DNA from: Comamonadaceae bacterium OS-1
Lineage (GTDB): Bacteria > Pseudomonadota > Gammaproteobacteria > Burkholderiales > Burkholderiaceae_C
Reading direction: 5' to 3'
Length of the DNA: 64,000 nucleotides
Assembly: GCA_027923965.1 (NCBI GenBank)
Contig: AP026969.1
Span: forward strand, 3,534,001-3,598,000
In this document: positions 1-64,000 of the stretch, in pieces
How the letters are laid out: the number at the start of each line of letters is the position of its first letter
How positions within the stretch are numbered: position 1 is the first letter of the stretch
Made by a program: the position numbers and the translations under genes
The notes under the pieces: model-generated
The model's database searches: none
What the model saw: only the letters and a program-made list of their open reading frames with translations
What the model was told of the DNA's origin: nothing

Positions 1-45
1 GTGCTTACCGCGTAAGCATTTAAAGCTATTTATTTAATAGCTTTC
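1..45. repeat. Dispersed two-hairpin repeat, copy 1
   Basis: Two short palindromes lie side by side: GCTTaccgcgtAAGC and AGCTATTtatttAATAGCT. The same pairing (a GCGCTTAT/ATAAGCGC-like stem beside a GCTAT/ATAGC stem) recurs at least eight more times in this window. This copy sits just downstream of the stop codon of the minus-strand glycosyltransferase, so it could act in RNA stability or as a weak terminator; that role is inference. Confidence 0.7.
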
Positions 46-81
46 ATGCCGGTGGGCCAGCACTATTGGGATATGAAGTGC

Positions 82-1260
82 TCAGGTACCCGCCACCAGG
101 CTGCTGTACACCGCCTCGGTTTCCTCGCAGGTTCTGCGCCACGAAAACCGCTGCAGGCGCTGCTGCCCCAACGCGACCAACTCCGCACGCCGTCTGGGTT
201 GGTACAGAACCTCCGACATGGCCGCATGCACCGACTGCGCATCCTTGGGCTCGAAATACACCGCGGCATCCCCGGCAATCTCTGGCAGCGAGCCCGCGTT
301 TGCCAGTACAGCAGGGCATGCGTTGCTAAATGCCTCCAACACCGGTATGCCAAAACCCTCGTACAAGGACGGGAACACAAAAGCCAGGGCCTGCTGGTAC
401 AGCAGCGCCAGTTCGGTGTCACTTGCGGCATGCTGGTGCACCCTGTCGGCGATACCATGGCTCTCAAAGAATATCTTTTCGTTTTTATGAAAAGGACCGC
501 CAGTGCAAAAAATATGCAAAGTGGGGTCTGCTTCCATCAACGCGCACATGCTGTTGATGAAAAAATAGAAATTCTTGTAAATCGTGCGGGCTCCCACGAA
601 CAAGACATAGCGCTCTGGCAAGGCAGCGGTCCAAGGTGATGGGGCCGCCTCACCCGCAATTACGTCCATGGAGGTCGCCAAATGCGTTACTGCTATTTTG
701 TCAGGTGAAACCCCAAAGAATCGAATCAAATCTCTCTTTGTGCTTTCAGAGATGGCCACAATCTTGTGGGCCATTTTAGCCAGGCCTCTTTTTTGCACCG
801 ACACCTTATCCGACAAACTGAAACACTCCGGATATATTTCATGGATCATGTCGTATACCGTCAGTACAAATGGCTTTTCACCCAAGTGTGGCAAAAAATA
901 ATCATCATAGTAAGTGGGATGGAATACATCAAAATCTTTATTTTTCAACGCCTGGATCGACAAAGACTTATTTACCGCATCCGTCTCTATAGGTTTTCGA
1001 ATTTTATTACGCGCCGCATATAAATTCCACTTACCTTTGAAATCATGCCTTGGCATAAAATTATCATAGGCACCCGGATCGTCTTTGGCCTTATGGGAAA
1101 ACATAGATTTTTTAATATATTCATTTTTCGAATACATCAGTGAAACATCTACCTCGGCATGTCCATTTCGACTCAATCCCTCAATCACCTCACAGAAATA
1201 ACGAGAAATTCCACCAAAATTTTGCTGCTCAAAAATTTGGTGATCAAATAGTATTTTCAT
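82..1260 (-). CDS. GT4-family (GT-B fold) glycosyltransferase
   Basis: A 392-residue retaining glycosyltransferase that probably transfers a sugar from a nucleotide donor to a surface polysaccharide or LPS intermediate in the cytoplasm. The N-terminal part has the GT-B acceptor domain with a glycine-rich stretch (NFGGISRY), and the C-terminal part has the family's E-x7-E donor motif in LYEGFGIPVLEAF. The length is normal for the family. The ATG has no clear Shine-Dalgarno sequence. It follows the GDP-mannose dehydratase gene by 33 bp on the same strand, so the two are probably cotranscribed, and a mannose-, fucose- or rhamnose-type donor is plausible but unproven. Base composition is lower in GC than the housekeeping genes further on, as is common for surface-sugar islands. 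Confidence 0.85.
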   Translation of the reverse strand: MKILFDHQIFEQQNFGGISRYFCEVIEGLSRNGHAEVDVSLMYSKNEYIKKSMFSHKAKDDPGAYDNFMPRHDFKGKWNLYAARNKIRKPIETDAVNKSLSIQALKNKDFDVFHPTYYDDYFLPHLGEKPFVLTVYDMIHEIYPECFSLSDKVSVQKRGLAKMAHKIVAISESTKRDLIRFFGVSPDKIAVTHLATSMDVIAGEAAPSPWTAALPERYVLFVGARTIYKNFYFFINSMCALMEADPTLHIFCTGGPFHKNEKIFFESHGIADRVHQHAASDTELALLYQQALAFVFPSLYEGFGIPVLEAFSNACPAVLANAGSLPEIAGDAAVYFEPKDAQSVHAAMSEVLYQPRRRAELVALGQQRLQRFSWRRTCEETEAVYSSLVAGT

Positions 1261-1293
1261 TAAATATCGAACTTAAAATTAACAGGCAAAAAA

Positions 1294-2256
1294 TTACCAT
1301 ACCGAAGCCATGGCCGCCACCACATCGGGCATACGTTTTTGAGCCTTCCAGCCTAAAACACGTTCTGCTTTCGAGGGGTCACCGGCAATCAACAAGGGAT
1401 CGGTAGGACGCAACAAATGCGCCGCCTGCTCCACATGCTCCCGCCAATCCAAGTCAAAATAGGTAAATGCCGACGATACGAACTCTTCCAGTGAATGCGT
1501 TACTCCGGTAGCAATCACATAATCTTGTGCCTTGTCATTCTGCAAAATGCGCCACATAGCATCCACATATTCAGGTGCCCACCCCCAATCACGCTGAATA
1601 TCCAAACGTCCTAACTGGAGTTTTTCAATCGAACCCTGGGCGATGCGCCGCGCCGTGCTGATGATTTTCTGGGTAACAAACCGCGCAGGCCGCAAAGGTG
1701 ACTCGTGGTTAAACAAAATACCGGTACAGGCATGGATACCATAGGCATTTCGATAATTATCCAGCAGCCAATGGGCTGAAGCTTTGGCCACGGCATAGGG
1801 ACTACTAGGCTTGAAAGGTGTTTCCTCATTGGCGCGCAGGCCATGGGTATCGCCAAAGCATTCGCTAGAGCCGGCGTGGTAAAACCGAATCGGATAATCC
1901 ATCAATCGGCAGGCCTCTAGCACATTGAGCACCCCAACTACTGTGCTCTGTATGGTTTCCGCTGGTTGCTCAAAAGAAAGACCCACAGAAGATTGGCCTG
2001 CCAGATAATAAATTTCGTCTGGTTGACTCTGTCGGATAGCCATAAATACCGACCTAAAATCCCCAGGGACCAAGGAGAGCGTTTGGATAGACCCCGCAAC
2101 TCCCAAGGCCACCAAATTACGGAAACTGGCCCCTTGCACGTCCCGGGAAGTCCCCCACACGGTGTAGCCCTTGCCCAAGAGGAACTGGGCGAGATACCCC
2201 CCATCCTGCCCCGCCACACCACAAATCAATGCCGTTTTACCCCGGGGTGATTCCAT
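1294..2256 (-). CDS. gmd: GDP-mannose 4,6-dehydratase
   Basis: An extended short-chain dehydrogenase that converts GDP-D-mannose to GDP-4-dehydro-6-deoxy-D-mannose, the precursor of GDP-fucose, GDP-rhamnose and related sugars. The start MESPRGKTALICGVAGQDGG places the NADP-binding GxxGxxG motif (GVAGQDG) at residues 10-16, as expected; the frame stays open about 93 nt further upstream, but that extension matches nothing in the family. The catalytic YxxxK lies in SPYAVAKAS, and GRLDIQRDWGWAPEYVDAMW is the family's typical substrate-loop region. The length of 320 aa is normal. It lies upstream of the GT4 gene in the same direction and diverges from a GT2 gene, so the cluster probably builds a deoxyhexose-containing glycan. 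Confidence 0.88.
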   Translation of the reverse strand: MESPRGKTALICGVAGQDGGYLAQFLLGKGYTVWGTSRDVQGASFRNLVALGVAGSIQTLSLVPGDFRSVFMAIRQSQPDEIYYLAGQSSVGLSFEQPAETIQSTVVGVLNVLEACRLMDYPIRFYHAGSSECFGDTHGLRANEETPFKPSSPYAVAKASAHWLLDNYRNAYGIHACTGILFNHESPLRPARFVTQKIISTARRIAQGSIEKLQLGRLDIQRDWGWAPEYVDAMWRILQNDKAQDYVIATGVTHSLEEFVSSAFTYFDLDWREHVEQAAHLLRPTDPLLIAGDPSKAERVLGWKAQKRMPDVVAAMASVW

Positions 2257-2387
2257 ACAATTCTTATATCCTGTTACTAAATTTAACGATAGAATATCAT
2301 AGTCCAGGATTCGGGAAAAGTCGATGCCATTTTGACGCCAGCCCGGCATGGAAAGATAAAAATTTTTTATTTAATACCTCTTGAAAA

Positions 2388-3359
2388 ATGCACCCATCTG
2401 CATCACCAAAAGTTTCTATCATTATGCCGGTATTCAACACTGGCAAATACTTGACCGAAGCTATTCAATCGGTACTGAAACAAGAGTCCAGCATGGATTG
2501 CGAAGTGCCTACTTTTGAACTGGTGGTGGTAGATGACCACAGCACAGATCCGCAAACGCTAAATATTTTGCAGGGCTTTACCAATACCGATTCTCGCGTC
2601 ACTGTCCTTAAAAATATTAGAACAAAAGGTGCTGCCGGTGCCCGCAATACCGGCATCCTGCACTCCCAAGGGGCATGGATAGGATTTCTTGATTCGGATG
2701 ACATATTAACGCCCCAATCGCTGGTAACACGCTGGAGCGCTATTTCAAAAAATCCAGCCATTGAATGGATTGGAGCCAAGTTCAAGCTTTTAAAACCCCA
2801 AAAGGATGCCTCTGGCAATCTATTTTTTGAAACAGCCAACGAACTAATCGCCAATATTTCTAAAAACAATCAGCCTGGACCGGCAAACCGCCTGCAGAAA
2901 CCTGTAGCCGAGTTTTCCAAGAGTTGCATGATCGGCATCATGACGGTACTCGTCAAGCGCGAATTGATTGTAGAAAAAGGTATGTTCAACGAGAAACTAC
3001 GTCGGGCTGAAGATTATCACCTGTGGTTTCAATGTGCATTCCAGCATGATTTGTGGATGCTGGATGCCGATATTGCATTTTATCGCATACATTCCGCCAG
3101 CCTTACCCATGGTGATGCACCAAAGTTACTACATGAAGATGCCATGATTGAGCTGCTATTGAAAGATCCACAGGCTATATTGCACAAAGATTTGCTATTG
3201 CAGCGGTTTGATCTTGTCATGCAAGATAATTGTTACTTCTACCGGGAACGAAAGCGGTTTGGAACCGCCTTGCGCAACACTTTACAATGGATCAAAAAAA
3301 GGCCCGGCAATACAGCGGCCTGGAAAGAGCTGCTTGCTTGTTGCCTCAGAATAGCCTGA
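2388..3359 (+). CDS. GT2-family glycosyltransferase (first of two)
   Basis: A 323-residue inverting GT-A glycosyltransferase. The N-terminus carries the typical VSIIMPVFNTGKYLTEAIQS start, VVVDDHSTD as the nucleotide-binding segment, and GFLDSDD as the DxD-type metal and donor motif. No transmembrane segment is obvious, so it should act in the cytoplasm or at the inner face of the membrane. It diverges from gmd across about 130 bp, which must hold promoters for both sides, and it is followed after 43 bp by a second GT2 gene on the same strand. The DNA is visibly AT-richer than the pyr and sox genes. Acceptor and sugar cannot be told from the sequence. Confidence 0.83.
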   Translation: MHPSASPKVSIIMPVFNTGKYLTEAIQSVLKQESSMDCEVPTFELVVVDDHSTDPQTLNILQGFTNTDSRVTVLKNIRTKGAAGARNTGILHSQGAWIGFLDSDDILTPQSLVTRWSAISKNPAIEWIGAKFKLLKPQKDASGNLFFETANELIANISKNNQPGPANRLQKPVAEFSKSCMIGIMTVLVKRELIVEKGMFNEKLRRAEDYHLWFQCAFQHDLWMLDADIAFYRIHSASLTHGDAPKLLHEDAMIELLLKDPQAILHKDLLLQRFDLVMQDNCYFYRERKRFGTALRNTLQWIKKRPGNTAAWKELLACCLRIA

Positions 3360-3402
3360 GCCATTTATTTTCAAATACACACTTTGAATCAAGGATGTCC
3401 CG

Positions 3403-4332
3403 ATGGGAAAAGAAGTGCTGGTGTCGGCGATTGTGTCTACCTACAAATCCGCGCGGTTTATGCAGCATTGCCTGGAGGACCTGGAACGCCAGACCATCGC
3501 AGACCACCTGGAAATCATCGTCATAGACAGTTGCTCACCTGAAAATGAAGGCGAGATCGTCAAAGAGTTTCAAAGCCGCTACAACAATATTGTGTATTTG
3601 CGCACCGACCAGCGCGAAGGGCTTTACACCGCCTGGAACCGGGCCGTCGCCATGGCCAAGGGCAGATATTTAACCAATGCCAATACCGACGACCGCCACC
3701 ACCCCAGTTCATTTGAGAGGCTGGTAAAGCAACTGGATGCCGCGCCTGAGTGCGCCTTGGCCTACCACGACCAACTCACCAGCACGATTGAAAACGAAAC
3801 TTTTGAAGCCTGTGCAGCCCGCAATACCCGGCGCTTCCAACTGCCTGACTTTTCACATGACACGCTGCTTCTGGGTTGCCTGACGGGTTCGCAACCCATG
3901 TGGCGCAAAAGCGTGCATGCCGAGCATGGCATGTTCAGCGAGAAATACCGGGTGGTTGCGGATTATGAGTTTTGGATGCGGATTGCCCAGACGCATCACT
4001 TCGTCCATATTGCCGAGCCCTTGGGTCTTTTTTACGACTCTCCCGATACCTTGTCGGGTGCCAATAACCGGTTTTCCGTGGACAAGGAAACCATGGAGGT
4101 CCAGTTGGACTATGTCGCCCGTGCCCCATGGAGTAAGAACCCAAAAAATCGCACCCGACTGGCACAAACGGTATTTTCGATTGGTTACCACTACGTGGAG
4201 AAACTCCACGATCTGGGCAAAGCCAAGCTGTTTCTGTGGGAAGCATGGAAGCTGGACTTCACCAATCTGGCTTTGGCCAAGACCTTCCTGTTGCGCGGCA
4301 TTCTCAAAAGCCGACATGGCCTGAAAGCCTGA
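3403..4332 (+). CDS. GT2-family glycosyltransferase (second of two)
   Basis: A 309-residue GT-A glycosyltransferase paralogous to its upstream neighbour. It begins VSAIVSTYKSARFMQHCLED, has IIVIDSCSPENEGE as the nucleotide-binding strand, and NANTDDRHH at the usual DxD position. A later ADYEFWMRIA segment parallels AEDYHLWFQCA in the other GT2 protein, suggesting a shared C-terminal architecture. The likely role is surface-glycan assembly together with gmd and the two other transferases. It ends five bases from the stop of the convergent acyltransferase gene, and a hairpin spans both stop codons. The specific donor is unknown. Confidence 0.83.
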   Translation: MGKEVLVSAIVSTYKSARFMQHCLEDLERQTIADHLEIIVIDSCSPENEGEIVKEFQSRYNNIVYLRTDQREGLYTAWNRAVAMAKGRYLTNANTDDRHHPSSFERLVKQLDAAPECALAYHDQLTSTIENETFEACAARNTRRFQLPDFSHDTLLLGCLTGSQPMWRKSVHAEHGMFSEKYRVVADYEFWMRIAQTHHFVHIAEPLGLFYDSPDTLSGANNRFSVDKETMEVQLDYVARAPWSKNPKNRTRLAQTVFSIGYHYVEKLHDLGKAKLFLWEAWKLDFTNLALAKTFLLRGILKSRHGLKA

Positions 4333-4343
4333 AAGGCTCAGGC
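4319..4343. terminator. Stem-loop across two convergent stop codons
   Basis: GCCTGAAAGCCT pairs with AGGCTCAGGC around a GAA loop, with a 2-nt bulge. It covers the stop codons of both the GT2 gene (+) and the plsC-type gene (-). It has no T-run, so it could be a bidirectional mRNA-end structure rather than a classical intrinsic terminator. Confidence 0.4.
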
Positions 4344-5075
4344 CTGCCGCAGTTGCTCCACGGTGTGTTGCAGGTCCTGCGCCCAAGTGCGGCGGTCCCG
4401 GCCCGCCGCACGTTCGGGTAGGCCAAAATACACTTCCGCCCCCAGGGTGCTGGCCCCCAGCGTGCGCCAGAGCGAACCCAGCAGGGTCTCATCCCCCACA
4501 AAACTGGGCGCAAAGTGCAAAACCCCGGTGTGCACATCGATAAAGCGCAAGGCCAGCGGCAGCACCGGCACGTCAGCCGATATCGCCGCCTGCAACAGGT
4601 TGGCGTGGAAGGGAAGCATGGCGCGACCGTCGCCAGTGGTGCCCTCGGGGAACACCGCCACCACCTCGCCCGCCCGCAGGCGCTCGGCCATGTGGTGGAC
4701 CACGCGCATGGCGTCGCGGCGGGATTCGCGCTCGATGTACAGCGTGCCCGCGCCGGTGGCCAGGGTGCCGACGATCGGCCAATGCTTGACATCGGCTTTC
4801 GACACAAAGCGGCAATACCCTGCCGCGTGGATAACCGCAATGTCCAGCCACGAGATGTGGTTGGACACCAGCAGCAAGGGGCCCTGGACCGGGGGCGTGC
4901 CCTGCACCCGCAGCGTAATGCCCAGCACCTGCAGCACCTGCAGCGACCAGGTCTGCACCCGCTGCCCGCGCGCTGCGTCGTCCATCTGGGGAAAGTGGCG
5001 GCGGATGGTCCACCAGCCTACGGCGATGTGCCACACCAGATGGAGCAGCTTGGACAAGACGCGAAATAGTCGCAT
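4338..5075 (-). CDS. 1-acyl-sn-glycerol-3-phosphate acyltransferase (PlsC family)
   Basis: A 245-residue membrane-associated acyltransferase that likely acylates lysophosphatidic acid to phosphatidic acid at the inner membrane. The catalytic NHxSxxD-type motif reads NHISWLD near residue 92, and the second conserved block reads FPEGTTGDG. The N-terminus has a hydrophobic stretch (LLHLVWHIAVGWWTI) fitting a membrane anchor. The length is normal. It lies downstream of pyrC' on the same strand, separated by 66 bp that hold a dispersed repeat. Family members that acylate other lysolipids or ornithine lipids look similar, so the exact acceptor is uncertain. Confidence 0.85.
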   Translation of the reverse strand: MRLFRVLSKLLHLVWHIAVGWWTIRRHFPQMDDAARGQRVQTWSLQVLQVLGITLRVQGTPPVQGPLLLVSNHISWLDIAVIHAAGYCRFVSKADVKHWPIVGTLATGAGTLYIERESRRDAMRVVHHMAERLRAGEVVAVFPEGTTGDGRAMLPFHANLLQAAISADVPVLPLALRFIDVHTGVLHFAPSFVGDETLLGSLWRTLGASTLGAEVYFGLPERAAGRDRRTWAQDLQHTVEQLRQA

Positions 5076-5098
5076 GAAAATATATAAAAAATAGACCG

Positions 5099-5142
5099 CT
5101 AGCGCTTATTTGGAAAGCACAAGCAGCTATTTATTTGATAGT
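5099..5142. repeat. Dispersed two-hairpin repeat, copy 2
   Basis: CTAGCGCTTATTTGGAAAGC is followed by GCTATTTATTTGATAG. The copy fills most of the pyrC'-plsC gap, and its distal end abuts the pyrC' stop codon (TAA on the minus strand at 5142-5144). The orientation is the same as copy 3. Confidence 0.8.
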
Positions 5143-6443
5143 TAAGCCGTCCGAGCCTCAAAGGCCACGTGCCCGGCCACCACCGCGCAGCGCACCCGGC
5201 CCGGCAGCTCGTAGCCCGAGAACGGGGTGTGCTTGCCCTGGCTGCGCAGGCTGTCGGCGGTCACGGTCCAGCGGGCCGCAGGGTCATAAATGCAAATGTC
5301 GGCCACGCCGCCCACCACCAACTGGCCCACACTGGCCTGCAAGGTGCCCAGGCTGGTGCCCAGCACGGAGGCCGGGGCGCTGGTGACGGTGGCCAGCGCG
5401 CGGTGCAGAGGTACGCCGTCGTCTTCGCTCCATTTCAAGGCCAGGCTGAGCAGTAGCTCCAGGCCAGTGGCACCCGGCTCGGCTTCGGCGAACGGCAGGG
5501 CTTTGGCATCAGCCTCGACCGGGGTGTGGTCGGACACCAGTGCGTCGATGGTGCCGTCGGCCAGGGCGGCGCGCAGGGCATCGCGGTCGCGCTGCTGGCG
5601 CAGCGGCGGGGTCAGGCGGGCGCGGCTGTCGAAGTAACCGATGTCGGTGTCCGTCAGGTGCAGCGAGTTGATGCTGACATCGCAGGTCACACGCAGGCCG
5701 TCCTTCTTGGCCTGGCGCACCAGGGCAATGCCTGCGGCGCTGCTGATGCGGCACAGGTGGACGCGCGCGCCGGTGGTTTTGAGCAGCTCGAAAATGGTGT
5801 GCAGCGCAATGGTTTCTGCCGCCACCGGCACGCCACCCAGGCCCATGCGGGTGGCCAGCGCGCCGCTGGCGGCCACGCCCTTGCCCAGGTGCAGCTCTTG
5901 CGGACGCAGCCAGACGGGGTAGTCAAAGGTGGCGGCGTATTGCAGCGCGCGCTGCAGCACCTGGGTGTTGCCCAGCGGCACCTCGGCCTGGCCGAAGCCG
6001 ATGCAGCCTGCGCCGGTGAGCTCGACCATCTCGGTCAGCACCTCGCCTTGCAGGCCACGGGTGAGCGCGCCCAGCGGGAACAGGCGCGACTGGTGGTTCT
6101 TTTTGGCGCGGAACTTCAGCATCTGCACCAGGCCGGGCTCGTCCAGCACGGGGTCGGTGTCGGGCGGGCACACCAGGCTGGTCACGCCACCGGCGGCCGC
6201 GGCGGCCATTTCGGACTCCATCATGCCTTCGTGCTCGTAGCCGGGCTCGCGCAGGCGGGCGCACAGGTCCACCAGGCCGGGCAGCACGATGCAGCCAGAC
6301 GCATCGACCACGCGGTCGGGCTGGAAGTCGGGCAGGTCGCGGCCCATCGCAATAATGCGACCGGTGGCGATGGAAATCGAGCCGGTGGTATCCAGGCCGC
6401 TGGCGGGGTCGATGATGCGACCGTGTTGGATCAGGGTTTTCAT
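5142..6443 (-). CDS. pyrC': Dihydroorotase-like protein PyrC' (predicted inactive)
   Basis: A 433-residue amidohydrolase-fold protein homologous to dihydroorotase and encoded directly after aspartate carbamoyltransferase. The metal-binding HxH of true dihydroorotases (PGxxDxHxHxREPG) is changed: PGLVDLCARLREPG has Cys61 and Arg63 in place of the two histidines. The segment expected to read HVCHVS reads HLCRISS, and the DHAPH-like segment reads DHTPVE, so further ligands are gone. In several proteobacteria such PyrC' proteins are catalytically dead scaffolds needed to assemble the class A ATCase (PyrB) dodecamer, and a separate active pyrC lies elsewhere. That role fits the pyrR-pyrB-pyrC' order here. 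Copies of the dispersed repeat flank both ends of the gene. Confidence 0.88.
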   Translation of the reverse strand: MKTLIQHGRIIDPASGLDTTGSISIATGRIIAMGRDLPDFQPDRVVDASGCIVLPGLVDLCARLREPGYEHEGMMESEMAAAAAGGVTSLVCPPDTDPVLDEPGLVQMLKFRAKKNHQSRLFPLGALTRGLQGEVLTEMVELTGAGCIGFGQAEVPLGNTQVLQRALQYAATFDYPVWLRPQELHLGKGVAASGALATRMGLGGVPVAAETIALHTIFELLKTTGARVHLCRISSAAGIALVRQAKKDGLRVTCDVSINSLHLTDTDIGYFDSRARLTPPLRQQRDRDALRAALADGTIDALVSDHTPVEADAKALPFAEAEPGATGLELLLSLALKWSEDDGVPLHRALATVTSAPASVLGTSLGTLQASVGQLVVGGVADICIYDPAARWTVTADSLRSQGKHTPFSGYELPGRVRCAVVAGHVAFEARTA

Positions 6444-6462
6444 ATTTTTAGACCAAATAGGG

Positions 6463-6508
6463 CTCTAGCGCTTACTCCATAAGCACGAGCAGCTATGGAT
6501 TGAATAGC
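6463..6508. repeat. Dispersed two-hairpin repeat, copy 3
   Basis: CTCTAGCGCTTACTCCATAAGC followed by GCTATGGATTGAATAGC, here in the 73-bp gap between the pyrB stop and the pyrC' start. It lies on the transcript between two genes whose products should form one complex, so its hairpins could influence the relative yield of PyrB and PyrC' (inference). Confidence 0.8.
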
Positions 6509-6516
6509 GACCACGG

Positions 6517-7482
6517 TCAGGCCTCGTTGCCCGCGACGATGCCCATGACCGCCATGCGGACGGCAATGCCGAAGGTCACCTGCGGCAGGATCACGCTTTG
6601 CTTGCCGTCCACGACGGCCGAGTCGATCTCTACGCCGCGGTTGATCGGGCCGGGGTGCATGACGATGGCATCGGGCTTGGCCAGGGCCAGTTTTTCCGGG
6701 GTCAGGCCGAAGCTGCGGAAGAATTCCTGGCTGGACGGCAGCAGTGCACCGCTCATGCGCTCGTTTTGCAGGCGCAGCATGATGACCACGTCACAGTCCT
6801 TGATGCCCTCTTCCAGCGTGTGGCACACGCGCACGCCCATCTGCGCCATGTCGGCCGGCACCAGGGTTTTGGGGCCGACCACGCGCACCTCGGCGCAGCC
6901 CAGGGTGGTGAGCGCGTGGATGTCGGAGCGGGCCACGCGAGAGTGCAGCACGTCGCCGACGATGGCCACGGTGAGGTTGCTAAAGTCTTTTTTGTAGTGC
7001 CGGATGGTGTACATGTCCAGCAGGCCCTGGGTCGGGTGGGCATGGCGGCCATCGCCTGCGTTCACCACGTGCACGTGGGGTGCAACGTGCTGGGCGATCA
7101 GGTAAGGCGCACCCGATTCGCTGTGCCGCACCACGAAGATGTCGGCAGCCATGGCGCTGAGGTTGGCGATGGTGTCCAGCAGCGACTCGCCCTTGGCGGC
7201 GCTGGAGCGGGCGATGTCCAGGTTGATCACGTCGGCGCTCAGGCGCTTGGCGGCGATGTCGAAGGTGGTGCGGGTGCGGGTGGAGTTCTCGAAGAACAGG
7301 TTAAACACGCTCTTGCCGCGAAGCAAGGGCACTTTTTTGACCTCGCGGTCGTTCACGCTGACGAAATTGGCGGCGGTGTCCAGGATCTGCGTCAGGATGT
7401 CTTTGGGCAGGCCTTCGGTAGACAGCAGGTGGACCAGCTCGCCGTGCTTGTTGAGTTGGGGGTTGTTACGTTTGTAGAGCAA
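6517..7482 (-). CDS. pyrB: Aspartate carbamoyltransferase catalytic subunit
   Basis: A 321-residue enzyme that condenses carbamoyl phosphate and L-aspartate to N-carbamoyl-aspartate, the committed step of pyrimidine synthesis. The carbamoyl-phosphate-binding STRTRTTF motif lies near residues 66-73, HPTQGLLD is intact, and the C-terminal [10 protein letters not shown] block closes the aspartate domain. The N-terminal extension before LLSTEGLPK is typical of class A ATCases that pair with PyrC'. It sits three bases downstream of pyrR and upstream of pyrC', so the three are almost certainly cotranscribed. No pyrI is present in the window, in line with the PyrB-PyrC' type. Confidence 0.95.
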
Positions 7483-7485
7483 GAT

Positions 7486-7986
7486 TTAGCCCTCCACATT
7501 GAAACTAAAGGCACCCGTGGCGCTGCGCGCCAGTTCGAGCTTCTGGGTGGCGGGCAGGGCCACGCGGGCGGCGGCAAAGTCAGGATGGATGGGCAGCTCG
7601 CGCCCGCCCCGGTCTACCAGCACCGCCAGCTTGACCGCAGACGGACGGCCAAAGTCAAACAGCTCGTTGACCACGGCGCGGATGGTGCGGCCGGTGTAGA
7701 GCACGTCGTCCAGCAGGATGATGTGGGCCCCGTTCACGTCGAAGTCCAACGCGGTCTGCCCGCCACTGCCCGAGACCATGCCACGCTGCGAGAAGTCGTC
7801 GCGGTGCATGGCGGATGAGATCACGCCGGGCTTACCGGGCAGTTGCAGGTCGGCCTGCAGGCGCTCGGCCAGCCAGGCCCCGCCGGAGGTGATGCCGACC
7901 AGGCGGGTGTCTGCGTTCAGCAAGGCTTTGACACCTTTCAATAATTCCAGGTAAAGCGCTTCGGCGTTCAGCATGAGTGTGCTCAC
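7486..7986 (-). CDS. pyrR: PyrR-type regulator / uracil phosphoribosyltransferase
   Basis: A 166-residue phosphoribosyltransferase-fold protein. The PRPP-binding loop reads ILLDDVLYTGRTIRA, and GITSGGAWLAERL is the N-terminal loop. I place the start at GTG 7986 (VSTLMLNAEALYLELL): it overlaps the yqgF stop by 4 nt (GTGA) and has AGGAG eight bases upstream, whereas an in-frame ATG 36 nt further up has neither. In Gram-positives PyrR binds pyr mRNA; in proteobacteria its regulatory role is less clear and it may act mainly as a salvage UPRTase. The position just ahead of pyrB-pyrC' supports a pyrimidine role. I saw no attenuator in the short gaps. Confidence 0.9.
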   Translation of the reverse strand: MSTLMLNAEALYLELLKGVKALLNADTRLVGITSGGAWLAERLQADLQLPGKPGVISSAMHRDDFSQRGMVSGSGGQTALDFDVNGAHIILLDDVLYTGRTIRAVVNELFDFGRPSAVKLAVLVDRGGRELPIHPDFAAARVALPATQKLELARSATGAFSFNVEG

Positions 7987-8393
7987 GGGATACTCCTCAA
8001 AAATTGTTCCAGGATGATGCAAGCCGCTGCGGCATCTGCGTCTTTTGCGCCCATCTCTAGCGCTTCTGTAGTGCTATAGCGCTCATCCACCTCGAAAACC
8101 GGCAAATTGAAGCGCCCGCGCAACTGGCGGGCAAACTTTTGCGCGCGCCGGGTGTTGTCGTGAGCCGCACCGTCGGGGTGGAACGGCACACCGATCACCA
8201 AGGCATCGGGCTGCCACTCCTTCACGCGGGCGGCGATGGGCACAAAGCGGGCATCGCCCTCGGCGGCGATGGTGCCCTGCGGCGTGGCGGTACGGGTCAG
8301 GCGGTTGCCGACGGCAACGCCGGTGCGCTTTTGGCCATAGTCAAAGGCCAGGAAGGATTGCAAATTGGCGGGGACGGCTGCTGGCTCGGTCAT
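7983..8393 (-). CDS. yqgF: YqgF/RuvX family RNase H-fold nuclease
   Basis: A 136-residue RNase H-like protein, a putative Holliday-junction resolvase that in E. coli is linked to pre-16S rRNA 5'-end processing. The first acidic residue lies in LAFDYGQKRTGVAVG, and the family's VIGVPFHPDG and DERYSTTEAL blocks are intact, with a late acidic DADAAAACIILEQ. The length is normal. It overlaps yqgE by 4 nt (ATGA) and pyrR by 4 nt (GTGA), so translation of yqgE-yqgF-pyrR is tightly coupled. yqgE-yqgF-pyrR-pyrB is a recurrent betaproteobacterial order. Confidence 0.93.
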   Translation of the reverse strand: MTEPAAVPANLQSFLAFDYGQKRTGVAVGNRLTRTATPQGTIAAEGDARFVPIAARVKEWQPDALVIGVPFHPDGAAHDNTRRAQKFARQLRGRFNLPVFEVDERYSTTEALEMGAKDADAAAACIILEQFLRSIP

Positions 8394-8989
8394 GCATGCC
8401 CTGCTTCGGGCGAGAGCATCCAGGATTGCAAACCCAGCAGCAGCAAAGCCTGGTCGTAACGTTCGGCCACCGGGGTGTCAAAGATCACACCCAGGTCGGC
8501 TTCTACCGTGAGCCAGCTGTTTTCGCCCAGTTCGGCTTCCAGCTGGCCCTCGCCCCAGGCCGAATAGCCCAGGGACACCAGCACCCGGCGCGGCCCGGCC
8601 CCGGTAGACAGGGCTTCGAGCACGTCTTTGGAGGTGGTCATCTCCAGCCCGCCGGGGATGGCCATGGTGGAGGCGTAGACGGACTCGGACGGGTCGATAT
8701 CGGTGCCGATAAAGGCCTCGTGCAGCACAAAGCCGCGCTCGGTCTGCACCGGGCCGCCCTGGAACACAGGGCTTTCGCTCAGGTCGGCACGGCGCAGCGG
8801 CAGCTCGACCTTGTCGAACAGGCTTTTCAGGCTGATGTCGCTGGGTTTGTTGATCACCAGGCCCATGGCACCGCGCGGGCTGTGCTCGCACAGGTACACC
8901 ACGCTTTTGGCGAAGGCTTCGTCCTCCAGACCGGGCATCGCAATCAAAAAGTGATGCGTCAGGTTCATGGGGGCAGTGTCGGTGGTCAT
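8390..8989 (-). CDS. yqgE: YqgE/AlgH family protein
   Basis: A 199-residue member of the YqgE/AlgH (DUF179) family. The hallmark blocks are LTHHFLIAMPGLEDEAF at the start, VVYLCEHSPRGAMGLVINKP, and GPVQTERGFVLH, with LGYSAWGEGQLEAEL late in the chain. Its biochemical function is not established; AlgH was linked to alginate regulation in Pseudomonas. An internal ATG seven codons in (MNLTHHF) is the alternative start, and neither start has a convincing ribosome site. It is the first gene of the yqgE-yqgF-pyrR-pyrB-pyrC' run, so the promoter should lie in the 232-bp gap shared with divergent soxB. Confidence 0.9.
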   Translation of the reverse strand: MTTDTAPMNLTHHFLIAMPGLEDEAFAKSVVYLCEHSPRGAMGLVINKPSDISLKSLFDKVELPLRRADLSESPVFQGGPVQTERGFVLHEAFIGTDIDPSESVYASTMAIPGGLEMTTSKDVLEALSTGAGPRRVLVSLGYSAWGEGQLEAELGENSWLTVEADLGVIFDTPVAERYDQALLLLGLQSWMLSPEAGHA

Positions 8990-9006
8990 CCTGCAATTTT
9001 AAGGGG

Positions 9007-9024
9007 TCCAGGAAGCTTCCTGGA
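9007..9024. promoter_or_regulatory. Perfect 18-bp palindrome between yqgE and soxB
   Basis: TCCAGGAAGCTTCCTGGA is its own reverse complement. It lies 18 bp from the yqgE start codon in the gap between divergent yqgE and soxB. It could be an operator or part of the 5' leader of yqgE. There is no T-run to suggest a terminator. Confidence 0.4.
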
Positions 9025-9064
9025 GCACAGGTAGACCCGCGATGTAAAGAGACAAATTTGGCGT

Positions 9065-9085
9065 AATTCGACCGAATGTCGAATT
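9065..9085. promoter_or_regulatory. Inverted repeat upstream of soxB, candidate regulator site
   Basis: AATTCGAC and GTCGAATT form a perfect 8-bp inverted repeat around a 5-bp spacer, about 140 bp upstream of the soxB ATG. The spacing suits a dimeric DNA-binding protein. The remaining gap to soxB is otherwise unremarkable. Binding by the GbdR-type regulator of this locus is a guess from position only. Confidence 0.4.
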
Positions 9086-9221
9086 TGAACAAGTGTGCGT
9101 CTGCGAGGCGCAAGGTGATACAAGAGTGACATCGAACAATGCAGGCAAGACATATGGAGCATGGGTCAACCGCCGCAAGGCCTAGACCATCTGCACCCCC
9201 TTGGACCCCCACGAGAGCACT

Positions 9222-10481
9222 ATGCGCGGCCAAAACTACTCCCTCTGGAGCCTGCTCAAGCACGGCTTTAAAAACCACCAAACCTGGGAACCCGCCTGGG
9301 AACGGGTGGCCTTGAAACCTTCCTACGACGTGGTCATCGTCGGCGGTGGCGGGCACGGCCTGGCCACGGCCTACTACCTGGCCAAGAACCACCCCCAGGT
9401 GGGCAAGATCGCGGTGCTGGAAAAAGGCTACCTCGGCGGCGGCAACACCGCACGCAACACCACCATTGTGCGTTCCAACTACCTGTGGGACGAGTCGGCG
9501 GCGATTTACGAACATTCGTTGAAGCTTTGGGAAGGTCTGACCGAAGACCTGAATTTCAACGTCATGTTCAGCCAGCGCGGCGTGTTCAACCTGGGCCACA
9601 CCCTGCAAGACATGCGCGACATTGAGCGCCGCGTCAATGCCAACGCCCTGCAAGGCGTGGATGCCCACGTGCTGAACGCGCAAGAAGTCAAGGAGAAAAT
9701 CCCCCAGCTCGACTGCAGCCGCAGCCGCCGCTTCCCCGTATTGGGTGCCAGCTGGCAGCCGCGTGCCGGTGTGGCACACCACGATGCCGTGGCCCGGGGC
9801 TTTGCCCGCGCCGCCAGCCGCCTGGGTGTGGACCTGATCGAAGGCTGCGAAGTCACCGGCATGGACATCCAGAACGGCCAGATCCGCGGCCTGCAAACCA
9901 ACCTGGGTGCCATCAAGACCGAGCGCGTGGGTTGCGTGGCCGCCGGACATTCCTCGGTACTGGCCAAGATGGCCGGGCTGCGCATGCCGCTGGAAAGCCA
10001 TCCGCTACAGGCCTTTGTGTCCGAATCCATGCAGCGCGTGATCGACACGGTGATCATGTCCAACGCGGTGCACGGCTACCTGAGCCAGTCCGACAAGGGC
10101 GAACTGGTGATTGGCGCAGGCATCGACAGCTACCTGGGCTACGGCCAGCGCGGCAGCCCGCACGTGATCGAGCACACCGCCGCCGCCATCATCGAGCTGT
10201 TTCCGCAGTTCTCGCGCGTGCGCATGAACCGCCAATGGGGCGGCATTGTGGACGTGACCCCGGATGCCTGCCCGATCATCTCCAAGACCTCCGTGCAAGG
10301 CCTGTTCTTCAACTGCGGCTGGGGTACCGGCGGCTTCAAGGCCACGCCGGGTTCCGGCCATGTGTTTGCCGACATGCTGGCCAAGGGCGAAGCAGGCCCC
10401 CTGTCCAAAGCCTTCTCCGTAGACCGCTTCCATACCGGCCATTTGATCGACGAACACGGCGCCGCTGGCGTTGCCCACTGA
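9222..10481 (+). CDS. soxB: Heterotetrameric sarcosine oxidase, beta subunit
   Basis: The FAD/FMN subunit of four-subunit sarcosine oxidase, which demethylates sarcosine to glycine in the cytoplasm and passes the one-carbon unit to tetrahydrofolate. The dinucleotide-binding motif reads [18 protein letters not shown] near residue 40. A conserved histidine in GVAHHDAVA (about residue 187) matches the expected covalent FMN site of beta subunits. [17 protein letters not shown] and [14 protein letters not shown] are late family blocks. I start at ATG 9222 ([15 protein letters not shown]), typical for SoxB, rather than at the in-frame TTG at 9201. It is the first gene of a long plus-strand catabolic run and is followed by soxD 11 bp later. 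Confidence 0.95.
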
Positions 10482-10492
10482 GCGAGACCACC

Positions 10493-10798
10493 ATGTTTTT
10501 ATTGCACTGCCCCCACTGCGGCGAAATGCGGGACGAAGAAGAGTTCAGCAACGCCGGTGAAGCCTATATCCCCCGCCCTGCCAAGCCCGAAGAAGTGGAC
10601 GATGCCACCTGGGGCGACTATGTTTTCATGCGCCGCAACACCAAAGGCTGGTTTTGGGAGCAATGGCAGCACACGGCAGCCTGCCGCAAGGTGTTTGCCG
10701 TAAAGCGCAACACCGCCACCTACGAAATCGCCGGGAGCTGGACGCTGGCCGAAGGCAAAGCCCTCTTTTTAGCCGACATCGCCAAGGAGCAAGCATGA
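10493..10798 (+). CDS. soxD: Sarcosine oxidase, delta subunit
   Basis: A 101-residue zinc-binding subunit of heterotetrameric sarcosine oxidase that caps the alpha-beta interface. The expected zinc ligands are visible as Cys6 and Cys9 (CPHC) plus His60 and Cys64 (HTAAC). The frame is open far upstream, but only the ATG at 10493 gives the family N-terminus (MFLLHCPHCGEMRDEEEF). The stop overlaps the soxA start in an ATGA, a sign of translational coupling that would keep subunits equimolar. The length is normal. Confidence 0.95.
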   Translation: MFLLHCPHCGEMRDEEEFSNAGEAYIPRPAKPEEVDDATWGDYVFMRRNTKGWFWEQWQHTAACRKVFAVKRNTATYEIAGSWTLAEGKALFLADIAKEQA

Positions 10799-13791
10799 GC
10801 GGCACCCGCGTACCCCAGACCACCGCGCGCATCGACACCACGCGCACGGTCAAGTTCACTTTTGATGGCCGCGAGTTCACCGGCCACCCCGGCGACACGC
10901 TGGCCTCGGCCCTGCTGGCCCACGGCGTGCGCCGCATGGCCCGCAGCTTCAAATATGGCCGCCCCCGCGGCATCATCGGCGCGGGTGCGGAAGAACCCAA
11001 CTCGCTGGTGCAAATGGGCGTGGGCGCGTTGACCACGCCCAACGTCAAAGCCACCCAGGCCGAGATGTACGACGGTTTAAGCGCCCGCTCTACCTCGGGC
11101 TGGCCTTCGCTGGACTTTGATTTGAAATCCGTGCTGGGCCAGGGCTCGCGCTTCATGCCTGCGGGCTTCTACAGCAAGACCTTCAAATGGCCGCAAAAGC
11201 TGTGGCCGCTGTACGAGACCGTGATCCGCAAGTTTGCCGGGTTTGGCGATGCGCCCACCGAGCCCGATCCCGAAAAATACGACCACCTGCACCACCACGT
11301 CGATGTGCTGGTAGTAGGCGGTGGTGCCTGTGGCCTGCTGGCCGCGCTGCAAGCCGGGCGCGCCGGGCTCAAGACCCTGCTGGTGGACGAGCAAAACGAA
11401 TTGGGCGGCTGGTTGCTGTCCGACCCCACGGCGCAGATCGATGGCCGCAACAGCGATGCCTACATCCGCTCGGTGCAAGCCGCCCTGGCCGATATGCCGC
11501 ATGTCACCGTGCTGCCCCGCACCACCGCCTTCGGCATGTACGAGCAAAACCTGGTGCAGGCCGTAGAGCTGGTGCAAGACCACATTGCCCCCGCACAGCG
11601 CCAGGCCCACCTGCCGCGCCACCGCATGCACAAGATCCGCGCCCACCACGTGGTGCTGGCCACCGGTGCCATCGAACGCCCCCTGGTGTTTGGCAACAAC
11701 GACCTGCCCGGTGTGATGACCGTGTCGGCGGGCCAGACCTTCCTGGTGCGCTACGGCGTGCGGGTGGGCGAGCGCATCGTCATCTGCGGCACCAGCGACC
11801 TGGCCCACGACTGCGCCGAGGTGTTGGCCAAGGCCGGTGCCAATGTCACTGTGGCCGATGTGCGCCATGGCGCAGTCGCCCGTAACAGCAGCTACACCGT
11901 GATGGCGGGCCACGGCATTGCCGAAGTCACCGGCGGCAGCGAGGTCAAGGGCGTACGCCTGGTGCCCTTGCACGCCACCAAGGACGAGGTGGCAGGCACC
12001 GGCACGCACATCGCCTGCGACGTGGTGCTGAGCTCCGGCGGCCTGTCGCCCACCGTGCACTTGTTCTGCCACGACGGCAGCCGCCCCACCTGGGACGAAG
12101 CTGTCGCCGCCTTTGTGGTGCCGCGCACAGGCCGCAAGGGTGTGGCCTGTGTGGGCTCGGTCACCGGCGCTTTCGAGCTGTCCGACGCACTGGCACAAAC
12201 CACGCACGCCATGCAACAGGTGCTGGCCACCTGCGGCAAGCGCGAATCGTTGCAAGTCCCCGCCTGCATCCAGCCCAAGCGCCTGGCAGCCCGCCCCATG
12301 TTCCGCCTGCCCGATGGCAAGCAGGAAGGTGCCGGTGCCAAGGCATTTGTGGACTACCAGAACGACGTGAGCGCCGCCGACATCGAGCTGGCCGTGCGCG
12401 AAAACTACCACTCCATCGAGCACGTCAAGCGCTACACCGCACTGGGCTTCGGTACCGACCAGGGCAAGCTGTCCAACGTGAACGGCTTCGTCATCACCGC
12501 CCGCGCCCTGAAGCGCCCGGTGAACCAGGTGGGCACCACCACCTACCGCCCGGCCTACACCCCGGTGAGCCTGGGCGCGCTGGCGGGCACCATGACCGAA
12601 GAGCTGTTTGACCCCAACCGCTACAGCGCCATCCACGCCTCCCACGTGGCACGCAACGCCGCACTGGAGCCGGTAGGCCAGTGGCAACGGCCCTGGTACT
12701 TTGCCAAGCCCGGTGAAGACCTGCATGCCGCTGTGAACCGCGAATGCCTGGCCGCCCGCAACGGCGTGGCCGTGATGGACGCGTCCACCCTGGGCAAGAT
12801 CCAGATCGACGGCCCGGATGCCCGCGAGTTCCTGAACCGCATCTACGCCAACGCCTGGACCCAGCTCGCCGTGGGCAAGTGCCGCTACGGCCTGATGCTG
12901 GACGAAAACGGCATGGTGATGGACGACGGCGTGACCGCCTGCATCCAGCCCAACCAGTTCTACATGACCACCACCACCGGCGGCGCGGCCCGCGTGCTGA
13001 ACTGGCTGGAGCGCTGGCACCAGACCGAGTGGCCCGAACTCAAGGTGTGGATGACCTCGGTCACCGACCATTGGTCCACCGTGGCCCTGGTCGGCCCCAA
13101 GGCCCGCGCCGTGCTGGCCAAACTGTGCCCGGACATCGACCTGTCGCCCGAAAACTTCAAGTTCATGGATTGGCGCGCTGGCACGGTCAACGGCCTGCCC
13201 GCCCGCGTGTTCCGCATCAGCTTCTCCGGCGAACTGTCGTACGAGCTGAACGTCGAATCCGGTTACGGCCACGCCCTGTGGGAGGCCGTGATGGCCGCGG
13301 GGGCCGAGTTCGACATCACACCCTACGGCACGGAAACCATGCACGTGCTGCGGGCTGAAAAGGGTTTCATCATCGTCGGCCAGGACACCGACGGCTCCAT
13401 GAGCCCGATGGACCTGGACATGGCCTGGGCCGTGGGCATGAAGAAGCCGTTCAGTTTCCTGGGCAAGCGCTCGCTGGCCCGTAGCGACACGGCCCGCGAA
13501 GGCCGCAAGCAACTCGTGGGCTTGTTGCCGGAAGACCCCAACACCGTGCTGATCGAAGGCGCGCAAATCATGGAAAGCGCCACCGTGGGCAGCAGCAACC
13601 AGATGCTGGGCCACGTGACCTCTAGCTACCACAGCGCCTTCCTGGGCCGCTCCATCGCCATGGCGGTGGTGGCCGGTGGCCTGCAGCGCAAGGAGCAAAC
13701 CCTGTACGTGCATGCCCACGGCAAGGTGACACCGGTGAAGGTGGGCGGTAGCGTGTTTGTCGATGTGAAAGGTGACCGTCAAAATGTCTAA
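10795..13791 (+). CDS. soxA: Sarcosine oxidase, alpha subunit
   Basis: A 998-residue subunit that binds NAD and tetrahydrofolate. The N-terminus has a ferredoxin-like region (FDGREFTGHPGDTLASALLA), then a Rossmann nucleotide-binding motif (VLVVGGGACGLLAALQAG near residue 172), a second dinucleotide domain (ERIVICGTSDLAHDCAEV), and from about residue 600 a GcvT-type folate-binding half (NRECLAARNGVAVMDASTLG onward). The start is the ATG overlapping the soxD stop, preceded by AAGGAG. Methylene-THF made here feeds glyA downstream. The stop overlaps soxG by 8 nt. Length and domain order match the family. Confidence 0.95.
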   Translation: MSGTRVPQTTARIDTTRTVKFTFDGREFTGHPGDTLASALLAHGVRRMARSFKYGRPRGIIGAGAEEPNSLVQMGVGALTTPNVKATQAEMYDGLSARSTSGWPSLDFDLKSVLGQGSRFMPAGFYSKTFKWPQKLWPLYETVIRKFAGFGDAPTEPDPEKYDHLHHHVDVLVVGGGACGLLAALQAGRAGLKTLLVDEQNELGGWLLSDPTAQIDGRNSDAYIRSVQAALADMPHVTVLPRTTAFGMYEQNLVQAVELVQDHIAPAQRQAHLPRHRMHKIRAHHVVLATGAIERPLVFGNNDLPGVMTVSAGQTFLVRYGVRVGERIVICGTSDLAHDCAEVLAKAGANVTVADVRHGAVARNSSYTVMAGHGIAEVTGGSEVKGVRLVPLHATKDEVAGTGTHIACDVVLSSGGLSPTVHLFCHDGSRPTWDEAVAAFVVPRTGRKGVACVGSVTGAFELSDALAQTTHAMQQVLATCGKRESLQVPACIQPKRLAARPMFRLPDGKQEGAGAKAFVDYQNDVSAADIELAVRENYHSIEHVKRYTALGFGTDQGKLSNVNGFVITARALKRPVNQVGTTTYRPAYTPVSLGALAGTMTEELFDPNRYSAIHASHVARNAALEPVGQWQRPWYFAKPGEDLHAAVNRECLAARNGVAVMDASTLGKIQIDGPDAREFLNRIYANAWTQLAVGKCRYGLMLDENGMVMDDGVTACIQPNQFYMTTTTGGAARVLNWLERWHQTEWPELKVWMTSVTDHWSTVALVGPKARAVLAKLCPDIDLSPENFKFMDWRAGTVNGLPARVFRISFSGELSYELNVESGYGHALWEAVMAAGAEFDITPYGTETMHVLRAEKGFIIVGQDTDGSMSPMDLDMAWAVGMKKPFSFLGKRSLARSDTAREGRKQLVGLLPEDPNTVLIEGAQIMESATVGSSNQMLGHVTSSYHSAFLGRSIAMAVVAGGLQRKEQTLYVHAHGKVTPVKVGGSVFVDVKGDRQNV

Positions 13792-14437
13792 AGATTTGAA
13801 CGCGATGCTGGAATCCCCCCTGCACGCCTTTGACCTGCCCGCCCGCGTGGCGCCCCCCACCGCCCAGAACCGGGTGGTGGTGAGTGAACTGGGCAATATG
13901 GGCTACATCGTGCTGCGCGGCAAGGCCGACGACGAGGCTTTCATGCAGGCCGTGGCCGGTGTGCTGGGCCAGGCCCTGCCCACCCAGCCGATGACCGTGC
14001 TGGCCACCGCCGCCGGTGTGGTGCTGTGGGTATCCCCCGACGAATGGTTGCTGGTGTGCAAGCGCTCTGCCCGCGATAGCCTGCTGGCTGCGCTGAGCGC
14101 CGCCGTGCAAGACCTGTTCGCCCAGGTAGTAGACAACAGCGGCGGCCTGACCGCCATGCGCCTGAGCGGCCCTGACCACCTGCTGCTGCTGCGCCAGATG
14201 GGCCCGTACGACTACGAGAGCCTGGCCGTGGGCCGCTGCGCCAGCACCGTGGTGTCCAAAACCGGACTCACCGTGGCCCGTACCGACGAGGCCGGCGTGG
14301 TGCTGGTCTTCCGCCGCAGCTTTGCCGACTACACCTGGCGCCTGCTGGAACGCACCGCCCTGCCCTACCGCCTATGCATCACCAGCCCGGCGCAATGCGC
14401 CGACCCTGTGTTCACCCCCTTGTTTGAAACCACCTGA
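13784..14437 (+). CDS. soxG: Sarcosine oxidase, gamma subunit
   Basis: A 217-residue SoxG subunit, related to the GcvT fold, that contacts the alpha subunit. Recognisable blocks are LGNMGYIVLRGKADDEAF, VLWVSPDEWLLVC and VSKTGLTVARTDEAGVVLVFRRSFADYTWRLLER. I choose ATG 13784, which overlaps the soxA stop (ATGTCTAA) and has AAAGGTGA upstream; a GTG 12 nt earlier is less likely. It completes the soxBDAG set in the order seen in pseudomonad and rhizobial betaine loci. Confidence 0.93.
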   Translation: MSKDLNAMLESPLHAFDLPARVAPPTAQNRVVVSELGNMGYIVLRGKADDEAFMQAVAGVLGQALPTQPMTVLATAAGVVLWVSPDEWLLVCKRSARDSLLAALSAAVQDLFAQVVDNSGGLTAMRLSGPDHLLLLRQMGPYDYESLAVGRCASTVVSKTGLTVARTDEAGVVLVFRRSFADYTWRLLERTALPYRLCITSPAQCADPVFTPLFETT

Positions 14438-14451
14438 CTTAGGCAAATACC

Positions 14452-14473
14452 TGTGTGCCCAGCGGGCAACACA
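14452..14473 (+). other. Stem-loop between soxG and glyA
   Basis: TGTGTGCCC and GGGCAACACA can pair (nine base pairs, one bulged A) around an AGC loop. It lies in the 77-bp soxG-glyA gap, with no T-run after it, so it is more likely an mRNA processing or stability element than a terminator. No glycine-riboswitch core was recognised. Confidence 0.35.
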
Positions 14474-14514
14474 AGGGATGCCGCGTAAGTCTTCACTTCT
14501 TAGGACTTTTTGCC

Positions 14515-15789
14515 ATGACAACCGAAAGCTTCTTCTCCGTGGGTGTGGCCCAGGCCGACCCCGCCGTCAACGCCGCCATGGACCACGAACTGCAACGCCA
14601 GCGCGAACAGATCGAACTCATCGCCTCGGAAAACATCGTCTCCAAAGCCGTGCTTGAAGCCCAGGGCTCGGTGCTGACCAACAAGTACGCCGAAGGCTAC
14701 CCCGGCAAGCGCTACTACGGTGGCTGCGAACATGTGGATGTGGTCGAAGCCCTGGCCATCGAGCGCCTGTGCAAGCTGTTTGGCTGCGAATATGCCAACG
14801 TGCAGCCGCACTCCGGCGCGCAGGCAAACACAGCCGTAATGTTGGCCCTGGTGCAGCCCGGTGACACCGTGCTGGGCATGTCGCTGTCCGCAGGCGGCCA
14901 TTTGACGCACGGTGCCAAACCGGCCCTGTCGGGCAAATGGTTCAAGGCCGTGCAGTACGGTGTACGCCGTGCCGATTCGCTGATCGACTACGACGAAGTC
15001 GAAGCCCTGGCGGTAGAGCACCAGCCCAAGATGATCATTGCAGGCTTCTCGGCCTACCCCCGCACCATCGACTGGGCGCGTTTCCGTGCCATCGCCGACA
15101 AAGTGGGCGCCTACCTGATGGTGGACATGGCCCATGTGGCCGGCCTGGTTGCCACCGGCGTGTACCCCAGCCCGGTGCCGCATGCCCATGTGACCACTTC
15201 CACCACCCACAAGACCCTGCGCGGCCCCCGTGGCGGCGTGATCTTGACCAACGACGAAGCCTTGTCGAAGAAGATCAACTCTGCTGTGTTCCCAGGTTCG
15301 CAAGGCGGCCCGCTGATGCACGTGATTGCCGCCAAGGCCGTGGCCTTTGGCGAAGCCCTGCAACCCAGCTTCAAGGCCTACACCCAGCAAGTGGTGGCCA
15401 ATGCCAAGGCCCTGGGCGCGGTGCTCAAGGCCGGTGGCCTGGACCTGGTGACCGGTGGCACCGACAACCACCTGCTGCTGGTCGATCTGCGCCCCCTGGG
15501 CCTGAAAGGCAACACCACCGAAGTGGCGTTGGAGCGCGCAGGCATCACCTGCAACAAAAACGGCATACCGTTTGACGACGAAAAACCCACCGTTACCTCG
15601 GGTATCCGCGTCGGCACGGCAGCGGGCACCACGCGTGGCTTCGGCGTGGCCGAGTTTGAAGAAGTGGGCCGCCTGATGCTGGAAGTGTTCAACAGCCTGA
15701 AAACCAAGCCCGAAGGCGATGCGGCTCTGGAGGCCTCGGTCTACGCCCGCGTCAAGGCCCTCACCGCCCGTTTCCCCCTCTACGCTTAA
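14515..15789 (+). CDS. glyA: Serine hydroxymethyltransferase (betaine-locus copy)
   Basis: A 424-residue PLP enzyme that joins glycine and 5,10-methylene-THF to L-serine. The PLP lysine lies in [19 protein letters not shown]-like [10 protein letters not shown] is near residue 35, and [15 protein letters not shown] is intact. I use ATG 14515, giving [16 protein letters not shown], with AGGAC upstream; an open extension of 20 codons upstream has no family match. Placement directly after soxBDAG suggests a catabolic copy that consumes both products of sarcosine oxidation and passes serine to SdaA (at 50988). A separate housekeeping glyA is expected elsewhere in the genome. Confidence 0.95.
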
Positions 15790-15801
15790 AGGAGTAACGC
15801 C

Positions 15802-16773
15802 ATGAGCACACTTCACCAGGACTCCATCGTCATCGACGGTCTCATCATTGCCAAGCTGGACCGCAGCGTATTCGAAGACATGAAAAAGGGCGGTTTGGCC
15901 GCTGCCAACTGCACCGTCTCTGTGTGGGACGACTTCCCGAAAACGGTGGACAACATCGCCCAGCTCAAACAGTTGATCCGCGACAACAGCGACCTCGTCA
16001 CGCTGGCCCGCAACACGGCGGACATCATCCAAGCCAAGGCCGATGGCAAGACCGGCATCGTCCTGGGCTTCCAGAACGCCCATGCCTTTGAGGACAACCT
16101 CGGCTACATCGAAGCCTTCCACGACATGGGGGTGCGCGTGGTCCAGCTGTGCTACAACACGCAAAACCTCGTGGGCACCGGCTGCTATGAGCGCGATGGC
16201 GGGCTTTCCGGCTTTGGCCGCGAGGTCATAGCAGAGATGAACCGCGTCGGCATCATGGTCGACCTATCGCACGTGGGCAGCAAGACCTCGGAAGAGGCGA
16301 TCCTGGCTTCCACCAAGCCCGTGGCTTACACCCACTGCCTGCCTTTGGGCCTGAAAGACCACCCGCGCAACAAGAGCGACGCAGAGTTGAAATTCATCGC
16401 CGACCACGGGGGTTTCATCGGCGTGACCATGTTCTCGCCCTTCCTCAAGCGCGGCAATGATTCCACCGTGCACGACTACGTCGAGGCCATCGACTACGTG
16501 ATCAACATCGTGGGCGAAGACTGCGTGGGTCTGGGCTCTGACTTCACCCAGGGCCACGGCCACGAGTTCTTCGAAATGCTGACCCATGACAAAGGCCGCT
16601 ATCGCCGCCTGACCACCTTCGGCCAGGTGATCAACCCGGAGGGCATTCGCACCATCGGCGACTTCCCCAACCTCACGGTCACGATGCAGCAAACCGGCTG
16701 GTCCGATACACGCATCACCAAGGTGCTGGGTGCCAACTGGATGAAGTTCTTCGACCAGGTCTGGGGTGCCTAA
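15802..16773 (+). CDS. M19 dipeptidase-like protein of the betaine locus
   Basis: A 323-residue renal-dipeptidase (M19) fold protein. Late metal-site features remain: CYERDGGLSGFG (Glu), YTHCLPLGL (His), DHPRN, and GLGSDFTQGHG. However, the N-terminal HxD metal motif of true M19 dipeptidases (DGHxD) is missing: the segment reads VIDGLIIAKLD. From memory, the homologue in pseudomonad dgcA loci has the same change, so this is likely a distinct subfamily whose substrate is unknown. It follows glyA by 12 bp with AAAGGAG ahead of its ATG and precedes the betaine-binding protein. A role in N-methylated or betaine-derived substrates is plausible from context only. Confidence 0.8.
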   Translation: MSTLHQDSIVIDGLIIAKLDRSVFEDMKKGGLAAANCTVSVWDDFPKTVDNIAQLKQLIRDNSDLVTLARNTADIIQAKADGKTGIVLGFQNAHAFEDNLGYIEAFHDMGVRVVQLCYNTQNLVGTGCYERDGGLSGFGREVIAEMNRVGIMVDLSHVGSKTSEEAILASTKPVAYTHCLPLGLKDHPRNKSDAELKFIADHGGFIGVTMFSPFLKRGNDSTVHDYVEAIDYVINIVGEDCVGLGSDFTQGHGHEFFEMLTHDKGRYRRLTTFGQVINPEGIRTIGDFPNLTVTMQQTGWSDTRITKVLGANWMKFFDQVWGA

Positions 16774-16837
16774 GGCACACCCTGCAGATTTTCCAAACCC
16801 TTTCGCATTCCCCCTCTACAACCAAGAGTTAGCTGCC

Positions 16838-17713
16838 ATGACCATTTCGTTCTCCCCTCGCAAACGCCGTGAGTTCATCACACAGACTTTGGGCCTGTCC
16901 GCGTTGGCCATGTCCGGTGGCGCGGCCTTCGCCCAGACCAAGCCCACCATCAAGATCGGCTTTGTCGATGGCTGGTCGGACAGCGTGGCCACTACCAACC
17001 TGGCCGCCGTCATCATCCGCAGCAAGCTGGGCTACCCCGTGGAGCTCAAGCCCCTGGCGGCCGGCATCATGTGGCAGGCTGTGGCCCGTGGCGACCTGGA
17101 CACCACCTTGTCGGCCTGGCTGCCCGTGACGCACGAGGCCTATCTGGCCAATTTCAAGGACAAGGTCGAGATCCTGGGTGCCAACTATCCCGGTGCCAAG
17201 ATCGGCCTGATCGTGCCCGACTACGTCAAGGCCACCAGCCTGGCCGATCTGAACAGCCACAAGGCCGATTTCGGAGACCGCATCGTCGGTATCGATGCCG
17301 GTGCCGGTGTGATGAAGAAAACCGAGGAAGCCATCAAGGTCTACGGCCTGGACATGCGCCTGCAACCCAGCTCCGGCCCAGCCATGGCGGCCGAACTGGA
17401 CCGCGCCTACCGCGCCAATAAGGCGATTGCCGTCACCGGCTGGATTCCGCACTGGATGTTTGCCAAGTACAAGCTGCGCTTCCTGGCCGACCCCAAGAAC
17501 GTCTACGGTGCCGAAGAGCATGTAGACAGCGTGATCAACCCCGGCCTGCACACCAAGGCGCCCAGCGTGGTGGCTTTCCTCAAGAAGCTGTCGTGGAAGC
17601 CCGAGGAAATCGGTGCCGTGATGCTGGCCGTCGAAGGCGGTGCCAAGCCCGAAGCCGCCGCCGAAAAATGGATTGCCGACAACCCAGCCCGCGTCGCCGG
17701 TTGGTTGGCATAA
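16838..17713 (+). CDS. Glycine betaine-type ABC transporter substrate-binding protein
   Basis: A 291-residue periplasmic binding protein of the OpuAC family. The N-terminus RKRREFITQTLGLSALAM followed by AFAQ looks like a Tat-type signal peptide with a twin-arginine (RREFI). Several tryptophans that could form a ligand cage are visible (DGWSDS, GIMWQ, AWLPVTHEAY, GWIPHWMF). The start is ATG 16838; the open frame upstream overlaps the previous gene's end and adds no signal sequence. It lies inside the catabolic run, far from its presumed partners CbcV and CbcW, and is one of two such binding proteins in the window. The ligand is probably glycine betaine or dimethylglycine. Confidence 0.88.
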   Translation: MTISFSPRKRREFITQTLGLSALAMSGGAAFAQTKPTIKIGFVDGWSDSVATTNLAAVIIRSKLGYPVELKPLAAGIMWQAVARGDLDTTLSAWLPVTHEAYLANFKDKVEILGANYPGAKIGLIVPDYVKATSLADLNSHKADFGDRIVGIDAGAGVMKKTEEAIKVYGLDMRLQPSSGPAMAAELDRAYRANKAIAVTGWIPHWMFAKYKLRFLADPKNVYGAEEHVDSVINPGLHTKAPSVVAFLKKLSWKPEEIGAVMLAVEGGAKPEAAAEKWIADNPARVAGWLA

Positions 17714-17786
17714 ACACAACATAGGCCTGTGTCGGGCGGCGCAGGCCCCACCCAGGCATAGCCCCCAAGCTCACCCAGGAACCCAC

Positions 17787-18320
17787 ATGCAACCCCAACT
17801 CCCCATCGAAGTCAACGAAACCACCGGCGTGTGGACCACCGACAAGCTGCCGATGATCTACGTGCCGCGGCACTTTTTCGTCAACAACCACGTGGAAACC
17901 GAAGCCGTGGTGGGCCGCGAGGTCTATGCCCCGGCGCTGTACAAGGCCGGTTACCGCTCCGCCTACTTCTGGTGCCAGCAAGAGTCCGCTACCCACGGCC
18001 TGACGGGCATGGCGGTGTACGAGCACTACTTGAAGCGCCTGTCGCAGCGCGGTTGGGGTCTGTTCAAGTTCATCAGCGCCGATGCCACCACCGGCCATGC
18101 GCAAATCCAGCTGGACCATTCGGTGTTTGTGCTGGCACAGGGCATTGCCGGAGTGCCGGTAGACCGCAGCAAGGTCTGCTACCTGTTTGCAGGCTGGTTC
18201 TCGGGAGCCATGGACTGGGTGCTGGAAACCAGCGGCTCCGCCGTACGCACCACCAGCACCGAGACCCAATGCGCGGCAGAGGGCCATGCCCACTGCGTGT
18301 TCACCGTCAGCCCCCTTTAA
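17787..18320 (+). CDS. V4R-domain protein of the betaine locus (DUF5943-like)
   Basis: A 177-residue protein without a signal peptide. The C-terminal half shows the pattern of 4-vinyl-reductase (V4R) domains: a glycine-rich helix (LFAGWFSGAMDWVLE) followed by ETQCAAEGHAHCVFTV, where ETxCxAxGxxxCxFxV is typical. V4R domains bind small ligands, but no enzymatic function is established for this group. From memory, a relative lies next to dgcA in Pseudomonas. It has AGGA seven bases before its ATG, lies 73 bp after the binding protein and 20 bp before dgcA, and is most likely cotranscribed with them. A ligand-sensing or chaperone role is inference. Confidence 0.8.
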   Translation: MQPQLPIEVNETTGVWTTDKLPMIYVPRHFFVNNHVETEAVVGREVYAPALYKAGYRSAYFWCQQESATHGLTGMAVYEHYLKRLSQRGWGLFKFISADATTGHAQIQLDHSVFVLAQGIAGVPVDRSKVCYLFAGWFSGAMDWVLETSGSAVRTTSTETQCAAEGHAHCVFTVSPL

Positions 18321-18340
18321 ATTTTTTCCAGAGCACCGCC

Positions 18341-20401
18341 ATGCGCTATCCGCATTTGTTTGAGCCCATCCGCCTGAACCAGGTGCTGTTGCGCAACCGC
18401 ATCGTCAGTACCGCGCACGCCGAGGTGTATGCCGAAGGTGGCAACCCCACCGAGCGCTACATCCGCTACTACGAAGAAAAAGCCAAAGGCGGCGTGGGCC
18501 TGGCCATCTGCGGAGGCTCCAGCCCGGTGTCGCGCGACAGCCCCTGGTCGTGGTGGAGCTCCATCAACCTGGCCACCAACAAGGTCATCGAGCCACTGGC
18601 TACGCTGGCCAACACCATGCACAAGCACGGGGCCAAGCTGATGATCCAGGCCACCCACATGGGGCGGCGCAATGCCTGGCACGGCTTTGACTGGCCACAC
18701 CTGGTCAGCCCATCCGGCATCCGCGAGCCGGTGCACCGTGGCAACGCCAAGACGATTGAGATCGAAGAAATTCGCCGCATCGCCGCCGACTATGGCCGCG
18801 CCGCCAAGCGCGTCAAGGACGCGGGCCTGGACGGCATCGAAATCTCGGCCGCGCACCAGCAACTGATAGACCAGTTCTGGAGCCCCCGCGTCAACCACCG
18901 CACCGACGAGTACGGCGGCAGCCTGGAAAACCGCCTGCGCTTCGGCATGGAAGTGCTGCACGCCGTGCGCGAACAAGTCGGCGCAGACTTCTGCGTGGGC
19001 ATGCGCATGTGCGGCGACGAATTCCACGAAGACGGCATCAGCCACGAGATGGCCAAGGAAATTGCCCAGGCCATGAGCGAAAGCGGCCTGATCGACTTCC
19101 TGAGCGTGGTCGGCTCCGGTGCCGACACCCACAACACCCTGGTCAACTGCATGCCGCCTATGGCGCTGCCGCCCGAGCCGTTTGTGCACCTGGCTGCCGG
19201 AATCAAATCCGTCAGCAAAGTGCCGGTGATGCATGCCCAAAGCATCCGCGACGCATCGCAGGCCGAGCGCATCCTGGCCACCGGCATGGTGGACATGGTG
19301 GGCATGACCCGCGCGCAGATTGCCGACCCGCACATGGTCATCAAAATCCGCGACGGCAAGGAAGACCAGATCAAACAGTGCGTCGGTGCCAACTACTGCA
19401 TCGACCGCCAGTACAACGGCCTGGATGTGCTGTGCATCCAGAACGCCGCCACCAGCCGCGAAGAAACCATGCCCCACGTGATCGAAAAGACCACGGGCGT
19501 GCGCCGCAAAGTGGTGGTGGTAGGCGCAGGCCCGGCCGGGCTGGAGGCGGCCCGCGTGGCCCGCGAGCGCGGCCACGACGTGGTGCTGTTCGAGAAAAAC
19601 ACCCTGGTGGGCGGGCAGGTCAATCTGGCTGCCAAGCCGCCCAAGCGCGAGCAAATGGCCGGCATCATCCGCTGGTTCGACATGGAAACCGTGCGCCTGG
19701 GCGTGGACCGGCGCCTCGGCGTAGCCGCCACCCAGGAGATGATCCTGGCGGAGAAGCCCGACATCGTGGTGCTGGCCACCGGCGGCGTACCGCACACCGG
19801 CCAAACCCCCGCCTGGGGCGCTGCCGAAGGCCTGTGTGTCAGCGGCTGGGACATTCTGTCGGGTGCTGTGGCTCCCGGTGAGAACGTGCTGGTCTACGAC
19901 AGCATCAGCACCCATGCGGGCACCGGTGTGGCCGACTTCATCGCCGCCCGCGGCAAGCTGGTGGAGATCGTCACCCCCGACGTGAAAGTGGCCGACGACG
20001 TGGGCGGCACCACTTTCCCCATCTTCTACCGACAGCTCTACGCCAACGGCGTGATCCAGACCCCCAACCACTGGCTGGAAAAGGTGTACCGCGAAGGCGA
20101 CAAGCTGATTGCCGTGCTGAAGAACGAGTACACCGAAGCGCTGGAAGAGCGCGCAGTGGACCAGGTGGTCATTGAAAACGGCATTCTGCCGAACGACGGC
20201 CTGTACTGGCAGCTCAAGCCCCTGTCGATGAACAAGGGCCAGACCGACATCGAGGCGCTGTTTGATGCACTGCCCCAGCCCGGCTTGAGCCAAGCCACCG
20301 GCAACGGCAACTTCCTGCTGTACCGCGTGGGCGACTGCGTGTCGATGCACAACATCCACGCCGCCATCTACGATTCGCTGCGCCTGTGCAAGGACTTTTA
20401 A
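18341..20401 (+). CDS. dgcA: Dimethylglycine dehydrogenase subunit DgcA
   Basis: A 686-residue trimethylamine-dehydrogenase-type flavoprotein that, with DgcB, oxidatively demethylates dimethylglycine to sarcosine. Residues 1-340 form the old-yellow-enzyme barrel with ISAAHQQLIDQFWSP; residues 385-686 hold a dinucleotide domain starting VVVVGAGPAGLEAAR. The Fe-S motif between them reads CVGANYC and then VLC: Cys347, Cys353 and Cys365 are kept, but the second cysteine of the usual CxxCxxC is Ala350. The covalent-FMN cysteine of trimethylamine dehydrogenase is also absent, so FMN should be non-covalent. dgcB begins one base after the stop, and the ETF genes follow. Confidence 0.93.
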   Translation: MRYPHLFEPIRLNQVLLRNRIVSTAHAEVYAEGGNPTERYIRYYEEKAKGGVGLAICGGSSPVSRDSPWSWWSSINLATNKVIEPLATLANTMHKHGAKLMIQATHMGRRNAWHGFDWPHLVSPSGIREPVHRGNAKTIEIEEIRRIAADYGRAAKRVKDAGLDGIEISAAHQQLIDQFWSPRVNHRTDEYGGSLENRLRFGMEVLHAVREQVGADFCVGMRMCGDEFHEDGISHEMAKEIAQAMSESGLIDFLSVVGSGADTHNTLVNCMPPMALPPEPFVHLAAGIKSVSKVPVMHAQSIRDASQAERILATGMVDMVGMTRAQIADPHMVIKIRDGKEDQIKQCVGANYCIDRQYNGLDVLCIQNAATSREETMPHVIEKTTGVRRKVVVVGAGPAGLEAARVARERGHDVVLFEKNTLVGGQVNLAAKPPKREQMAGIIRWFDMETVRLGVDRRLGVAATQEMILAEKPDIVVLATGGVPHTGQTPAWGAAEGLCVSGWDILSGAVAPGENVLVYDSISTHAGTGVADFIAARGKLVEIVTPDVKVADDVGGTTFPIFYRQLYANGVIQTPNHWLEKVYREGDKLIAVLKNEYTEALEERAVDQVVIENGILPNDGLYWQLKPLSMNKGQTDIEALFDALPQPGLSQATGNGNFLLYRVGDCVSMHNIHAAIYDSLRLCKDF

Positions 20402-20402
20402 G

Positions 20403-22286
20403 ATGCTCGCGCACCTCGTAAGCACGATTTTCTGGCTGGCTGTGCTGGGCCTGGTCTGGGGCATGGCCCGCCGGGCCGTTATATGGAAAACAGGCCGCTC
20501 CAGCCCATTCGATGGGCGTGGGCTGCTACAAATTCCGAAGCGTTACTTTGTCGACCTGCACGACGTGGTGGCCCGTGAGCCCTTTGTGGCCCGCGCCCAC
20601 GTGGGTGTGGCTGGTGGCGCGATTCTGGCGCTGGCCCTGGTGGCGCTGAACTACGGCCTGGGTCTGTACTGGCCGGTGCTGGACGGCATTTTGCTGCTGG
20701 CCGGGTTGATGATGTTGGCCGGTGCCATCGCCATGGCCTCGCGCCGCCGCAATGCGCCGGCCCGCTTGTCCAAAGGCCCGTGGAGCCGCCTGCCCTACTC
20801 GCTGATGCTGTTTGCAGTGGCCGTGGCGCTGGTCGGTGCGGTAGCACTGACCGGCACTGCGCTGGCCCCCTGGCTGGCGGGACTGATCAGCCTGGCATTT
20901 GCCGCGGGCGCTGCAGAGCTGGCCTTTGGCATCGGCCTGGGCGGCCCCATGAAGCATGCCGTAGCCGGTCTGCTGCATCTGGGCCTGCATCCCCGGCCCG
21001 AGCGCTTTGGCGACAAACGTTTCGCCACCGCCCTGAAGCCACTCACCCTCACCCCCGAAGACATGGGCGTGGGCAAGCCCGCCGACTTTGCCTGGAACAA
21101 GCTGCTGTCTTTCGATGCCTGCGTGCAGTGCGGCAAGTGCGAAGCAGCCTGCCCCGCATTTGCCGCAGGCCAGCCGCTGAACCCCAAGAAGCTGATCCAG
21201 GACCTGGTGGTCGGCATGAGCGCCAAGAGCGACGCCAACTATGCCGGCAGCCCCTACCCCGGTCAGAAGGTGGGCGAACATGCTGGTGCACCGCACCTGC
21301 CTATCGTCAACGGCCTGATCAATTCCGACACGCTCTGGTCCTGCACCACCTGCCGCGCCTGTGTGCAAGAGTGCCCCATGCTGATTGAGCACGTGGATGC
21401 CATCGTGGACATGCGCCGCCACATCACCCTGGTAACTGGTGTGGTGCCCAACAAGGGCATGGAAGCCCTGGCCCAGCTGCGCGACACCGACACCGTGGGC
21501 GGCTTCCCGCTCACCGCCCGCCACCACTGGGCCGCTGATTTGAACCTGCCTGTTTTGAACGAAGGCGATGCAACCGACTGGCTGGTGCTGGTGGGTGAAG
21601 GCGGCTTCGACATGCGCTACCAGCGCAGCCTGCGGGCTTTCATCAAGACGCTGCAAAAAGCAGAGCTAAAGATCGCCATCCTGGGAGCGGCAGAGACCGA
21701 TTGCGGTGACTTGGCACGGCGGCTGGGCGACGAGGCCGGTTTCCAACGCCTGTCCAAGCAGCTCATCGCCACGCTCAAGACCCGCAAGTTCGCGCACATC
21801 GTCACGCCCGACCCGCACATCTTCCATTCGCTGAAGAACGAATTCCCCGCCATGGGTGGCAGCTTTGACGTGTGGCACCACACCCAGCTGCTGGCCGATC
21901 TGCTGGCCAAGAAGACGCTCCAACCCACCCGCGCAGGCAGCCTGGAGACCGTGACCTACCACGACCCCTGCTACCTGGGCCGCTATGGCCGCGAGGTGGA
22001 CGCGCCACGGGCCGTGCTCAAGGGCATTGGCATCAAGGTGGTGGAGATGGAACGCAGCCGTGAACGCGGCCGCTGCTGCGGCGGCGGTGGCGGTGCGCCG
22101 TTCACCGACATCCCCGGCACCACCCGTATCCCCGACATCCGCATTGCCGATGCCAAGAGCACTGGCGCAGGCGTGGTGGCTGTGGCCTGCCCCAACTGCA
22201 CGGCCATGCTCGAAGGCGTGGTCGGTCCCCGGCCCGAGGTATTGGACATTGCCGAGCTGATGGCCCACGCATTGGAGGTCGCATGA
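20403..22286 (+). CDS. dgcB: Dimethylglycine dehydrogenase Fe-S subunit DgcB
   Basis: A 627-residue membrane-anchored iron-sulfur protein with several N-terminal hydrophobic segments (residues about 1-25, 65-105 and 130-180). Two 4Fe-4S motifs follow, CVQCGKCEAACP and CTTCRACVQECP, then a C-terminal CCG-type domain (HDPCYLGRYG and RCCGGGGGAPF). It resembles the GlpC/HdrD-like electron-transfer subunits and should pass electrons from DgcA towards ETF or the quinone pool. It starts at ATG 20403, one base after the dgcA stop, and overlaps the next gene by ATGA. Length and order match the dgcAB-etf arrangement known in pseudomonads. Confidence 0.92.
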   Translation: MLAHLVSTIFWLAVLGLVWGMARRAVIWKTGRSSPFDGRGLLQIPKRYFVDLHDVVAREPFVARAHVGVAGGAILALALVALNYGLGLYWPVLDGILLLAGLMMLAGAIAMASRRRNAPARLSKGPWSRLPYSLMLFAVAVALVGAVALTGTALAPWLAGLISLAFAAGAAELAFGIGLGGPMKHAVAGLLHLGLHPRPERFGDKRFATALKPLTLTPEDMGVGKPADFAWNKLLSFDACVQCGKCEAACPAFAAGQPLNPKKLIQDLVVGMSAKSDANYAGSPYPGQKVGEHAGAPHLPIVNGLINSDTLWSCTTCRACVQECPMLIEHVDAIVDMRRHITLVTGVVPNKGMEALAQLRDTDTVGGFPLTARHHWAADLNLPVLNEGDATDWLVLVGEGGFDMRYQRSLRAFIKTLQKAELKIAILGAAETDCGDLARRLGDEAGFQRLSKQLIATLKTRKFAHIVTPDPHIFHSLKNEFPAMGGSFDVWHHTQLLADLLAKKTLQPTRAGSLETVTYHDPCYLGRYGREVDAPRAVLKGIGIKVVEMERSRERGRCCGGGGGAPFTDIPGTTRIPDIRIADAKSTGAGVVAVACPNCTAMLEGVVGPRPEVLDIAELMAHALEVA

Positions 22287-23383
22287 ACACATTTGCCACC
22301 GTGCGCCGCGTGGATCCACGCCGCCCCGCCATCATCACGCCTGCAGGCCTGCGCCGCATCATCCTGGGCAGCAGCGAAGGCGAACGCCTGGCCGCCCACG
22401 CGGCCCATGGCCCAGTGGTCAAACCGGTGCGCAGCCCAGGCCCGTTCACCCACTGCACCCTGGTCGTCACCCATGCCGAGCGCGGCGCGCTGACCGACGG
22501 CGCGCGCCAGGCCATCGCCGCCGCCGCCATCCTGGCCTCGGCAGAGACCGAAGTCGTGGTGGCCGTGCTGGGTGCCTGCGGTGACGATGCCGCCGCCCTG
22601 GGCGTGGACAAGTTGCTGGTGCTGGAGAATTTCGACCCCAGCGCCTACCAACCCAGCGCCTGCGTGCAGTGGCTGCAAGGCCTGCATGCCACACTGGCCC
22701 CGGCACAGTGGCTCTTGGCCGACAGCGGAGCCGACGGCCAGTTGGGCCGCCGTTTTGCCATTGCGGCAGGCCTGGGCCTGCAATGCGGCGTGGTCGAACT
22801 GGCGGCAGACAGCCTGCGCGTGCCCGCCAATGTGCAGCAAGACTGGCTGCGCCCCCACGCACCCGTGCTGTTGCTGGCCAAGGGTGTCGCCAGCACCAAG
22901 CTGCCGTTTGTTGGCCTGGGCCTGCGCGCCGCCGCACCGGCTTTACCTGCTGTGCCCGATGCCGGTATCGAAGACCTCGGCATGAAGGCCGGTGACCCGC
23001 AAACTTTGGCACTGGAAGAGGCCGACTTCATCCTGGCCGCAGGCAACGGCGTGACCGACCTGCCCCTGTTCCACGCCCTGGCGCTGGAAGTGGGCGCGGC
23101 GGTGGGCGCCTCGCGCGTGGCGGTGGACGATGGCCGCTTTGCCCGTACGCAACAAATTGGTGCCACCGGCAAAACCGTCTCGGCCTCGGGCTACCTGGCC
23201 CTGGGTATCTCCGGCGCAGTGCAGCATCTGCAAGGTATCAAGGACTGCCGCCACGTGATCGCAGTGAACCTGGATGCCTCGGCCCCCATTGCCCGCCGTG
23301 CCGACCTGACCGTGGTGGAAGACAGCGCGGCCTTGATGCAGGCTCTGCTGGGCTTGGTGAAAAAAGAAAAGGAGGGCGTATGA
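22283..23383 (+). CDS. etfA: Electron transfer flavoprotein alpha subunit (dgc-linked)
   Basis: A 366-residue ETF alpha subunit. The C-terminal FAD-binding region is diagnostic: IGATGKTVSASGYLALGISG followed by AVQHLQGIKDC and AVNLDASAPI. The first 60 or so residues are less conserved and longer than in housekeeping EtfA. It overlaps dgcB (ATGA) and the following beta subunit (ATGA), implying stoichiometric synthesis. The pair is a dedicated carrier for the dimethylglycine step, separate from the fatty-acid ETF. In other annotations of this locus the names of the two subunits are sometimes swapped; here the FAD domain identifies alpha. Confidence 0.9.
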   Translation: MNTFATVRRVDPRRPAIITPAGLRRIILGSSEGERLAAHAAHGPVVKPVRSPGPFTHCTLVVTHAERGALTDGARQAIAAAAILASAETEVVVAVLGACGDDAAALGVDKLLVLENFDPSAYQPSACVQWLQGLHATLAPAQWLLADSGADGQLGRRFAIAAGLGLQCGVVELAADSLRVPANVQQDWLRPHAPVLLLAKGVASTKLPFVGLGLRAAAPALPAVPDAGIEDLGMKAGDPQTLALEEADFILAAGNGVTDLPLFHALALEVGAAVGASRVAVDDGRFARTQQIGATGKTVSASGYLALGISGAVQHLQGIKDCRHVIAVNLDASAPIARRADLTVVEDSAALMQALLGLVKKEKEGV

Positions 23384-24141
23384 GCCAGATCACCGTACTG
23401 GTCGCCCCGCGCAGCCACCCCACCAGCCAGCGCCTCACGCGCTGCCAGGCCGATGCCACGGCGGCCACGCTGGCCCTGGGCTTGTCGAAGTCCGTACGCC
23501 TGCTGTGTGCAGGCCACATGCCCGACGCGGTGGCCCGCGACTACCTGGCCCTGGGCGCGCCCGTGGTGGAAGTGCTGCAATCTTCCAGCGATGCCACCGA
23601 TGCCCCGCTGGTCGATGTTTTGCTGCCCGCCCTGCGCGATGTAGCCCTGGTGCTGACGGGCACGCGCTCCGAAGCCGACCAGGGCTCGGGGGTATTGCCC
23701 TACGCTCTGGCCGCAGCCCTGGGGCGGCCCGTGGTGACCGACGTGCTGAGCGTGGAAGCCGATGGCTCCGGCTGGATCGTCACCCAGGCCCTGCCCAAGG
23801 GCGCTCGGCGGCGGTTGAAGGTGCAGGCCCCGGCGGTGCTGGCCATCAGCGCAGCCGCGCCCTTGACGCTGCGCCATTCGCTGGCCGACGCGGTGGCGGG
23901 CAAGATCGTTCGCACCGCGGCCGCCACCGTGGCACCCGCCAGCCCAGGCGGCACGCTCGTCGCCACCCGCAAGCGGCGCAAGCTGCTGGAAGCCAAAACC
24001 GTGCAATCCGGCCATGCCCGCATGCTGGGGGCCATCGAATCGCCGTCTACCGGCGGCGTGGTGCTCCAGACCGGCAGCGCCGACACCAAAGCCCAAGCAG
24101 TTCTTGACTACCTGCGCACCCATTCTCTTGTGACCTTTTGA
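23380..24141 (+). CDS. etfB: Electron transfer flavoprotein beta subunit (dgc-linked)
   Basis: A 253-residue ETF beta-like subunit that partners the FAD-binding alpha subunit just upstream. Family features include LVLTGTRSEADQGSGVLPYALAAAL, corresponding to the nucleotide-binding GxxxxDxxxGxxxxxLA block, and VTQALPKGARRRLKVQAPAVLAI. It diverges from housekeeping EtfB at both ends, as dgc-linked ETFs do. Translation is coupled to etfA by a 4-nt overlap. gbcA follows after 11 bp. Confidence 0.87.
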   Translation: MSQITVLVAPRSHPTSQRLTRCQADATAATLALGLSKSVRLLCAGHMPDAVARDYLALGAPVVEVLQSSSDATDAPLVDVLLPALRDVALVLTGTRSEADQGSGVLPYALAAALGRPVVTDVLSVEADGSGWIVTQALPKGARRRLKVQAPAVLAISAAAPLTLRHSLADAVAGKIVRTAAATVAPASPGGTLVATRKRRKLLEAKTVQSGHARMLGAIESPSTGGVVLQTGSADTKAQAVLDYLRTHSLVTF

Positions 24142-24152
24142 GGAGACACCCC

Positions 24153-25418
24153 ATGACCACCACAAACGCCACCCTTTCTGCGCAAACCCTGCTGACCCGC
24201 GAACTGCTGGCCCGCCGCCGCCCTGGCTACAGCCTGGAGGCCCCGTTCTACCTCAGCGAAACCATCCTGCAGACCGATATGGAGCACATCTTCGGCAAGC
24301 ACTGGATCTTTGTGGCGGTGGAGCCGCAGGTGCCCGAAGCCGGTGACTACATCACCGTTGATTTCGGCACCAATTCGATCCTGATCGTGCGCGACGACGA
24401 CATGAACATCCAGGCCTTCCACAACGTCTGCCGCCACCGCGGTTCGCGCCTGTGCGCCAGCCAGCAGGGCGTGGTGGGCAACATCGTCTGCCCCTACCAC
24501 CAGTGGACCTACGACCTGACCGGCAAACTGATCCATGCCAAGCACATGGGCGACGACTTCGACCCCAGCGGCCTGGGCCTCAAACCCGTGCACATCCGCA
24601 ACATGGCCGGGCTGCTATTCATCTGCCTGGCCGAAAACCCGCCCGAAGACTTCGAGCAGATGGCCGCCGAAATGACCCCCTACATCGCCCCGCACCAGCT
24701 CAGCCAGTGCAAGGTGGCGGCGCAGATCGACATCGTGGAAGACTGCAACTGGAAGCTGACGATGGAGAACAACCGCGAGTGCTACCACTGCATGAGCAAC
24801 CACCCCGAGCTGACCATTTCGCTGTACGAATACGGCTTTGGCTACCAGCCCAACGAAGACAACAAGGCCGATCTGCAGCGCTTCCAGGACATCATGGCCG
24901 CCAACCACGAGCGCTGGGAAGGCATGGGCCTGCCCTCGGCCGAGATCGACACGCTGGACGACCGCATCACCGGCTTCCGTACCCAGCGCCTGCCCATCGA
25001 CCGCTCGGGCCAGTCGCAAACCATGAACGCCGAAGTCGCTTCCAAGAAGCTGCTGGCCGACTTTGTGGACCCGGCCCTGGGCGGCCTGTCTTTCTGGACC
25101 CAGCCCAACTCCTGGCACCACTTCATGAGTGACCACATCGTCAGCTTCACCGTGCTGCCGATCTCGGCCACCAAAACCCTGGTGCGCACCACCTGGTGCG
25201 TGCACAAGGACGCAGTCGAAGGCGTGGACTACACCAAGGAAAACCTCACCGCCGTGTGGAACGCCACCAACGACCAGGACCGCCGCCTGGTGGAAGAGTC
25301 GCAGATCGGCATCTCCACCGGTGCCTACCAGCCCGGCCCGTACTCGCCCTTCACCGAAGGCCTGGTGGAAAAGTTCTGCAACTGGTACGTGAACCGCCTG
25401 AGCGTCCTGACGCGTTGA
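24153..25418 (+). CDS. gbcA: Glycine betaine monooxygenase, Rieske oxygenase subunit
   Basis: A 421-residue Rieske non-haem iron oxygenase that demethylates glycine betaine to dimethylglycine, releasing formaldehyde. The Rieske cluster ligands are CRHRGSRLC and CPYHQW (residues about 92-115). The mononuclear iron histidines are in ENNRECYHCMSNHPEL near residue 207. The ATG at 24153 has a near-perfect GAGGAG eight bases upstream. The gene is followed by its reductase after 12 bp. BetB product enters the pathway here. Confidence 0.95.
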   Translation: MTTTNATLSAQTLLTRELLARRRPGYSLEAPFYLSETILQTDMEHIFGKHWIFVAVEPQVPEAGDYITVDFGTNSILIVRDDDMNIQAFHNVCRHRGSRLCASQQGVVGNIVCPYHQWTYDLTGKLIHAKHMGDDFDPSGLGLKPVHIRNMAGLLFICLAENPPEDFEQMAAEMTPYIAPHQLSQCKVAAQIDIVEDCNWKLTMENNRECYHCMSNHPELTISLYEYGFGYQPNEDNKADLQRFQDIMAANHERWEGMGLPSAEIDTLDDRITGFRTQRLPIDRSGQSQTMNAEVASKKLLADFVDPALGGLSFWTQPNSWHHFMSDHIVSFTVLPISATKTLVRTTWCVHKDAVEGVDYTKENLTAVWNATNDQDRRLVEESQIGISTGAYQPGPYSPFTEGLVEKFCNWYVNRLSVLTR

Positions 25419-25430
25419 ACTGAGCCACCC

Positions 25431-26537
25431 ATGCCCACCCCTTTCTACGCCCCCGACTTCGCAGCCCCGGTGTCGTCGCCCTGGAACTCCGACCAGGACG
25501 AAACCCTGCGCTGCGTGCACATCCGCCAAGAAACCCACGATGTGAAAACCTTTGTGCTGGCCGCCAACGGCCCGCGCAACTTCCGCTACCTGCCCGGCCA
25601 GTTCCTCACCCTGGAGCTGGAAATTGGTGGCGAAAAGATCAACCGCTGCTACACCCTGTCCAGCACGCCCACCCGGCCCGACCTGGTGAGCATCACCGTC
25701 AAGCGGGTACCCGGCGGCACGGTGTCCAACTGGCTGCACGATAACGTGCGCGTCGGCATGGAATTGGGCGCCATGGGGCCGTCTGGCGAATTCAGCTGCT
25801 TCAAGTCGCCCGCCAAAAGCTATTTATTCCTGTCCGGTGGCAGCGGTGTCACCCCGCTGATGTCCATGGCCCGCGCCCTGCACGACCTGGGCAGCGATGC
25901 CGACATTGTGTTTGTGCACTGCGCCCGCACCCCTGCCGACGTGCTGTTTGCCGAAGAGCTGACCCTGATGGCGCGCAACATGCCGCACTTTCGCATCGCC
26001 CTGGTTTGCGAACAGCACACACCCGGCAGCAACTACGCCGGACACCTGGGCCGGCTGGATGCGGCCCGCCTGGCCCACATCGCCCCCGATTTCATGCAGC
26101 GCGATGTCTACACCTGCGGCCCGGCCCCGTTCATGGCCGCCGTGCGCGGCCTGCTGGCCGGTGCCGGATTCGACATGCCGCGCTACCGCGAAGAAAGCTT
26201 TTCTTTTGAAACCCTGGTGGCCGATGCCGCACACGCGCCGGTTAATCCAGAGGTCGCAGTAGAAAATACCGAAATCACATACAAAATCGATCTGCAGAAA
26301 ATGGGCAAATCATTTACCTGCCCTTCCGATCAAACTGTATTGCAGGCCTCGGTGGCTGCTGGATTCCGCTTGCCATCATCGTGTAGCGGTGGTGCATGCG
26401 GCACCTGCAAAACCAAAAAAATATCGGGAACGGTAGAAATGAAGCATGCTGGCGGCATTCGCCAGCGAGAAATAGACCAGGGTTGGTTTTTACCCTGTTG
26501 CAGCAAACCGACGAGTGACATCGTCATGGATCGCTAG
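25431..26537 (+). CDS. gbcB: Glycine betaine monooxygenase, reductase subunit
   Basis: A 368-residue flavin/ferredoxin reductase that feeds electrons to GbcA. The FAD-binding part has RCYTLSSTP, the NAD part has SGGSGVTPLMSMARAL and TCGPAPFM, and the C-terminus (residues about 270-368) is a plant-type 2Fe-2S domain, CSGGACGTCKTKK plus a final LPCCSKP. A striking change in base composition occurs at about position 26240: upstream is GC-rich like the other genes, while the ferredoxin part is clearly AT-richer (24 G/C of 60 by hand count at 26281-26340). The reading frame stays intact. This is the last gene of the block before a terminator. Confidence 0.93.
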   Translation: MPTPFYAPDFAAPVSSPWNSDQDETLRCVHIRQETHDVKTFVLAANGPRNFRYLPGQFLTLELEIGGEKINRCYTLSSTPTRPDLVSITVKRVPGGTVSNWLHDNVRVGMELGAMGPSGEFSCFKSPAKSYLFLSGGSGVTPLMSMARALHDLGSDADIVFVHCARTPADVLFAEELTLMARNMPHFRIALVCEQHTPGSNYAGHLGRLDAARLAHIAPDFMQRDVYTCGPAPFMAAVRGLLAGAGFDMPRYREESFSFETLVADAAHAPVNPEVAVENTEITYKIDLQKMGKSFTCPSDQTVLQASVAAGFRLPSSCSGGACGTCKTKKISGTVEMKHAGGIRQREIDQGWFLPCCSKPTSDIVMDR

Positions 26538-26570
26538 CCTAAAGTAGCACATCCTCGCACAAGACGGTGC

Positions 26571-26608
26571 AAAAGCCCGCCTGACATCCTGTTATGGCGG
26601 GCTTTTTT
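26571..26608 (+). terminator. Rho-independent terminator after gbcB
   Basis: AAAAGCCCGCC and GGCGGGCTTTTTT form a seven-pair GC stem, extended by A-T pairs, around a 14-nt loop, followed by a T-run. It lies 34 bp after the gbcB stop and closes the soxB-to-gbcB transcript. It is the clearest intrinsic terminator in the window. Confidence 0.9.
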
Positions 26609-26611
26609 ACA

Positions 26612-26656
26612 ACCAATAAATTAATCAGACTCTATATTGGTGCAAGCCCCTCACCA
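26612..26656. promoter_or_regulatory. Nested inverted repeats upstream of the sigma-54 promoter
   Basis: ACCAATA (26612-26618) and TATTGGT (26635-26641) form a 7-bp inverted repeat with a 16-bp spacer; TGGTG (26638-26642) and CACCA (26652-26656) form a second, overlapping one. They lie about 60-100 bp upstream of the -24 element, where enhancer-binding proteins usually bind. The arrangement does not match the NtrC consensus (CACCA before TGGTG). The bound protein is unknown. Confidence 0.4.
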
Positions 26657-26714
26657 TCTTAAAGCCCTCATGGATTCACCCTATGTTCTAAATCAAACTT
26701 CAGCCAGAAAATGG

Positions 26715-26730
26715 TGGCACGTTGTTTGCT
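26715..26730 (+). promoter_or_regulatory. Sigma-54 (-24/-12) promoter for cbcV-cbcW-gbdR
   Basis: TGGCACGTTGTTTGCT matches the RpoN consensus TGGCACR-N4-TTGCW at every defined base, with GG at -24 and GC at -12 correctly spaced. The predicted start would be near 26741, leaving a leader of about 40 nt before the cbcV ATG at 26783. It implies that uptake genes and gbdR need an enhancer-binding activator, for example one responding to nitrogen or carbon status. Confidence 0.8.
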
Positions 26731-26782
26731 AATAATAAATATTTCAACATGCCTTGTCGTACCCTATTCTCGGAGACCCGCG

Positions 26783-27820
26783 ATGTCCCAGCCCAAGATC
26801 AGCGTTAAAAATTTATACAAGATATTTGGAAGCAATATAGCCCCGGCCCAAAAAATGCTGGCCGAAGGGCGCAGCAAAGACGAGGTGTTTGCCACCACCG
26901 GCCACGTGGTCGGGGTCAACAAAGTCAGCTTTGATGTGGCCGCAGGCGAGATCTATGTGCTCATGGGCCTGTCGGGTTCGGGCAAGTCCACACTGATCCG
27001 GCTGATCAACCGCCTGGTGGAGCCGTCGTCGGGCTCCATCAACATCGACGGCGAAGACATCGCCAAGCTGCCCCAGCCCGAGCTGGTGAAATGGCGGCGC
27101 AAGCGGGTGGCCATGGTGTTCCAGTCGTTCGCCCTCATGCCACACCGCAACGTACTGGATAACGCTGCCTTCGGCCTGGAAATGGCCGGAACAGACCGCA
27201 AAACCCGCGAAACCCGTGCCATGGAGGTGCTCAGCCAGGTGGGCCTGCAAACCTATGCCGCCAAGTTCCCGTCGCAGCTCTCGGGTGGTATGCAGCAACG
27301 CGTAGGCCTGGCCCGCGCCCTGGCGGTCGACCCCGACATCCTGCTGATGGACGAAGCCTTCTCGGCGCTCGACCCGCTCAAGCGCGTGGAAATGCAGGGC
27401 CTGATGCTGGAACTGCAAAAAAAGCAGCAGCGCACCGTGCTGTTTGTGTCGCACGACCTGGAAGAGGCCCTGCGCATTGGCACCCGCATCGCCATCATGG
27501 AAGGCGGTAATCTGGTGCAGGAGGGCACCGCCCACGAGATCATCACCAAGCCCGCCAATGACTACGTGCGGCGCTTCTTCGAAGGCGTGGACACCTCGCG
27601 CTACCTCACGGCCGCCGACCTGCTCGACCCCGCTTTGAACGGCCACTCGTACACCGGCGGGCCGCGCCTGCCCTGGTCCACCACCCTGCCCGAGGCCATG
27701 AAGATCGTGCTCGGGGGCGACCAACCCGTGGGCGTGTTCAACGATGCCGAACAATGCCTTGGCTGCATTTCTGCCCGCAGCCTGCTCATCAAAATGTCCC
27801 AAGAGGCCCGCCATGTCTGA
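26783..27820 (+). CDS. cbcV: Choline/betaine ABC transporter ATP-binding protein
   Basis: A 345-residue ATPase of the glycine betaine/proline (OpuA/ProV) subfamily. Walker A is GLSGSGKST, the Q-loop [11 protein letters not shown], the signature [15 protein letters not shown], and Walker [14 protein letters not shown]. The C-terminus has a short CBS-like regulatory region. ATG 26783 has GGAG upstream; earlier in-frame starts lie in the promoter region. The stop overlaps cbcW by 8 nt. In Pseudomonas CbcWV works with several binding proteins, which fits the two unlinked binding-protein genes here (16838 and 45839). Confidence 0.93.
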
Positions 27821-28685
27821 TCTGCTCACCCAAGTCACCGAAGCCACCCACGACATGCTGCCCCTGGGCAAGTGGGTCAACGCCGGGGTCAAAAGCCTGC
27901 TGGACAACAGCGCTGCCGTGTTCGACTCCATTGGCGTGGTGGTCGAAGGCTTTGCCCAGTCCATCGAGCAGGGCATGCTGGCCATCCCCTTCTGGCTGGT
28001 GATTCTGGTCGCCACCGTGGTGGGCTGGCGCCGCCTGGGCTGGAAGTTTGGCGTGTTTGTTGCTTTGGCCTTGATGCTGATCGTGGTGACCGGCTTCTGG
28101 CCGCAAACCATGGTGACCCTGGCGCTGACGCTGTCGGCCACCATCATCAGCCTGATTTTCGGAATTCCGCTGGGCATCTGGTGTGCCCGCAACAACCATG
28201 TGAACGCCAGCGTGCGCCCCATCCTCGACTTCATGCAAACCATGCCGGCTTTCGTCTACCTGATCCCCGCGGCCATGCTGTTCGGCCTGGGCCGCGTACC
28301 CGGCACGATCGCCACCGTGATCTTCGCCATGCCGCCGGTGGTGCGTCTGACCAGCCTGGGTATCCGCCAGGTCAGCTCCGAGCAGGTAGAAGCCGGTAAC
28401 GCCTTTGGCTGCACCGCCACGCAGTTGCTGTTCAAGGTGCAGTTGCCGATTGCCCTTCCCACCATCATGGCCGGGGTCAACCAGACCATCATGATGGCTC
28501 TGTCCATGGTCATCATTGCGTCCATGGTGGGCGCAGGTGGCCTGGGCAACGACGTGCTGGCCAGTATCCAGCGGCTGGACATCGGCCTCGGGTTTGAGAG
28601 TGGTCTGGCCGTGGTTTTGCTGGCTATCATTCTGGACCGGCTCACCGAGAGTTTTGGTGTCGCCCGCAAGAACAGAGAAAGCTAA
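27813..28685 (+). CDS. cbcW: Choline/betaine ABC transporter permease
   Basis: A 290-residue inner-membrane permease with about six hydrophobic segments (from [15 protein letters not shown] near residue 60 onward). The ABC coupling motif region, [20 protein letters not shown], matches the EAA loop of ProW-type permeases. I use ATG 27813, which overlaps the end of cbcV and has AAGAGG upstream. The short hydrophilic N-terminus before the first membrane segment is typical of OpuAB/ProW. gbdR follows after 11 bp. Confidence 0.93.
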
Positions 28686-28696
28686 GGAACCGTACC

Positions 28697-29785
28697 GTGC
28701 CCCGCATTTCCCCCGAATCCGCCCCGGTTGTTGCATTTGGAGCCAATGACTCCAGTGCCAAGGCACGCGCGATCCACATCGGCTTCATCCTGCTGCCCGA
28801 GTATTCGATGATTGCCTTTGCCAACGCGGTGGAAACCCTGCGCATGGCCAACTACATCAGCCGCCAGACGCTGTACCGCTGGACCGTGATCAGCCCTGGC
28901 GACCAGGCCGCCGTGGCCAGCAATGGCCTGGCAATCAGCGCTGTGGGCGCAACAGCAGGGCCTGCGGGGCTGACCGACTGCGACATGGTGTTTGTCTGCG
29001 GCGGGGTCAATGTGCGCCAGGCCACCGACGATACCGTGCGCCAGTTGCTGCGCCAATGTGCCGCCTCCGGTGCCACCATGGGCTCGTTGTGCACCGGGGC
29101 GTTTGCGCTGGCCAACGCCGGGCTGCTGGACGGCTACCGCTGTGCCATCCACTGGGAAAATCTGGCCGCCATCAGCGAAGAGTTCCCCAAGGTGCAGTTT
29201 TCCACCGAAGTCTTCATCGTCGACCGCGACCGCATCACCTGCTCGGGCGGTACCAGCCCGCTGCACCTGATGCTGCACCTGATGCGCGAGCGCTTTGGGG
29301 CCAAGTTGGTGATGGACGTGTCCGAGCAGTTCATCATCGAGCGCCTGCGCGCCAGCAAAGACCGCCAGCGCATCCCCCAGCCCGAGTGCATCGGCCCCGG
29401 CTACCAGCACCTGACCGAGGCCGCCGAGATCATGGCCGCCAACATCGAAGAGCCCCTGCCGCTGGCCGAGCTGGCCAGTGCCATCAACCTGTCGCTGCGC
29501 CAGCTGGAGCGCCTGTTCCACCGCTACTTCAGCATGAACCCGGCGCAGTACTACATGAACCTGCGCTTGCGCCGCGCCCAGGAGCTGCTCACGCACAGCA
29601 GCATGCCCATCATGCAGGTCACCGTGGCCTGCGGCTTCCAGTCGTCATCGCACTTCTGCAAAGCCTACCGCAGCCTGTTTGGCCAATCGCCCAGCGAAGA
29701 ACGCCGCAGCCACGCCGCGGCCACCGCCAAGCCGCGCGCCAGCAACTGGCAGGAGCGGCCCGGCCCGGTGATGCGGGTGGCTTGA
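28697..29785 (+). CDS. gbdR: GbdR-type AraC-family activator
   Basis: A 362-residue regulator with an N-terminal DJ-1/PfpI-like (glutamine amidotransferase-fold) domain, residues about 25-195 including MGSLCTGAFALANAGLLDG, and a C-terminal AraC double helix-turn-helix, residues about 250-345 (LAELASAINLSLRQLERLFH and VTVACGFQSSSHFCKAYR). The start is GTG 28697 with AAGGA nine bases upstream. In Pseudomonas GbdR senses glycine betaine and dimethylglycine and activates gbc, dgc, sox and cbc genes; the same role is inferred here from linkage. No BetI-type repressor is visible in the window. Confidence 0.9.
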   Translation: MPRISPESAPVVAFGANDSSAKARAIHIGFILLPEYSMIAFANAVETLRMANYISRQTLYRWTVISPGDQAAVASNGLAISAVGATAGPAGLTDCDMVFVCGGVNVRQATDDTVRQLLRQCAASGATMGSLCTGAFALANAGLLDGYRCAIHWENLAAISEEFPKVQFSTEVFIVDRDRITCSGGTSPLHLMLHLMRERFGAKLVMDVSEQFIIERLRASKDRQRIPQPECIGPGYQHLTEAAEIMAANIEEPLPLAELASAINLSLRQLERLFHRYFSMNPAQYYMNLRLRRAQELLTHSSMPIMQVTVACGFQSSSHFCKAYRSLFGQSPSEERRSHAAATAKPRASNWQERPGPVMRVA

Positions 29786-29800
29786 TGCCCCTCTGAATTC

Positions 29801-29842
29801 GCTATTCTTCTGATAGCTTCCCACGCTTATTCCATAAGCGCT
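29801..29842. repeat. Dispersed two-hairpin repeat, copy 4
   Basis: GCTATTCTTCTGATAGC is followed by CGCTTATTCCATAAGCG, the inverse orientation to copies 2 and 3. It sits between the convergent ends of gbdR (+) and the kinase gene (-), where its two stems could terminate both transcripts; this is the only structure in that gap. Confidence 0.85.
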
Positions 29843-29866
29843 GGGGGCACTTTTCTTATAAATTTA

Positions 29867-32083
29867 TCAGTACGTACGCTTGGGCAACGCACGCTTCAAA
29901 GACTGGATGAACAGCTCGCGCTGGTCGGGCCGGTCGATGGTCTGGGCGATGGTGGCAATGAAGTCCTTGAAGCTGGTGCAATGGCCGGCTTTTTTGCGGA
30001 TCAGCACCCGGGCGATGGGGCCGATGAACTTGCTCAACGCCAGCTCGATGGTGGCCAGCTCGTCCGAGCTGATGGCAAACGGGTGCATAGACGACTGAGA
30101 CTGCGACTGCAACTGGGATACCGACTGGCTGGCACCGGGGTTGCCCAGCTTGTTGGGGCGGCTCACTACCGGCTGGCTGGGCGCTTGACTCAGCGGCATG
30201 GGCCGCGAACCCAGCCCCTCCGGGGTGAGGCTCCCGGCACCCGTGGTGGCCTGGAAGCCACTGGGCGCGGTCTTGCTGCCCGGCTGCGCCTGGCCCACCG
30301 CAGCGGTACCCGCCAAAAACGAGGCCCGGGTGCGCGACTCCTGGATCGCCGGGGCCAGGGTTTCGCGCAGATGGGCGATGTCCTGCGCCAGCGGCAGCAC
30401 CTTGCGCACCAGCACCCGCGCCAGCGGGCCGATATGGCGCGACAACTCGGTTTCGATCTCCAGCACCTGCTCGGGGGCCAGCACATTGGCGGTCTGCAAC
30501 CGTACCGTGGTGGTGTAGGTGGTGGCGCCTGGCGGTGGGGCCACTTTCAGCGTAGTCTCGGTGCCCGGCGCATGGCCTTCCACCGCATACACCTCGTGCA
30601 GGCGACCATGCTTGTCGGCGTGCTGGCCCAGGTAGCGGCACAGCTCGGCCGTGCTGTCCGTGATGCGCGAAATCACATCGAAGTACGAGCGCGACACCAG
30701 CAACTGGTTGGCCTGGGCAAAGTCCATCACCCGCTTGGCCACGTTGATGCCGTCGCCCACCACGTTCACCCGTTCATTGATGTCCGAAATGATGCGCACC
30801 GGCCCCATGTGCAGGCCCATGCGCACCGCCATATGGCTGCCGTAGCGCTGCCCCAGCAGGTCGCGCAGCAGCATGGCCGACTGCAAGGCCTCCTCAGGGT
30901 CGCCCAGGAAGCAGATGGCCGCGCCGTCGCCGGTGTCGATGGCAATGCGAGTTTCTTCTGCAATGCCGTGCAAGGCCTTGACGATCAACCCGTTGAACAC
31001 CTTCTTCAGCGCCACCTGGCCGTCCACCGAGCGGATCGAGTAGCCCACCAGGTCCAGAAACAAAATGGTGCACAGCAGGTTACGTCGCTGGTCGGCCGGA
31101 ATGCGGGACGCAGCCGTGCGGTTGGTCAGGCCATTCTCCGGGGCCAGGTGGAAGCTCAACAGGTCGTTGGCCTGCGGCTTGGCGGCCTCTAGGATGGCGG
31201 CGCGGAACACGGCCACCGACTGCGGGCGGCGGCTTTCATCGGGCAGCAGCGCCCAGTCGATGGCCTGCAGCAATTTGGCCCCAAACACCCCGGCATCGCC
31301 CAGGCTGGATGCGGGCAGCATGGTGTCCTGCGTCACACGGGCGGCCGACTCGATAGGCTTTTCACCTGTGGTCATCCAGTACATCACCGCGCCCAGCGAA
31401 TAGATATCGGTCCAGGCCCCCTGCTTGCCCTGGGAGTGGTACTGCTCGAACGGCGCAAAACCCGGGCTGATGATGTTGGTCATGGCGCTGTCGCTGCTGA
31501 CGCGGCGGGCCGCGCCAAAGTCCAGCAGCACCGGGGTGCCGTCGGCGCGCACATAGATGTTGTCGGGCTTGATGTCGCGGTGCAAAAAGCCGGTCTGGTG
31601 CACCGCGTCCAGGCCGTCCAGCAGCGGGTGGATGATGGACAGCAGCGCGTCGCGGGTCAGCGGCGCATGGTGGGGCACCCAGCGCTTCAGGCGCTGGCCC
31701 ACCTCGTACTCCATCACGATGTAGGCGCTGTCGTTTTGCTTGAAATAGCGCAGCACCCGCACGATGTTGGGGTGGCGGAACGAGGCCAGGGCCCGGGCCT
31801 CGTCCAGAAAGCGCTGCAGCCCCCAGTCGTACTTGGCCTGCGCACCCTGGTGGCCTTCGCGCACCGCCACGGCGTGGTTCTCGCCCCGGGCCACCAAGCC
31901 GCTGGGGAAGTATTCCTTGATGGCCACCGTCAGGTCCAGGTTGTCGTCGCGGGCCAGGTAGGTGATGCCAAAGCCGCCGCTGCCCAGCACGCTCTGGATC
32001 TGGTATTCGAGCATGCGGTAGCCCACCGGCAGGCTGGCCGCATCGGCTGGAACGTTTTGTGGCACTGCGCCGTGCTCCGCCAT
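29867..32083 (-). CDS. Ser/Thr protein kinase fused to class III nucleotidyl cyclase domain
   Basis: A 738-residue multidomain signalling protein. Residues about 25-300 form a Hanks-type kinase with GSGGFG (34-39), the ATP lysine in VAIKEY (56), HRD (168-170) and DFG (188-190). Residues about 335-505 form a class III cyclase homology domain (LFLDLVGYS, DTGDG and GDGINVAKR), retaining metal-binding Asp and the Asn/Arg pair, while the usual base-recognising Lys appears replaced. Two related segments follow, 537-580 and 673-732, each with IGPxARVLxRK, separated by a Ser/Gln/Pro-rich linker. There is no membrane segment. It starts four bases after the haem-sensor gene, suggesting the two form one signalling unit. 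Confidence 0.85.
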   Translation of the reverse strand: MAEHGAVPQNVPADAASLPVGYRMLEYQIQSVLGSGGFGITYLARDDNLDLTVAIKEYFPSGLVARGENHAVAVREGHQGAQAKYDWGLQRFLDEARALASFRHPNIVRVLRYFKQNDSAYIVMEYEVGQRLKRWVPHHAPLTRDALLSIIHPLLDGLDAVHQTGFLHRDIKPDNIYVRADGTPVLLDFGAARRVSSDSAMTNIISPGFAPFEQYHSQGKQGAWTDIYSLGAVMYWMTTGEKPIESAARVTQDTMLPASSLGDAGVFGAKLLQAIDWALLPDESRRPQSVAVFRAAILEAAKPQANDLLSFHLAPENGLTNRTAASRIPADQRRNLLCTILFLDLVGYSIRSVDGQVALKKVFNGLIVKALHGIAEETRIAIDTGDGAAICFLGDPEEALQSAMLLRDLLGQRYGSHMAVRMGLHMGPVRIISDINERVNVVGDGINVAKRVMDFAQANQLLVSRSYFDVISRITDSTAELCRYLGQHADKHGRLHEVYAVEGHAPGTETTLKVAPPPGATTYTTTVRLQTANVLAPEQVLEIETELSRHIGPLARVLVRKVLPLAQDIAHLRETLAPAIQESRTRASFLAGTAAVGQAQPGSKTAPSGFQATTGAGSLTPEGLGSRPMPLSQAPSQPVVSRPNKLGNPGASQSVSQLQSQSQSSMHPFAISSDELATIELALSKFIGPIARVLIRKKAGHCTSFKDFIATIAQTIDRPDQRELFIQSLKRALPKRTY

Positions 32084-32087
32084 GGGC

Positions 32088-32960
32088 CTAATCGTCGATC
32101 ATCTGCATGGCCTTTTCCAGACTGCGGCGCATGCGGTTGAAGGAACTGCCCAGCACGGCGACTTCGTCACCGCCTTTTTCGCTGAACTCGGGCTGGTTGA
32201 AGTCGCCGGTGGAAATGCCGTCGGCCGCCAGCGACATGCGCCGGATGGGCCGCACGATGAGCCAGCTGAGCATGACGTTGAGCACGATGAACACCACCAC
32301 AAACACCCCGGCCAGCGAGGCCATGAAGGCGGTAAAGGCCCGGTCGGCGTTGGCCAGCGGCACTTCCATGGGCACCGACACCACCTGCGCCCCGACGATT
32401 TCATTGTGCTTCCAGCCAAAGCCATTGGCCGCGCCGTAGATCTTCAGCATGGTGGGCGGCGCGGCGGCAGCCACGCTGTGGCACTGCAGGCAGGCCCCGT
32501 TGCTGATCTGGATGGGCTTGGCGATATACAGGCTGCGCCCGGTGAGCGAAGGCCGCTCGCCCACGACCTCCCGCACGGCCTCGTGCTGGCGAAACTGGTT
32601 GACCACATCCGCCTCCCAGTCGGCCGTGCGGTCGCGCGGGTTGGTAGGGTTGAGCACCGCCTCTTTATAGCTGTATTCGGGGTAGTTCTTTTGCAGCTGG
32701 TTCAGGGTCTCGGTGGCCGCGTAGGCGGGCACGGTTTGCGGCAAAAACACCTCTTCGAGCTGCTTGAGCAGGTGTGGCTGCACCTGGGTGATGGTGTAGT
32801 TGCGCACCGCCCCTGCGGTTTCCATCATCAGCCGGGCATTGCGCACCACTTCGTCGCGGGCGTTGTCCTGCAACAGCTGGCGCGACACCGCCCCGGCAGC
32901 CAAAAACCCCGCCAGAAAAACCAATACCAGTACCAAATTGAATTTAAGCCGCAAGCCCAT
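32088..32960 (-). CDS. Haem c-binding DUF3365 sensor with HAMP domain
   Basis: A 290-residue inner-membrane sensor. Residues 8-26 form a first membrane segment, followed by a periplasmic DUF3365 (Tll0287-like) domain with a single haem c motif, CLQCH at residues 157-161. A second membrane segment lies at about 212-235 and a HAMP linker at about 236-288, where the protein ends without its own output domain. It therefore probably signals through the kinase-cyclase encoded four bases downstream. Haem c attachment suggests redox, oxygen or NO sensing; the actual cue is unknown. Confidence 0.87.
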   Translation of the reverse strand: MGLRLKFNLVLVLVFLAGFLAAGAVSRQLLQDNARDEVVRNARLMMETAGAVRNYTITQVQPHLLKQLEEVFLPQTVPAYAATETLNQLQKNYPEYSYKEAVLNPTNPRDRTADWEADVVNQFRQHEAVREVVGERPSLTGRSLYIAKPIQISNGACLQCHSVAAAAPPTMLKIYGAANGFGWKHNEIVGAQVVSVPMEVPLANADRAFTAFMASLAGVFVVVFIVLNVMLSWLIVRPIRRMSLAADGISTGDFNQPEFSEKGGDEVAVLGSSFNRMRRSLEKAMQMIDD

Positions 32961-33066
32961 GAGGTGTATCTTTTTGTTTACAACTCATTCTATCGGCATG
33001 GTGCCTACAGAGAAGGGGCTACAGCGGGGGGGCCGAGGAATGCAAAGACTGCCCCATCGCCATTTT

Positions 33067-33110
33067 GTTACTACATTGATAGCTGCCCACGCTTATCCAA
33101 TCAGCGCAGG
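33067..33110. repeat. Dispersed two-hairpin repeat, copy 5
   Basis: GTTACTACATTGATAGC then GCTTATCCAATCAGCGC, in the gap between the RTX gene stop and the haem-sensor start, both on the minus strand. A C/T-rich tail beyond it may help terminate the RTX transcript. Confidence 0.75.
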
Positions 33111-33134
33111 CAGCCTTTTTTCTTTAAATTTGTC

Positions 33135-35669
33135 TCAATGCCAGTTAGCCGCCAGCACCGGGGCCAACGCCGAAGTGGTGTCGCTGGACAAGCTTGTCTG
33201 CCCCGCCGCCGGGGGCGCAAACGCGGCCATGGCCTGCACCAGGTTTTGCACCTGGCTGTCAAGCAATGTCTGGCCGTAGCTGGTTTTGAACTGCTCTACG
33301 TGGTGCGCGCTGCCCAGGTACCAATCGGTGATGCTGAACTTGTCGTTGGTGCCGATGATGCTCACCTCCAGGTCATTGCCCGACTGGCTGAACCACAGCT
33401 GATTGGCGATCACGCCCACGCCGAACTCGACCACGTCGGTGTTGCCTGCGGTAGCATCGTTTTCCACAATAGTGTCGGCGCCAAAGCCACGGTCCAGCCG
33501 GTAGGTGTCGTTGCCTGCGCCGCCCGCCAGGGTGTTGTTGGCGCTGTTGCCCACCACCAGGTTGTCCAGCGCATTGCCGGTGGCATTAACGGCAGCATCC
33601 CCGATGAGCACCAGCTCTTCGAGGTTGTCACCCAGGGTGTAGTCAATGCTGGAGAACACGGTGTCGTGGCCTTCGCCCGCCAGTTCGGTCACCACATCGG
33701 CCGCGTTGTCCACGTAGTACACGTCGTTGCCGGTGCCGCCCACCAGGGTGTCGGCACCGCCCGCGCCATTGAGCCAGTCGTTACCGGCTCCGCCGGTGAG
33801 GGTGTTGGCGGCGCGGTTGCCGTCGAGGCGGTTGTCCAGCGCATTGCCGGTGGCATCGGTGGCGGCATCGCCCACCAGAACCAGCTTTTCCAGGTTGTCG
33901 CCCAGGGTGTAACTGACGCTGGAGACCACTTTGTCATTGCCTTCGTTCGCCAGCTCCGTCACCACATCGCCGCTGTTGTCTACAAAGTAAAGGTCGTCGC
34001 CCACACCGCCCAGCATCGCGTCGGCTCCGGCGGCTCCGTCGAGCCAGTCGTCTCCGGCATCGCCGGTCAGGGTGTTGGCGGCGCTGTTGCCCAGCAGGTT
34101 GTTGTCCAGGGTATTGCCCGTGCCGTCGATGGCGGTGTCGCCGATGAGCACCAGCTTTTCTACGTTGTCGGTCAGGGAGTAGCTGATGCTGGCGAACACG
34201 GTGTCGCTGCCATCGCCTGCTTGTTCAATCACCACAGCGCCGCTGTCGTCAACGTAATAGGCATCGATGCCCGAGCCGCCGTACAGGAAGTCGCCTCCCC
34301 CGCCCCCGTTGATCCAGTCGTTACCAGCACCTGCATAAAGGGCGTTGGCACCGCTGCCGCCGTCGATGTGGTTGTCCAGGTCGTTACCGGTGCCATAGAC
34401 AGCATTTCCGGCCAGCACCAGATTCTCTACGTTGTCGCCCAAGGCGTAATCCCCCCATGAGAACACCGTGTCGATGCCTTCGCCGGCCAGCTCGGTGATG
34501 ACGGTCATCGTGCTGGCTAGGATGTAGTAGTCGTCACCGGTACCTCCCACCAGGGTGTCTTTATCACCCCACCCCGATGAACCATCGAGCGTGTCGTTAC
34601 CGGCACCGCCTATGAGGGTGTTGTCCCCGTAGTTGTCAACCAGTACGTTGTCCAACGCATTGCCTGTGCCGTCGATAGCGTCATATCCCTCCAGTGTCAA
34701 ATTCTCCAGGGTGTCACCCAAGGTGTAGCTGGTGTATGAAGCCACTGTGTCAGTACCTTCACCCGCCAGTTCGACCACTACATCGCCGAGGGCAACTCTG
34801 TAGTAGTCGTCGCCCGCCCCGCCCACCATGGTGTTGTTGCCCTCGCCTCCACCGAGGGTGTCGTCACCCGATCCACCGTACAGTGCATCGTCGCCATCTC
34901 CGCCCCACAGGTTGTCGTTACCAACGCCGCCCAGCATGGTGTCGTTGCCCATACCGCCATCCAGTACGTCATTACCCGCTCCACCATCAAGCACATCGTC
35001 ACCCGCCATGCCGTAGACGTAATCGTTGCCACCCAAGGCGTTGACCACGTCGTTACCCGCAGTTCCCGATATAACGTCCGGGCCTTCGGTGGCAACATTG
35101 AGTTTGGCGAGCACGGTGTCGACGGACCACACCGTGCCGTCGGCGAACTGCACCTGCTGCAAGGGGCTGTAGGTCGAATACACCCGGGGGTCGCCGTAAT
35201 AGTATTGGTCGTAGAAATTCGCCACCGTAAATTGGTCGGTGCCGCCTGCGATAGAGAACACGATATTTCCACCATCACCGTTCACCACCACATCCGAGGC
35301 CAGCACACCCGCCTTGAACACCAAGGTGTTGACCTGACCCGCTTCCGGGATGTAGTCGGTCTCGAGAAAGTCTTGCCCATCGCCTCGGCCAAACAGATAG
35401 GTGTTGTTGCCGCCGTCGCCACGCAGCAAGTCGTTGCCCGCGCCACCGTCCAGCGTGTCGTTGCCCGCACCGCCCAGCAAGGTATCGTCGCCGTCACCGC
35501 CAAACAACTGGTCATCACCCGTGTCCCCACCGAGCACATCGTTGCCCGCCAGGCCATAGACGCTGTCGTTGCCGCCCAAGGCGTAGACCAGGTCGTCGCC
35601 CGAGGTACCGGCCAATAGGTCGTCGCCCTCCGTGGCGTTGAGATTGGTGTTTGCTGGTACGTCGGCCAT
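33135..35669 (-). CDS. RTX-type calcium-binding repeat protein, probable type I secretion substrate
   Basis: An 844-residue acidic protein made almost entirely of RTX nonapeptide blocks (GGxGxDxxx, for example LLGGAGNDT and LDGGAGNDL). It has no N-terminal signal peptide, as expected for type I secretion, and a C-terminal region without repeats (from about residue 740, including DKFSITDWYLG) that should carry the secretion signal. Residues about 340-705 consist of units of 90 residues (270 bp in DNA). No enzymatic domain was recognised, so adhesin, S-layer-like or biofilm roles are possible. It has AAAGGA ahead of its ATG. The hlyB-hlyD pair at 40045-43718 is the obvious exporter. Confidence 0.88.
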   Translation of the reverse strand: MADVPANTNLNATEGDDLLAGTSGDDLVYALGGNDSVYGLAGNDVLGGDTGDDQLFGGDGDDTLLGGAGNDTLDGGAGNDLLRGDGGNNTYLFGRGDGQDFLETDYIPEAGQVNTLVFKAGVLASDVVVNGDGGNIVFSIAGGTDQFTVANFYDQYYYGDPRVYSTYSPLQQVQFADGTVWSVDTVLAKLNVATEGPDVISGTAGNDVVNALGGNDYVYGMAGDDVLDGGAGNDVLDGGMGNDTMLGGVGNDNLWGGDGDDALYGGSGDDTLGGGEGNNTMVGGAGDDYYRVALGDVVVELAGEGTDTVASYTSYTLGDTLENLTLEGYDAIDGTGNALDNVLVDNYGDNTLIGGAGNDTLDGSSGWGDKDTLVGGTGDDYYILASTMTVITELAGEGIDTVFSWGDYALGDNVENLVLAGNAVYGTGNDLDNHIDGGSGANALYAGAGNDWINGGGGGDFLYGGSGIDAYYVDDSGAVVIEQAGDGSDTVFASISYSLTDNVEKLVLIGDTAIDGTGNTLDNNLLGNSAANTLTGDAGDDWLDGAAGADAMLGGVGDDLYFVDNSGDVVTELANEGNDKVVSSVSYTLGDNLEKLVLVGDAATDATGNALDNRLDGNRAANTLTGGAGNDWLNGAGGADTLVGGTGNDVYYVDNAADVVTELAGEGHDTVFSSIDYTLGDNLEELVLIGDAAVNATGNALDNLVVGNSANNTLAGGAGNDTYRLDRGFGADTIVENDATAGNTDVVEFGVGVIANQLWFSQSGNDLEVSIIGTNDKFSITDWYLGSAHHVEQFKTSYGQTLLDSQVQNLVQAMAAFAPPAAGQTSLSSDTTSALAPVLAANWH
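33561..34656 (-). repeat. Tandem 270-bp repeat array inside the RTX gene
   Basis: The anchor GTTGTCCAG(C/G) recurs at 33561, 33831, 34101 and 34371, exactly 270 bp apart, with a diverged unit at 34647 (276 bp). Each unit encodes about 90 residues, containing an RTX block, a YxVDN...VVTELAxEGxD segment and a YTLGDNLExLVLxG segment. Copies differ in many positions, so the array is not a recent duplication, but unit number could vary between strains. Confidence 0.85.
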
Positions 35670-35888
35670 ATTTTTCCTTTGGTGCGAGCTGTTTTTGGGA
35701 TGACCGACCAGTTATAGCGTGCGGCAGATGGATGGCACCGGCTGAACCAGGCCAAAGGCTCTCTCTTTGTAAGCAAGTTACCAAAGTCGCGGCAGGCTCC
35801 ACCCCGAGAAGCCAACCCAGAACGGCCATCGGCACCGGCGTTTCTGTTTCATTTGTTGCACTTACACACCAGGAGTAAGGTGTGCTGG

Positions 35889-37096
<1,208 letters not shown>

Positions 37097-37130
37097 CTAT
37101 CGAGGTGTCCGGGGGAATTAGACCAGCACA

Positions 37131-37679
37131 CAGCGCGAGAGTTATCTGCTCGAACTGGCCCGGTATGTGGTGTTGAACCCGGTACGCGCCGGCATGTGCG
37201 CCATGCCAGAGCTTTGGCCGTGGAGCAGTTACCACGCCACCATCGGAACAGCCGTTGCTCCAGAATGGCTGCACACCGCATGGCTGCTATCGCAGTTCAG
37301 TACCAGTGGTCTGGCCCATGCCCGGGCGACCTACGCCAACCATGTGCGCGCCGGTATCGGACTGCCCACCGTGTGGGAGAGTTTGACCAGCCAGTTCTAT
37401 CTGGGCGATGAAGACTTTGCCCAGCAACTGCAAACGCTGGCACCCCGCAAAGCCGCAGAGCGCGAAATTCCGCGTACCCAACGCCGCGTCAACGCTCCAC
37501 CCCTGGCCCATTTCACCGCCCAAGCAGAACGCAACAGCGCCATGGCGCAGGCCTACGCCACCGGTTGCTACAGCCTCAAAGAGATCGCCACCGCCTTTGG
37601 CGTGCACTACGCCACCGTCAGCCGGGCCGTGCGCGGCGCGGAGTTGGCGCGGGGTGGGGGTGGGAACCTTGGTGCTTAG
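37131..37679 (+). pseudogene. 5'-truncated RAYT (REP-associated tyrosine transposase) remnant
   Basis: From the first base after the IS right end, the frame reads QRESYLLELARYVVLNPVRA and then PWSSYHATIG, the characteristic C-terminal half of RAYT/IS200-like Y1 transposases, ending at 37679. The N-terminal half with the HUH motif and catalytic tyrosine is missing, and it is not found on the other side of the insertion sequence, so the IS insertion was accompanied by loss of that part. The remaining C-terminal region includes a helix-turn-helix-like segment (SLKEIATAFGVHYATVSRAVR). A GTG at 37167 could start a short product, but it would be catalytically dead. Confidence 0.82.
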
Positions 37680-37770
37680 TGAAGCGCATTGGGGCTTGGC
37701 ATTCCCAATCCCCTTGTTGGGCCACACGGCACTAAAGTTTGCGGTAAAAGAAAACTAGAAGCTTTTTAGG

Positions 37771-37817
37771 CCTCTGGCGCTTACGCAATGGGCGCAAGAA
37801 GCTACGTTTTAGATAGC
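37771..37817. repeat. Dispersed two-hairpin repeat, copy 6
   Basis: CCTCTGGCGCTTACGCAATG with GGCGC, followed by GCTACGTTTTAGATAGC. It lies in the 275-bp gap between the RAYT remnant and the lipoprotein gene. The rest of that gap is AT-rich, with no other gene recognised. Confidence 0.75.
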
Positions 37818-37954
37818 AATCATGACTCCGTAGCTAAAGGGAAATGAACGTTGGTGGTAGCCGAATGTGCTATTGCAAGACCTGACCCCGCCGTCCGACC
37901 CGATAGCTGTCATATTAATTTTCTAGGTTGGGTAATTGTTAATACTAAAATTCT

Positions 37955-38518
37955 CTAAGGTAGAATTTTTACTTCTGGATATATTTTTAATATTTGACTA
38001 CTGCAAAAAATCCCGTAAACTTTATCATCGGATTTACCCGTTATTTTTGCCAATTCACGAGGATCACCATGAAGCATGCACGGGTTAGGATTCAATTTTT
38101 CTCTTGCAATAACATAGATACTCAACTGCGAACCCTTTACTACAAATCGCACAATGTGATCTTCTACATCGCGGGGTAGCCGTTGACGTAAATCCACTGT
38201 ATCCTGATAGATCTCCCCTGTGCTTCGTATTTGCCACTTGACGTAAAGAGAGTCGCCAACAATCATGGGACCAGAAACAGAAGTGTTTTGAAATGAGCGT
38301 CCAGTTGTTTTAAAAACCCAATCGGGCGTACGTAGACCTGGTAGTTTTGAATCTCCATATTTAAAATCAAGAATTTCAATTTCCGGACTATCCCAAACCG
38401 CATCAAATTGAAAACTATGATCAACAACTCTCGGCCCACCGCTGGCACAAGCAGTCAAAAAAGTAGCCATCGCGCCTATATATATCCAACGGTGTATTTT
38501 TAATTTAAATGCATTCAT
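37955..38518 (-). CDS. Predicted lipoprotein, unknown function
   Basis: A 187-residue protein with a lipoprotein signal: basic start (MNAFKLKIHRW), a hydrophobic stretch, then the lipobox LTAC with the modified cysteine at residue 24. The mature part is of mixed alpha/beta character with no family I recognise. Its DNA is clearly AT-richer than its neighbours, pointing to acquisition or relaxed composition. It lies 21 bp downstream of the prolyl hydroxylase gene on the same strand and is probably the last gene of the hlyB operon. A role in assembly or retention of the secreted RTX protein is possible but only inferred. Confidence 0.65.
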   Translation of the reverse strand: MNAFKLKIHRWIYIGAMATFLTACASGGPRVVDHSFQFDAVWDSPEIEILDFKYGDSKLPGLRTPDWVFKTTGRSFQNTSVSGPMIVGDSLYVKWQIRSTGEIYQDTVDLRQRLPRDVEDHIVRFVVKGSQLSIYVIAREKLNPNPCMLHGDPRELAKITGKSDDKVYGIFCSSQILKIYPEVKILP

Positions 38519-38539
38519 TTTTTACTCATTAATAATTGC

Positions 38540-39538
38540 TTAAACAGCCATCTGCCGCATCCACTTGGTCATAATCCATTTCTCCCCCCGGGTCACCGGG
38601 CTGCCTCCGTGCAGCGTCATGCGGTCCAACTCGTTTTTGGAATTGGTGTAGGAGAAATACAGCGCGTTGCCCTGCACTGCCTTGATCTTCAAGTTGAGCT
38701 TGGGAAAGAAGGTCTCGCCTCCTTCCTCCACCGTGTTCAAATAGACAATCAGCGTGGCCACCCGCTGGCCGCCACGGCGCAAGGCGACCTGGCTGCTGGG
38801 CTGCTCGGGCGGAAAGAAGTCAAAGTGCGGCACGTATTCACCGCCAGTGCCGTAGTTCAGTATTTGCAGGCCTTCGCCCCGGTCTTCGGGCCAGTCGGCC
38901 AGATCTGCCAGACGCTGCTCCAGCTGGGCCACCAAAGTGGTTTCGCCGCGTTTTAAAAATGTGCCTTGACTGCGACGCTGTGCCGTAACCACCAACTCGG
39001 CAGTGGCGTTGTCACGGGTTTGCGACGGAGCCATGTGGGGCCGGCCCATGGCGATGATGGCCGCGCATTCGTCTGGCGACAGCACGTTGCCAAACAACAC
39101 GATGCGGGGCCGATCTATAGTCATTAGCACAGGCACGCTGCGCCCACCGGCTTGCACACTGGGGCCTGGCGGAAAGTTCAGTGGCTCGTAGGTGTAGCCC
39201 TGGGTCTCGCTCTGGCTTTGTAGGTGGGCGCTGCGCTTAGCCCAGGCGGCGCGGATGTCGCGGGTGGCGGCATCTACCAGAGTGCGTTCAAACACGCCTT
39301 GGTCAACATTGGCCGCCAGCCAGTGCTGCCAATCACCTTGCAGTGTGCTGGGCTGCGGGAGTCTGTCAGGTGGGATCTGTTCCGTCTTGCCACCCAAACT
39401 GGCGATGTAGGCCCGCACGGCATCGGCGTCAAAGTTGGCTTGGGTCATGACCTCCAGCAACCGGGCTTCGGGCACTTTGCGCGCCAAGTTGTCGTGCAGC
39501 CACTGCTGCCAGTCAAGGGAAATAGTGGTGCTCGCCAT
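38540..39538 (-). CDS. 2OG-Fe(II) oxygenase, prolyl 4-hydroxylase-like
   Basis: A 332-residue protein with a C-terminal prolyl-4-hydroxylase-type double-stranded beta-helix domain (residues about 145-330). The iron ligands are His238 and Asp240 in VPHFDFF and His310 in LHGGSPV; Lys320 in GEKWIMTKW should bind 2-oxoglutarate. The N-terminal 110 residues are not recognisable; repeated WQQWLHDNLARKVPEARL and WQHWLAANVDQGVFE segments suggest a small duplicated helical module. It sits downstream of hlyB-hlyD and a LuxR-like gene on one strand, so a modified protein or peptide substrate, possibly the exported protein, is a reasonable hypothesis. Confidence 0.88.
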   Translation of the reverse strand: MASTTISLDWQQWLHDNLARKVPEARLLEVMTQANFDADAVRAYIASLGGKTEQIPPDRLPQPSTLQGDWQHWLAANVDQGVFERTLVDAATRDIRAAWAKRSAHLQSQSETQGYTYEPLNFPPGPSVQAGGRSVPVLMTIDRPRIVLFGNVLSPDECAAIIAMGRPHMAPSQTRDNATAELVVTAQRRSQGTFLKRGETTLVAQLEQRLADLADWPEDRGEGLQILNYGTGGEYVPHFDFFPPEQPSSQVALRRGGQRVATLIVYLNTVEEGGETFFPKLNLKIKAVQGNALYFSYTNSKNELDRMTLHGGSPVTRGEKWIMTKWMRQMAV

Positions 39539-39610
39539 ACGGTGTTTGTCGTTTCGCTTTGTGCGCCTATTGTTGGCAGGTTAAAGCCTGCGGGCAATGG
39601 TACAGATGTA

Positions 39611-40039
39611 CTACTTCACTACTTTGTTTTTGATAGCATCATTCACATATTCAGTAAGCGGTAATGGCTTTTTTATAGCAATAAAATACGGTAAAAAAAA
39701 TGTGTGTTTTTGTAATGAATCGGCGCTATGGCAGGCATGGTTCATCCCCCCTTCGGCGGGCACAGAGGTGAATACCTGCCCGAGCGGTAGAGCGGATACT
39801 CTGGGCACAAAAACGATGTCAGCCATGTGCCAGTACTGGTCGCGCAGCCAATTCGCAGCCTGGGTACGGTTGCTAACGCCGATCTTTCGAAACAGCGCGT
39901 GGAGCTGGTTACGCACGGTTTGCTCGCTTTTGCCCGCATCCAGCGCAATACGTTTGTTGCTGGCACCCTGGTGCAGTGCTTGCAGCAGGCGGTGCTCAAT
40001 GGCAGTAAGCGCCATTTGATGGTGTGTCGTGGTTTGCAT
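39611..40039 (-). CDS. LuxR-type HTH regulator in the T1SS operon
   Basis: A 142-residue protein whose first 66 residues form a LuxR/FixJ-type helix-turn-helix (LLQALHQGASNKRIALDAGK, TVRNQLHALFRKIGVSNRTQ). No receiver or ligand-binding domain is present. It starts five bases after the hlyD stop, so it is translated from the same mRNA. The last 17 or so codons overlap a degenerate copy of the dispersed repeat (39632-39661), which seems to supply the C-terminus. Probable autoregulator of the secretion operon. Confidence 0.78.
   Translation of the reverse strand: MQTTTHHQMALTAIEHRLLQALHQGASNKRIALDAGKSEQTVRNQLHALFRKIGVSNRTQAANWLRDQYWHMADIVFVPRVSALPLGQVFTSVPAEGGMNHACHSADSLQKHTFFLPYFIAIKKPLPLTEYVNDAIKNKVVK
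39632..39661. repeat. Degenerate dispersed repeat, possible copy 10
   Basis: GATAGC followed by ATTCACATATTCAGTAAGCG resembles one arm and the degraded second stem of the dispersed repeat. It lies within the 3' end of the LuxR-like gene. The similarity is weaker than in the other copies. Confidence 0.4.
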
Positions 40040-40044
40040 GGTTC

Positions 40045-41517
40045 CTACCGCTCCCGCAAACTCTCACTCCCCGCCCGCTGCACCGGACTCAGCAAATACT
40101 CAATAATCCTTCGCCTCCCCGTCTTAATCTCCGCCGTCACATTCATCCCCGGGCTCAAGTGCACCCGCTTACCGTCCACCAGCATGCTGGTCTGCTGCAG
40201 CGTGATGGTGGCCGGGTAGTAGCTGCCTTTCTTCTCATCCGTCACCGCATCCGCCGTGACCACGTCCACGGTGGCGGTGACCGTGCCGTACTTGGTGTAC
40301 GGAAACGTCTCCAGCTTCACCTCCGCCGTCTGCCCTGCGTTGACGAAGCCGATGTCCTGGTTGGCGATGCTGACCTCTGCCGTGACGGTGGCGCTGTCGG
40401 GCACCACCACCATCAGGGCCTGGGCTTCGGTGACCACGCCGCCCACCGAGTGGATGGCCAGCTGCTGCACCACGCCGTCCACCGGGGCGGTGAGCTGGGT
40501 CAGGCGTTCTCGGTGGCTGGCTTTGGCGTGGTCGGCGTTGAGCTGCTGCAGGCGGCTGCTAGCCTGGGCGTGGCGGTCGCTCAGGGTGCGCACGGTCTCA
40601 AACCGGTAGGCGGCCTTGGCCTGCTCGGTTTCGGCCAGGGTGGACTGGGCTTCGGCCAGGCGCGCGCGCTGGGTGGCCAGGTCGCGCTCTTGCTCCACGC
40701 GTTCGCGGGTTTTGTCCTGCGTGGCGTGGTTGGAGATGAAGCCCTGGCCCACCAGGGCCTTGAAGTCGGCCTCTCGCGTTTGGGCCATGGGCACGGTGGC
40801 TTCCAGCTTGGCGATGCTGGCCTGCACGGTGGCGGCTTCGGCCTGGTGGCGACGCGATTCGGCGTCGAACTTGGCCAGCTTGGCGCGGATGTCTTGCCAT
40901 TCGCTTTGCAGCTGGGCTTGGGTGGCTGCGCGCTCGGCGGCGCTGGTGTCCAGACTTTGTGCCCAATCAGCCTCTAGCGCCGATGCAACGGGCGCAAGCA
41001 GCTCTTTATTCGATAGCATTTGCAACAGCGCCTGGGTACGCACCAGCTCCGATGCCTGGGCCTGGCGATGGGCCTGGATGCTGGTGGTGTCGGCGTTGGC
41101 GCTGGTGGGGTCCAGCTCGACCAGCACCTGGCCGGCCTGCACCCTGTCACCGTCTTTGACGCGCACGGCGCGCACCACGCTGGGCTCCAGCGGCTGGATG
41201 AGCTTGGTGCGGTCGCTGACCATGATGCGGCCCGGGGCCACGGCCACGATGTCTACCTGGCCTACGCAGGCCCACACCAGGGCGATCGCAAGCAGCGCCA
41301 CCAGCCCCCAGGCCAGGCGGCGCGGGGCCGGGTGCACGGGGGTGTCTTGCAGGCTGAGGGCGGCGGGCAAAAAGGCCAGTTCGTCGGCCAGCCGGGCCGG
41401 GCCCGCCAGTTCGGCGCGGTGGGCCCAGGCGGCACCGAAGATGGCGCGGTATTTGGCCAGCAGGTCCAGCGTGGGGTGGCGGGCAGTAGCGGCGTGGGTT
41501 GAGGTCGCTTCGCTCAT
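40045..41517 (-). CDS. hlyD: Type I secretion membrane fusion protein (HlyD family)
   Basis: A 490-residue periplasmic adaptor. A cytoplasmic N-terminus leads to one membrane segment (RLAWGLVALLAIALVWACVG, about residues 70-90), then a lipoyl-type half (GDRVQAGQVLVELDP), a long coiled coil, and the second lipoyl/beta-barrel half (LTAPVDGVVQQLAIHSVGG). The start ATG overlaps the hlyB stop (ATGA); an upstream in-frame start would only add basic residues inside hlyB. Within the coiled-coil region a complete copy of the dispersed repeat (40971-41017) is read in frame as MLSNKELLAPVASALEA. A TolC partner is not in the window. Confidence 0.92.
   Translation of the reverse strand: MSEATSTHAATARHPTLDLLAKYRAIFGAAWAHRAELAGPARLADELAFLPAALSLQDTPVHPAPRRLAWGLVALLAIALVWACVGQVDIVAVAPGRIMVSDRTKLIQPLEPSVVRAVRVKDGDRVQAGQVLVELDPTSANADTTSIQAHRQAQASELVRTQALLQMLSNKELLAPVASALEADWAQSLDTSAAERAATQAQLQSEWQDIRAKLAKFDAESRRHQAEAATVQASIAKLEATVPMAQTREADFKALVGQGFISNHATQDKTRERVEQERDLATQRARLAEAQSTLAETEQAKAAYRFETVRTLSDRHAQASSRLQQLNADHAKASHRERLTQLTAPVDGVVQQLAIHSVGGVVTEAQALMVVVPDSATVTAEVSIANQDIGFVNAGQTAEVKLETFPYTKYGTVTATVDVVTADAVTDEKKGSYYPATITLQQTSMLVDGKRVHLSPGMNVTAEIKTGRRRIIEYLLSPVQRAGSESLRER
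40971..41017. repeat. Dispersed two-hairpin repeat, copy 7, inside hlyD
   Basis: CCTCTAGCGCCGATGCAACG with GGCGC, then GCTCTTTATTCGATAGC, matches the intergenic copies (closest to copy 6) but lies inside an intact coding frame. On the minus strand it encodes about 16 residues of HlyD with no stop codon. Confidence 0.85.
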
Positions 41518-43718
41518 GCCGCCGCCCCTTCGGTGGGCTGGCCGCCGTCTTGCATGTGCCACAGGTGGGCGTAGATGCCTTGCTGGCGCAGCAGGGTTTC
41601 GTGCGGGCCGGCCTCCACAATCTGGCCCTGGTCCATCACGATGATGCGGTGGGCGTGGCGCACGGCGCTGAGGCGGTGGGCAATGATGAGCACGGTGCGG
41701 CCCTGGGCGATGTGCTGCATGTTTTTCTGGATGACGGCTTCGCTCTCGTAGTCCAGCGCGCTGGTGGCTTCGTCAAAGATCAGGATGCGGGGGTTGGTGA
41801 ACAGGGCACGGGCAATGGCGATGCGTTGGCGCTGGCCGCCGCTCAAACTTCCGCCCTGCTCGCCCACCAGGGTGTCGTAGCCTTCGGGCAGGGCGCTGAT
41901 GAAGTCGTGGGCTCCGGCCAGTTGGGCCACGCGCACCACGGCTTCGATGGGGGCGGCGGGGTCGGTGATGGCGATGTTCTCTCTAACTGAACGGGTAAAC
42001 AGCAGGTTTTCTTGCAGCACCACGCCCACCTGGCGGCGTAGCTGGGCCGCGTCGATCAGGCTGATGTCGGTTCCGTCGACCAGCAAGCGGCCCGCCTCGG
42101 GCACGTACAGGCGCTGCACCAGCTTGGTCAGCGTGCTTTTGCCCGAGCCGCTGCGGCCCACGATGCCGATAACTTCGCCGGGGCGGATATCCAGGCTGAT
42201 GCTGTTGAGCACTGGCGCGGCCTCGGGGCGGTAGCGAAAGGTCACCTGGTCCAGCGTGATACGGCCCTTCACCGGGGGCAACTGGGCGGCGTGGGTGGGG
42301 GGCACTTCGGTGCGGGTGTTGAGGATGTCGCCCAGTCTTGCTACCGAAATCCCCGTTTGCTGGAAGTCGGTCCACAGCTGGGCCATGCGCATGATGGGCT
42401 GGGACACGCGGCCTGCAAACATGTTGAAGGCGACGAACTGGCCTACGGTGAGCTGGTTGTCCATCACCAAGTGTGCGCCGTACCACAGGGTGGCGGCGTT
42501 GACGAGCTTGCCGATGAGGTTGACACCCTCGTGGGCCACGCTGGCCAGGTTCTGGGTCTTGAAGCTGGCGGAGACGTAAGCGGCGAGCTGGCCGTCCCAG
42601 CGCTTGCCGAAGGCCGGCTCCAGCGCGGTGGCTTTGACGGTCTGGATGCCGGTGACGGTTTCCACCAGCATGGCCTGGTTCTCAGCCCCGCGAGCGAACT
42701 TCACGTCTAGGCGCTGGCGCAAGATGGGCACCACGGCCAGGCTCAGGCCAAAGTACAGCGGCAAACTCACCAGCACGATGAGCGTCAGCGGCACGCTGTA
42801 GAACAGCATCACCGCGATGAAGACGATGCTAAAGAACACGTCCAGCAGCACGGTGAGTGCGTTGCCGGTGAGGAAGCTGCGGATGTTCTCCAACTCGCGC
42901 ACCCGGGCCACCGAATCACCCACCCGGCGTGCCTGAAAGTAGGCCAGCGGCAAGGCCACCAGGTGGCGAAACAGGCGCGAGCCCAGCTCGACGTCGATGC
43001 GGCTGGTGGTGTGGCTGAACACGTAGCTACGCAGGGCGTTAAGCACGCTTTCAAACACCACCACCACCACCAGGCCGGTGACCAGCACGTCCAGCGTGGT
43101 CAGGCCTTTGTGCACCAGCACCTTGTCCATCACCACCTGGAAAAACAGCGGGCTGACCAGGCCAAAGAGCTGCAGCGCAAACGAGATCAGCAGCACTTCA
43201 CCCAACAGCTTGCGGTACTTGACCAGGGCCGGGATGAACCACGAGAAGTCGAACTTGGCCAGGGCCCCGGCCAGGCTGGCACGGCTGCTGATGAGGATGA
43301 GCTGGCCGGTCCATTGGCTGGCAAAGGCTTCTACCGACTCGATCACCGGCCGGGGGGTGGTGGGGTCTTGCAGCAGTACACGGGTGCCGTCGCACTGGGC
43401 CAGGATGGACACGCGCAGGCTGCCATCTTCTGTGCGCATCACGGCCAGGGCAGGTAAAGGCGTGAGGGCCAGGCGGTCGGGGCGGCTGCGGCTGAGTTTG
43501 GCCGTGAGCCCCAATTTTTGGGCGGCAAGGAGCAGGTCGTTGGAGGTGATGGGCTGCCCGGAAGACCAGCCCAGTTGGTGCGCCAGCGTGGCCGGGTCGG
43601 CGGCGATTTGGTGGAAGCGGGCTATGGCACACAGGGCGGCCAGGGCTGAAACAGGGGGAGGACTAACACTAGGCACGCTGTTCACTACGTGGCTGTGTGG
43701 CGCTGGCAAAGGATTCAT
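41514..43718 (-). CDS. hlyB: Type I secretion ABC transporter (HlyB family)
   Basis: A 734-residue exporter. Residues about 20-150 form a C39-like domain in which the catalytic cysteine position is not conserved (SALAALCAIARFHQ), so it is a docking (CLD) rather than a peptidase domain, as in HlyB exporters of RTX proteins. A six-helix membrane domain follows (about 165-440), then the ATPase: Walker A GRSGSGKST, signature LSGGQRQRIAIARAL, Walker B ILIFDEATSALD. It heads a minus-strand operon hlyB-hlyD-luxR-like-hydroxylase-lipoprotein. The CLD type agrees with an RTX substrate such as the 33135-35669 protein. Confidence 0.93.
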   Translation of the reverse strand: MNPLPAPHSHVVNSVPSVSPPPVSALAALCAIARFHQIAADPATLAHQLGWSSGQPITSNDLLLAAQKLGLTAKLSRSRPDRLALTPLPALAVMRTEDGSLRVSILAQCDGTRVLLQDPTTPRPVIESVEAFASQWTGQLILISSRASLAGALAKFDFSWFIPALVKYRKLLGEVLLISFALQLFGLVSPLFFQVVMDKVLVHKGLTTLDVLVTGLVVVVVFESVLNALRSYVFSHTTSRIDVELGSRLFRHLVALPLAYFQARRVGDSVARVRELENIRSFLTGNALTVLLDVFFSIVFIAVMLFYSVPLTLIVLVSLPLYFGLSLAVVPILRQRLDVKFARGAENQAMLVETVTGIQTVKATALEPAFGKRWDGQLAAYVSASFKTQNLASVAHEGVNLIGKLVNAATLWYGAHLVMDNQLTVGQFVAFNMFAGRVSQPIMRMAQLWTDFQQTGISVARLGDILNTRTEVPPTHAAQLPPVKGRITLDQVTFRYRPEAAPVLNSISLDIRPGEVIGIVGRSGSGKSTLTKLVQRLYVPEAGRLLVDGTDISLIDAAQLRRQVGVVLQENLLFTRSVRENIAITDPAAPIEAVVRVAQLAGAHDFISALPEGYDTLVGEQGGSLSGGQRQRIAIARALFTNPRILIFDEATSALDYESEAVIQKNMQHIAQGRTVLIIAHRLSAVRHAHRIIVMDQGQIVEAGPHETLLRQQGIYAHLWHMQDGGQPTEGAAA

Positions 43719-43885
43719 CCTTGGGTCGATATTTTTTTATTTTGCATACAATAATTTGTAAAAAGTTTACTGTGCGAAACATCAATAAGTAGTTTTAACT
43801 TCAGGTAAATTTCGTAAGTATTTGATACTGCAAAACCGTCAAACCCGCCTGCTACCATCGTTTCCAAACCCCAGGAGACACCCCC

Positions 43886-45625
43886 ATGGCAGCAGTTGGC
43901 CACTTCACCACCGCCGATGGCCGCTCGGCATTCCGCGTCTTTGCGCCGCAAAAAACCAGCCTCAGCGTGCTGCTGGTCGAGCCCCCCGGCCGCATCCCCC
44001 TGACCGCCGATGCAGTGGGCTACTGGCATGGCAGCACCGAGCGCCTGCCGCCCGGCACCCTGTACTGGCTGGAGGTGGACGGCCAGCGCTTTCCCGACCC
44101 GGCATCGCACTACCAGCCGCAGGGCGTGCACGGCCCATCGATGGTGGTGGATGCCACGCCCGCCTATAGCCCGGGCTGGACGGGTGTGAAGATGGAAGAT
44201 GCCATCCTTTACGAGCTGCACCTAGGCACTTTCACCCCCGAGGGCACGCTGGCTGCGGCGCAGCACAAGCTGCCCTACCTGCGCGACCTCGGCATTACCG
44301 CCATCGAGTTGCTGCCGCTGGCGGCTTTTCCGGGCGAGCGCAACTGGGGTTACGACGGCGTGTGCCTGTTTGCCCTGCACGCTGCGTACGGCAGCTATGC
44401 AGATTTGAAAGCCTTTATCGAAACCGCCCACCAGCACGGCATGGCCGTCATCCTGGACGTGGTCTATAACCATTTTGGCCCCGAGGGCAACTACACCGGG
44501 GCGTTTGCGCCCTACACCAAGAGCGCGGCCACGCCCTGGGGTGCGGCTATCAATTTCGACGGCGAATACAACCACGGCGTGCGCGAGTTCTTTCTGGAAA
44601 ACACCCGCTACTGGCTGGAAGACATCGGCTTTGACGGCTTCCGCATGGACGCGGTGTCGCTGATTTTTGACGTGATGCCGGTGCACATCCTGCGCGAATG
44701 CACAGCCCTGGCCCGCCGCATCGGCCAAGCCCAGGGCCGCGAGGTGCTGATGATTGCCGAGCACCTGCGCAACAACCGCTTTGTGACTTCCGAGCAGGGC
44801 TTTGGCTACCACGCCCAGTGGAACGACGACCTGAACCATGCCGTGTTTGCCAAGCTGACTGGTGAAACCGGCCGCCACTACGCCAACTTCGGCAGCTTTG
44901 CCGACGTGGCCAAGGCCCTGCGCGATGGCTTTGTGCTGGACGGCACGCGCTTTGACCAGATCTACAAATACTTTCTGGGCACCGACGCGGCCAGTACCCA
45001 GGGCTGCGAGCACGTGGTGCACATCCAGGACCACGACCAGGTGGGTAACCGCCTGTTGGGCGACCGCATGCTGGCCACCCATGGCCGGGCCAAGGCGCTG
45101 CTAGGGATCACCGCGGTACTGGCCAGCCCGTTTGTGCCCATGCTGTTCATGGGCGAAGAGTACGGCGAGACGGCCCCGTTCCTGTTCTTTGAAGATTTCA
45201 GCGACCAGCCGCTGATCGACGGTGTGCGCGCGGGCCGCAAGGCGGACTTTGCTTTTGACGGTGCGGATGGTGTGGAGCCGCCCGACCCGCATGCGCGCAG
45301 CACGTTCGAAGCCTCCAAGCTGCAATGGCATTTGCTGGACGCGCCGTACAACCAGGCCATCCTGGCCCTGTACCGCCAGCTCATCGCCCTCAAACGCAGC
45401 GGCCAGCTCGGGCCCCGCCAGCGCGACCAGGTGCAGGTCGTGGCCGACCCCGCCACCGAGGTGATCACCCTGGCTACCCCGCACACGCTCACGGTGCTCA
45501 ACTTCTCGGCCAGCCCCCAAAAGTACGCGCTGCCCGCCGGTTGGCGGCCGCTGCTGGGCACGGCAGAGGCGCGTGCCGACGGTCTGCTGGCCCCGTTTGC
45601 GGCCTGGGTGCTGCAGCGCGGCTAA
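43886..45625 (+). CDS. treZ: Malto-oligosyltrehalose trehalohydrolase
   Basis: A 579-residue GH13 enzyme that cleaves trehalose from maltooligosyltrehalose. The N-terminal carbohydrate-binding E-set domain (residues 1-95) is followed by the barrel. Catalytic motifs are DVVYNHFGPEGNY, the nucleophile in GFDGFRMDAV, the acid in LMIAEHL, and HDQVGNR. GEEYGETAPFLFFEDF is typical of TreZ. The ATG has AGGAG upstream. No treY, treS or glgX lies nearby in the window, so either treY is elsewhere or the gene is separated from its usual partners. It diverges from hlyB across 167 AT-rich bases. Confidence 0.9.
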   Translation: MAAVGHFTTADGRSAFRVFAPQKTSLSVLLVEPPGRIPLTADAVGYWHGSTERLPPGTLYWLEVDGQRFPDPASHYQPQGVHGPSMVVDATPAYSPGWTGVKMEDAILYELHLGTFTPEGTLAAAQHKLPYLRDLGITAIELLPLAAFPGERNWGYDGVCLFALHAAYGSYADLKAFIETAHQHGMAVILDVVYNHFGPEGNYTGAFAPYTKSAATPWGAAINFDGEYNHGVREFFLENTRYWLEDIGFDGFRMDAVSLIFDVMPVHILRECTALARRIGQAQGREVLMIAEHLRNNRFVTSEQGFGYHAQWNDDLNHAVFAKLTGETGRHYANFGSFADVAKALRDGFVLDGTRFDQIYKYFLGTDAASTQGCEHVVHIQDHDQVGNRLLGDRMLATHGRAKALLGITAVLASPFVPMLFMGEEYGETAPFLFFEDFSDQPLIDGVRAGRKADFAFDGADGVEPPDPHARSTFEASKLQWHLLDAPYNQAILALYRQLIALKRSGQLGPRQRDQVQVVADPATEVITLATPHTLTVLNFSASPQKYALPAGWRPLLGTAEARADGLLAPFAAWVLQRG

Positions 45626-45654
45626 ACCAGTCCCTAGCATCTACGCCATTGTTT

Positions 45655-45695
45655 GCTACTTAAAAAATAGCTGCTTATGCTTTCTGGATCAGCAC
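45655..45695. repeat. Dispersed two-hairpin repeat, copy 8
   Basis: GCTACTTAAAAAATAGC followed by GCTTATGCTTTCTGGATCAGC. It lies 30 bp after the treZ stop, within the 213-bp gap before the choline-binding protein gene. The rest of that gap holds the choX promoter region, where no clear operator was recognised. Confidence 0.75.
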
Positions 45696-45838
45696 GGGCA
45701 GCTTATTTAGTGCCCGGATTTTTGCCTGTTTTTCAGCACTGCCGCCCTGGAACAACTCCGCGTCGTTCTCAGCCAAGTTCTGGCGTGTCAACCTGTAAAA
45801 GTCCGGGGTGTCTTAGCCTCACCTCCAAGGAACTGGTC

Positions 45839-46774
45839 ATGAAATTCAAACTTGCTGTTATTGCCGCCGCCTCCCTGTGCACGCAAATGGTATTTGCCGC
45901 CGACCCTGCCAGCTGCAAAGCCGTGCACTTCGCCGATGTGGGCTGGAGTGACATTGCCGCCACCACCGGCATGGCCTCGGTGGTGCTGGAAGGCCTGGGC
46001 TACAAGCCCACGGTGACCATCGCCTCGGTGCCGATCACGTTTGCGGGCATCAAGTCCAAGCAGATCGATGCCTTCCTGGGCTACTGGAACCCCACCATGA
46101 CCCCCATCATCGAGCCCTTCGTCAAGGCCGGCCAGATCAAGGTGCTGGACACCCCCAACCTGGTCGGTGCCAAGTACACCCTGGCCGTGCCCGCCTACCT
46201 GTATGACAAGGGCCTGAAGACCTTTGCCGACATCGCCAAGTTCAAGACCGAGCTCGACGGCAAGATCCACGGCATCGAACCCGGCAACGACGGCAACCTG
46301 ATCATCCAGGGCATGCTCGACAAGAACGAATTCGGCCTCAAAGGCTTCAAGATGGTTGAATCCAGCGAAGCCGGCATGCTGGCCGAAGTGCAGCGCGCAG
46401 GCCGCGCCAACAAGGCCATCGTGTTCCTGGGCTGGGAGCCGCACCCCATGAACGTGCAGATGAAGATGAAGTACCTCGAAGGTGGCGACACCAGCGGCTT
46501 TGGCCCCAACTACGGCGAATCCAAGGTCTTCACCGCCGTGCCCCCCAGCTACGAAGCCCGCTGCCCCAACGTGGCCACGCTGTTGAAGAACCTGCAGTTC
46601 ACCACCACCATCGAGAACCTGGTGATGGTGGACATCATCAACAAGGCCAAGCCCAACGATGCCGCCCGCGCCTACCTGAAGAAGAACCCCGGCGTACTCG
46701 ACGGCTGGCTCAAGGGCGTTACCACCTTTGACGGCAAAGACGGCCTGGCGGCTGTGACCGCCTCCCTGAAATAA
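45839..46774 (+). CDS. choX: Choline-type ABC transporter substrate-binding protein
   Basis: A 311-residue periplasmic binding protein. The N-terminus MKFKLAVIAAASLCTQMVFA is a classical Sec signal peptide ending at AFA-AD. The mature start (CKAVHFADVGWSDIAATTG, later DAFLGYWNPTMTP) resembles ChoX, which binds choline and acetylcholine; a cysteine pair (Cys in ASCKAV and EARCPN) could form the disulfide seen in that family. The ATG at 45839 has AAGGA eight bases upstream; an open frame further upstream has no signal peptide. It opens the second choline block (purU-betB-betA-sdaA) and has no permease next to it, so it likely docks on CbcWV. Confidence 0.9.
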   Translation: MKFKLAVIAAASLCTQMVFAADPASCKAVHFADVGWSDIAATTGMASVVLEGLGYKPTVTIASVPITFAGIKSKQIDAFLGYWNPTMTPIIEPFVKAGQIKVLDTPNLVGAKYTLAVPAYLYDKGLKTFADIAKFKTELDGKIHGIEPGNDGNLIIQGMLDKNEFGLKGFKMVESSEAGMLAEVQRAGRANKAIVFLGWEPHPMNVQMKMKYLEGGDTSGFGPNYGESKVFTAVPPSYEARCPNVATLLKNLQFTTTIENLVMVDIINKAKPNDAARAYLKKNPGVLDGWLKGVTTFDGKDGLAAVTASLK

Positions 46775-46784
46775 GCCCTCACCC

Positions 46785-46812
46785 CACCCTCTCCCGCTTG
46801 CGGGAAAGGGTG
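46785..46812 (+). other. Strong stem-loop between choX and purU
   Basis: CACCCTCTCCCG and CGGGAAAGGGTG form a 12-bp stem with a single mismatch around a CTTG loop, 11 bp after the choX stop. There is no T-run, so partial termination or protection of the choX mRNA end, giving more binding protein than enzymes, is the likeliest role. The sequence type (CCCTCACCCC start) also recurs as an intergenic repeat in related genomes, from memory. Confidence 0.55.
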
Positions 46813-46842
46813 CAAGACAAGCCACTCCACTTCCAACACCCC

Positions 46843-47703
46843 ATGACCACCGCCCAAGCCACCCATTACTGCCTGAACCTCGCCTGCGGCAGCGACCAGG
46901 GGCAGGTTGCTGCCGTGTCGCATCTGCTGAACCAGCACGGGGCCTACATCGAGCAGTTTTCGGTGTTCGACGACCACAGCACCGAGCGCTTCTACGTGCG
47001 CAGCGTGTTCAGCCTGACCAGTTCGGTACAGGCCTTGCACAGCGCGTTTTCCGAGCTGGCGGTGGGCTTTCCGCAGGCGCAGTGGCAGGTGCACGACCTG
47101 GCCGTGCCCACCCGCGTGCTGATCATGGTGTCCAAGTTCGACCACTGCCTGCGCGAGCTCATCGCCCAGTGGCGGCGCGGCGAACTCAAGATGGACATCG
47201 TCGCCATCGTCTCCAACCACCCCGACCTGGCACCCATTGCCGCTGCCGAGGGCATCCCCTTCCACCACCTGCCCATCACCGCAGACACCAAGCCCGCCCA
47301 GGAAGCCAAGCTCAAGCAACTCATCCTGGACACCGATGCCGAGTACGTGGTGCTGGCCCGCTACATGCAGGTACTGAGCGAAGAGCTATGCCACGAGCTG
47401 CATGGCCGGGTCATCAATATCCACCATTCCTTCCTGCCCGGCTTCAAGGGCGGCAAGCCCTACCAGCAGGCCTTTGACCGGGGTGTGAAGCTCATCGGGG
47501 CCACGGCCCACTTTGCCACCACCGACCTGGACGAAGGCCCCATCATCGAGCAGTCGGTAGAGCGGGTAGACCACGCCGACACGCCCCAGCATTTGTCGCA
47601 AGCCGGTCGCCTGGTGGAAAGCCTGGTGCTGTCGCGCGCCATGCGTTTTGTGCTGGAGCGCCGTGTATTTATCAACGGCATGAAGACGGTTGTACTTCGA
47701 TGA
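46843..47703 (+). CDS. purU: Formyltetrahydrofolate deformylase
   Basis: A 286-residue enzyme that hydrolyses 10-formyl-THF to formate and THF. An N-terminal ACT domain (residues about 5-90) precedes a formyltransferase-fold domain with the catalytic HHSFLPGF histidine and the [19 protein letters not shown] aspartate. The start is ATG 46843 ([15 protein letters not shown]). Its place between choX and betB suggests it disposes of one-carbon units released by sarcosine oxidase and glyA imbalance, freeing THF during growth on choline. The usual role, balancing THF pools for purine synthesis, is not excluded. Confidence 0.92.
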
Positions 47704-47738
47704 ACACCCCCAGGCTACGCACTGCGTGTCTCCGCCAA

Positions 47739-47753
47739 CCCCCTTGCAGGGGG
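47739..47753 (+). other. Short hairpin in the purU-betB gap
   Basis: CCCCC, TTGCA loop, GGGGG. It is part of a sequence (CCAGGCTACGCACTGCGTG and onward) of a kind I recall as a recurrent intergenic element in Comamonadaceae. The purU-betB gap is 124 bp and holds nothing else recognised. Confidence 0.4.
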
Positions 47754-47827
47754 CAACGCTGGCAGCCCGGCAGAGCCGGTTCTGCGGCGTTCTCGAACAG
47801 ACAGTGTCTTCAATGAACGGTATTTCT

Positions 47828-49288
47828 ATGACAACATCCCTGATCCCCAGCTTCGTCAATGGCCAAACCACACATGGCAATGGCGAACGTTTTGACACCC
47901 TCAACCCCGCCACCGGTGCCGTGATTGCCGGGGTGCACGACAGCGATGAAGCCGATGTCAACGCCGCCGTGGCCGCCGCCGAGGCAGGCTTTGCCATCTG
48001 GTCGGCCATGACCGGCACCGAGCGGGGCCGCATCCTGCACCGCGCCGCCCAGCTGCTGCGCGAACGCAACGACACCCTGGCCGCCATCGAGGTGCAAGAC
48101 ACCGGCAAACCCTGGCAGGAAGCCTGCGTGGTCGATGTGGCCAGCGGGGCCGATTGCATCGAATACTTTGCCGGTGCCGCCGCCACCCTGGCCGGTGCCC
48201 AGTACCCGCTGAAAAACGCCTTCGCCTACACCCGCCGCGAGCCCCTGGGCGTGTGCGTGGGCATTGGCGCGTGGAACTACCCCATCCAGATCGCGTGCTG
48301 GAAGTCTGCGCCCGCGCTGGCTGCAGGCAACGCGATGATCTTCAAGCCGTCCGAGCTCACGCCCATGACCGCCGTGAAGCTGGCCGAGATTTACCTAGAG
48401 GCGGGTGTGCCCCCCGGCGTGTTCAACGTGTTGCAAGGCCGGGGCACCACCGGCGCGCTGCTGGCCGCCCACCCGGGCGTGGCCAAGGTGTCTGTCACCG
48501 GCTCCATCCCCACGGGCAAACGTGTGATGGCCAGCGCCGCCGCCACCCTGAAGCGGGTGACCATGGAGCTGGGTGGCAAGTCGCCGTTGATCGTGTTTGA
48601 CGATGCCGACTTCGAGCAGGCCGTGACCGCCGCCATGATGGCCAACTTCTACACCCAGGGCGAAATCTGCACCAACGGTACCCGCGTGTTTGTGCAGCGC
48701 GGCATTGCCGACAAATTCCTGGCCCGCCTGAAAGAGCGCACCCTGCTGCTGCGCGTGGGCGACCCGAAAGATCCTGAAACGGAAGTCGGCGCACTCATCT
48801 CTGCCGCCCACCGCGACAAGGTGCTGGGCTACGTGGCCCAGGGCGTGGCGGGTGGTGCCACGCTGGTCTGCGGCGGCACGGCGGTGAAGGTGGCGGGCTG
48901 TGAAAACGGCAACTTCGTTGCCCCCACCATCTTTGCCGACTGCACCGACGGCATGGCCATCGTGCAAGAAGAGATCTTTGGCCCGGTGATGGCCTTGCTG
49001 GTGTTTGATGACGAGGCCGAGGTGGTCCAGCGCGCCAACGCCACCCGCTTTGGCCTGGCTGCCGGCGTGTTCACCCGCGACGGGGCCCGGGGCCACCGCG
49101 TGGCAGCACGTTTGAAGGCGGGCATTTGCTGGATCAACAACTACAACATCACGCCCATCGAAATTCCGTTCGGCGGCGCGGGCGAGTCCGGCATTGGCCA
49201 TGAAAACAGCATGGTTGCGCTGGAGCACTACACCCAGCTGAAAACCGTGTACGTGGAACTGGGCGAAGTCGCCTGCGGATACCGCTGA
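47828..49288 (+). CDS. betB: Betaine aldehyde dehydrogenase
   Basis: A 486-residue NAD(P)-dependent aldehyde dehydrogenase that oxidises betaine aldehyde to glycine betaine. The catalytic cysteine lies in [12 protein letters not shown], the general-base glutamate in TMELGGKSP, and [20 protein letters not shown] is typical of BetB. I favour ATG 47828 ([12 protein letters not shown]), with ATG 47813 five codons upstream as the alternative; neither has a strong ribosome site. It is followed by betA after 11 bp. The length is normal. The product enters the GbcAB step encoded in the other block. Confidence 0.94.
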
Positions 49289-49299
49289 GATCAAGCTAA

Positions 49300-50970
49300 A
49301 TGAGCAACGAAAATTTCGACTACATCATCGTCGGCGCCGGCTCTGCAGGCTGCGTGCTGGCCAACCGCCTGACCGAAGACCCCGATGTCAAAGTGCTGCT
49401 GCTGGAAGCCGGGCCGGGCGACCGCAGCATCTTCATCCACATGCCGTCGGCCTTTGCCTACCCGCTGGCCAATGACAAATTCAACTGGTTCTACCACTCC
49501 GAGCCCGAGCCCTTCATGGACAACCGCCCCATGTACTGCCCGCGCGGCCGGGTGCTGGGCGGCTCGTCCAGCATCAACGGCATGGTCTACATCCGTGGCC
49601 ATGCGCTCGACTACGACGGCTGGGCCAGCTACAAGGGCCTGGAAAACTGGTCGTATGCCGACTGCCTACCCTACTTCCGCAAGGCCGAAACCCGCGGCAA
49701 GGGCGGCGATGCCTACCGGGGCGACAGCGGCCCGCTGAACGTATCCACCGGGGCCTGCGAAAACCCGCTGTACCAGGCCTTCATCGAGGCCGGGCAGCAG
49801 GCGGGCTACGCCTACACCGCCGACATGAACGGCTACCGCCAGGAGGGCATAGGCCCGATGGACATGACCGTGCACAAGGGCCGCCGCTGGAGCACCGCCA
49901 TGGCCTACCTGCGCCCGGCCATGAAACGCCCCAACCTGCAGGTGCGCACCCGTGCGCTGGTGGCCAAGGTAGCCTTTGCCCCCGACACCAGCCCGCCGCG
50001 CGCCATAGGTGTTGAGGTGGTTAACGGCCACCGCACCGACCTCATCCAGGCGACCCGCGAAGTGATTCTGTGCGGCGGTGCCATCAACTCGCCGCAGTTG
50101 CTGATGCTCTCGGGCGTGGGCAACCCGGACGATCTGCGCAAGCTGGGCATTCCGGTCAAAGCCGCGCTGCGCGGCGTGGGCGCGAACCTGCAAGACCATC
50201 TGGAAACCTATGTGCAGTACATGTGCAAGGAACCCATCACCCTGTACAGCGCCATGAACCCGGTGGCCAAGGTGAAGATCGGCGCGGAATGGATGCTCAA
50301 GGGCACGGGCCTGGGGGCCACCAACCACTTTGAGTCAGGCGGATTCATCCGCAGCGAAGCGGGCGTGAAGCACCCCGATCTGCAGTACCACTTTCTGCCC
50401 ATGGCCATCCAGTACGACGGCAGTGCGCCCGCCAGCTTCCACGGCTTCCAGGCCCATGTGGGGCCGATGCGGCCGACCAGCCGGGGCTCCGTCACGCTCA
50501 AGACCGCCAGCCCCAAGGACGCGCCACGCATCCTGTTCAACTACATGGCCACCGAGCAGGACCGCAAGGAAATGCGCGCCGGTATCCGCCTGACGCGCGA
50601 GATCTTCAGCCAGCCCGCGTTCGACAAATACCGGGGCGACGCCGTGTCGCCCAAGGACGACGTGCAGACCGATGCCCAGATCGATGCCCACATCCGCGAG
50701 CACGGCGAAAGCGCGCTACACCCTTCCTGCACCTGCCGCATGGGCACCGACGACATGGCTGTGACCGACGGCGCAGGCCGGGTACACGGCATCAGCAACC
50801 TGCGGGTAGTGGACGCGTCCATCATGCCCGACGTGATCAGCGGCAACCTGAACGCCCCCACCATCATGCTGGCAGAGAAGATGGCCGACGCGATCCGGGG
50901 CAAAGCCGCCCTGCCGCGTTCGGACGCACCGTATTTCGTCCATCCCGACTACCTCACCGCACAGCGGTAA
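49300..50970 (+). CDS. betA: Choline dehydrogenase
   Basis: A 556-residue GMC-family flavoprotein, membrane-associated, that oxidises choline to betaine aldehyde and passes electrons to the respiratory chain. The FAD motif is [17 protein letters not shown] at the N-terminus; [18 protein letters not shown] and the late HPSCTCRMG catalytic-histidine block are intact, with [12 protein letters not shown] near the end. It lies between betB and sdaA with 11 and 17 bp gaps, so the three are one transcription unit. The length is normal. Confidence 0.95.
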
Positions 50971-50987
50971 AAAGCGAGACTTTCCCC

Positions 50988-52379
50988 ATGGCCGTCAGTG
51001 TTTTCGACATCTTCAAAATCGGTATCGGGCCCAGCAGCTCGCACACCGTCGGCCCCATGCGCGCCGCCCGCATGTTCACCGAACGACTGGCCCACCAGGG
51101 CCTGCTAGGCGCGTGCGCCAGGGTGGAGGTCAAGCTCTACGGCTCGCTGGGCTCCACCGGCAAGGGCCACGGCACCGACAAGGCCGTGCTGCTCGGCCTG
51201 GAGGGCCATGATCCCGAAAGCGTGGACGTGGAAGCCATTCCCGCCCTGCTGGAAGCCATCCGCACCACCGGCCTGCTGCGCGTGGGCGGGGTGCACCCGG
51301 TGGCGTTCAAGGAGAAAGACCACCTGGCCTTCTACCGCCGCGAAACCCTGCCCTTCCACCCCAACGGCATGCGCTGCATCGCCTTTGACGCCGATGGGGC
51401 CGAGCTGCTGAACCGCTGCTACTACTCGGTGGGCGGCGGCTTTATCGTCAGCGACGAAGTGGCCGCCGACGGCAACAAGCAAAAGGTGCTGGCCCCCGAC
51501 ACGACCGTGCTGCCCTTTCCCTTCCACAGCGGCGACGAGCTGCTGGCCCGGTGCAAGGGCGCGGGTATCTCGATTGCCGAGCTGATGCGCCGTAACGAAC
51601 AGCACTGGCGCAGCGATGCCGAGATCGACGCAGGGCTGAACAAAATCTGGACTGTCATGCAAGCCTGCGTGGTGCGCGGCTGCCGCACCCAGGGCGTGCT
51701 GCCCGGCGGCTTCAAGGTCAAGCGCCGCGCCGCCGACCTGTTTACCAAGCTCTGCGCCAACCCCGAACTCGCGCTGCGCGACCCGCTGCAGGTGCTGGAC
51801 TGGGTGAACCTGTACGCCCTGGCCGTGAACGAAGAAAACGCCGCCGGGGGCCGCGTGGTCACCGCGCCCACCAACGGGGCCGCGGGCATCGTGCCCGCCG
51901 TACTGCATTACTACGTGCGCTTTGTGGCCACGTCCACACCCAGCGGCGTGATCGACTTTTTACTCACCGCCGCCGCCATCGGCATGCTGTACAAGGAAAA
52001 CGCATCCATCTCGGGGGCCGAAGTCGGCTGCCAGGGCGAGGTGGGCGTAGCCTGCTCCATGGCCGCCGCCGCCCTGTGCGCGGTGATGGGTGGCAGCCCC
52101 GAGCAGGTGGAAAATGCCGCCGAAATCGGCATGGAACACCACCTGGGCCTGACCTGCGACCCGGTAGGCGGCCTGGTGCAAATCCCCTGCATCGAGCGCA
52201 ACGCCATCGCATCGGTCAAAGCCATCAACGCCGCCCGCATGGCCTTGCACGGGGACGGCAGCCACTTCGTGAGCCTGGACAAGGTCATCAAGACCATGCG
52301 CGAAACCGGGGCCGACATGATGACCAAGTACAAGGAAACTGCGCGTGGAGGGCTGGCCGTTAACATCGTGGAATGCTAG
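50988..52379 (+). CDS. sdaA: L-serine ammonia-lyase (single-chain, Fe-S)
   Basis: A 463-residue iron-sulfur L-serine dehydratase that deaminates serine to pyruvate. The N-terminal beta domain begins [20 protein letters not shown] and the C-terminal alpha domain has the cluster cysteines ([29 protein letters not shown]). It follows betA by 17 bp and completes the choline-to-pyruvate route; GlyA in the first block makes its substrate. The stop codon overlaps the start of phrB by 7 nt. Confidence 0.94.
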
Positions 52380-53872
52380 CGCCCACTCCCCCCCACACCG
52401 CCTCCCGAGAGTTCGCCACCGGCCTGGTCTGGTTCCGCCGCGACCTGCGCAGCTTTGACCATGCGGCGCTGTACCACGCGCTGAAGTCCTGCCAGCAGGT
52501 GCACTGCGTGTTTGTGTTCGACACCGAGATTCTGGACAGCCTGCCCCGCGCCGACCGACGGGTGGAATTCATCCAGGCCTCGGTCGTGGAGCTGGATACC
52601 GCCCTGCGCGCCCTGCAGCCCAACAGCGGGCTGATCACCCTGCACGCCGCCGCCCGCGAGGCGATTCCGGCGCTGGCCAAGGAGCTGCACGCCCAGGCCG
52701 TGTTTGCCAACCACGACGACGAGCCGCAGGCCCTGGCGCGCGACGCCATGGTGCTGGGTGCGCTGGCGCATCTGGGCATTGCGCTGCACACCTACAAGGA
52801 CCACGTGGTCTTTGAGCGCAGGGAAATCCTCACCCAGCAGGGCCGCCCCTACGGGGTGTTTACGCCGTACAAGAATGCCTGGCTGAAGAAGGTAGATGAC
52901 TTTTATCTGAAGTCTTACCCGTTGGAAAAGTACGCCGTACGCCTGGCACCACGCCCGCATCCGCAGCCGGTGCCGGTGCCGAGTTTGCACGCGCTGGGCT
53001 TCGAGCCTACCAACCTGGCCCAGCTGAAGCTGCCCACGGGGCAGAGCGGCGGGCAGCAGTTGTTCGAGGAATTCTTCGACCGCATGGAGCACTACCACGC
53101 CACCCGCGACTTCCCCGGCATCAAGGGCCCCAGCTACCTGGGCGTGCACCTGCGTTTTGGCACGGTGTCGATCCGGCAGATGGCGGCCGCTGCCTACCCC
53201 CTGCACCTGCAAGGCATCCAGGGTGCCAGCGTGTGGCTCAGCGAGCTGGTGTGGCGGGATTTTTATGCGCAGATCTTGAGCAACTTTCCACACGCCGCCA
53301 AAGGCGCTTTCAAGCCCGAGTACGACAGCATCGCCTGGGAGCATGGCAAGGCCGCCAAGGCCTTGTTTGCCGCCTGGTGCGAGGGTCGCACCGGCTACCC
53401 GCTGGTAGACGCGGCCATGGCCCAGATCAACCAGACCGGCTACATGCACAACCGCCTGCGCATGGTGGTGGCGAGCTTTTTGGTGAAAGACCTGGGGCTG
53501 GACTGGCGCTGGGGCGAGGCCTACTTTGCCACCCACCTGAACGATTTTGATTTGTCGGCCAACAACGGCGGCTGGCAGTGGGCCAGCTCCAGCGGCTGCG
53601 ATGCCCAGCCGTACTTTCGCATCTTCAACCCCACCAGCCAGAGCGAAAAGTTCGACCCCGAGGGCAAATTCATCCGCCGCTACCTGCCGCAACTGGCCAG
53701 GCTACCCAACGCCGCCATCCACGCGCCCTGGCTGGCCAAACCCATGGAGTTGCAAGCGGCAGAGGTGGTACTGGGCAAGACCTACCCGCTGCCCGTCGTG
53801 GCCCACGACGAGGCCCGCGCCCGCACCCTGTTGCGCTACGCGGTGGTCAAGAAACCGCATGTGTTGCCATGA
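52373..53872 (+). CDS. phrB: Deoxyribodipyrimidine photolyase
   Basis: A 499-residue class I cryptochrome/photolyase protein that repairs UV-induced cyclobutane dimers with FAD and an antenna cofactor. The N-terminal antenna domain starts [16 protein letters not shown]; the FAD domain has [52 protein letters not shown] and [12 protein letters not shown]. The start ATG lies inside the end of sdaA, so the gene is translationally coupled to a catabolic operon with no evident functional link. A photolyase with its own promoter inside sdaA is possible. Confidence 0.93.
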
Positions 53873-53879
53873 CAGAATA

Positions 53880-53927
53880 GCTATATATTTCATAGCTTCT
53901 CACGCTTATTTAATAAGCGCTAGAGGC
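53880..53927. repeat. Dispersed two-hairpin repeat, copy 9, containing the chpA stop codon
   Basis: GCTATATATTTCATAGC followed by CGCTTATTTAATAAGCGCTAG. Its CTAG-containing edge supplies the TAG stop codon of the minus-strand chpA (53920-53922). It lies between the convergent ends of phrB and chpA and is the only structure there. Confidence 0.88.
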
Positions 53928-56900
53928 CTAAAACACCGTTATTTTCAGTGGTGTAACGCCGCACCAGACTCAGCAGCTCTTCTTCCGGATACGGCTTGCC
54001 CAGGTAGTGGTTTACGCCCAGCGCACGGGCATGCTCGCGGTGCTTCTCGGCCATGCGCGAGGTGATCATGATGATGGGCAGATCTTTCAACGCTTCGTCG
54101 CTGCGGATGTTGCGGGCCAGGTCGAAGCCGTCCATGCGCGGCATTTCGATGTCGGACAGCACCAGGGCCGGCTTTTCTTCCTGCAGGCGCTCCAGGGCCT
54201 GCAGGCCGTCGTTGGCCAGGGCCACGCGGTAGCCTTCGCGCTGCAGCAGGCGCTGGGTGACGCGGCGCACGGTGATGGAGTCGTCTACCACCAGCACCAG
54301 CGGCGTCTGCTGCACCGTGGGCAACTCGGGGGACACATCGCCCACCCCCATTTGCCACTGGCGGGCCTGTACGCCGTACACCGACGACAGCGCCACCGGG
54401 TTGTAAATCAGCACCACCGCACCCGATGCCAGTACCGACATGCCGGACAAGCCCGGCAGGCGCGACAGTTGCGGCCCCAGGTTCTTGACCACCACCTCCT
54501 GGTTGCCCAGCACCTCGTCCACGTGCAGGGCCAGGCGCTGCGCCGCGCTGCGAAAGATCACCACCGCGCTGTTTTTGCCCGACGGCTCGCTACTGTGCTT
54601 GGATGACTGCAGCAGCGCCCCGCCCCAGAAAAAGGGCACGGCCTCGCCTGCCACGTCCACCGTTTGGCGCTCATACGCCTGGGCCAGCTCGGCCTGCGGC
54701 ATGCGGCGCACCACTTCGATCACGTTGGCAGGTACGCCGATGGACAAGGTGCCCATGCGCAGCATCACCACCTGCGTCACCGCCGTAGTCAGCGGCAGCA
54801 CCAGCTTGAACTGCGTGCCCTGCCCGGCGGCGGTCTTGGTTTCAATGCGCCCGCCCAGGGCCAGCACCTCGGCGCGCACCACGTCCATGCCGATGCCACG
54901 GCCCGACAGCTCGGTGATCTGCGCCGCGGTGGTGAAGCCCGGCAGGAAGATCAAGTCGGCCACGGCCGCCAGATCGAGTTCTGCGTCGGCCCGCACCAGG
55001 CCCTGGTCCAGGGCTTTCTGGCGGATGCGGGCCATGTCCAGCCCGGCACCGTCGTCGGCAAAGCGCACCGAGATGTCGTTACCCTCGTGGTGCAGCTCGA
55101 CCAGGATGTTGCCGATGGCGGTTTTGCCCGCCGCCAAACGCACCTCGGGTAGCTCGATGCCATGGGCCACAGCGTTGCGCAGCAGATGCTCAAACGCCGG
55201 GGCCATACGGTCCAGCACGCCCCGGTCCATTTCGATGGAGCCGCCGGTGATGTCCAGCTTGATAAGTTTGCCGGTATCTTTGGAGGCCTGGCGCACCACG
55301 GCGTACAGGCGCTCGGCAATGCCTTCGAATTCCACCATGCGGGTGCGCAGCAGGTCGCGCTGCAGCTCGCGGGCCTGCCGGGCCTGGATGACCAGGTCGT
55401 CCTCCGTGCCTTCGATGGTGCGCTGCAGATTGCGCTGCACCGTGCCCACGTCGTTGACGGACTCGGCCATCATGCGGGTCAGCTCCTGCACCCGGGTGAA
55501 GCGGTCGAACTCCAGAGGGTCGAAGCCCTGCGCCGTGTCCTTGGCCAAGGCCAGTCGCGACTGCATTTGCGATTCGGCCTGCACCTCGATGTCGCGCAGA
55601 TGGCCGCGCATGCGTTCCAGGTTGCCGGTCAGGTCGGCCAGCGCGCCACGCAACTGGGTCAGGCGCGTCTCCAGCCGGGTGCGGGTGATGATGACCTCGC
55701 CCGCCTGGTTGACCAGCCGGTCCAGCAGCTGCGAGCGCACCCGCACCGATTGGTGGGCCATCAGGCGCGGCGCGGGCAGTACGGCGGCGGGCTGCGCGGG
55801 CGTCAGCAGCGTGATGATGGCCGAGGTTTCGGGTTTCGCGTCCGCTTTGGGTGGTACAGGCGGCTCCACCGGCTCGCTGGGCACACGCAGATGGGCCTGG
55901 CGCAGGCTGTCCATCTGGGTCTGCAGGGCATCGAAGTGCGACAACAGCGGTTCGATCTGCGCCGATTGCAGGGGCTCGGCACCCAGGCGCTCGATTTCGG
56001 TTTCCAGCCGGTGGGCCATTTCCCCCAGGCGCAATGCACCCGCCAGGCGGGCGCTGCCTTTGAGGGTGTGCAGGGCGCGCAGCACCTCGTTGCGGGCACC
56101 GCCGTTTTCAGGACGGGCCCACCATTGGCGCAGGGCACCGCCCAGTTGGGGCAGCAGTTCGGCGGCTTCTTCTTCAAAGATCGGAAACAGATCGACATCA
56201 ATGACGTCGTCCAGATCGATCTCTTCGTCGAAGTCGGACGGCGAGGCCGCAGCGAATTCAGGTAGCGCCTCGGCGGGCACGGGGGCCTCGGCAAGCGCTT
56301 CGACGGCGGCAATAGGCTCTTCGACCGCATCCAGCAGGGCCAGCTCGGCCAGCTCCTGGGCATCGGCATGCTCTTCGGGTTCCGGCGCAGCGGGGGCTAC
56401 GGGCACCGGGCTGTCTTCCAGCACATCGCGCAGGGCCTGCAGCACGCCGGGATGCGGCTCTTTGAGGAAACCGGCGGCAAACTGGTGCAGCAAGCGACGC
56501 ATGTCTTCGGCCGCGTCGGTAAAAATCTGCGCGTGCCGGGGCGTGCCCTGGGGCATCAACTGCACGTGTTCCAGCGCCGACTCCAGCGCCCGGGCCATCT
56601 GCGACAGCGCCTGGAAGCCCACCGTGGCCGAGCTACCGGCCAGCGAATGCGCCAGAGAAACAGTCGATTCGGGCAGCGGCTGGTGCAGCTCCAGCGACCA
56701 CTCGCTGAGCTCGGTCAGCAAGCGGCGCGACCACTCATCGGCCTCGTTCAGGTACACGTTGTACAGCGGAATGCCGATGCGCAGCGGGCCGATGACCTTG
56801 GTGGCCTCGTCGGGTACCGGGGTCTCCAGAGGCAGCATGCCGCTGTCGGTGGCTTCGGGCAGAACCTCGGGCTCCACCTGGGTCACCACCTCCGGCAACT

Positions 56901-59556
56901 CGGCGGCCACTGCCTCTTCGACCACGGGCTCCACCACCGGCTCTGGCATGTTGGCCAGCAAGTGCGCAGGGTCCAGCACATCGGACGAGGCTTGCGGTAC
57001 CGCCAGCGGCAGGTAACGCAGCTCCAGCCGACGGGCATCGGCGGATGCGCGGAAGGGCTGGGCCCGCCAGTGCTGGGCGGCACCCACGGCAATGTCCTCC
57101 ACCCACAGGCCAAAGGCGTTCAGGGCATCGCCCGCCACCTGCAGCAGATCGGGGTGGGCCGGGCTTTGTTCTGCCAACCAGCCGTTGACCATTTGCTCCA
57201 GGGCCCAACCGGCTTCGCCCAGCTCGGACAGCCCCACCATGCGGGCGCTGCCCTTGAGGGTGTGGAAGGCGCGGCGCAGCGTGATTTGCGGCCCGGGATC
57301 GCTAGGTGCGGCCACCAGCGCCGCCACAGCGCCCAACCCGGTGTGCACCACTTCGCGGGCTTCTTCCAAAAAGATGCCCAACAACTCGGCATCGTCTTCG
57401 GACAGCTCGGCAGCCGGGGGAGGCATGGCGGGTGCCGGTGCGGGGCTGATGGCGGTAACCTGGCCCTGGTCGGGTGCAGCGGCGGTCAGGGTGAACTCGG
57501 GCTCCGCCTCGGGGAGCAATTGCACCGACACCGGCTCCAGGTCTTCTGCGGGCGCAGATACCGGTTCGGGTTCGGGTTCGGAAATAGGCGCGGCAGGTTC
57601 CAGCGGAGCGGCCACGGTGGCCAGGTCCAGGTCCAGCAGGTCCGGCAGTTCGGAAATGGCCCAGGGCTCGGCCTCCAGCAGCGGCAGGGGTTCCAGCACC
57701 TCGGTGGCCCGCTCTTCCAGCGCATCCTGGTACGGTGCCTGCACCGAATCTGCTGCCGACACGGTACTGCGCCCCATCGCCAGCTTGAATTCGCCCGCCG
57801 CTTCGTCGTAGCTAAACAATTTCTTGGCCAGCGCACGCTGGTAGCCCAGCATGTCGATCAGGAAGCCCAAAGCCCCCAGGCTGTTGCCCAACCGGTCAAA
57901 ACTGGCGGCCATGGCAACGGGGTCGCTCTGGTCGTCGGCCATGTAGCCATCGACCGTTTCGCGCATGCGCATCACAGCGTGCGAAGCCTGGTCCAGGCCC
58001 AGCACCGACAGCACACCACGCATCTGTGTCAGCTGGTGCGCCACCTTGGATAGCGGCACTTTCTCGCGTGGCGTGCGAAAGAACTGGTCCAGCGCCTGCT
58101 CGACTTCGGCCAGGGTGTGGCGCAGCTCATCGACCACGCTGCCCATGGTTTGCCGGTCACTGACGCGGTGGTAGAGCTCTTCCATCCACGGGGCCAGTGG
58201 CTCGGGGCTACCCCCTTGCCCCACAGCGGTCAAACGGTCGGCCAGCAAGGTGGCACGTTCGGCCAGCTCGGCATCGGCCTGGTCCAGCTCTTCAAATGCA
58301 GCCTCCAGGTACAGCACCGAGGTGGCGACCTCCATGCCCAGCGCAGCCGACGGCGGGGCCTTGGAGCGCACGGTGGACTCGACCGCGTGGGTCAGGGCCT
58401 GCGCCAGCACGGCGCTGCCTGCATGCAGCTTGGTCAGCGACTCGCCCACCATGGCGAACTGGTCCAGGGCAGGTTTGAAACGGTGGGTGTCGCCCCCGGC
58501 CAGGGCCGACCAGGTCTCGGCCGCTGCCGCCAACCGCTTGCGCGCCTGGGCCAGCAAGGCCGGGTCAAACCGGCCAAAGGGCCGCATTTCGTAGTCGATG
58601 GGCGCATGCCGCTGCAAGCCGTAGGCCTGGCGTACGGCGGCCAGCGTCGGTGCATCGGCGGCCTGCACCGGCACGGCCTGGGCACAGAAAAAAAGCATGT
58701 CCTGGACCAGGCGGGGCGCGATGGTGGCATCGCCCTTGGCCAGGGCGGCGTACTGGGTCAACACCCGCGAGGCAATGCGCTTGGAATACACGTCCGACGC
58801 AAACAGCCCCAGCGACAGGGCTTCAAAATACGCCGCGGCGATATTCCAGAACACCTGCTCGGGCTGGCGCTGCTGGTGCTGCGCAAAACCCAGGCAGATG
58901 CCCACCAGCTCCCGGGCGGCCACCGGGTCACCGGTCTTGACCACTTTCAGCACGCATTGGTCGAGCCGTGCCCGCAGTGCAGGCGCATAGGCCAGCGGCG
59001 GCACGGGTTCGGCCACGGGGATATCGCGCCAGTGCGGCTCCAGCGGCCACAGGTCGGCCGGATGCACCTGGGTCACACCGGCCAGTGCCTGCACTTCGCG
59101 GTACTGCGGAAACAGCCCGACGGACGAAACCGGTTTGCTGGCCAGCACGGCTTCCAGGTAGTCCACCACGGCAAACCCGGCCCGTTCGATCTTGCCAACC
59201 GCCTCGTCCGTGCACAGGCTGGGGTTGTCCAGGCATTTGGCGACGGCAGCCTCCATGGCGCGCAGCAGCAGAGACGGAGGCATCATGCCCACCATCTCCA
59301 GCGCGCCGACGGTCAGGTGCAGGTGTTGGAGTGCGGCACCCAGGTGGCTGGGATCGGGTACGGAAAACCCGGCTGCCTGAGAAGCGTCAGCCTCTCGCAC
59401 ATAGCGCTTGAGCGATTTGACGGCAGCATCCAGGGTTTTGCGCAACTCGTCCAGCACCCAGGCCAGCGGGCCCAGGTCGTGCTCGGGAGCATCTTCGGCA
59501 GGGGATGCAGGGAAGGACATGGTGGTGTCTGCAGCGGCGGGGGACGACAACAGCAT
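53920..59556 (-). CDS. chpA: ChpA/PilL-type hybrid chemosensory histidine kinase
   Basis: An 1878-residue CheA-like hybrid kinase of the Pil-Chp system, which controls type IV pilus twitching and surface responses. An N-terminal FimL-like region (residues about 1-600) is followed by three HPt domains: HTLKGSARMVG near 766, HSLAGSSATVG near 972 and HTLKGSARLAG near 1164, the middle one with Ala in place of Lys. Then come a dimerisation region near 1265, an ATPase domain (HLLRNAVAHG near 1459, DDGAGLD, GRGIGMDVV), a CheW domain, and a C-terminal receiver (VDDSITVRR and LSDIEMPRMDG, about 1750-1870). Ala/Glu/Pro-rich linkers separate the HPt domains. It starts six bases after pilJ. The stop codon is provided by a dispersed repeat. 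Confidence 0.93.
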   Translation of the reverse strand: MLLSSPAAADTTMSFPASPAEDAPEHDLGPLAWVLDELRKTLDAAVKSLKRYVREADASQAAGFSVPDPSHLGAALQHLHLTVGALEMVGMMPPSLLLRAMEAAVAKCLDNPSLCTDEAVGKIERAGFAVVDYLEAVLASKPVSSVGLFPQYREVQALAGVTQVHPADLWPLEPHWRDIPVAEPVPPLAYAPALRARLDQCVLKVVKTGDPVAARELVGICLGFAQHQQRQPEQVFWNIAAAYFEALSLGLFASDVYSKRIASRVLTQYAALAKGDATIAPRLVQDMLFFCAQAVPVQAADAPTLAAVRQAYGLQRHAPIDYEMRPFGRFDPALLAQARKRLAAAAETWSALAGGDTHRFKPALDQFAMVGESLTKLHAGSAVLAQALTHAVESTVRSKAPPSAALGMEVATSVLYLEAAFEELDQADAELAERATLLADRLTAVGQGGSPEPLAPWMEELYHRVSDRQTMGSVVDELRHTLAEVEQALDQFFRTPREKVPLSKVAHQLTQMRGVLSVLGLDQASHAVMRMRETVDGYMADDQSDPVAMAASFDRLGNSLGALGFLIDMLGYQRALAKKLFSYDEAAGEFKLAMGRSTVSAADSVQAPYQDALEERATEVLEPLPLLEAEPWAISELPDLLDLDLATVAAPLEPAAPISEPEPEPVSAPAEDLEPVSVQLLPEAEPEFTLTAAAPDQGQVTAISPAPAPAMPPPAAELSEDDAELLGIFLEEAREVVHTGLGAVAALVAAPSDPGPQITLRRAFHTLKGSARMVGLSELGEAGWALEQMVNGWLAEQSPAHPDLLQVAGDALNAFGLWVEDIAVGAAQHWRAQPFRASADARRLELRYLPLAVPQASSDVLDPAHLLANMPEPVVEPVVEEAVAAELPEVVTQVEPEVLPEATDSGMLPLETPVPDEATKVIGPLRIGIPLYNVYLNEADEWSRRLLTELSEWSLELHQPLPESTVSLAHSLAGSSATVGFQALSQMARALESALEHVQLMPQGTPRHAQIFTDAAEDMRRLLHQFAAGFLKEPHPGVLQALRDVLEDSPVPVAPAAPEPEEHADAQELAELALLDAVEEPIAAVEALAEAPVPAEALPEFAAASPSDFDEEIDLDDVIDVDLFPIFEEEAAELLPQLGGALRQWWARPENGGARNEVLRALHTLKGSARLAGALRLGEMAHRLETEIERLGAEPLQSAQIEPLLSHFDALQTQMDSLRQAHLRVPSEPVEPPVPPKADAKPETSAIITLLTPAQPAAVLPAPRLMAHQSVRVRSQLLDRLVNQAGEVIITRTRLETRLTQLRGALADLTGNLERMRGHLRDIEVQAESQMQSRLALAKDTAQGFDPLEFDRFTRVQELTRMMAESVNDVGTVQRNLQRTIEGTEDDLVIQARQARELQRDLLRTRMVEFEGIAERLYAVVRQASKDTGKLIKLDITGGSIEMDRGVLDRMAPAFEHLLRNAVAHGIELPEVRLAAGKTAIGNILVELHHEGNDISVRFADDGAGLDMARIRQKALDQGLVRADAELDLAAVADLIFLPGFTTAAQITELSGRGIGMDVVRAEVLALGGRIETKTAAGQGTQFKLVLPLTTAVTQVVMLRMGTLSIGVPANVIEVVRRMPQAELAQAYERQTVDVAGEAVPFFWGGALLQSSKHSSEPSGKNSAVVIFRSAAQRLALHVDEVLGNQEVVVKNLGPQLSRLPGLSGMSVLASGAVVLIYNPVALSSVYGVQARQWQMGVGDVSPELPTVQQTPLVLVVDDSITVRRVTQRLLQREGYRVALANDGLQALERLQEEKPALVLSDIEMPRMDGFDLARNIRSDEALKDLPIIMITSRMAEKHREHARALGVNHYLGKPYPEEELLSLVRRYTTENNGVLGL

Positions 59557-59562
59557 GGCAGG

Positions 59563-61800
59563 CTACTTGATTTTGAACCGCGCCACCGACAGGCGCAATT
59601 CTTCGGCCATCTCGGACAGTTCGCGCACCTGGGCCGCGGTGGTCCGGGTGCCCGCGCCGGTTTGCTCGGTCACGGCAAAGATGTGCTGGATGTTGTCGGC
59701 CACCACATTGGCCTTTTCGGCCTCGCGCGAGGTGGTTTGGGAAATCTGCTCGATCAGCTCGGCCAGGCGGCGCGACACGTGGTCGATCTCGGTCAGCGCC
59801 GTACCGGCACTGTCGGACAGGGCCGCACCCGCCACCACGCCCTGGGTAGAGCGTTCCATGGCGGCCACCGCATCCTGGGTGTCGGTCTGGATGGCCTTCA
59901 CCAGCGCCGCAATCTGGCGCGTCGCGTCGGCCGAACGCTCGGCCAGCCGCTGCACTTCTTCGGCCACCACCGAGAAGCCACGCCCGGCCTCCCCGGCCGA
60001 CGCGGCCTGGATGGCAGCGTTCAGCGCCAGCACATTGGTTTGCTCGGTAATGTCGGAAATCAGCTCGGTGATTTCACCAATCTCTTGCGAGGATTCGCCC
60101 AGGCGCTTGATGCGCTTGGAGGTTTCCTGGATCTGGTCGCGGATGGAGTTCATGCCGCCGATGGCGTTTTGCACCGCCTGCAGGCCCGAGTCGGCGGCTT
60201 GCAGCGACTGGCGCGCCACCGCAGCCGACTCTTGCGCCTGGGTGGACACCTCGTTGATGCGCGAAGCCATGTCCAGAACCGAGCGGCCGGTTTCGCGGAT
60301 TTCGCGCAGCTGTTCGGTGGAAGCGGCCAGCAGCTCGGTCGAGGTGCTGTCTACCTGCGCCGTGGTCTGGGCCACCTGGGTAGCGGTGTTTTGCACGCTG
60401 CCCACCAGGGCGCGGAGCTCTTCCACGGTGTAGTTCACCGAGTCGGCAATCGCGCCGGTGATGTCTTCGGTCACGGTGGCTTGCTGGGTCAGATCGCCCT
60501 CGGCCACGGCCTGCAACTCGTTCATCAACCGCAAAATGGCGGCCTGGTTGGCATCGTTGACGCGCTTGGCACCCTGTTGCGATGCCTCGGCATCCAGGCG
60601 CTGCATTTCGGCGGTGGCCTGGCGTTTGCGGCTTCCGCGCAGTTGCACGGCGGCCAAACCGGCTGCGCAGGCCAGCGCCAGCAGGGCCGACAACACCAGC
60701 ACCACGATGGCCACCAGGCCCAGACCGGTTTGCGACGACAGCTTGTCTTGTAGCGCTTCCAGTTGGCGGCGCAGCGGTTCGCTGTCGCCCACCACGGCGG
60801 TTTGCGCCTCACGGGCCGACACCAGACCCTGCAGGTTGCCCAGAATCGCGCCCGCCTGGGTGCGCGTTTCTTCGTACAGCTTGAGCAAGGCCTGGAGCTG
60901 CTCGCGTGTGGCGGCATCCCTGGCCGCGCCCAGACGCAACTCGGGGCTGCCGTCCAGCAGACCCTGCGTAATTTCTTTGAAAGAATTCAAGTCCTTGCCC
61001 AGCAGGAAAACCGCCTCGGGGCTCACGCCTTCCATGGTCTGGAATTCATTCGCCGACTTACCGATGCGCTGGGTCAGCATGACCAGTTGGCCCACCGCCG
61101 AAATCTCGGTCGGGCTGGCCGCCTGCTGCAACTTGAACGAGGCTACGGTCTCGGCAATTTCCAGCAGATCGGACGATTGGCGGTTGATGGTGTGCAGTGC
61201 GGCACCCACCTGGGTCAGGATTTTTTGCTGGCCCATCACCGTGGCCGCGTTCTTTTCGGCACGCTCCATCAAAGGGGTGATTTGGGCCATATCGGTTTGG
61301 GCATCGGCGTTGACCGCAGCCAAACGGTCGTCGCCAGATTGCAGGCCGCGCACGTTCTTGGCCAGCACGTCAGCACTTTCGGCCACATCGGCAAAGGCTG
61401 GCGCACTTCCCACCAGGGCCTGCGACACCGATTTGGCCAGGCGCTGTGACTGCATCAGGGCCTGGCCGGTCGCAGCCAGTTGCCGCGCCACGGTTTCAGC
61501 CCGGTGCAAACCCCAGGCGGCCACCACGGCCAATACCAGCAAGGCGGCGGCCATCACCGCCACCAGGATGCGCTGGTGGGCCGTGGTGTGGCGGTTGCCC
61601 AGCAAAGGCAAGGTCACCCACTCATCGGCTGCGTCCGGCACATGGGCGCTGACAAAGCGACTTTCGCTGAAGTCGGCATGTGACCGCGCCGCAGGGCGGG
61701 GCGCAGCCCCCATGGGAAAGTCGGCCACGGTATCGGTTTCGGAGTCCACAGAGTCCTCTACCGTCGGGTGGGAGTAGGACTTGTCGTCAACAGCAGGCAT
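59563..61800 (-). CDS. pilJ: PilJ-type methyl-accepting chemotaxis protein
   Basis: A 745-residue chemoreceptor of the Pil-Chp pathway. A cytoplasmic tail of about 80 residues precedes the first membrane segment ([21 protein letters not shown]); a periplasmic region with two related PilJ-type helical modules follows ([13 protein letters not shown] and [11 protein letters not shown]), then a second membrane segment ([18 protein letters not shown]) and a signalling domain with the hairpin tip [21 protein letters not shown] start at ATG 61800 ([10 protein letters not shown]); an earlier ATG at 61830 overlaps pilI. It lies between pilI and chpA. Confidence 0.92.
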
Positions 61801-61822
61801 GGTGCAGCTTTCTGGAGGGGCC

Positions 61823-62353
61823 CTAAGCACTGATGCTCAGAAAAGAAGGAAGTTGGGACAGGCTCAGCAGGTTGATTTCCTGCCATGGCAGGCCGGCCGC
61901 GTCGGTGTGGGTGGGGCCCAGGTAGCCAGGTGCGTCGGCGGGCGCAGGTGCCGATGCAGTGAAGGCCTCCGGGCCGCGCAGGCCGCTGAGCTGGTCTACC
62001 AGCATCGCGCAATTGAGCTCCATGCCCGCGTTGAATGACAGCAGACTGCATTCGGACAGAGCAGCTCCGCTGCGGAGCACCGGCGTTTCAGGGGCCATGA
62101 AGCGCACCAGATCGACCACGCCGCACAGGCCACCGCGCAGATTCGCCACGCCCATGAACCAGGCCTGGGTGTAGGCGGCGGGCTGCACCGGGGTCCAGGG
62201 GAAAATCTCGCCGCACTGGGCCAGCGGAAACAGGTAGCGGGCACCGCCCACCTGGGCTGCCAGCCAGCGCACCGACAGCCCTTCACTGCGGGCCGCCTGC
62301 AGGCGGGAGGCCAATCGGGTTTGCAGTTCTCGGAGGGCTTCGCGGTTCGCCAT
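61823..62353 (-). CDS. pilI: PilI-type CheW-like adaptor
   Basis: A 176-residue CheW-domain protein that couples PilJ to ChpA. CheW features are [32 protein letters not shown], and ALLVDQL-like [10 protein letters not shown]. It is 13 bp downstream of pilH and 22 bp upstream of the chosen pilJ start. The length is normal for PilI. Confidence 0.9.
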
Positions 62354-62366
62354 GGCTGCCGCTGCC

Positions 62367-62744
62367 TTACTTCAAAGCGTTGTTCAAAGCGCCGATCTTG
62401 GCCTTCAGCTCGGCGGCATTCACCGGTTTGGTGATGTAGTCACGGGCTCCCTGGCGCATGCCCCAGACGCGGTCGGTTTCCTGGTTCTTGCTGGTGCACA
62501 TGATGATGGGCACATCGGCAAACTCAGGGTTGCGGCTGATGGTGCGGGTCAGCTGGAAGCCATTTTGCCCCGGCATCACCACATCCATCAGGATCAGATC
62601 GGGCTTCTGTTCCGCCAGGCGGCGAAACGCCTCGTCGGCGTTTTCTGCAGTACGCACCACCATGCCGTTCTTTTCCAGCAGGTCGGTCAGGTACATCAGC
62701 TCAGTCTTGGAATCGTCCACGATCAGCACGTTGTGGATAGGCAT
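62367..62744 (-). CDS. pilH: PilH-type single-domain response regulator
   Basis: A 125-residue CheY-like receiver, the second regulator of the Pil-Chp system. The acidic pocket is VDDSKTE, the phospho-acceptor Asp lies in LILMDVVMPGQNG, and the conserved lysine in YITKPV. The start ATG overlaps the pilG stop (TGATG). In Pseudomonas PilH counteracts PilB-driven extension or acts as a phosphate sink. The open frame extends far upstream inside pilG but only this start fits the family. Confidence 0.92.
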   Translation of the reverse strand: MPIHNVLIVDDSKTELMYLTDLLEKNGMVVRTAENADEAFRRLAEQKPDLILMDVVMPGQNGFQLTRTISRNPEFADVPIIMCTSKNQETDRVWGMRQGARDYITKPVNAAELKAKIGALNNALK

Positions 62745-63142
62745 CAAATAGTTCCTTGCAAGGCGACTCCGAACTGCTGCACCGCCTGGAGCAACTGGTC
62801 TTTGGTAAACGGCTTGGTCAAATAGTCTTGCGAGCCGACCATGCGGCCACGGGCCTTGTCGAACACGCCGTCCTTGGACGACAGCATGACCACCGGGATG
62901 GACGCAAACTTGGGGTTGCGCTTGATGATGGCGCAGGTTTGGTAGCCGTCCAGCTTGGGCATCAGGATGTCGCAAAAAATCAGCTGCGGCTGGTGGTCGT
63001 TGATCTTGGACAGGGCATCAAAGCCGTCCTCGGCCAGCAACACCTCGTGCCCGCCTTGCTTCAGGAAGATTTCAGCACTGCGACGGATCGTGTTGCTGTC
63101 GTCCACCACAAGGACTTTGAAAGTCGTGGCAATCGTACTCAC
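62744..63142 (-). CDS. pilG: PilG-type single-domain response regulator
   Basis: A 132-residue CheY-like receiver with VLVVDDSNTIRRSAEIFL, the acceptor Asp in LIFCDILMPKLDGYQ, and the lysine in YLTKPFTKDQ. I place the start at GTG 63142 (MSTIATTFKV), which has AGAGGTG just upstream; an ATG 87 nt further up lies within the preceding rubredoxin gene's end. Position (first regulator, before pilH) and sequence match PilG, which acts with PilB in pilus extension. Confidence 0.92.
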   Translation of the reverse strand: MSTIATTFKVLVVDDSNTIRRSAEIFLKQGGHEVLLAEDGFDALSKINDHQPQLIFCDILMPKLDGYQTCAIIKRNPKFASIPVVMLSSKDGVFDKARGRMVGSQDYLTKPFTKDQLLQAVQQFGVALQGTI

Positions 63143-63191
63143 GTGGCACCTCTTCTCAAAAGAACAGGACAACGCGGACGGTCGCCGCGCA

Positions 63192-63365
63192 TCAAAGTTG
63201 GACCATCTCGAAATCTTCTTTACGGGCACCGCATTCGGGGCAGGTCCAGTTCATGGGCACCAAGGCCCAGGCGGTTCCGGCGGCAATGCCCGTGGCGGGA
63301 TCGCCAGTCGCCTCGTCATAAATCCAGCCACAAATCAGGCACATCCAAGTTTTAGAGTCAGTCAC
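63192..63365 (-). CDS. rubA: Rubredoxin
   Basis: A 57-residue iron protein. The four iron-binding cysteines lie in CLIC (Cys9, Cys12) and CPEC (Cys42, Cys45), with GWIYDEATGDP and ARKEDFEMV typical of rubredoxins. The start is GTG 63365 (reads MTDSKTWMCLICGW); an internal ATG at codon 8 would cut into the first cysteine loop. It is the first gene of the minus-strand pilG-pilH-pilI-pilJ-chpA run, a position repeatedly seen in betaproteobacteria, and diverges from thiD across 95 bp. Its electron-transfer partner is unknown. Confidence 0.9.
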   Translation of the reverse strand: MTDSKTWMCLICGWIYDEATGDPATGIAAGTAWALVPMNWTCPECGARKEDFEMVQL

Positions 63366-63460
63366 AGCGTAAAAAGCCTTAGCAATAGAATGAAATGGAT
63401 TGTATCGACGCAGATTATTGCCTTGACCATTTTGTACGCCCCCTCAGCCGAATTAGGCCT

Positions 63461-64000
63461 ATGACTGCTCCTACCCCCCCAAAAAAGCCCCCTGCCGACG
63501 ATCGGCCCGATGCGACCCCGGTGCCAGATGCGCCGGACGAGTCCGAAGACGACCCATTGGAAGGCCCGGCCTGCGTGATGGTGTTCAACGCCAGCGACCC
63601 CAGCGGCGCAGGCGGTTTGGCGGCCGACACCACGGCGATTGCCTCGGTCGGCGGCCACGCCCTGCCGGTGGTCACCGGGGCCTATGCCCGCGATACCGGC
63701 GAAATTTTTGAACACTTCTGCTTTGACGAAGAAGCCGTCACCGAGCAGGCCCGTGCGGTGCTGGAAGACATTGCCGTGCAGGTCTTCAAGGTCGGCTTTG
63801 TGGGCAGCCCGGAAAACGTCAGCGCCATCGCAGAAATTACCTCCGATTACGCCGACGTGCCGGTAGTGGCCTACATGCCCAACCTGTCCTGGTGGGACGA
63901 GGACAAGATCGAAGACTACCTGGATGCCTTTCGCGAGCTGATGCTGCCGCAAACCACGGTGCTGGTGGGCAACCACAGCACGCTGCGCCGCTGGCTGCTG
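63461..64000 (+). CDS. thiD: Hydroxymethylpyrimidine/phosphomethylpyrimidine kinase, 5' part
   Basis: The first 180 codons of a ThiD-type ribokinase-fold enzyme of thiamine biosynthesis; the gene runs off the window edge. After a Pro/Asp-rich, probably disordered, N-terminal stretch of about 36 residues comes the family start VMVFNASDPSGAGGLAADTT (ThiD proteins usually read GSDPSGGAG). QVFKVGFVGSPENV and VAYMPNLSWW follow. The Asn for Gly/Ser change before DPSGAGG and the disordered N-terminus are features of a betaproteobacterial variant, from memory, so assignment to ThiD rather than a related pyrimidine kinase is not complete. Confidence 0.8.
   Translation, partial: MTAPTPPKKPPADDRPDATPVPDAPDESEDDPLEGPACVMVFNASDPSGAGGLAADTTAIASVGGHALPVVTGAYARDTGEIFEHFCFDEEAVTEQARAVLEDIAVQVFKVGFVGSPENVSAIAEITSDYADVPVVAYMPNLSWWDEDKIEDYLDAFRELMLPQTTVLVGNHSTLRRWLL

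Follow-up and report, generated by a model that had tools for sequence, protein, structure and literature searches.

The exporter genes and the prolyl-4-hydroxylase-type oxygenase gene that lie together in the window (i.e., the whole 64,000-nucleotide stretch of the Comamonadaceae bacterium OS-1 genome analyzed here) are likely to represent an ordinary HlyB-HlyD-RTX type I secretion locus into which an accessory block of mixed origin was inserted. The cluster is real but, on comparative evidence, is not a conserved system. A sequence-only reading had described five genes on one strand, and ORF calls found all five there, head to tail on the minus strand at 43718-37955: hlyB, hlyD, a LuxR-type helix-turn-helix (HTH) ORF, a prolyl-4-hydroxylase-type 2OG oxygenase, and a lipoprotein (Table 1). 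The overlaps or gaps of 5–72 bp reported in that reading also agree with the sequence, with 5 bp between hlyD and the HTH ORF, 72 bp between the HTH ORF and the oxygenase, and 21 bp between the oxygenase and the lipoprotein. The listed start of hlyD (GTG 41562) would make it overlap hlyB by 49 bp, against 4 bp from an in-frame ATG at 41517, the latter being the likelier start. Across 35600-43900, promoter-like sites (5 vs 2.4 expected by chance, sd 1.6) and terminator-like sites (9 vs 10.1, sd 3.3) were both near the chance number, and no RNA family exceeded its gathering cut-off in 33000-44200. The five genes from hlyB to the lipoprotein may be carried on one common transcript.

Table 1. Features of the secretion locus and the adjoining block, in window coordinates
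Feature	Coordinates	Strand	Evidence
hlyB, type I secretion ABC exporter, 734 aa	41514..43718	-	TIGR01846; PF00664, PF00005, PF03412
hlyD, periplasmic adaptor; likelier start ATG 41517	40045..41562	-	TIGR01843; sequence
142-aa ORF, LuxR/GerE helix-turn-helix in residues 10-64, likely regulator remnant	39611..40039	-	PF00196
Prolyl-4-hydroxylase-type Fe(II)/2OG oxygenase, 332 aa	38540..39538	-	PF13640; conserved residues; PDB matches
Lipoprotein, unnamed family, 187 aa	37955..38518	-	C24 invariant; GC 39.5%
Truncated gene, end at IS	37131..37690	+	Weak helix-turn-helix matches
IS3-type insertion sequence, 1250 bp, without target duplication	35881..37130	-	8 genome copies; PF00665, PF01527
RTX repeat protein, 844 aa, intact, probable exporter cargo	33135..35669	-	16 PF00353 (HemolysinCabind) stretches

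Both exporter components scored well above their NCBIfam cut-offs (HlyB, 1010.7 vs 725.55 bits for TIGR01846; HlyD, 381.4 vs 208.65 bits for TIGR01843), and each of the 11 PF00353 matches listed genome-wide falls in the RTX gene, the sole PF00353 place found in the genome. With an exporter, an adaptor, and an RTX substrate encoded nearby, the locus belongs to the HlyB/HlyD-RTX type I secretion systems, in which hlyB, hlyD, and the RTX gene likewise stand in line on one strand; it differs from them in carrying the HTH ORF, the oxygenase, and the lipoprotein between hlyD and the RTX gene, an arrangement not seen in 41 other loci. The RTX gene had been placed beyond "IS and RAYT debris" in the same direction as the exporter genes, and both the gene and the IS are indeed present, but the RAYT assignment could not be confirmed, as the fragment in the truncated gene (37167-37679) gave helix-turn-helix matches below Pfam cut-offs alone and no NCBIfam match. 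A literature search on hydroxylases with type I secretion or HlyB/HlyD, whose coverage left out most subscription journals, found no described system of such composition, in keeping with the sequence-only reading.

The locus was compared within the genus (8 genomes, own included). The best HlyB match there is at 93% identity, in genome G039; the match in G399 is an 80% piece at a contig end, uninformative on downstream genes, and those in the remaining genomes are at ~39%. Gene order is collinear between G039 and the window on either side (an amylase-like gene, hlyB, hlyD, ~780 bp, and the RTX gene), and no match to the HTH ORF, the oxygenase, or the lipoprotein was found in its hlyD-RTX gap. 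Homology between the two sequences stops within the last hlyD codons (40052) and restarts in the RTX leader (35870), 11 bp past the IS end. The suggestion that the RTX gene was originally the gene behind hlyD is thus probable, given that in G039 it follows hlyD at ~780 bp with the block absent. The RTX products of the window and G039 are 67% identical and share the same ATG start, and the window gene is intact; an N-terminal truncation, raised by a longer mechanical ORF in G039, was rejected on the ATG GCC GAC start and leader common to both.

The reverse history, in which the block is ancestral to the exporter locus and was lost in relatives, leaving the window with the old arrangement, shortened by the IS, appears quite unlikely to us. 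The G039 gap (L124:5774-6552) consists of degenerate sequence and a second RTX-leader copy, which looks like the trace of a further, decayed RTX gene, and the G039 locus is therefore not pristine either, which lends this history some weight. It would nevertheless need a loss in all 41 other loci examined, and it meets both a G039 gap lacking any match to the three block genes and a base composition that is unlike among the parts. GC3 is 85% in hlyB, 86% in hlyD, 77% in the RTX gene, 74% in the oxygenase, and 28.9% in the lipoprotein, and we take the block between hlyD and the RTX gene to be of mixed origin. Its HTH ORF exceeds the PF00196/GerE cut-off (39.7 vs 23.5 bits) in residues 10-64 only, its second half is without relatives, and its 3 foreign relatives are all short, each covering 35–43% of the ORF. 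In the curated matches, the motif sits at the C-terminus of regulators, CsgD and NarL among them. HTH-only proteins exist; a remnant of a regulator is the likelier identity.

At the downstream edge of the block, the IS3-type element offers a second line of evidence. It is present in 8 copies in the genome, matching at 100%, and 3-bp direct repeats (ATG, GCT, GGC, ATA, GGT, GTC, and CAG) border each of the seven copies that lie elsewhere in the genome, whereas the window copy has CTG on one side and CCT on the other, with no target duplication, and therefore marks a rearrangement junction. The simplest reading is that an IS-mediated deletion or recombination joined the accessory block to the RTX leader. 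In the course of events that we propose, the ordinary HlyB-HlyD-RTX locus seen by comparison would be the starting point, and a block with the HTH ORF, the oxygenase, the low-GC lipoprotein, and the truncated gene would have been placed between hlyD and the RTX gene, bounded upstream by the hlyD end and downstream by the IS; the break points are observed, and the order of events we infer.

The sequence-only reading had suggested that the oxygenase acts as part of the exporter system, and co-occurrence was examined from both sides. At E<=1e-180, 75 of 399 family genomes, counting the own, gave an HlyB match, and the surveyed loci were G039 and the next 40 in rank, i.e., the best 41 of 84 foreign matches listed; 33 of these loci extend 8 kb or more downstream and 8 fall short of this. 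Sequence of hlyD was present in all 41 (in a few as just a contig-end piece) and an RTX-like ORF (three or more GGxGxD) lay downstream in 28, while the oxygenase profile matched in none (0/41). What separates hlyD from the RTX gene differs among these loci, and the small ORFs scanned there gave no Pfam family over cut-off. From the other side, 79 loci were kept of 112 oxygenase relatives (species genomes; flanks of up to 10 kb per side, shorter where a contig ended), none above 50% identity to the window oxygenase and all outside its own clade (P0006-P0028), and among them hlyD, whole HlyB, and RTX-like ORFs were each absent (0/79). HlyB matches in 24 of the 79 were limited to the ATPase domain at 27–33% identity, and the HTH ORF was matched in one (L090). 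The oxygenase thus did not recur with HlyB/HlyD in either direction. Within the loci covered, such occurrence of oxygenase relatives without this exporter is what the sequence-only reading had itself named as evidence against its proposal.

A different enzyme was encountered at these loci. A glycosyltransferase is encoded on the hlyB strand in 14 of the 40 family HlyB loci (L170, L173, L175, L176, L177, L179, L182, L184, L186, L187, L188, L193, L196, and L197), starting 1.4–2.1 kb behind hlyB, directly behind hlyD, in 11 and ~10.6–11.2 kb behind it in 3; Pfam families (PF12000 and others) were tested in L173, and the L175 match is a 32-residue piece. None of the 79 oxygenase-relative loci carries it, a weak control as these are mostly from other taxa. 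The exported RTX protein may be the substrate of this glycosyltransferase. Small ORFs whose starts resemble one another and look like those of membrane proteins also lie behind hlyD or the glycosyltransferase (L166:8194-8718, L182:9925-10422, and L184:9625-10125); they matched no Pfam family over cut-off and are possible immunity or assembly proteins.

The oxygenase itself exceeds the PF13640 cut-off (58.6 vs 27 bits), and its H238, D240, H310, and K320 are conserved across 24 aligned sequences, which places it among prolyl-4-hydroxylase-type 2OG oxygenases (PF13640 with HxD...H and Lys); we take HxD...H to be the Fe ligands and the lysine to be the 2OG-binding residue. Because the reading frame and the catalytic residues are intact, the gene is probably under selection. 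In PDB searches, the catalytic half was matched by the prolyl 4-hydroxylase entries 5hv0 (profile E 4e-67) and 3itq, both presumably from Bacillus anthracis; the alignment with 5hv0 spans this half throughout, with HxD...H...K kept in the window enzyme. What sets the latter apart from 5hv0 is an extra N-terminal region of ~120 residues that the PDB match does not cover; two similar N-terminal WxxWL segments were read by eye. The B. anthracis prolyl 4-hydroxylase is described as hydroxylating (PPG)n peptides (PMC8968730), and other bacterial protein hydroxylases target EF-Tu and ribosomal protein L16 (PMC4543633). The EF-Tu hydroxylase Pseudomonas PPHD from the same source resembles the window enzyme as a bacterial protein prolyl hydroxylase in general, a likeness drawn from its description.

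In the 399 family genomes, the oxygenase (P0001) was matched in 308 at E<=1e-10, with a best score of 228 bits outside its own genome against 757 bits for itself, and these matches represent a widespread paralogue family; one paralogue is in the same genome, at 3054937. The window protein instead clusters, apart from that paralogue (SH-aLRT 99 in a quick tree), with the distinct subfamily P0006-P0028 (48–70% identical), a rare and mostly metagenomic clade whose named members are from Rhodoferax saidenbachensis and a Noviherbaspirillum assembly. In a 399-genome order sample, a profile of this subfamily scored 570 bits against the own genome, the highest score elsewhere being 319, and at E<=1e-95 it found nothing beyond the own genome in 369 relative genomes. 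Across these three overlapping samples (399 family, 399 order, and 369 relative genomes), the subfamily-level oxygenase is therefore confined to the own genome. Carriage of the oxygenase or the block by plasmids or viruses was considered and rejected: the oxygenase matched 17 plasmid records, all below 60% identity, and 2 viral contigs at 28–31%, the block DNA matched 1 plasmid record, and the lipoprotein family had no match in plasmids (query P0128) or viral contigs (query A2).

A cytoplasmic hydroxylation of the RTX protein, or of some other exported protein, by the oxygenase ahead of export, with the lipoprotein assisting at the envelope, seems very doubtful to us. Co-occurrence is absent both ways (0/41 and 0/79 loci), G039 has the same exporter and an RTX orthologue without this oxygenase, and the RTX protein is proline-poor, with 8 prolines in 844 residues and one PP pair (its G039 orthologue, from a genome without the oxygenase, also has 8, in 861 aa). 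The proline count may leave room for hydroxylation of other residues, e.g., Asp or Asn of the RTX repeats. We keep this proposal under consideration because the spacing with hlyBD is tight, same-strand, and operon-like, the oxygenase is intact in its catalytic residues, and the glycosyltransferase in 14 of 40 related loci provides an enzyme-gene precedent, so that an enzyme slot is not alien to such loci. Its lineage-restricted form seems equally improbable: a prolyl-hydroxylase-type enzyme with N-terminal docking segments would have joined a type I secretion operon in the own lineage and P0006-P0028, where it would modify an exported protein by hydroxylation and fill the position that a glycosyltransferase has in related exporter loci. 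Action of the enzyme on an exported protein would, if real, amount to a type of modification new to type I secretion; the evidence points the opposite way.

Taken together, the inserted block is favored by the collinear G039 locus without it (break points 40052 and 35870), and further by the IS lacking a duplication, the counts of 0/41 and 0/79, a subfamily seen only in the own genome, the spread of GC3, and the proline-poor RTX protein. Against it stand the operon-like gaps of 5, 72, and 21 bp, the intact oxygenase, and the glycosyltransferase in 14 of 40 related loci, as well as the scope of the surveys, which comprised the best 41 of 84 HlyB matches (8 with less than 8 kb downstream) and 79 relatives from outside P0006-P0028. 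Under the inserted-block reading, the block probably borrows the hlyBD transcript, as the spacing suggests, and the oxygenase is probably an active, cytoplasmic Fe(II)/2OG protein hydroxylase whose substrate is not tied to export, while HlyB-HlyD would export the RTX protein without it, judging from the gene content of relatives. The locus serves as a worked case in which an apparent new functional operon resolves into a standard exporter locus plus an inserted block, exposed by a genome of the same genus and by an IS copy that lacks its target duplication.

The last gene of the block encodes a protein with a lipobox-like cysteine, C24, that is invariant among 34 aligned family proteins; it has 177 relatives at E<=1e-3, matches in 4 genomes of the 399-genome order sample (own included), and no convincing Pfam or NCBIfam match among the 34 members scanned, nor a match to a named immunity family. 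An explanation compatible with the inserted block is that this lipoprotein is what remains of an effector-immunity pair, an orphan immunity protein left behind when the IS-mediated deletion removed its effector gene. We consider this unlikely, with some evidence in its favor: in L138:8425-10089 a relative precedes a same-strand Tle1-like (PF09994) hydrolase gene by 27 bp, resembling in this the T6SS lipase immunity lipoproteins (Tli), in L140 a lipoprotein fragment lies ~320 bp behind an HlyB-like gene, and lipoprotein immunity is known for the phospholipase Tle3 (PMC9860674). However, the window lipoprotein differs from Tli in having neither an adjoining effector gene anywhere in the block nor a named family, and the Tle1-like neighbor occurs in one of three foreign loci, the L139 relative adjoining an M20 peptidase. 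RTX debris suspected behind the L140 fragment was dropped, since the C-terminal motif on which it rested was found in L140 alone among 49 stretches searched. Behind the lipoprotein gene, positions 37753-37882 match several other places in the genome at 74–88% identity over 48–130 bp and constitute an intergenic repeat.
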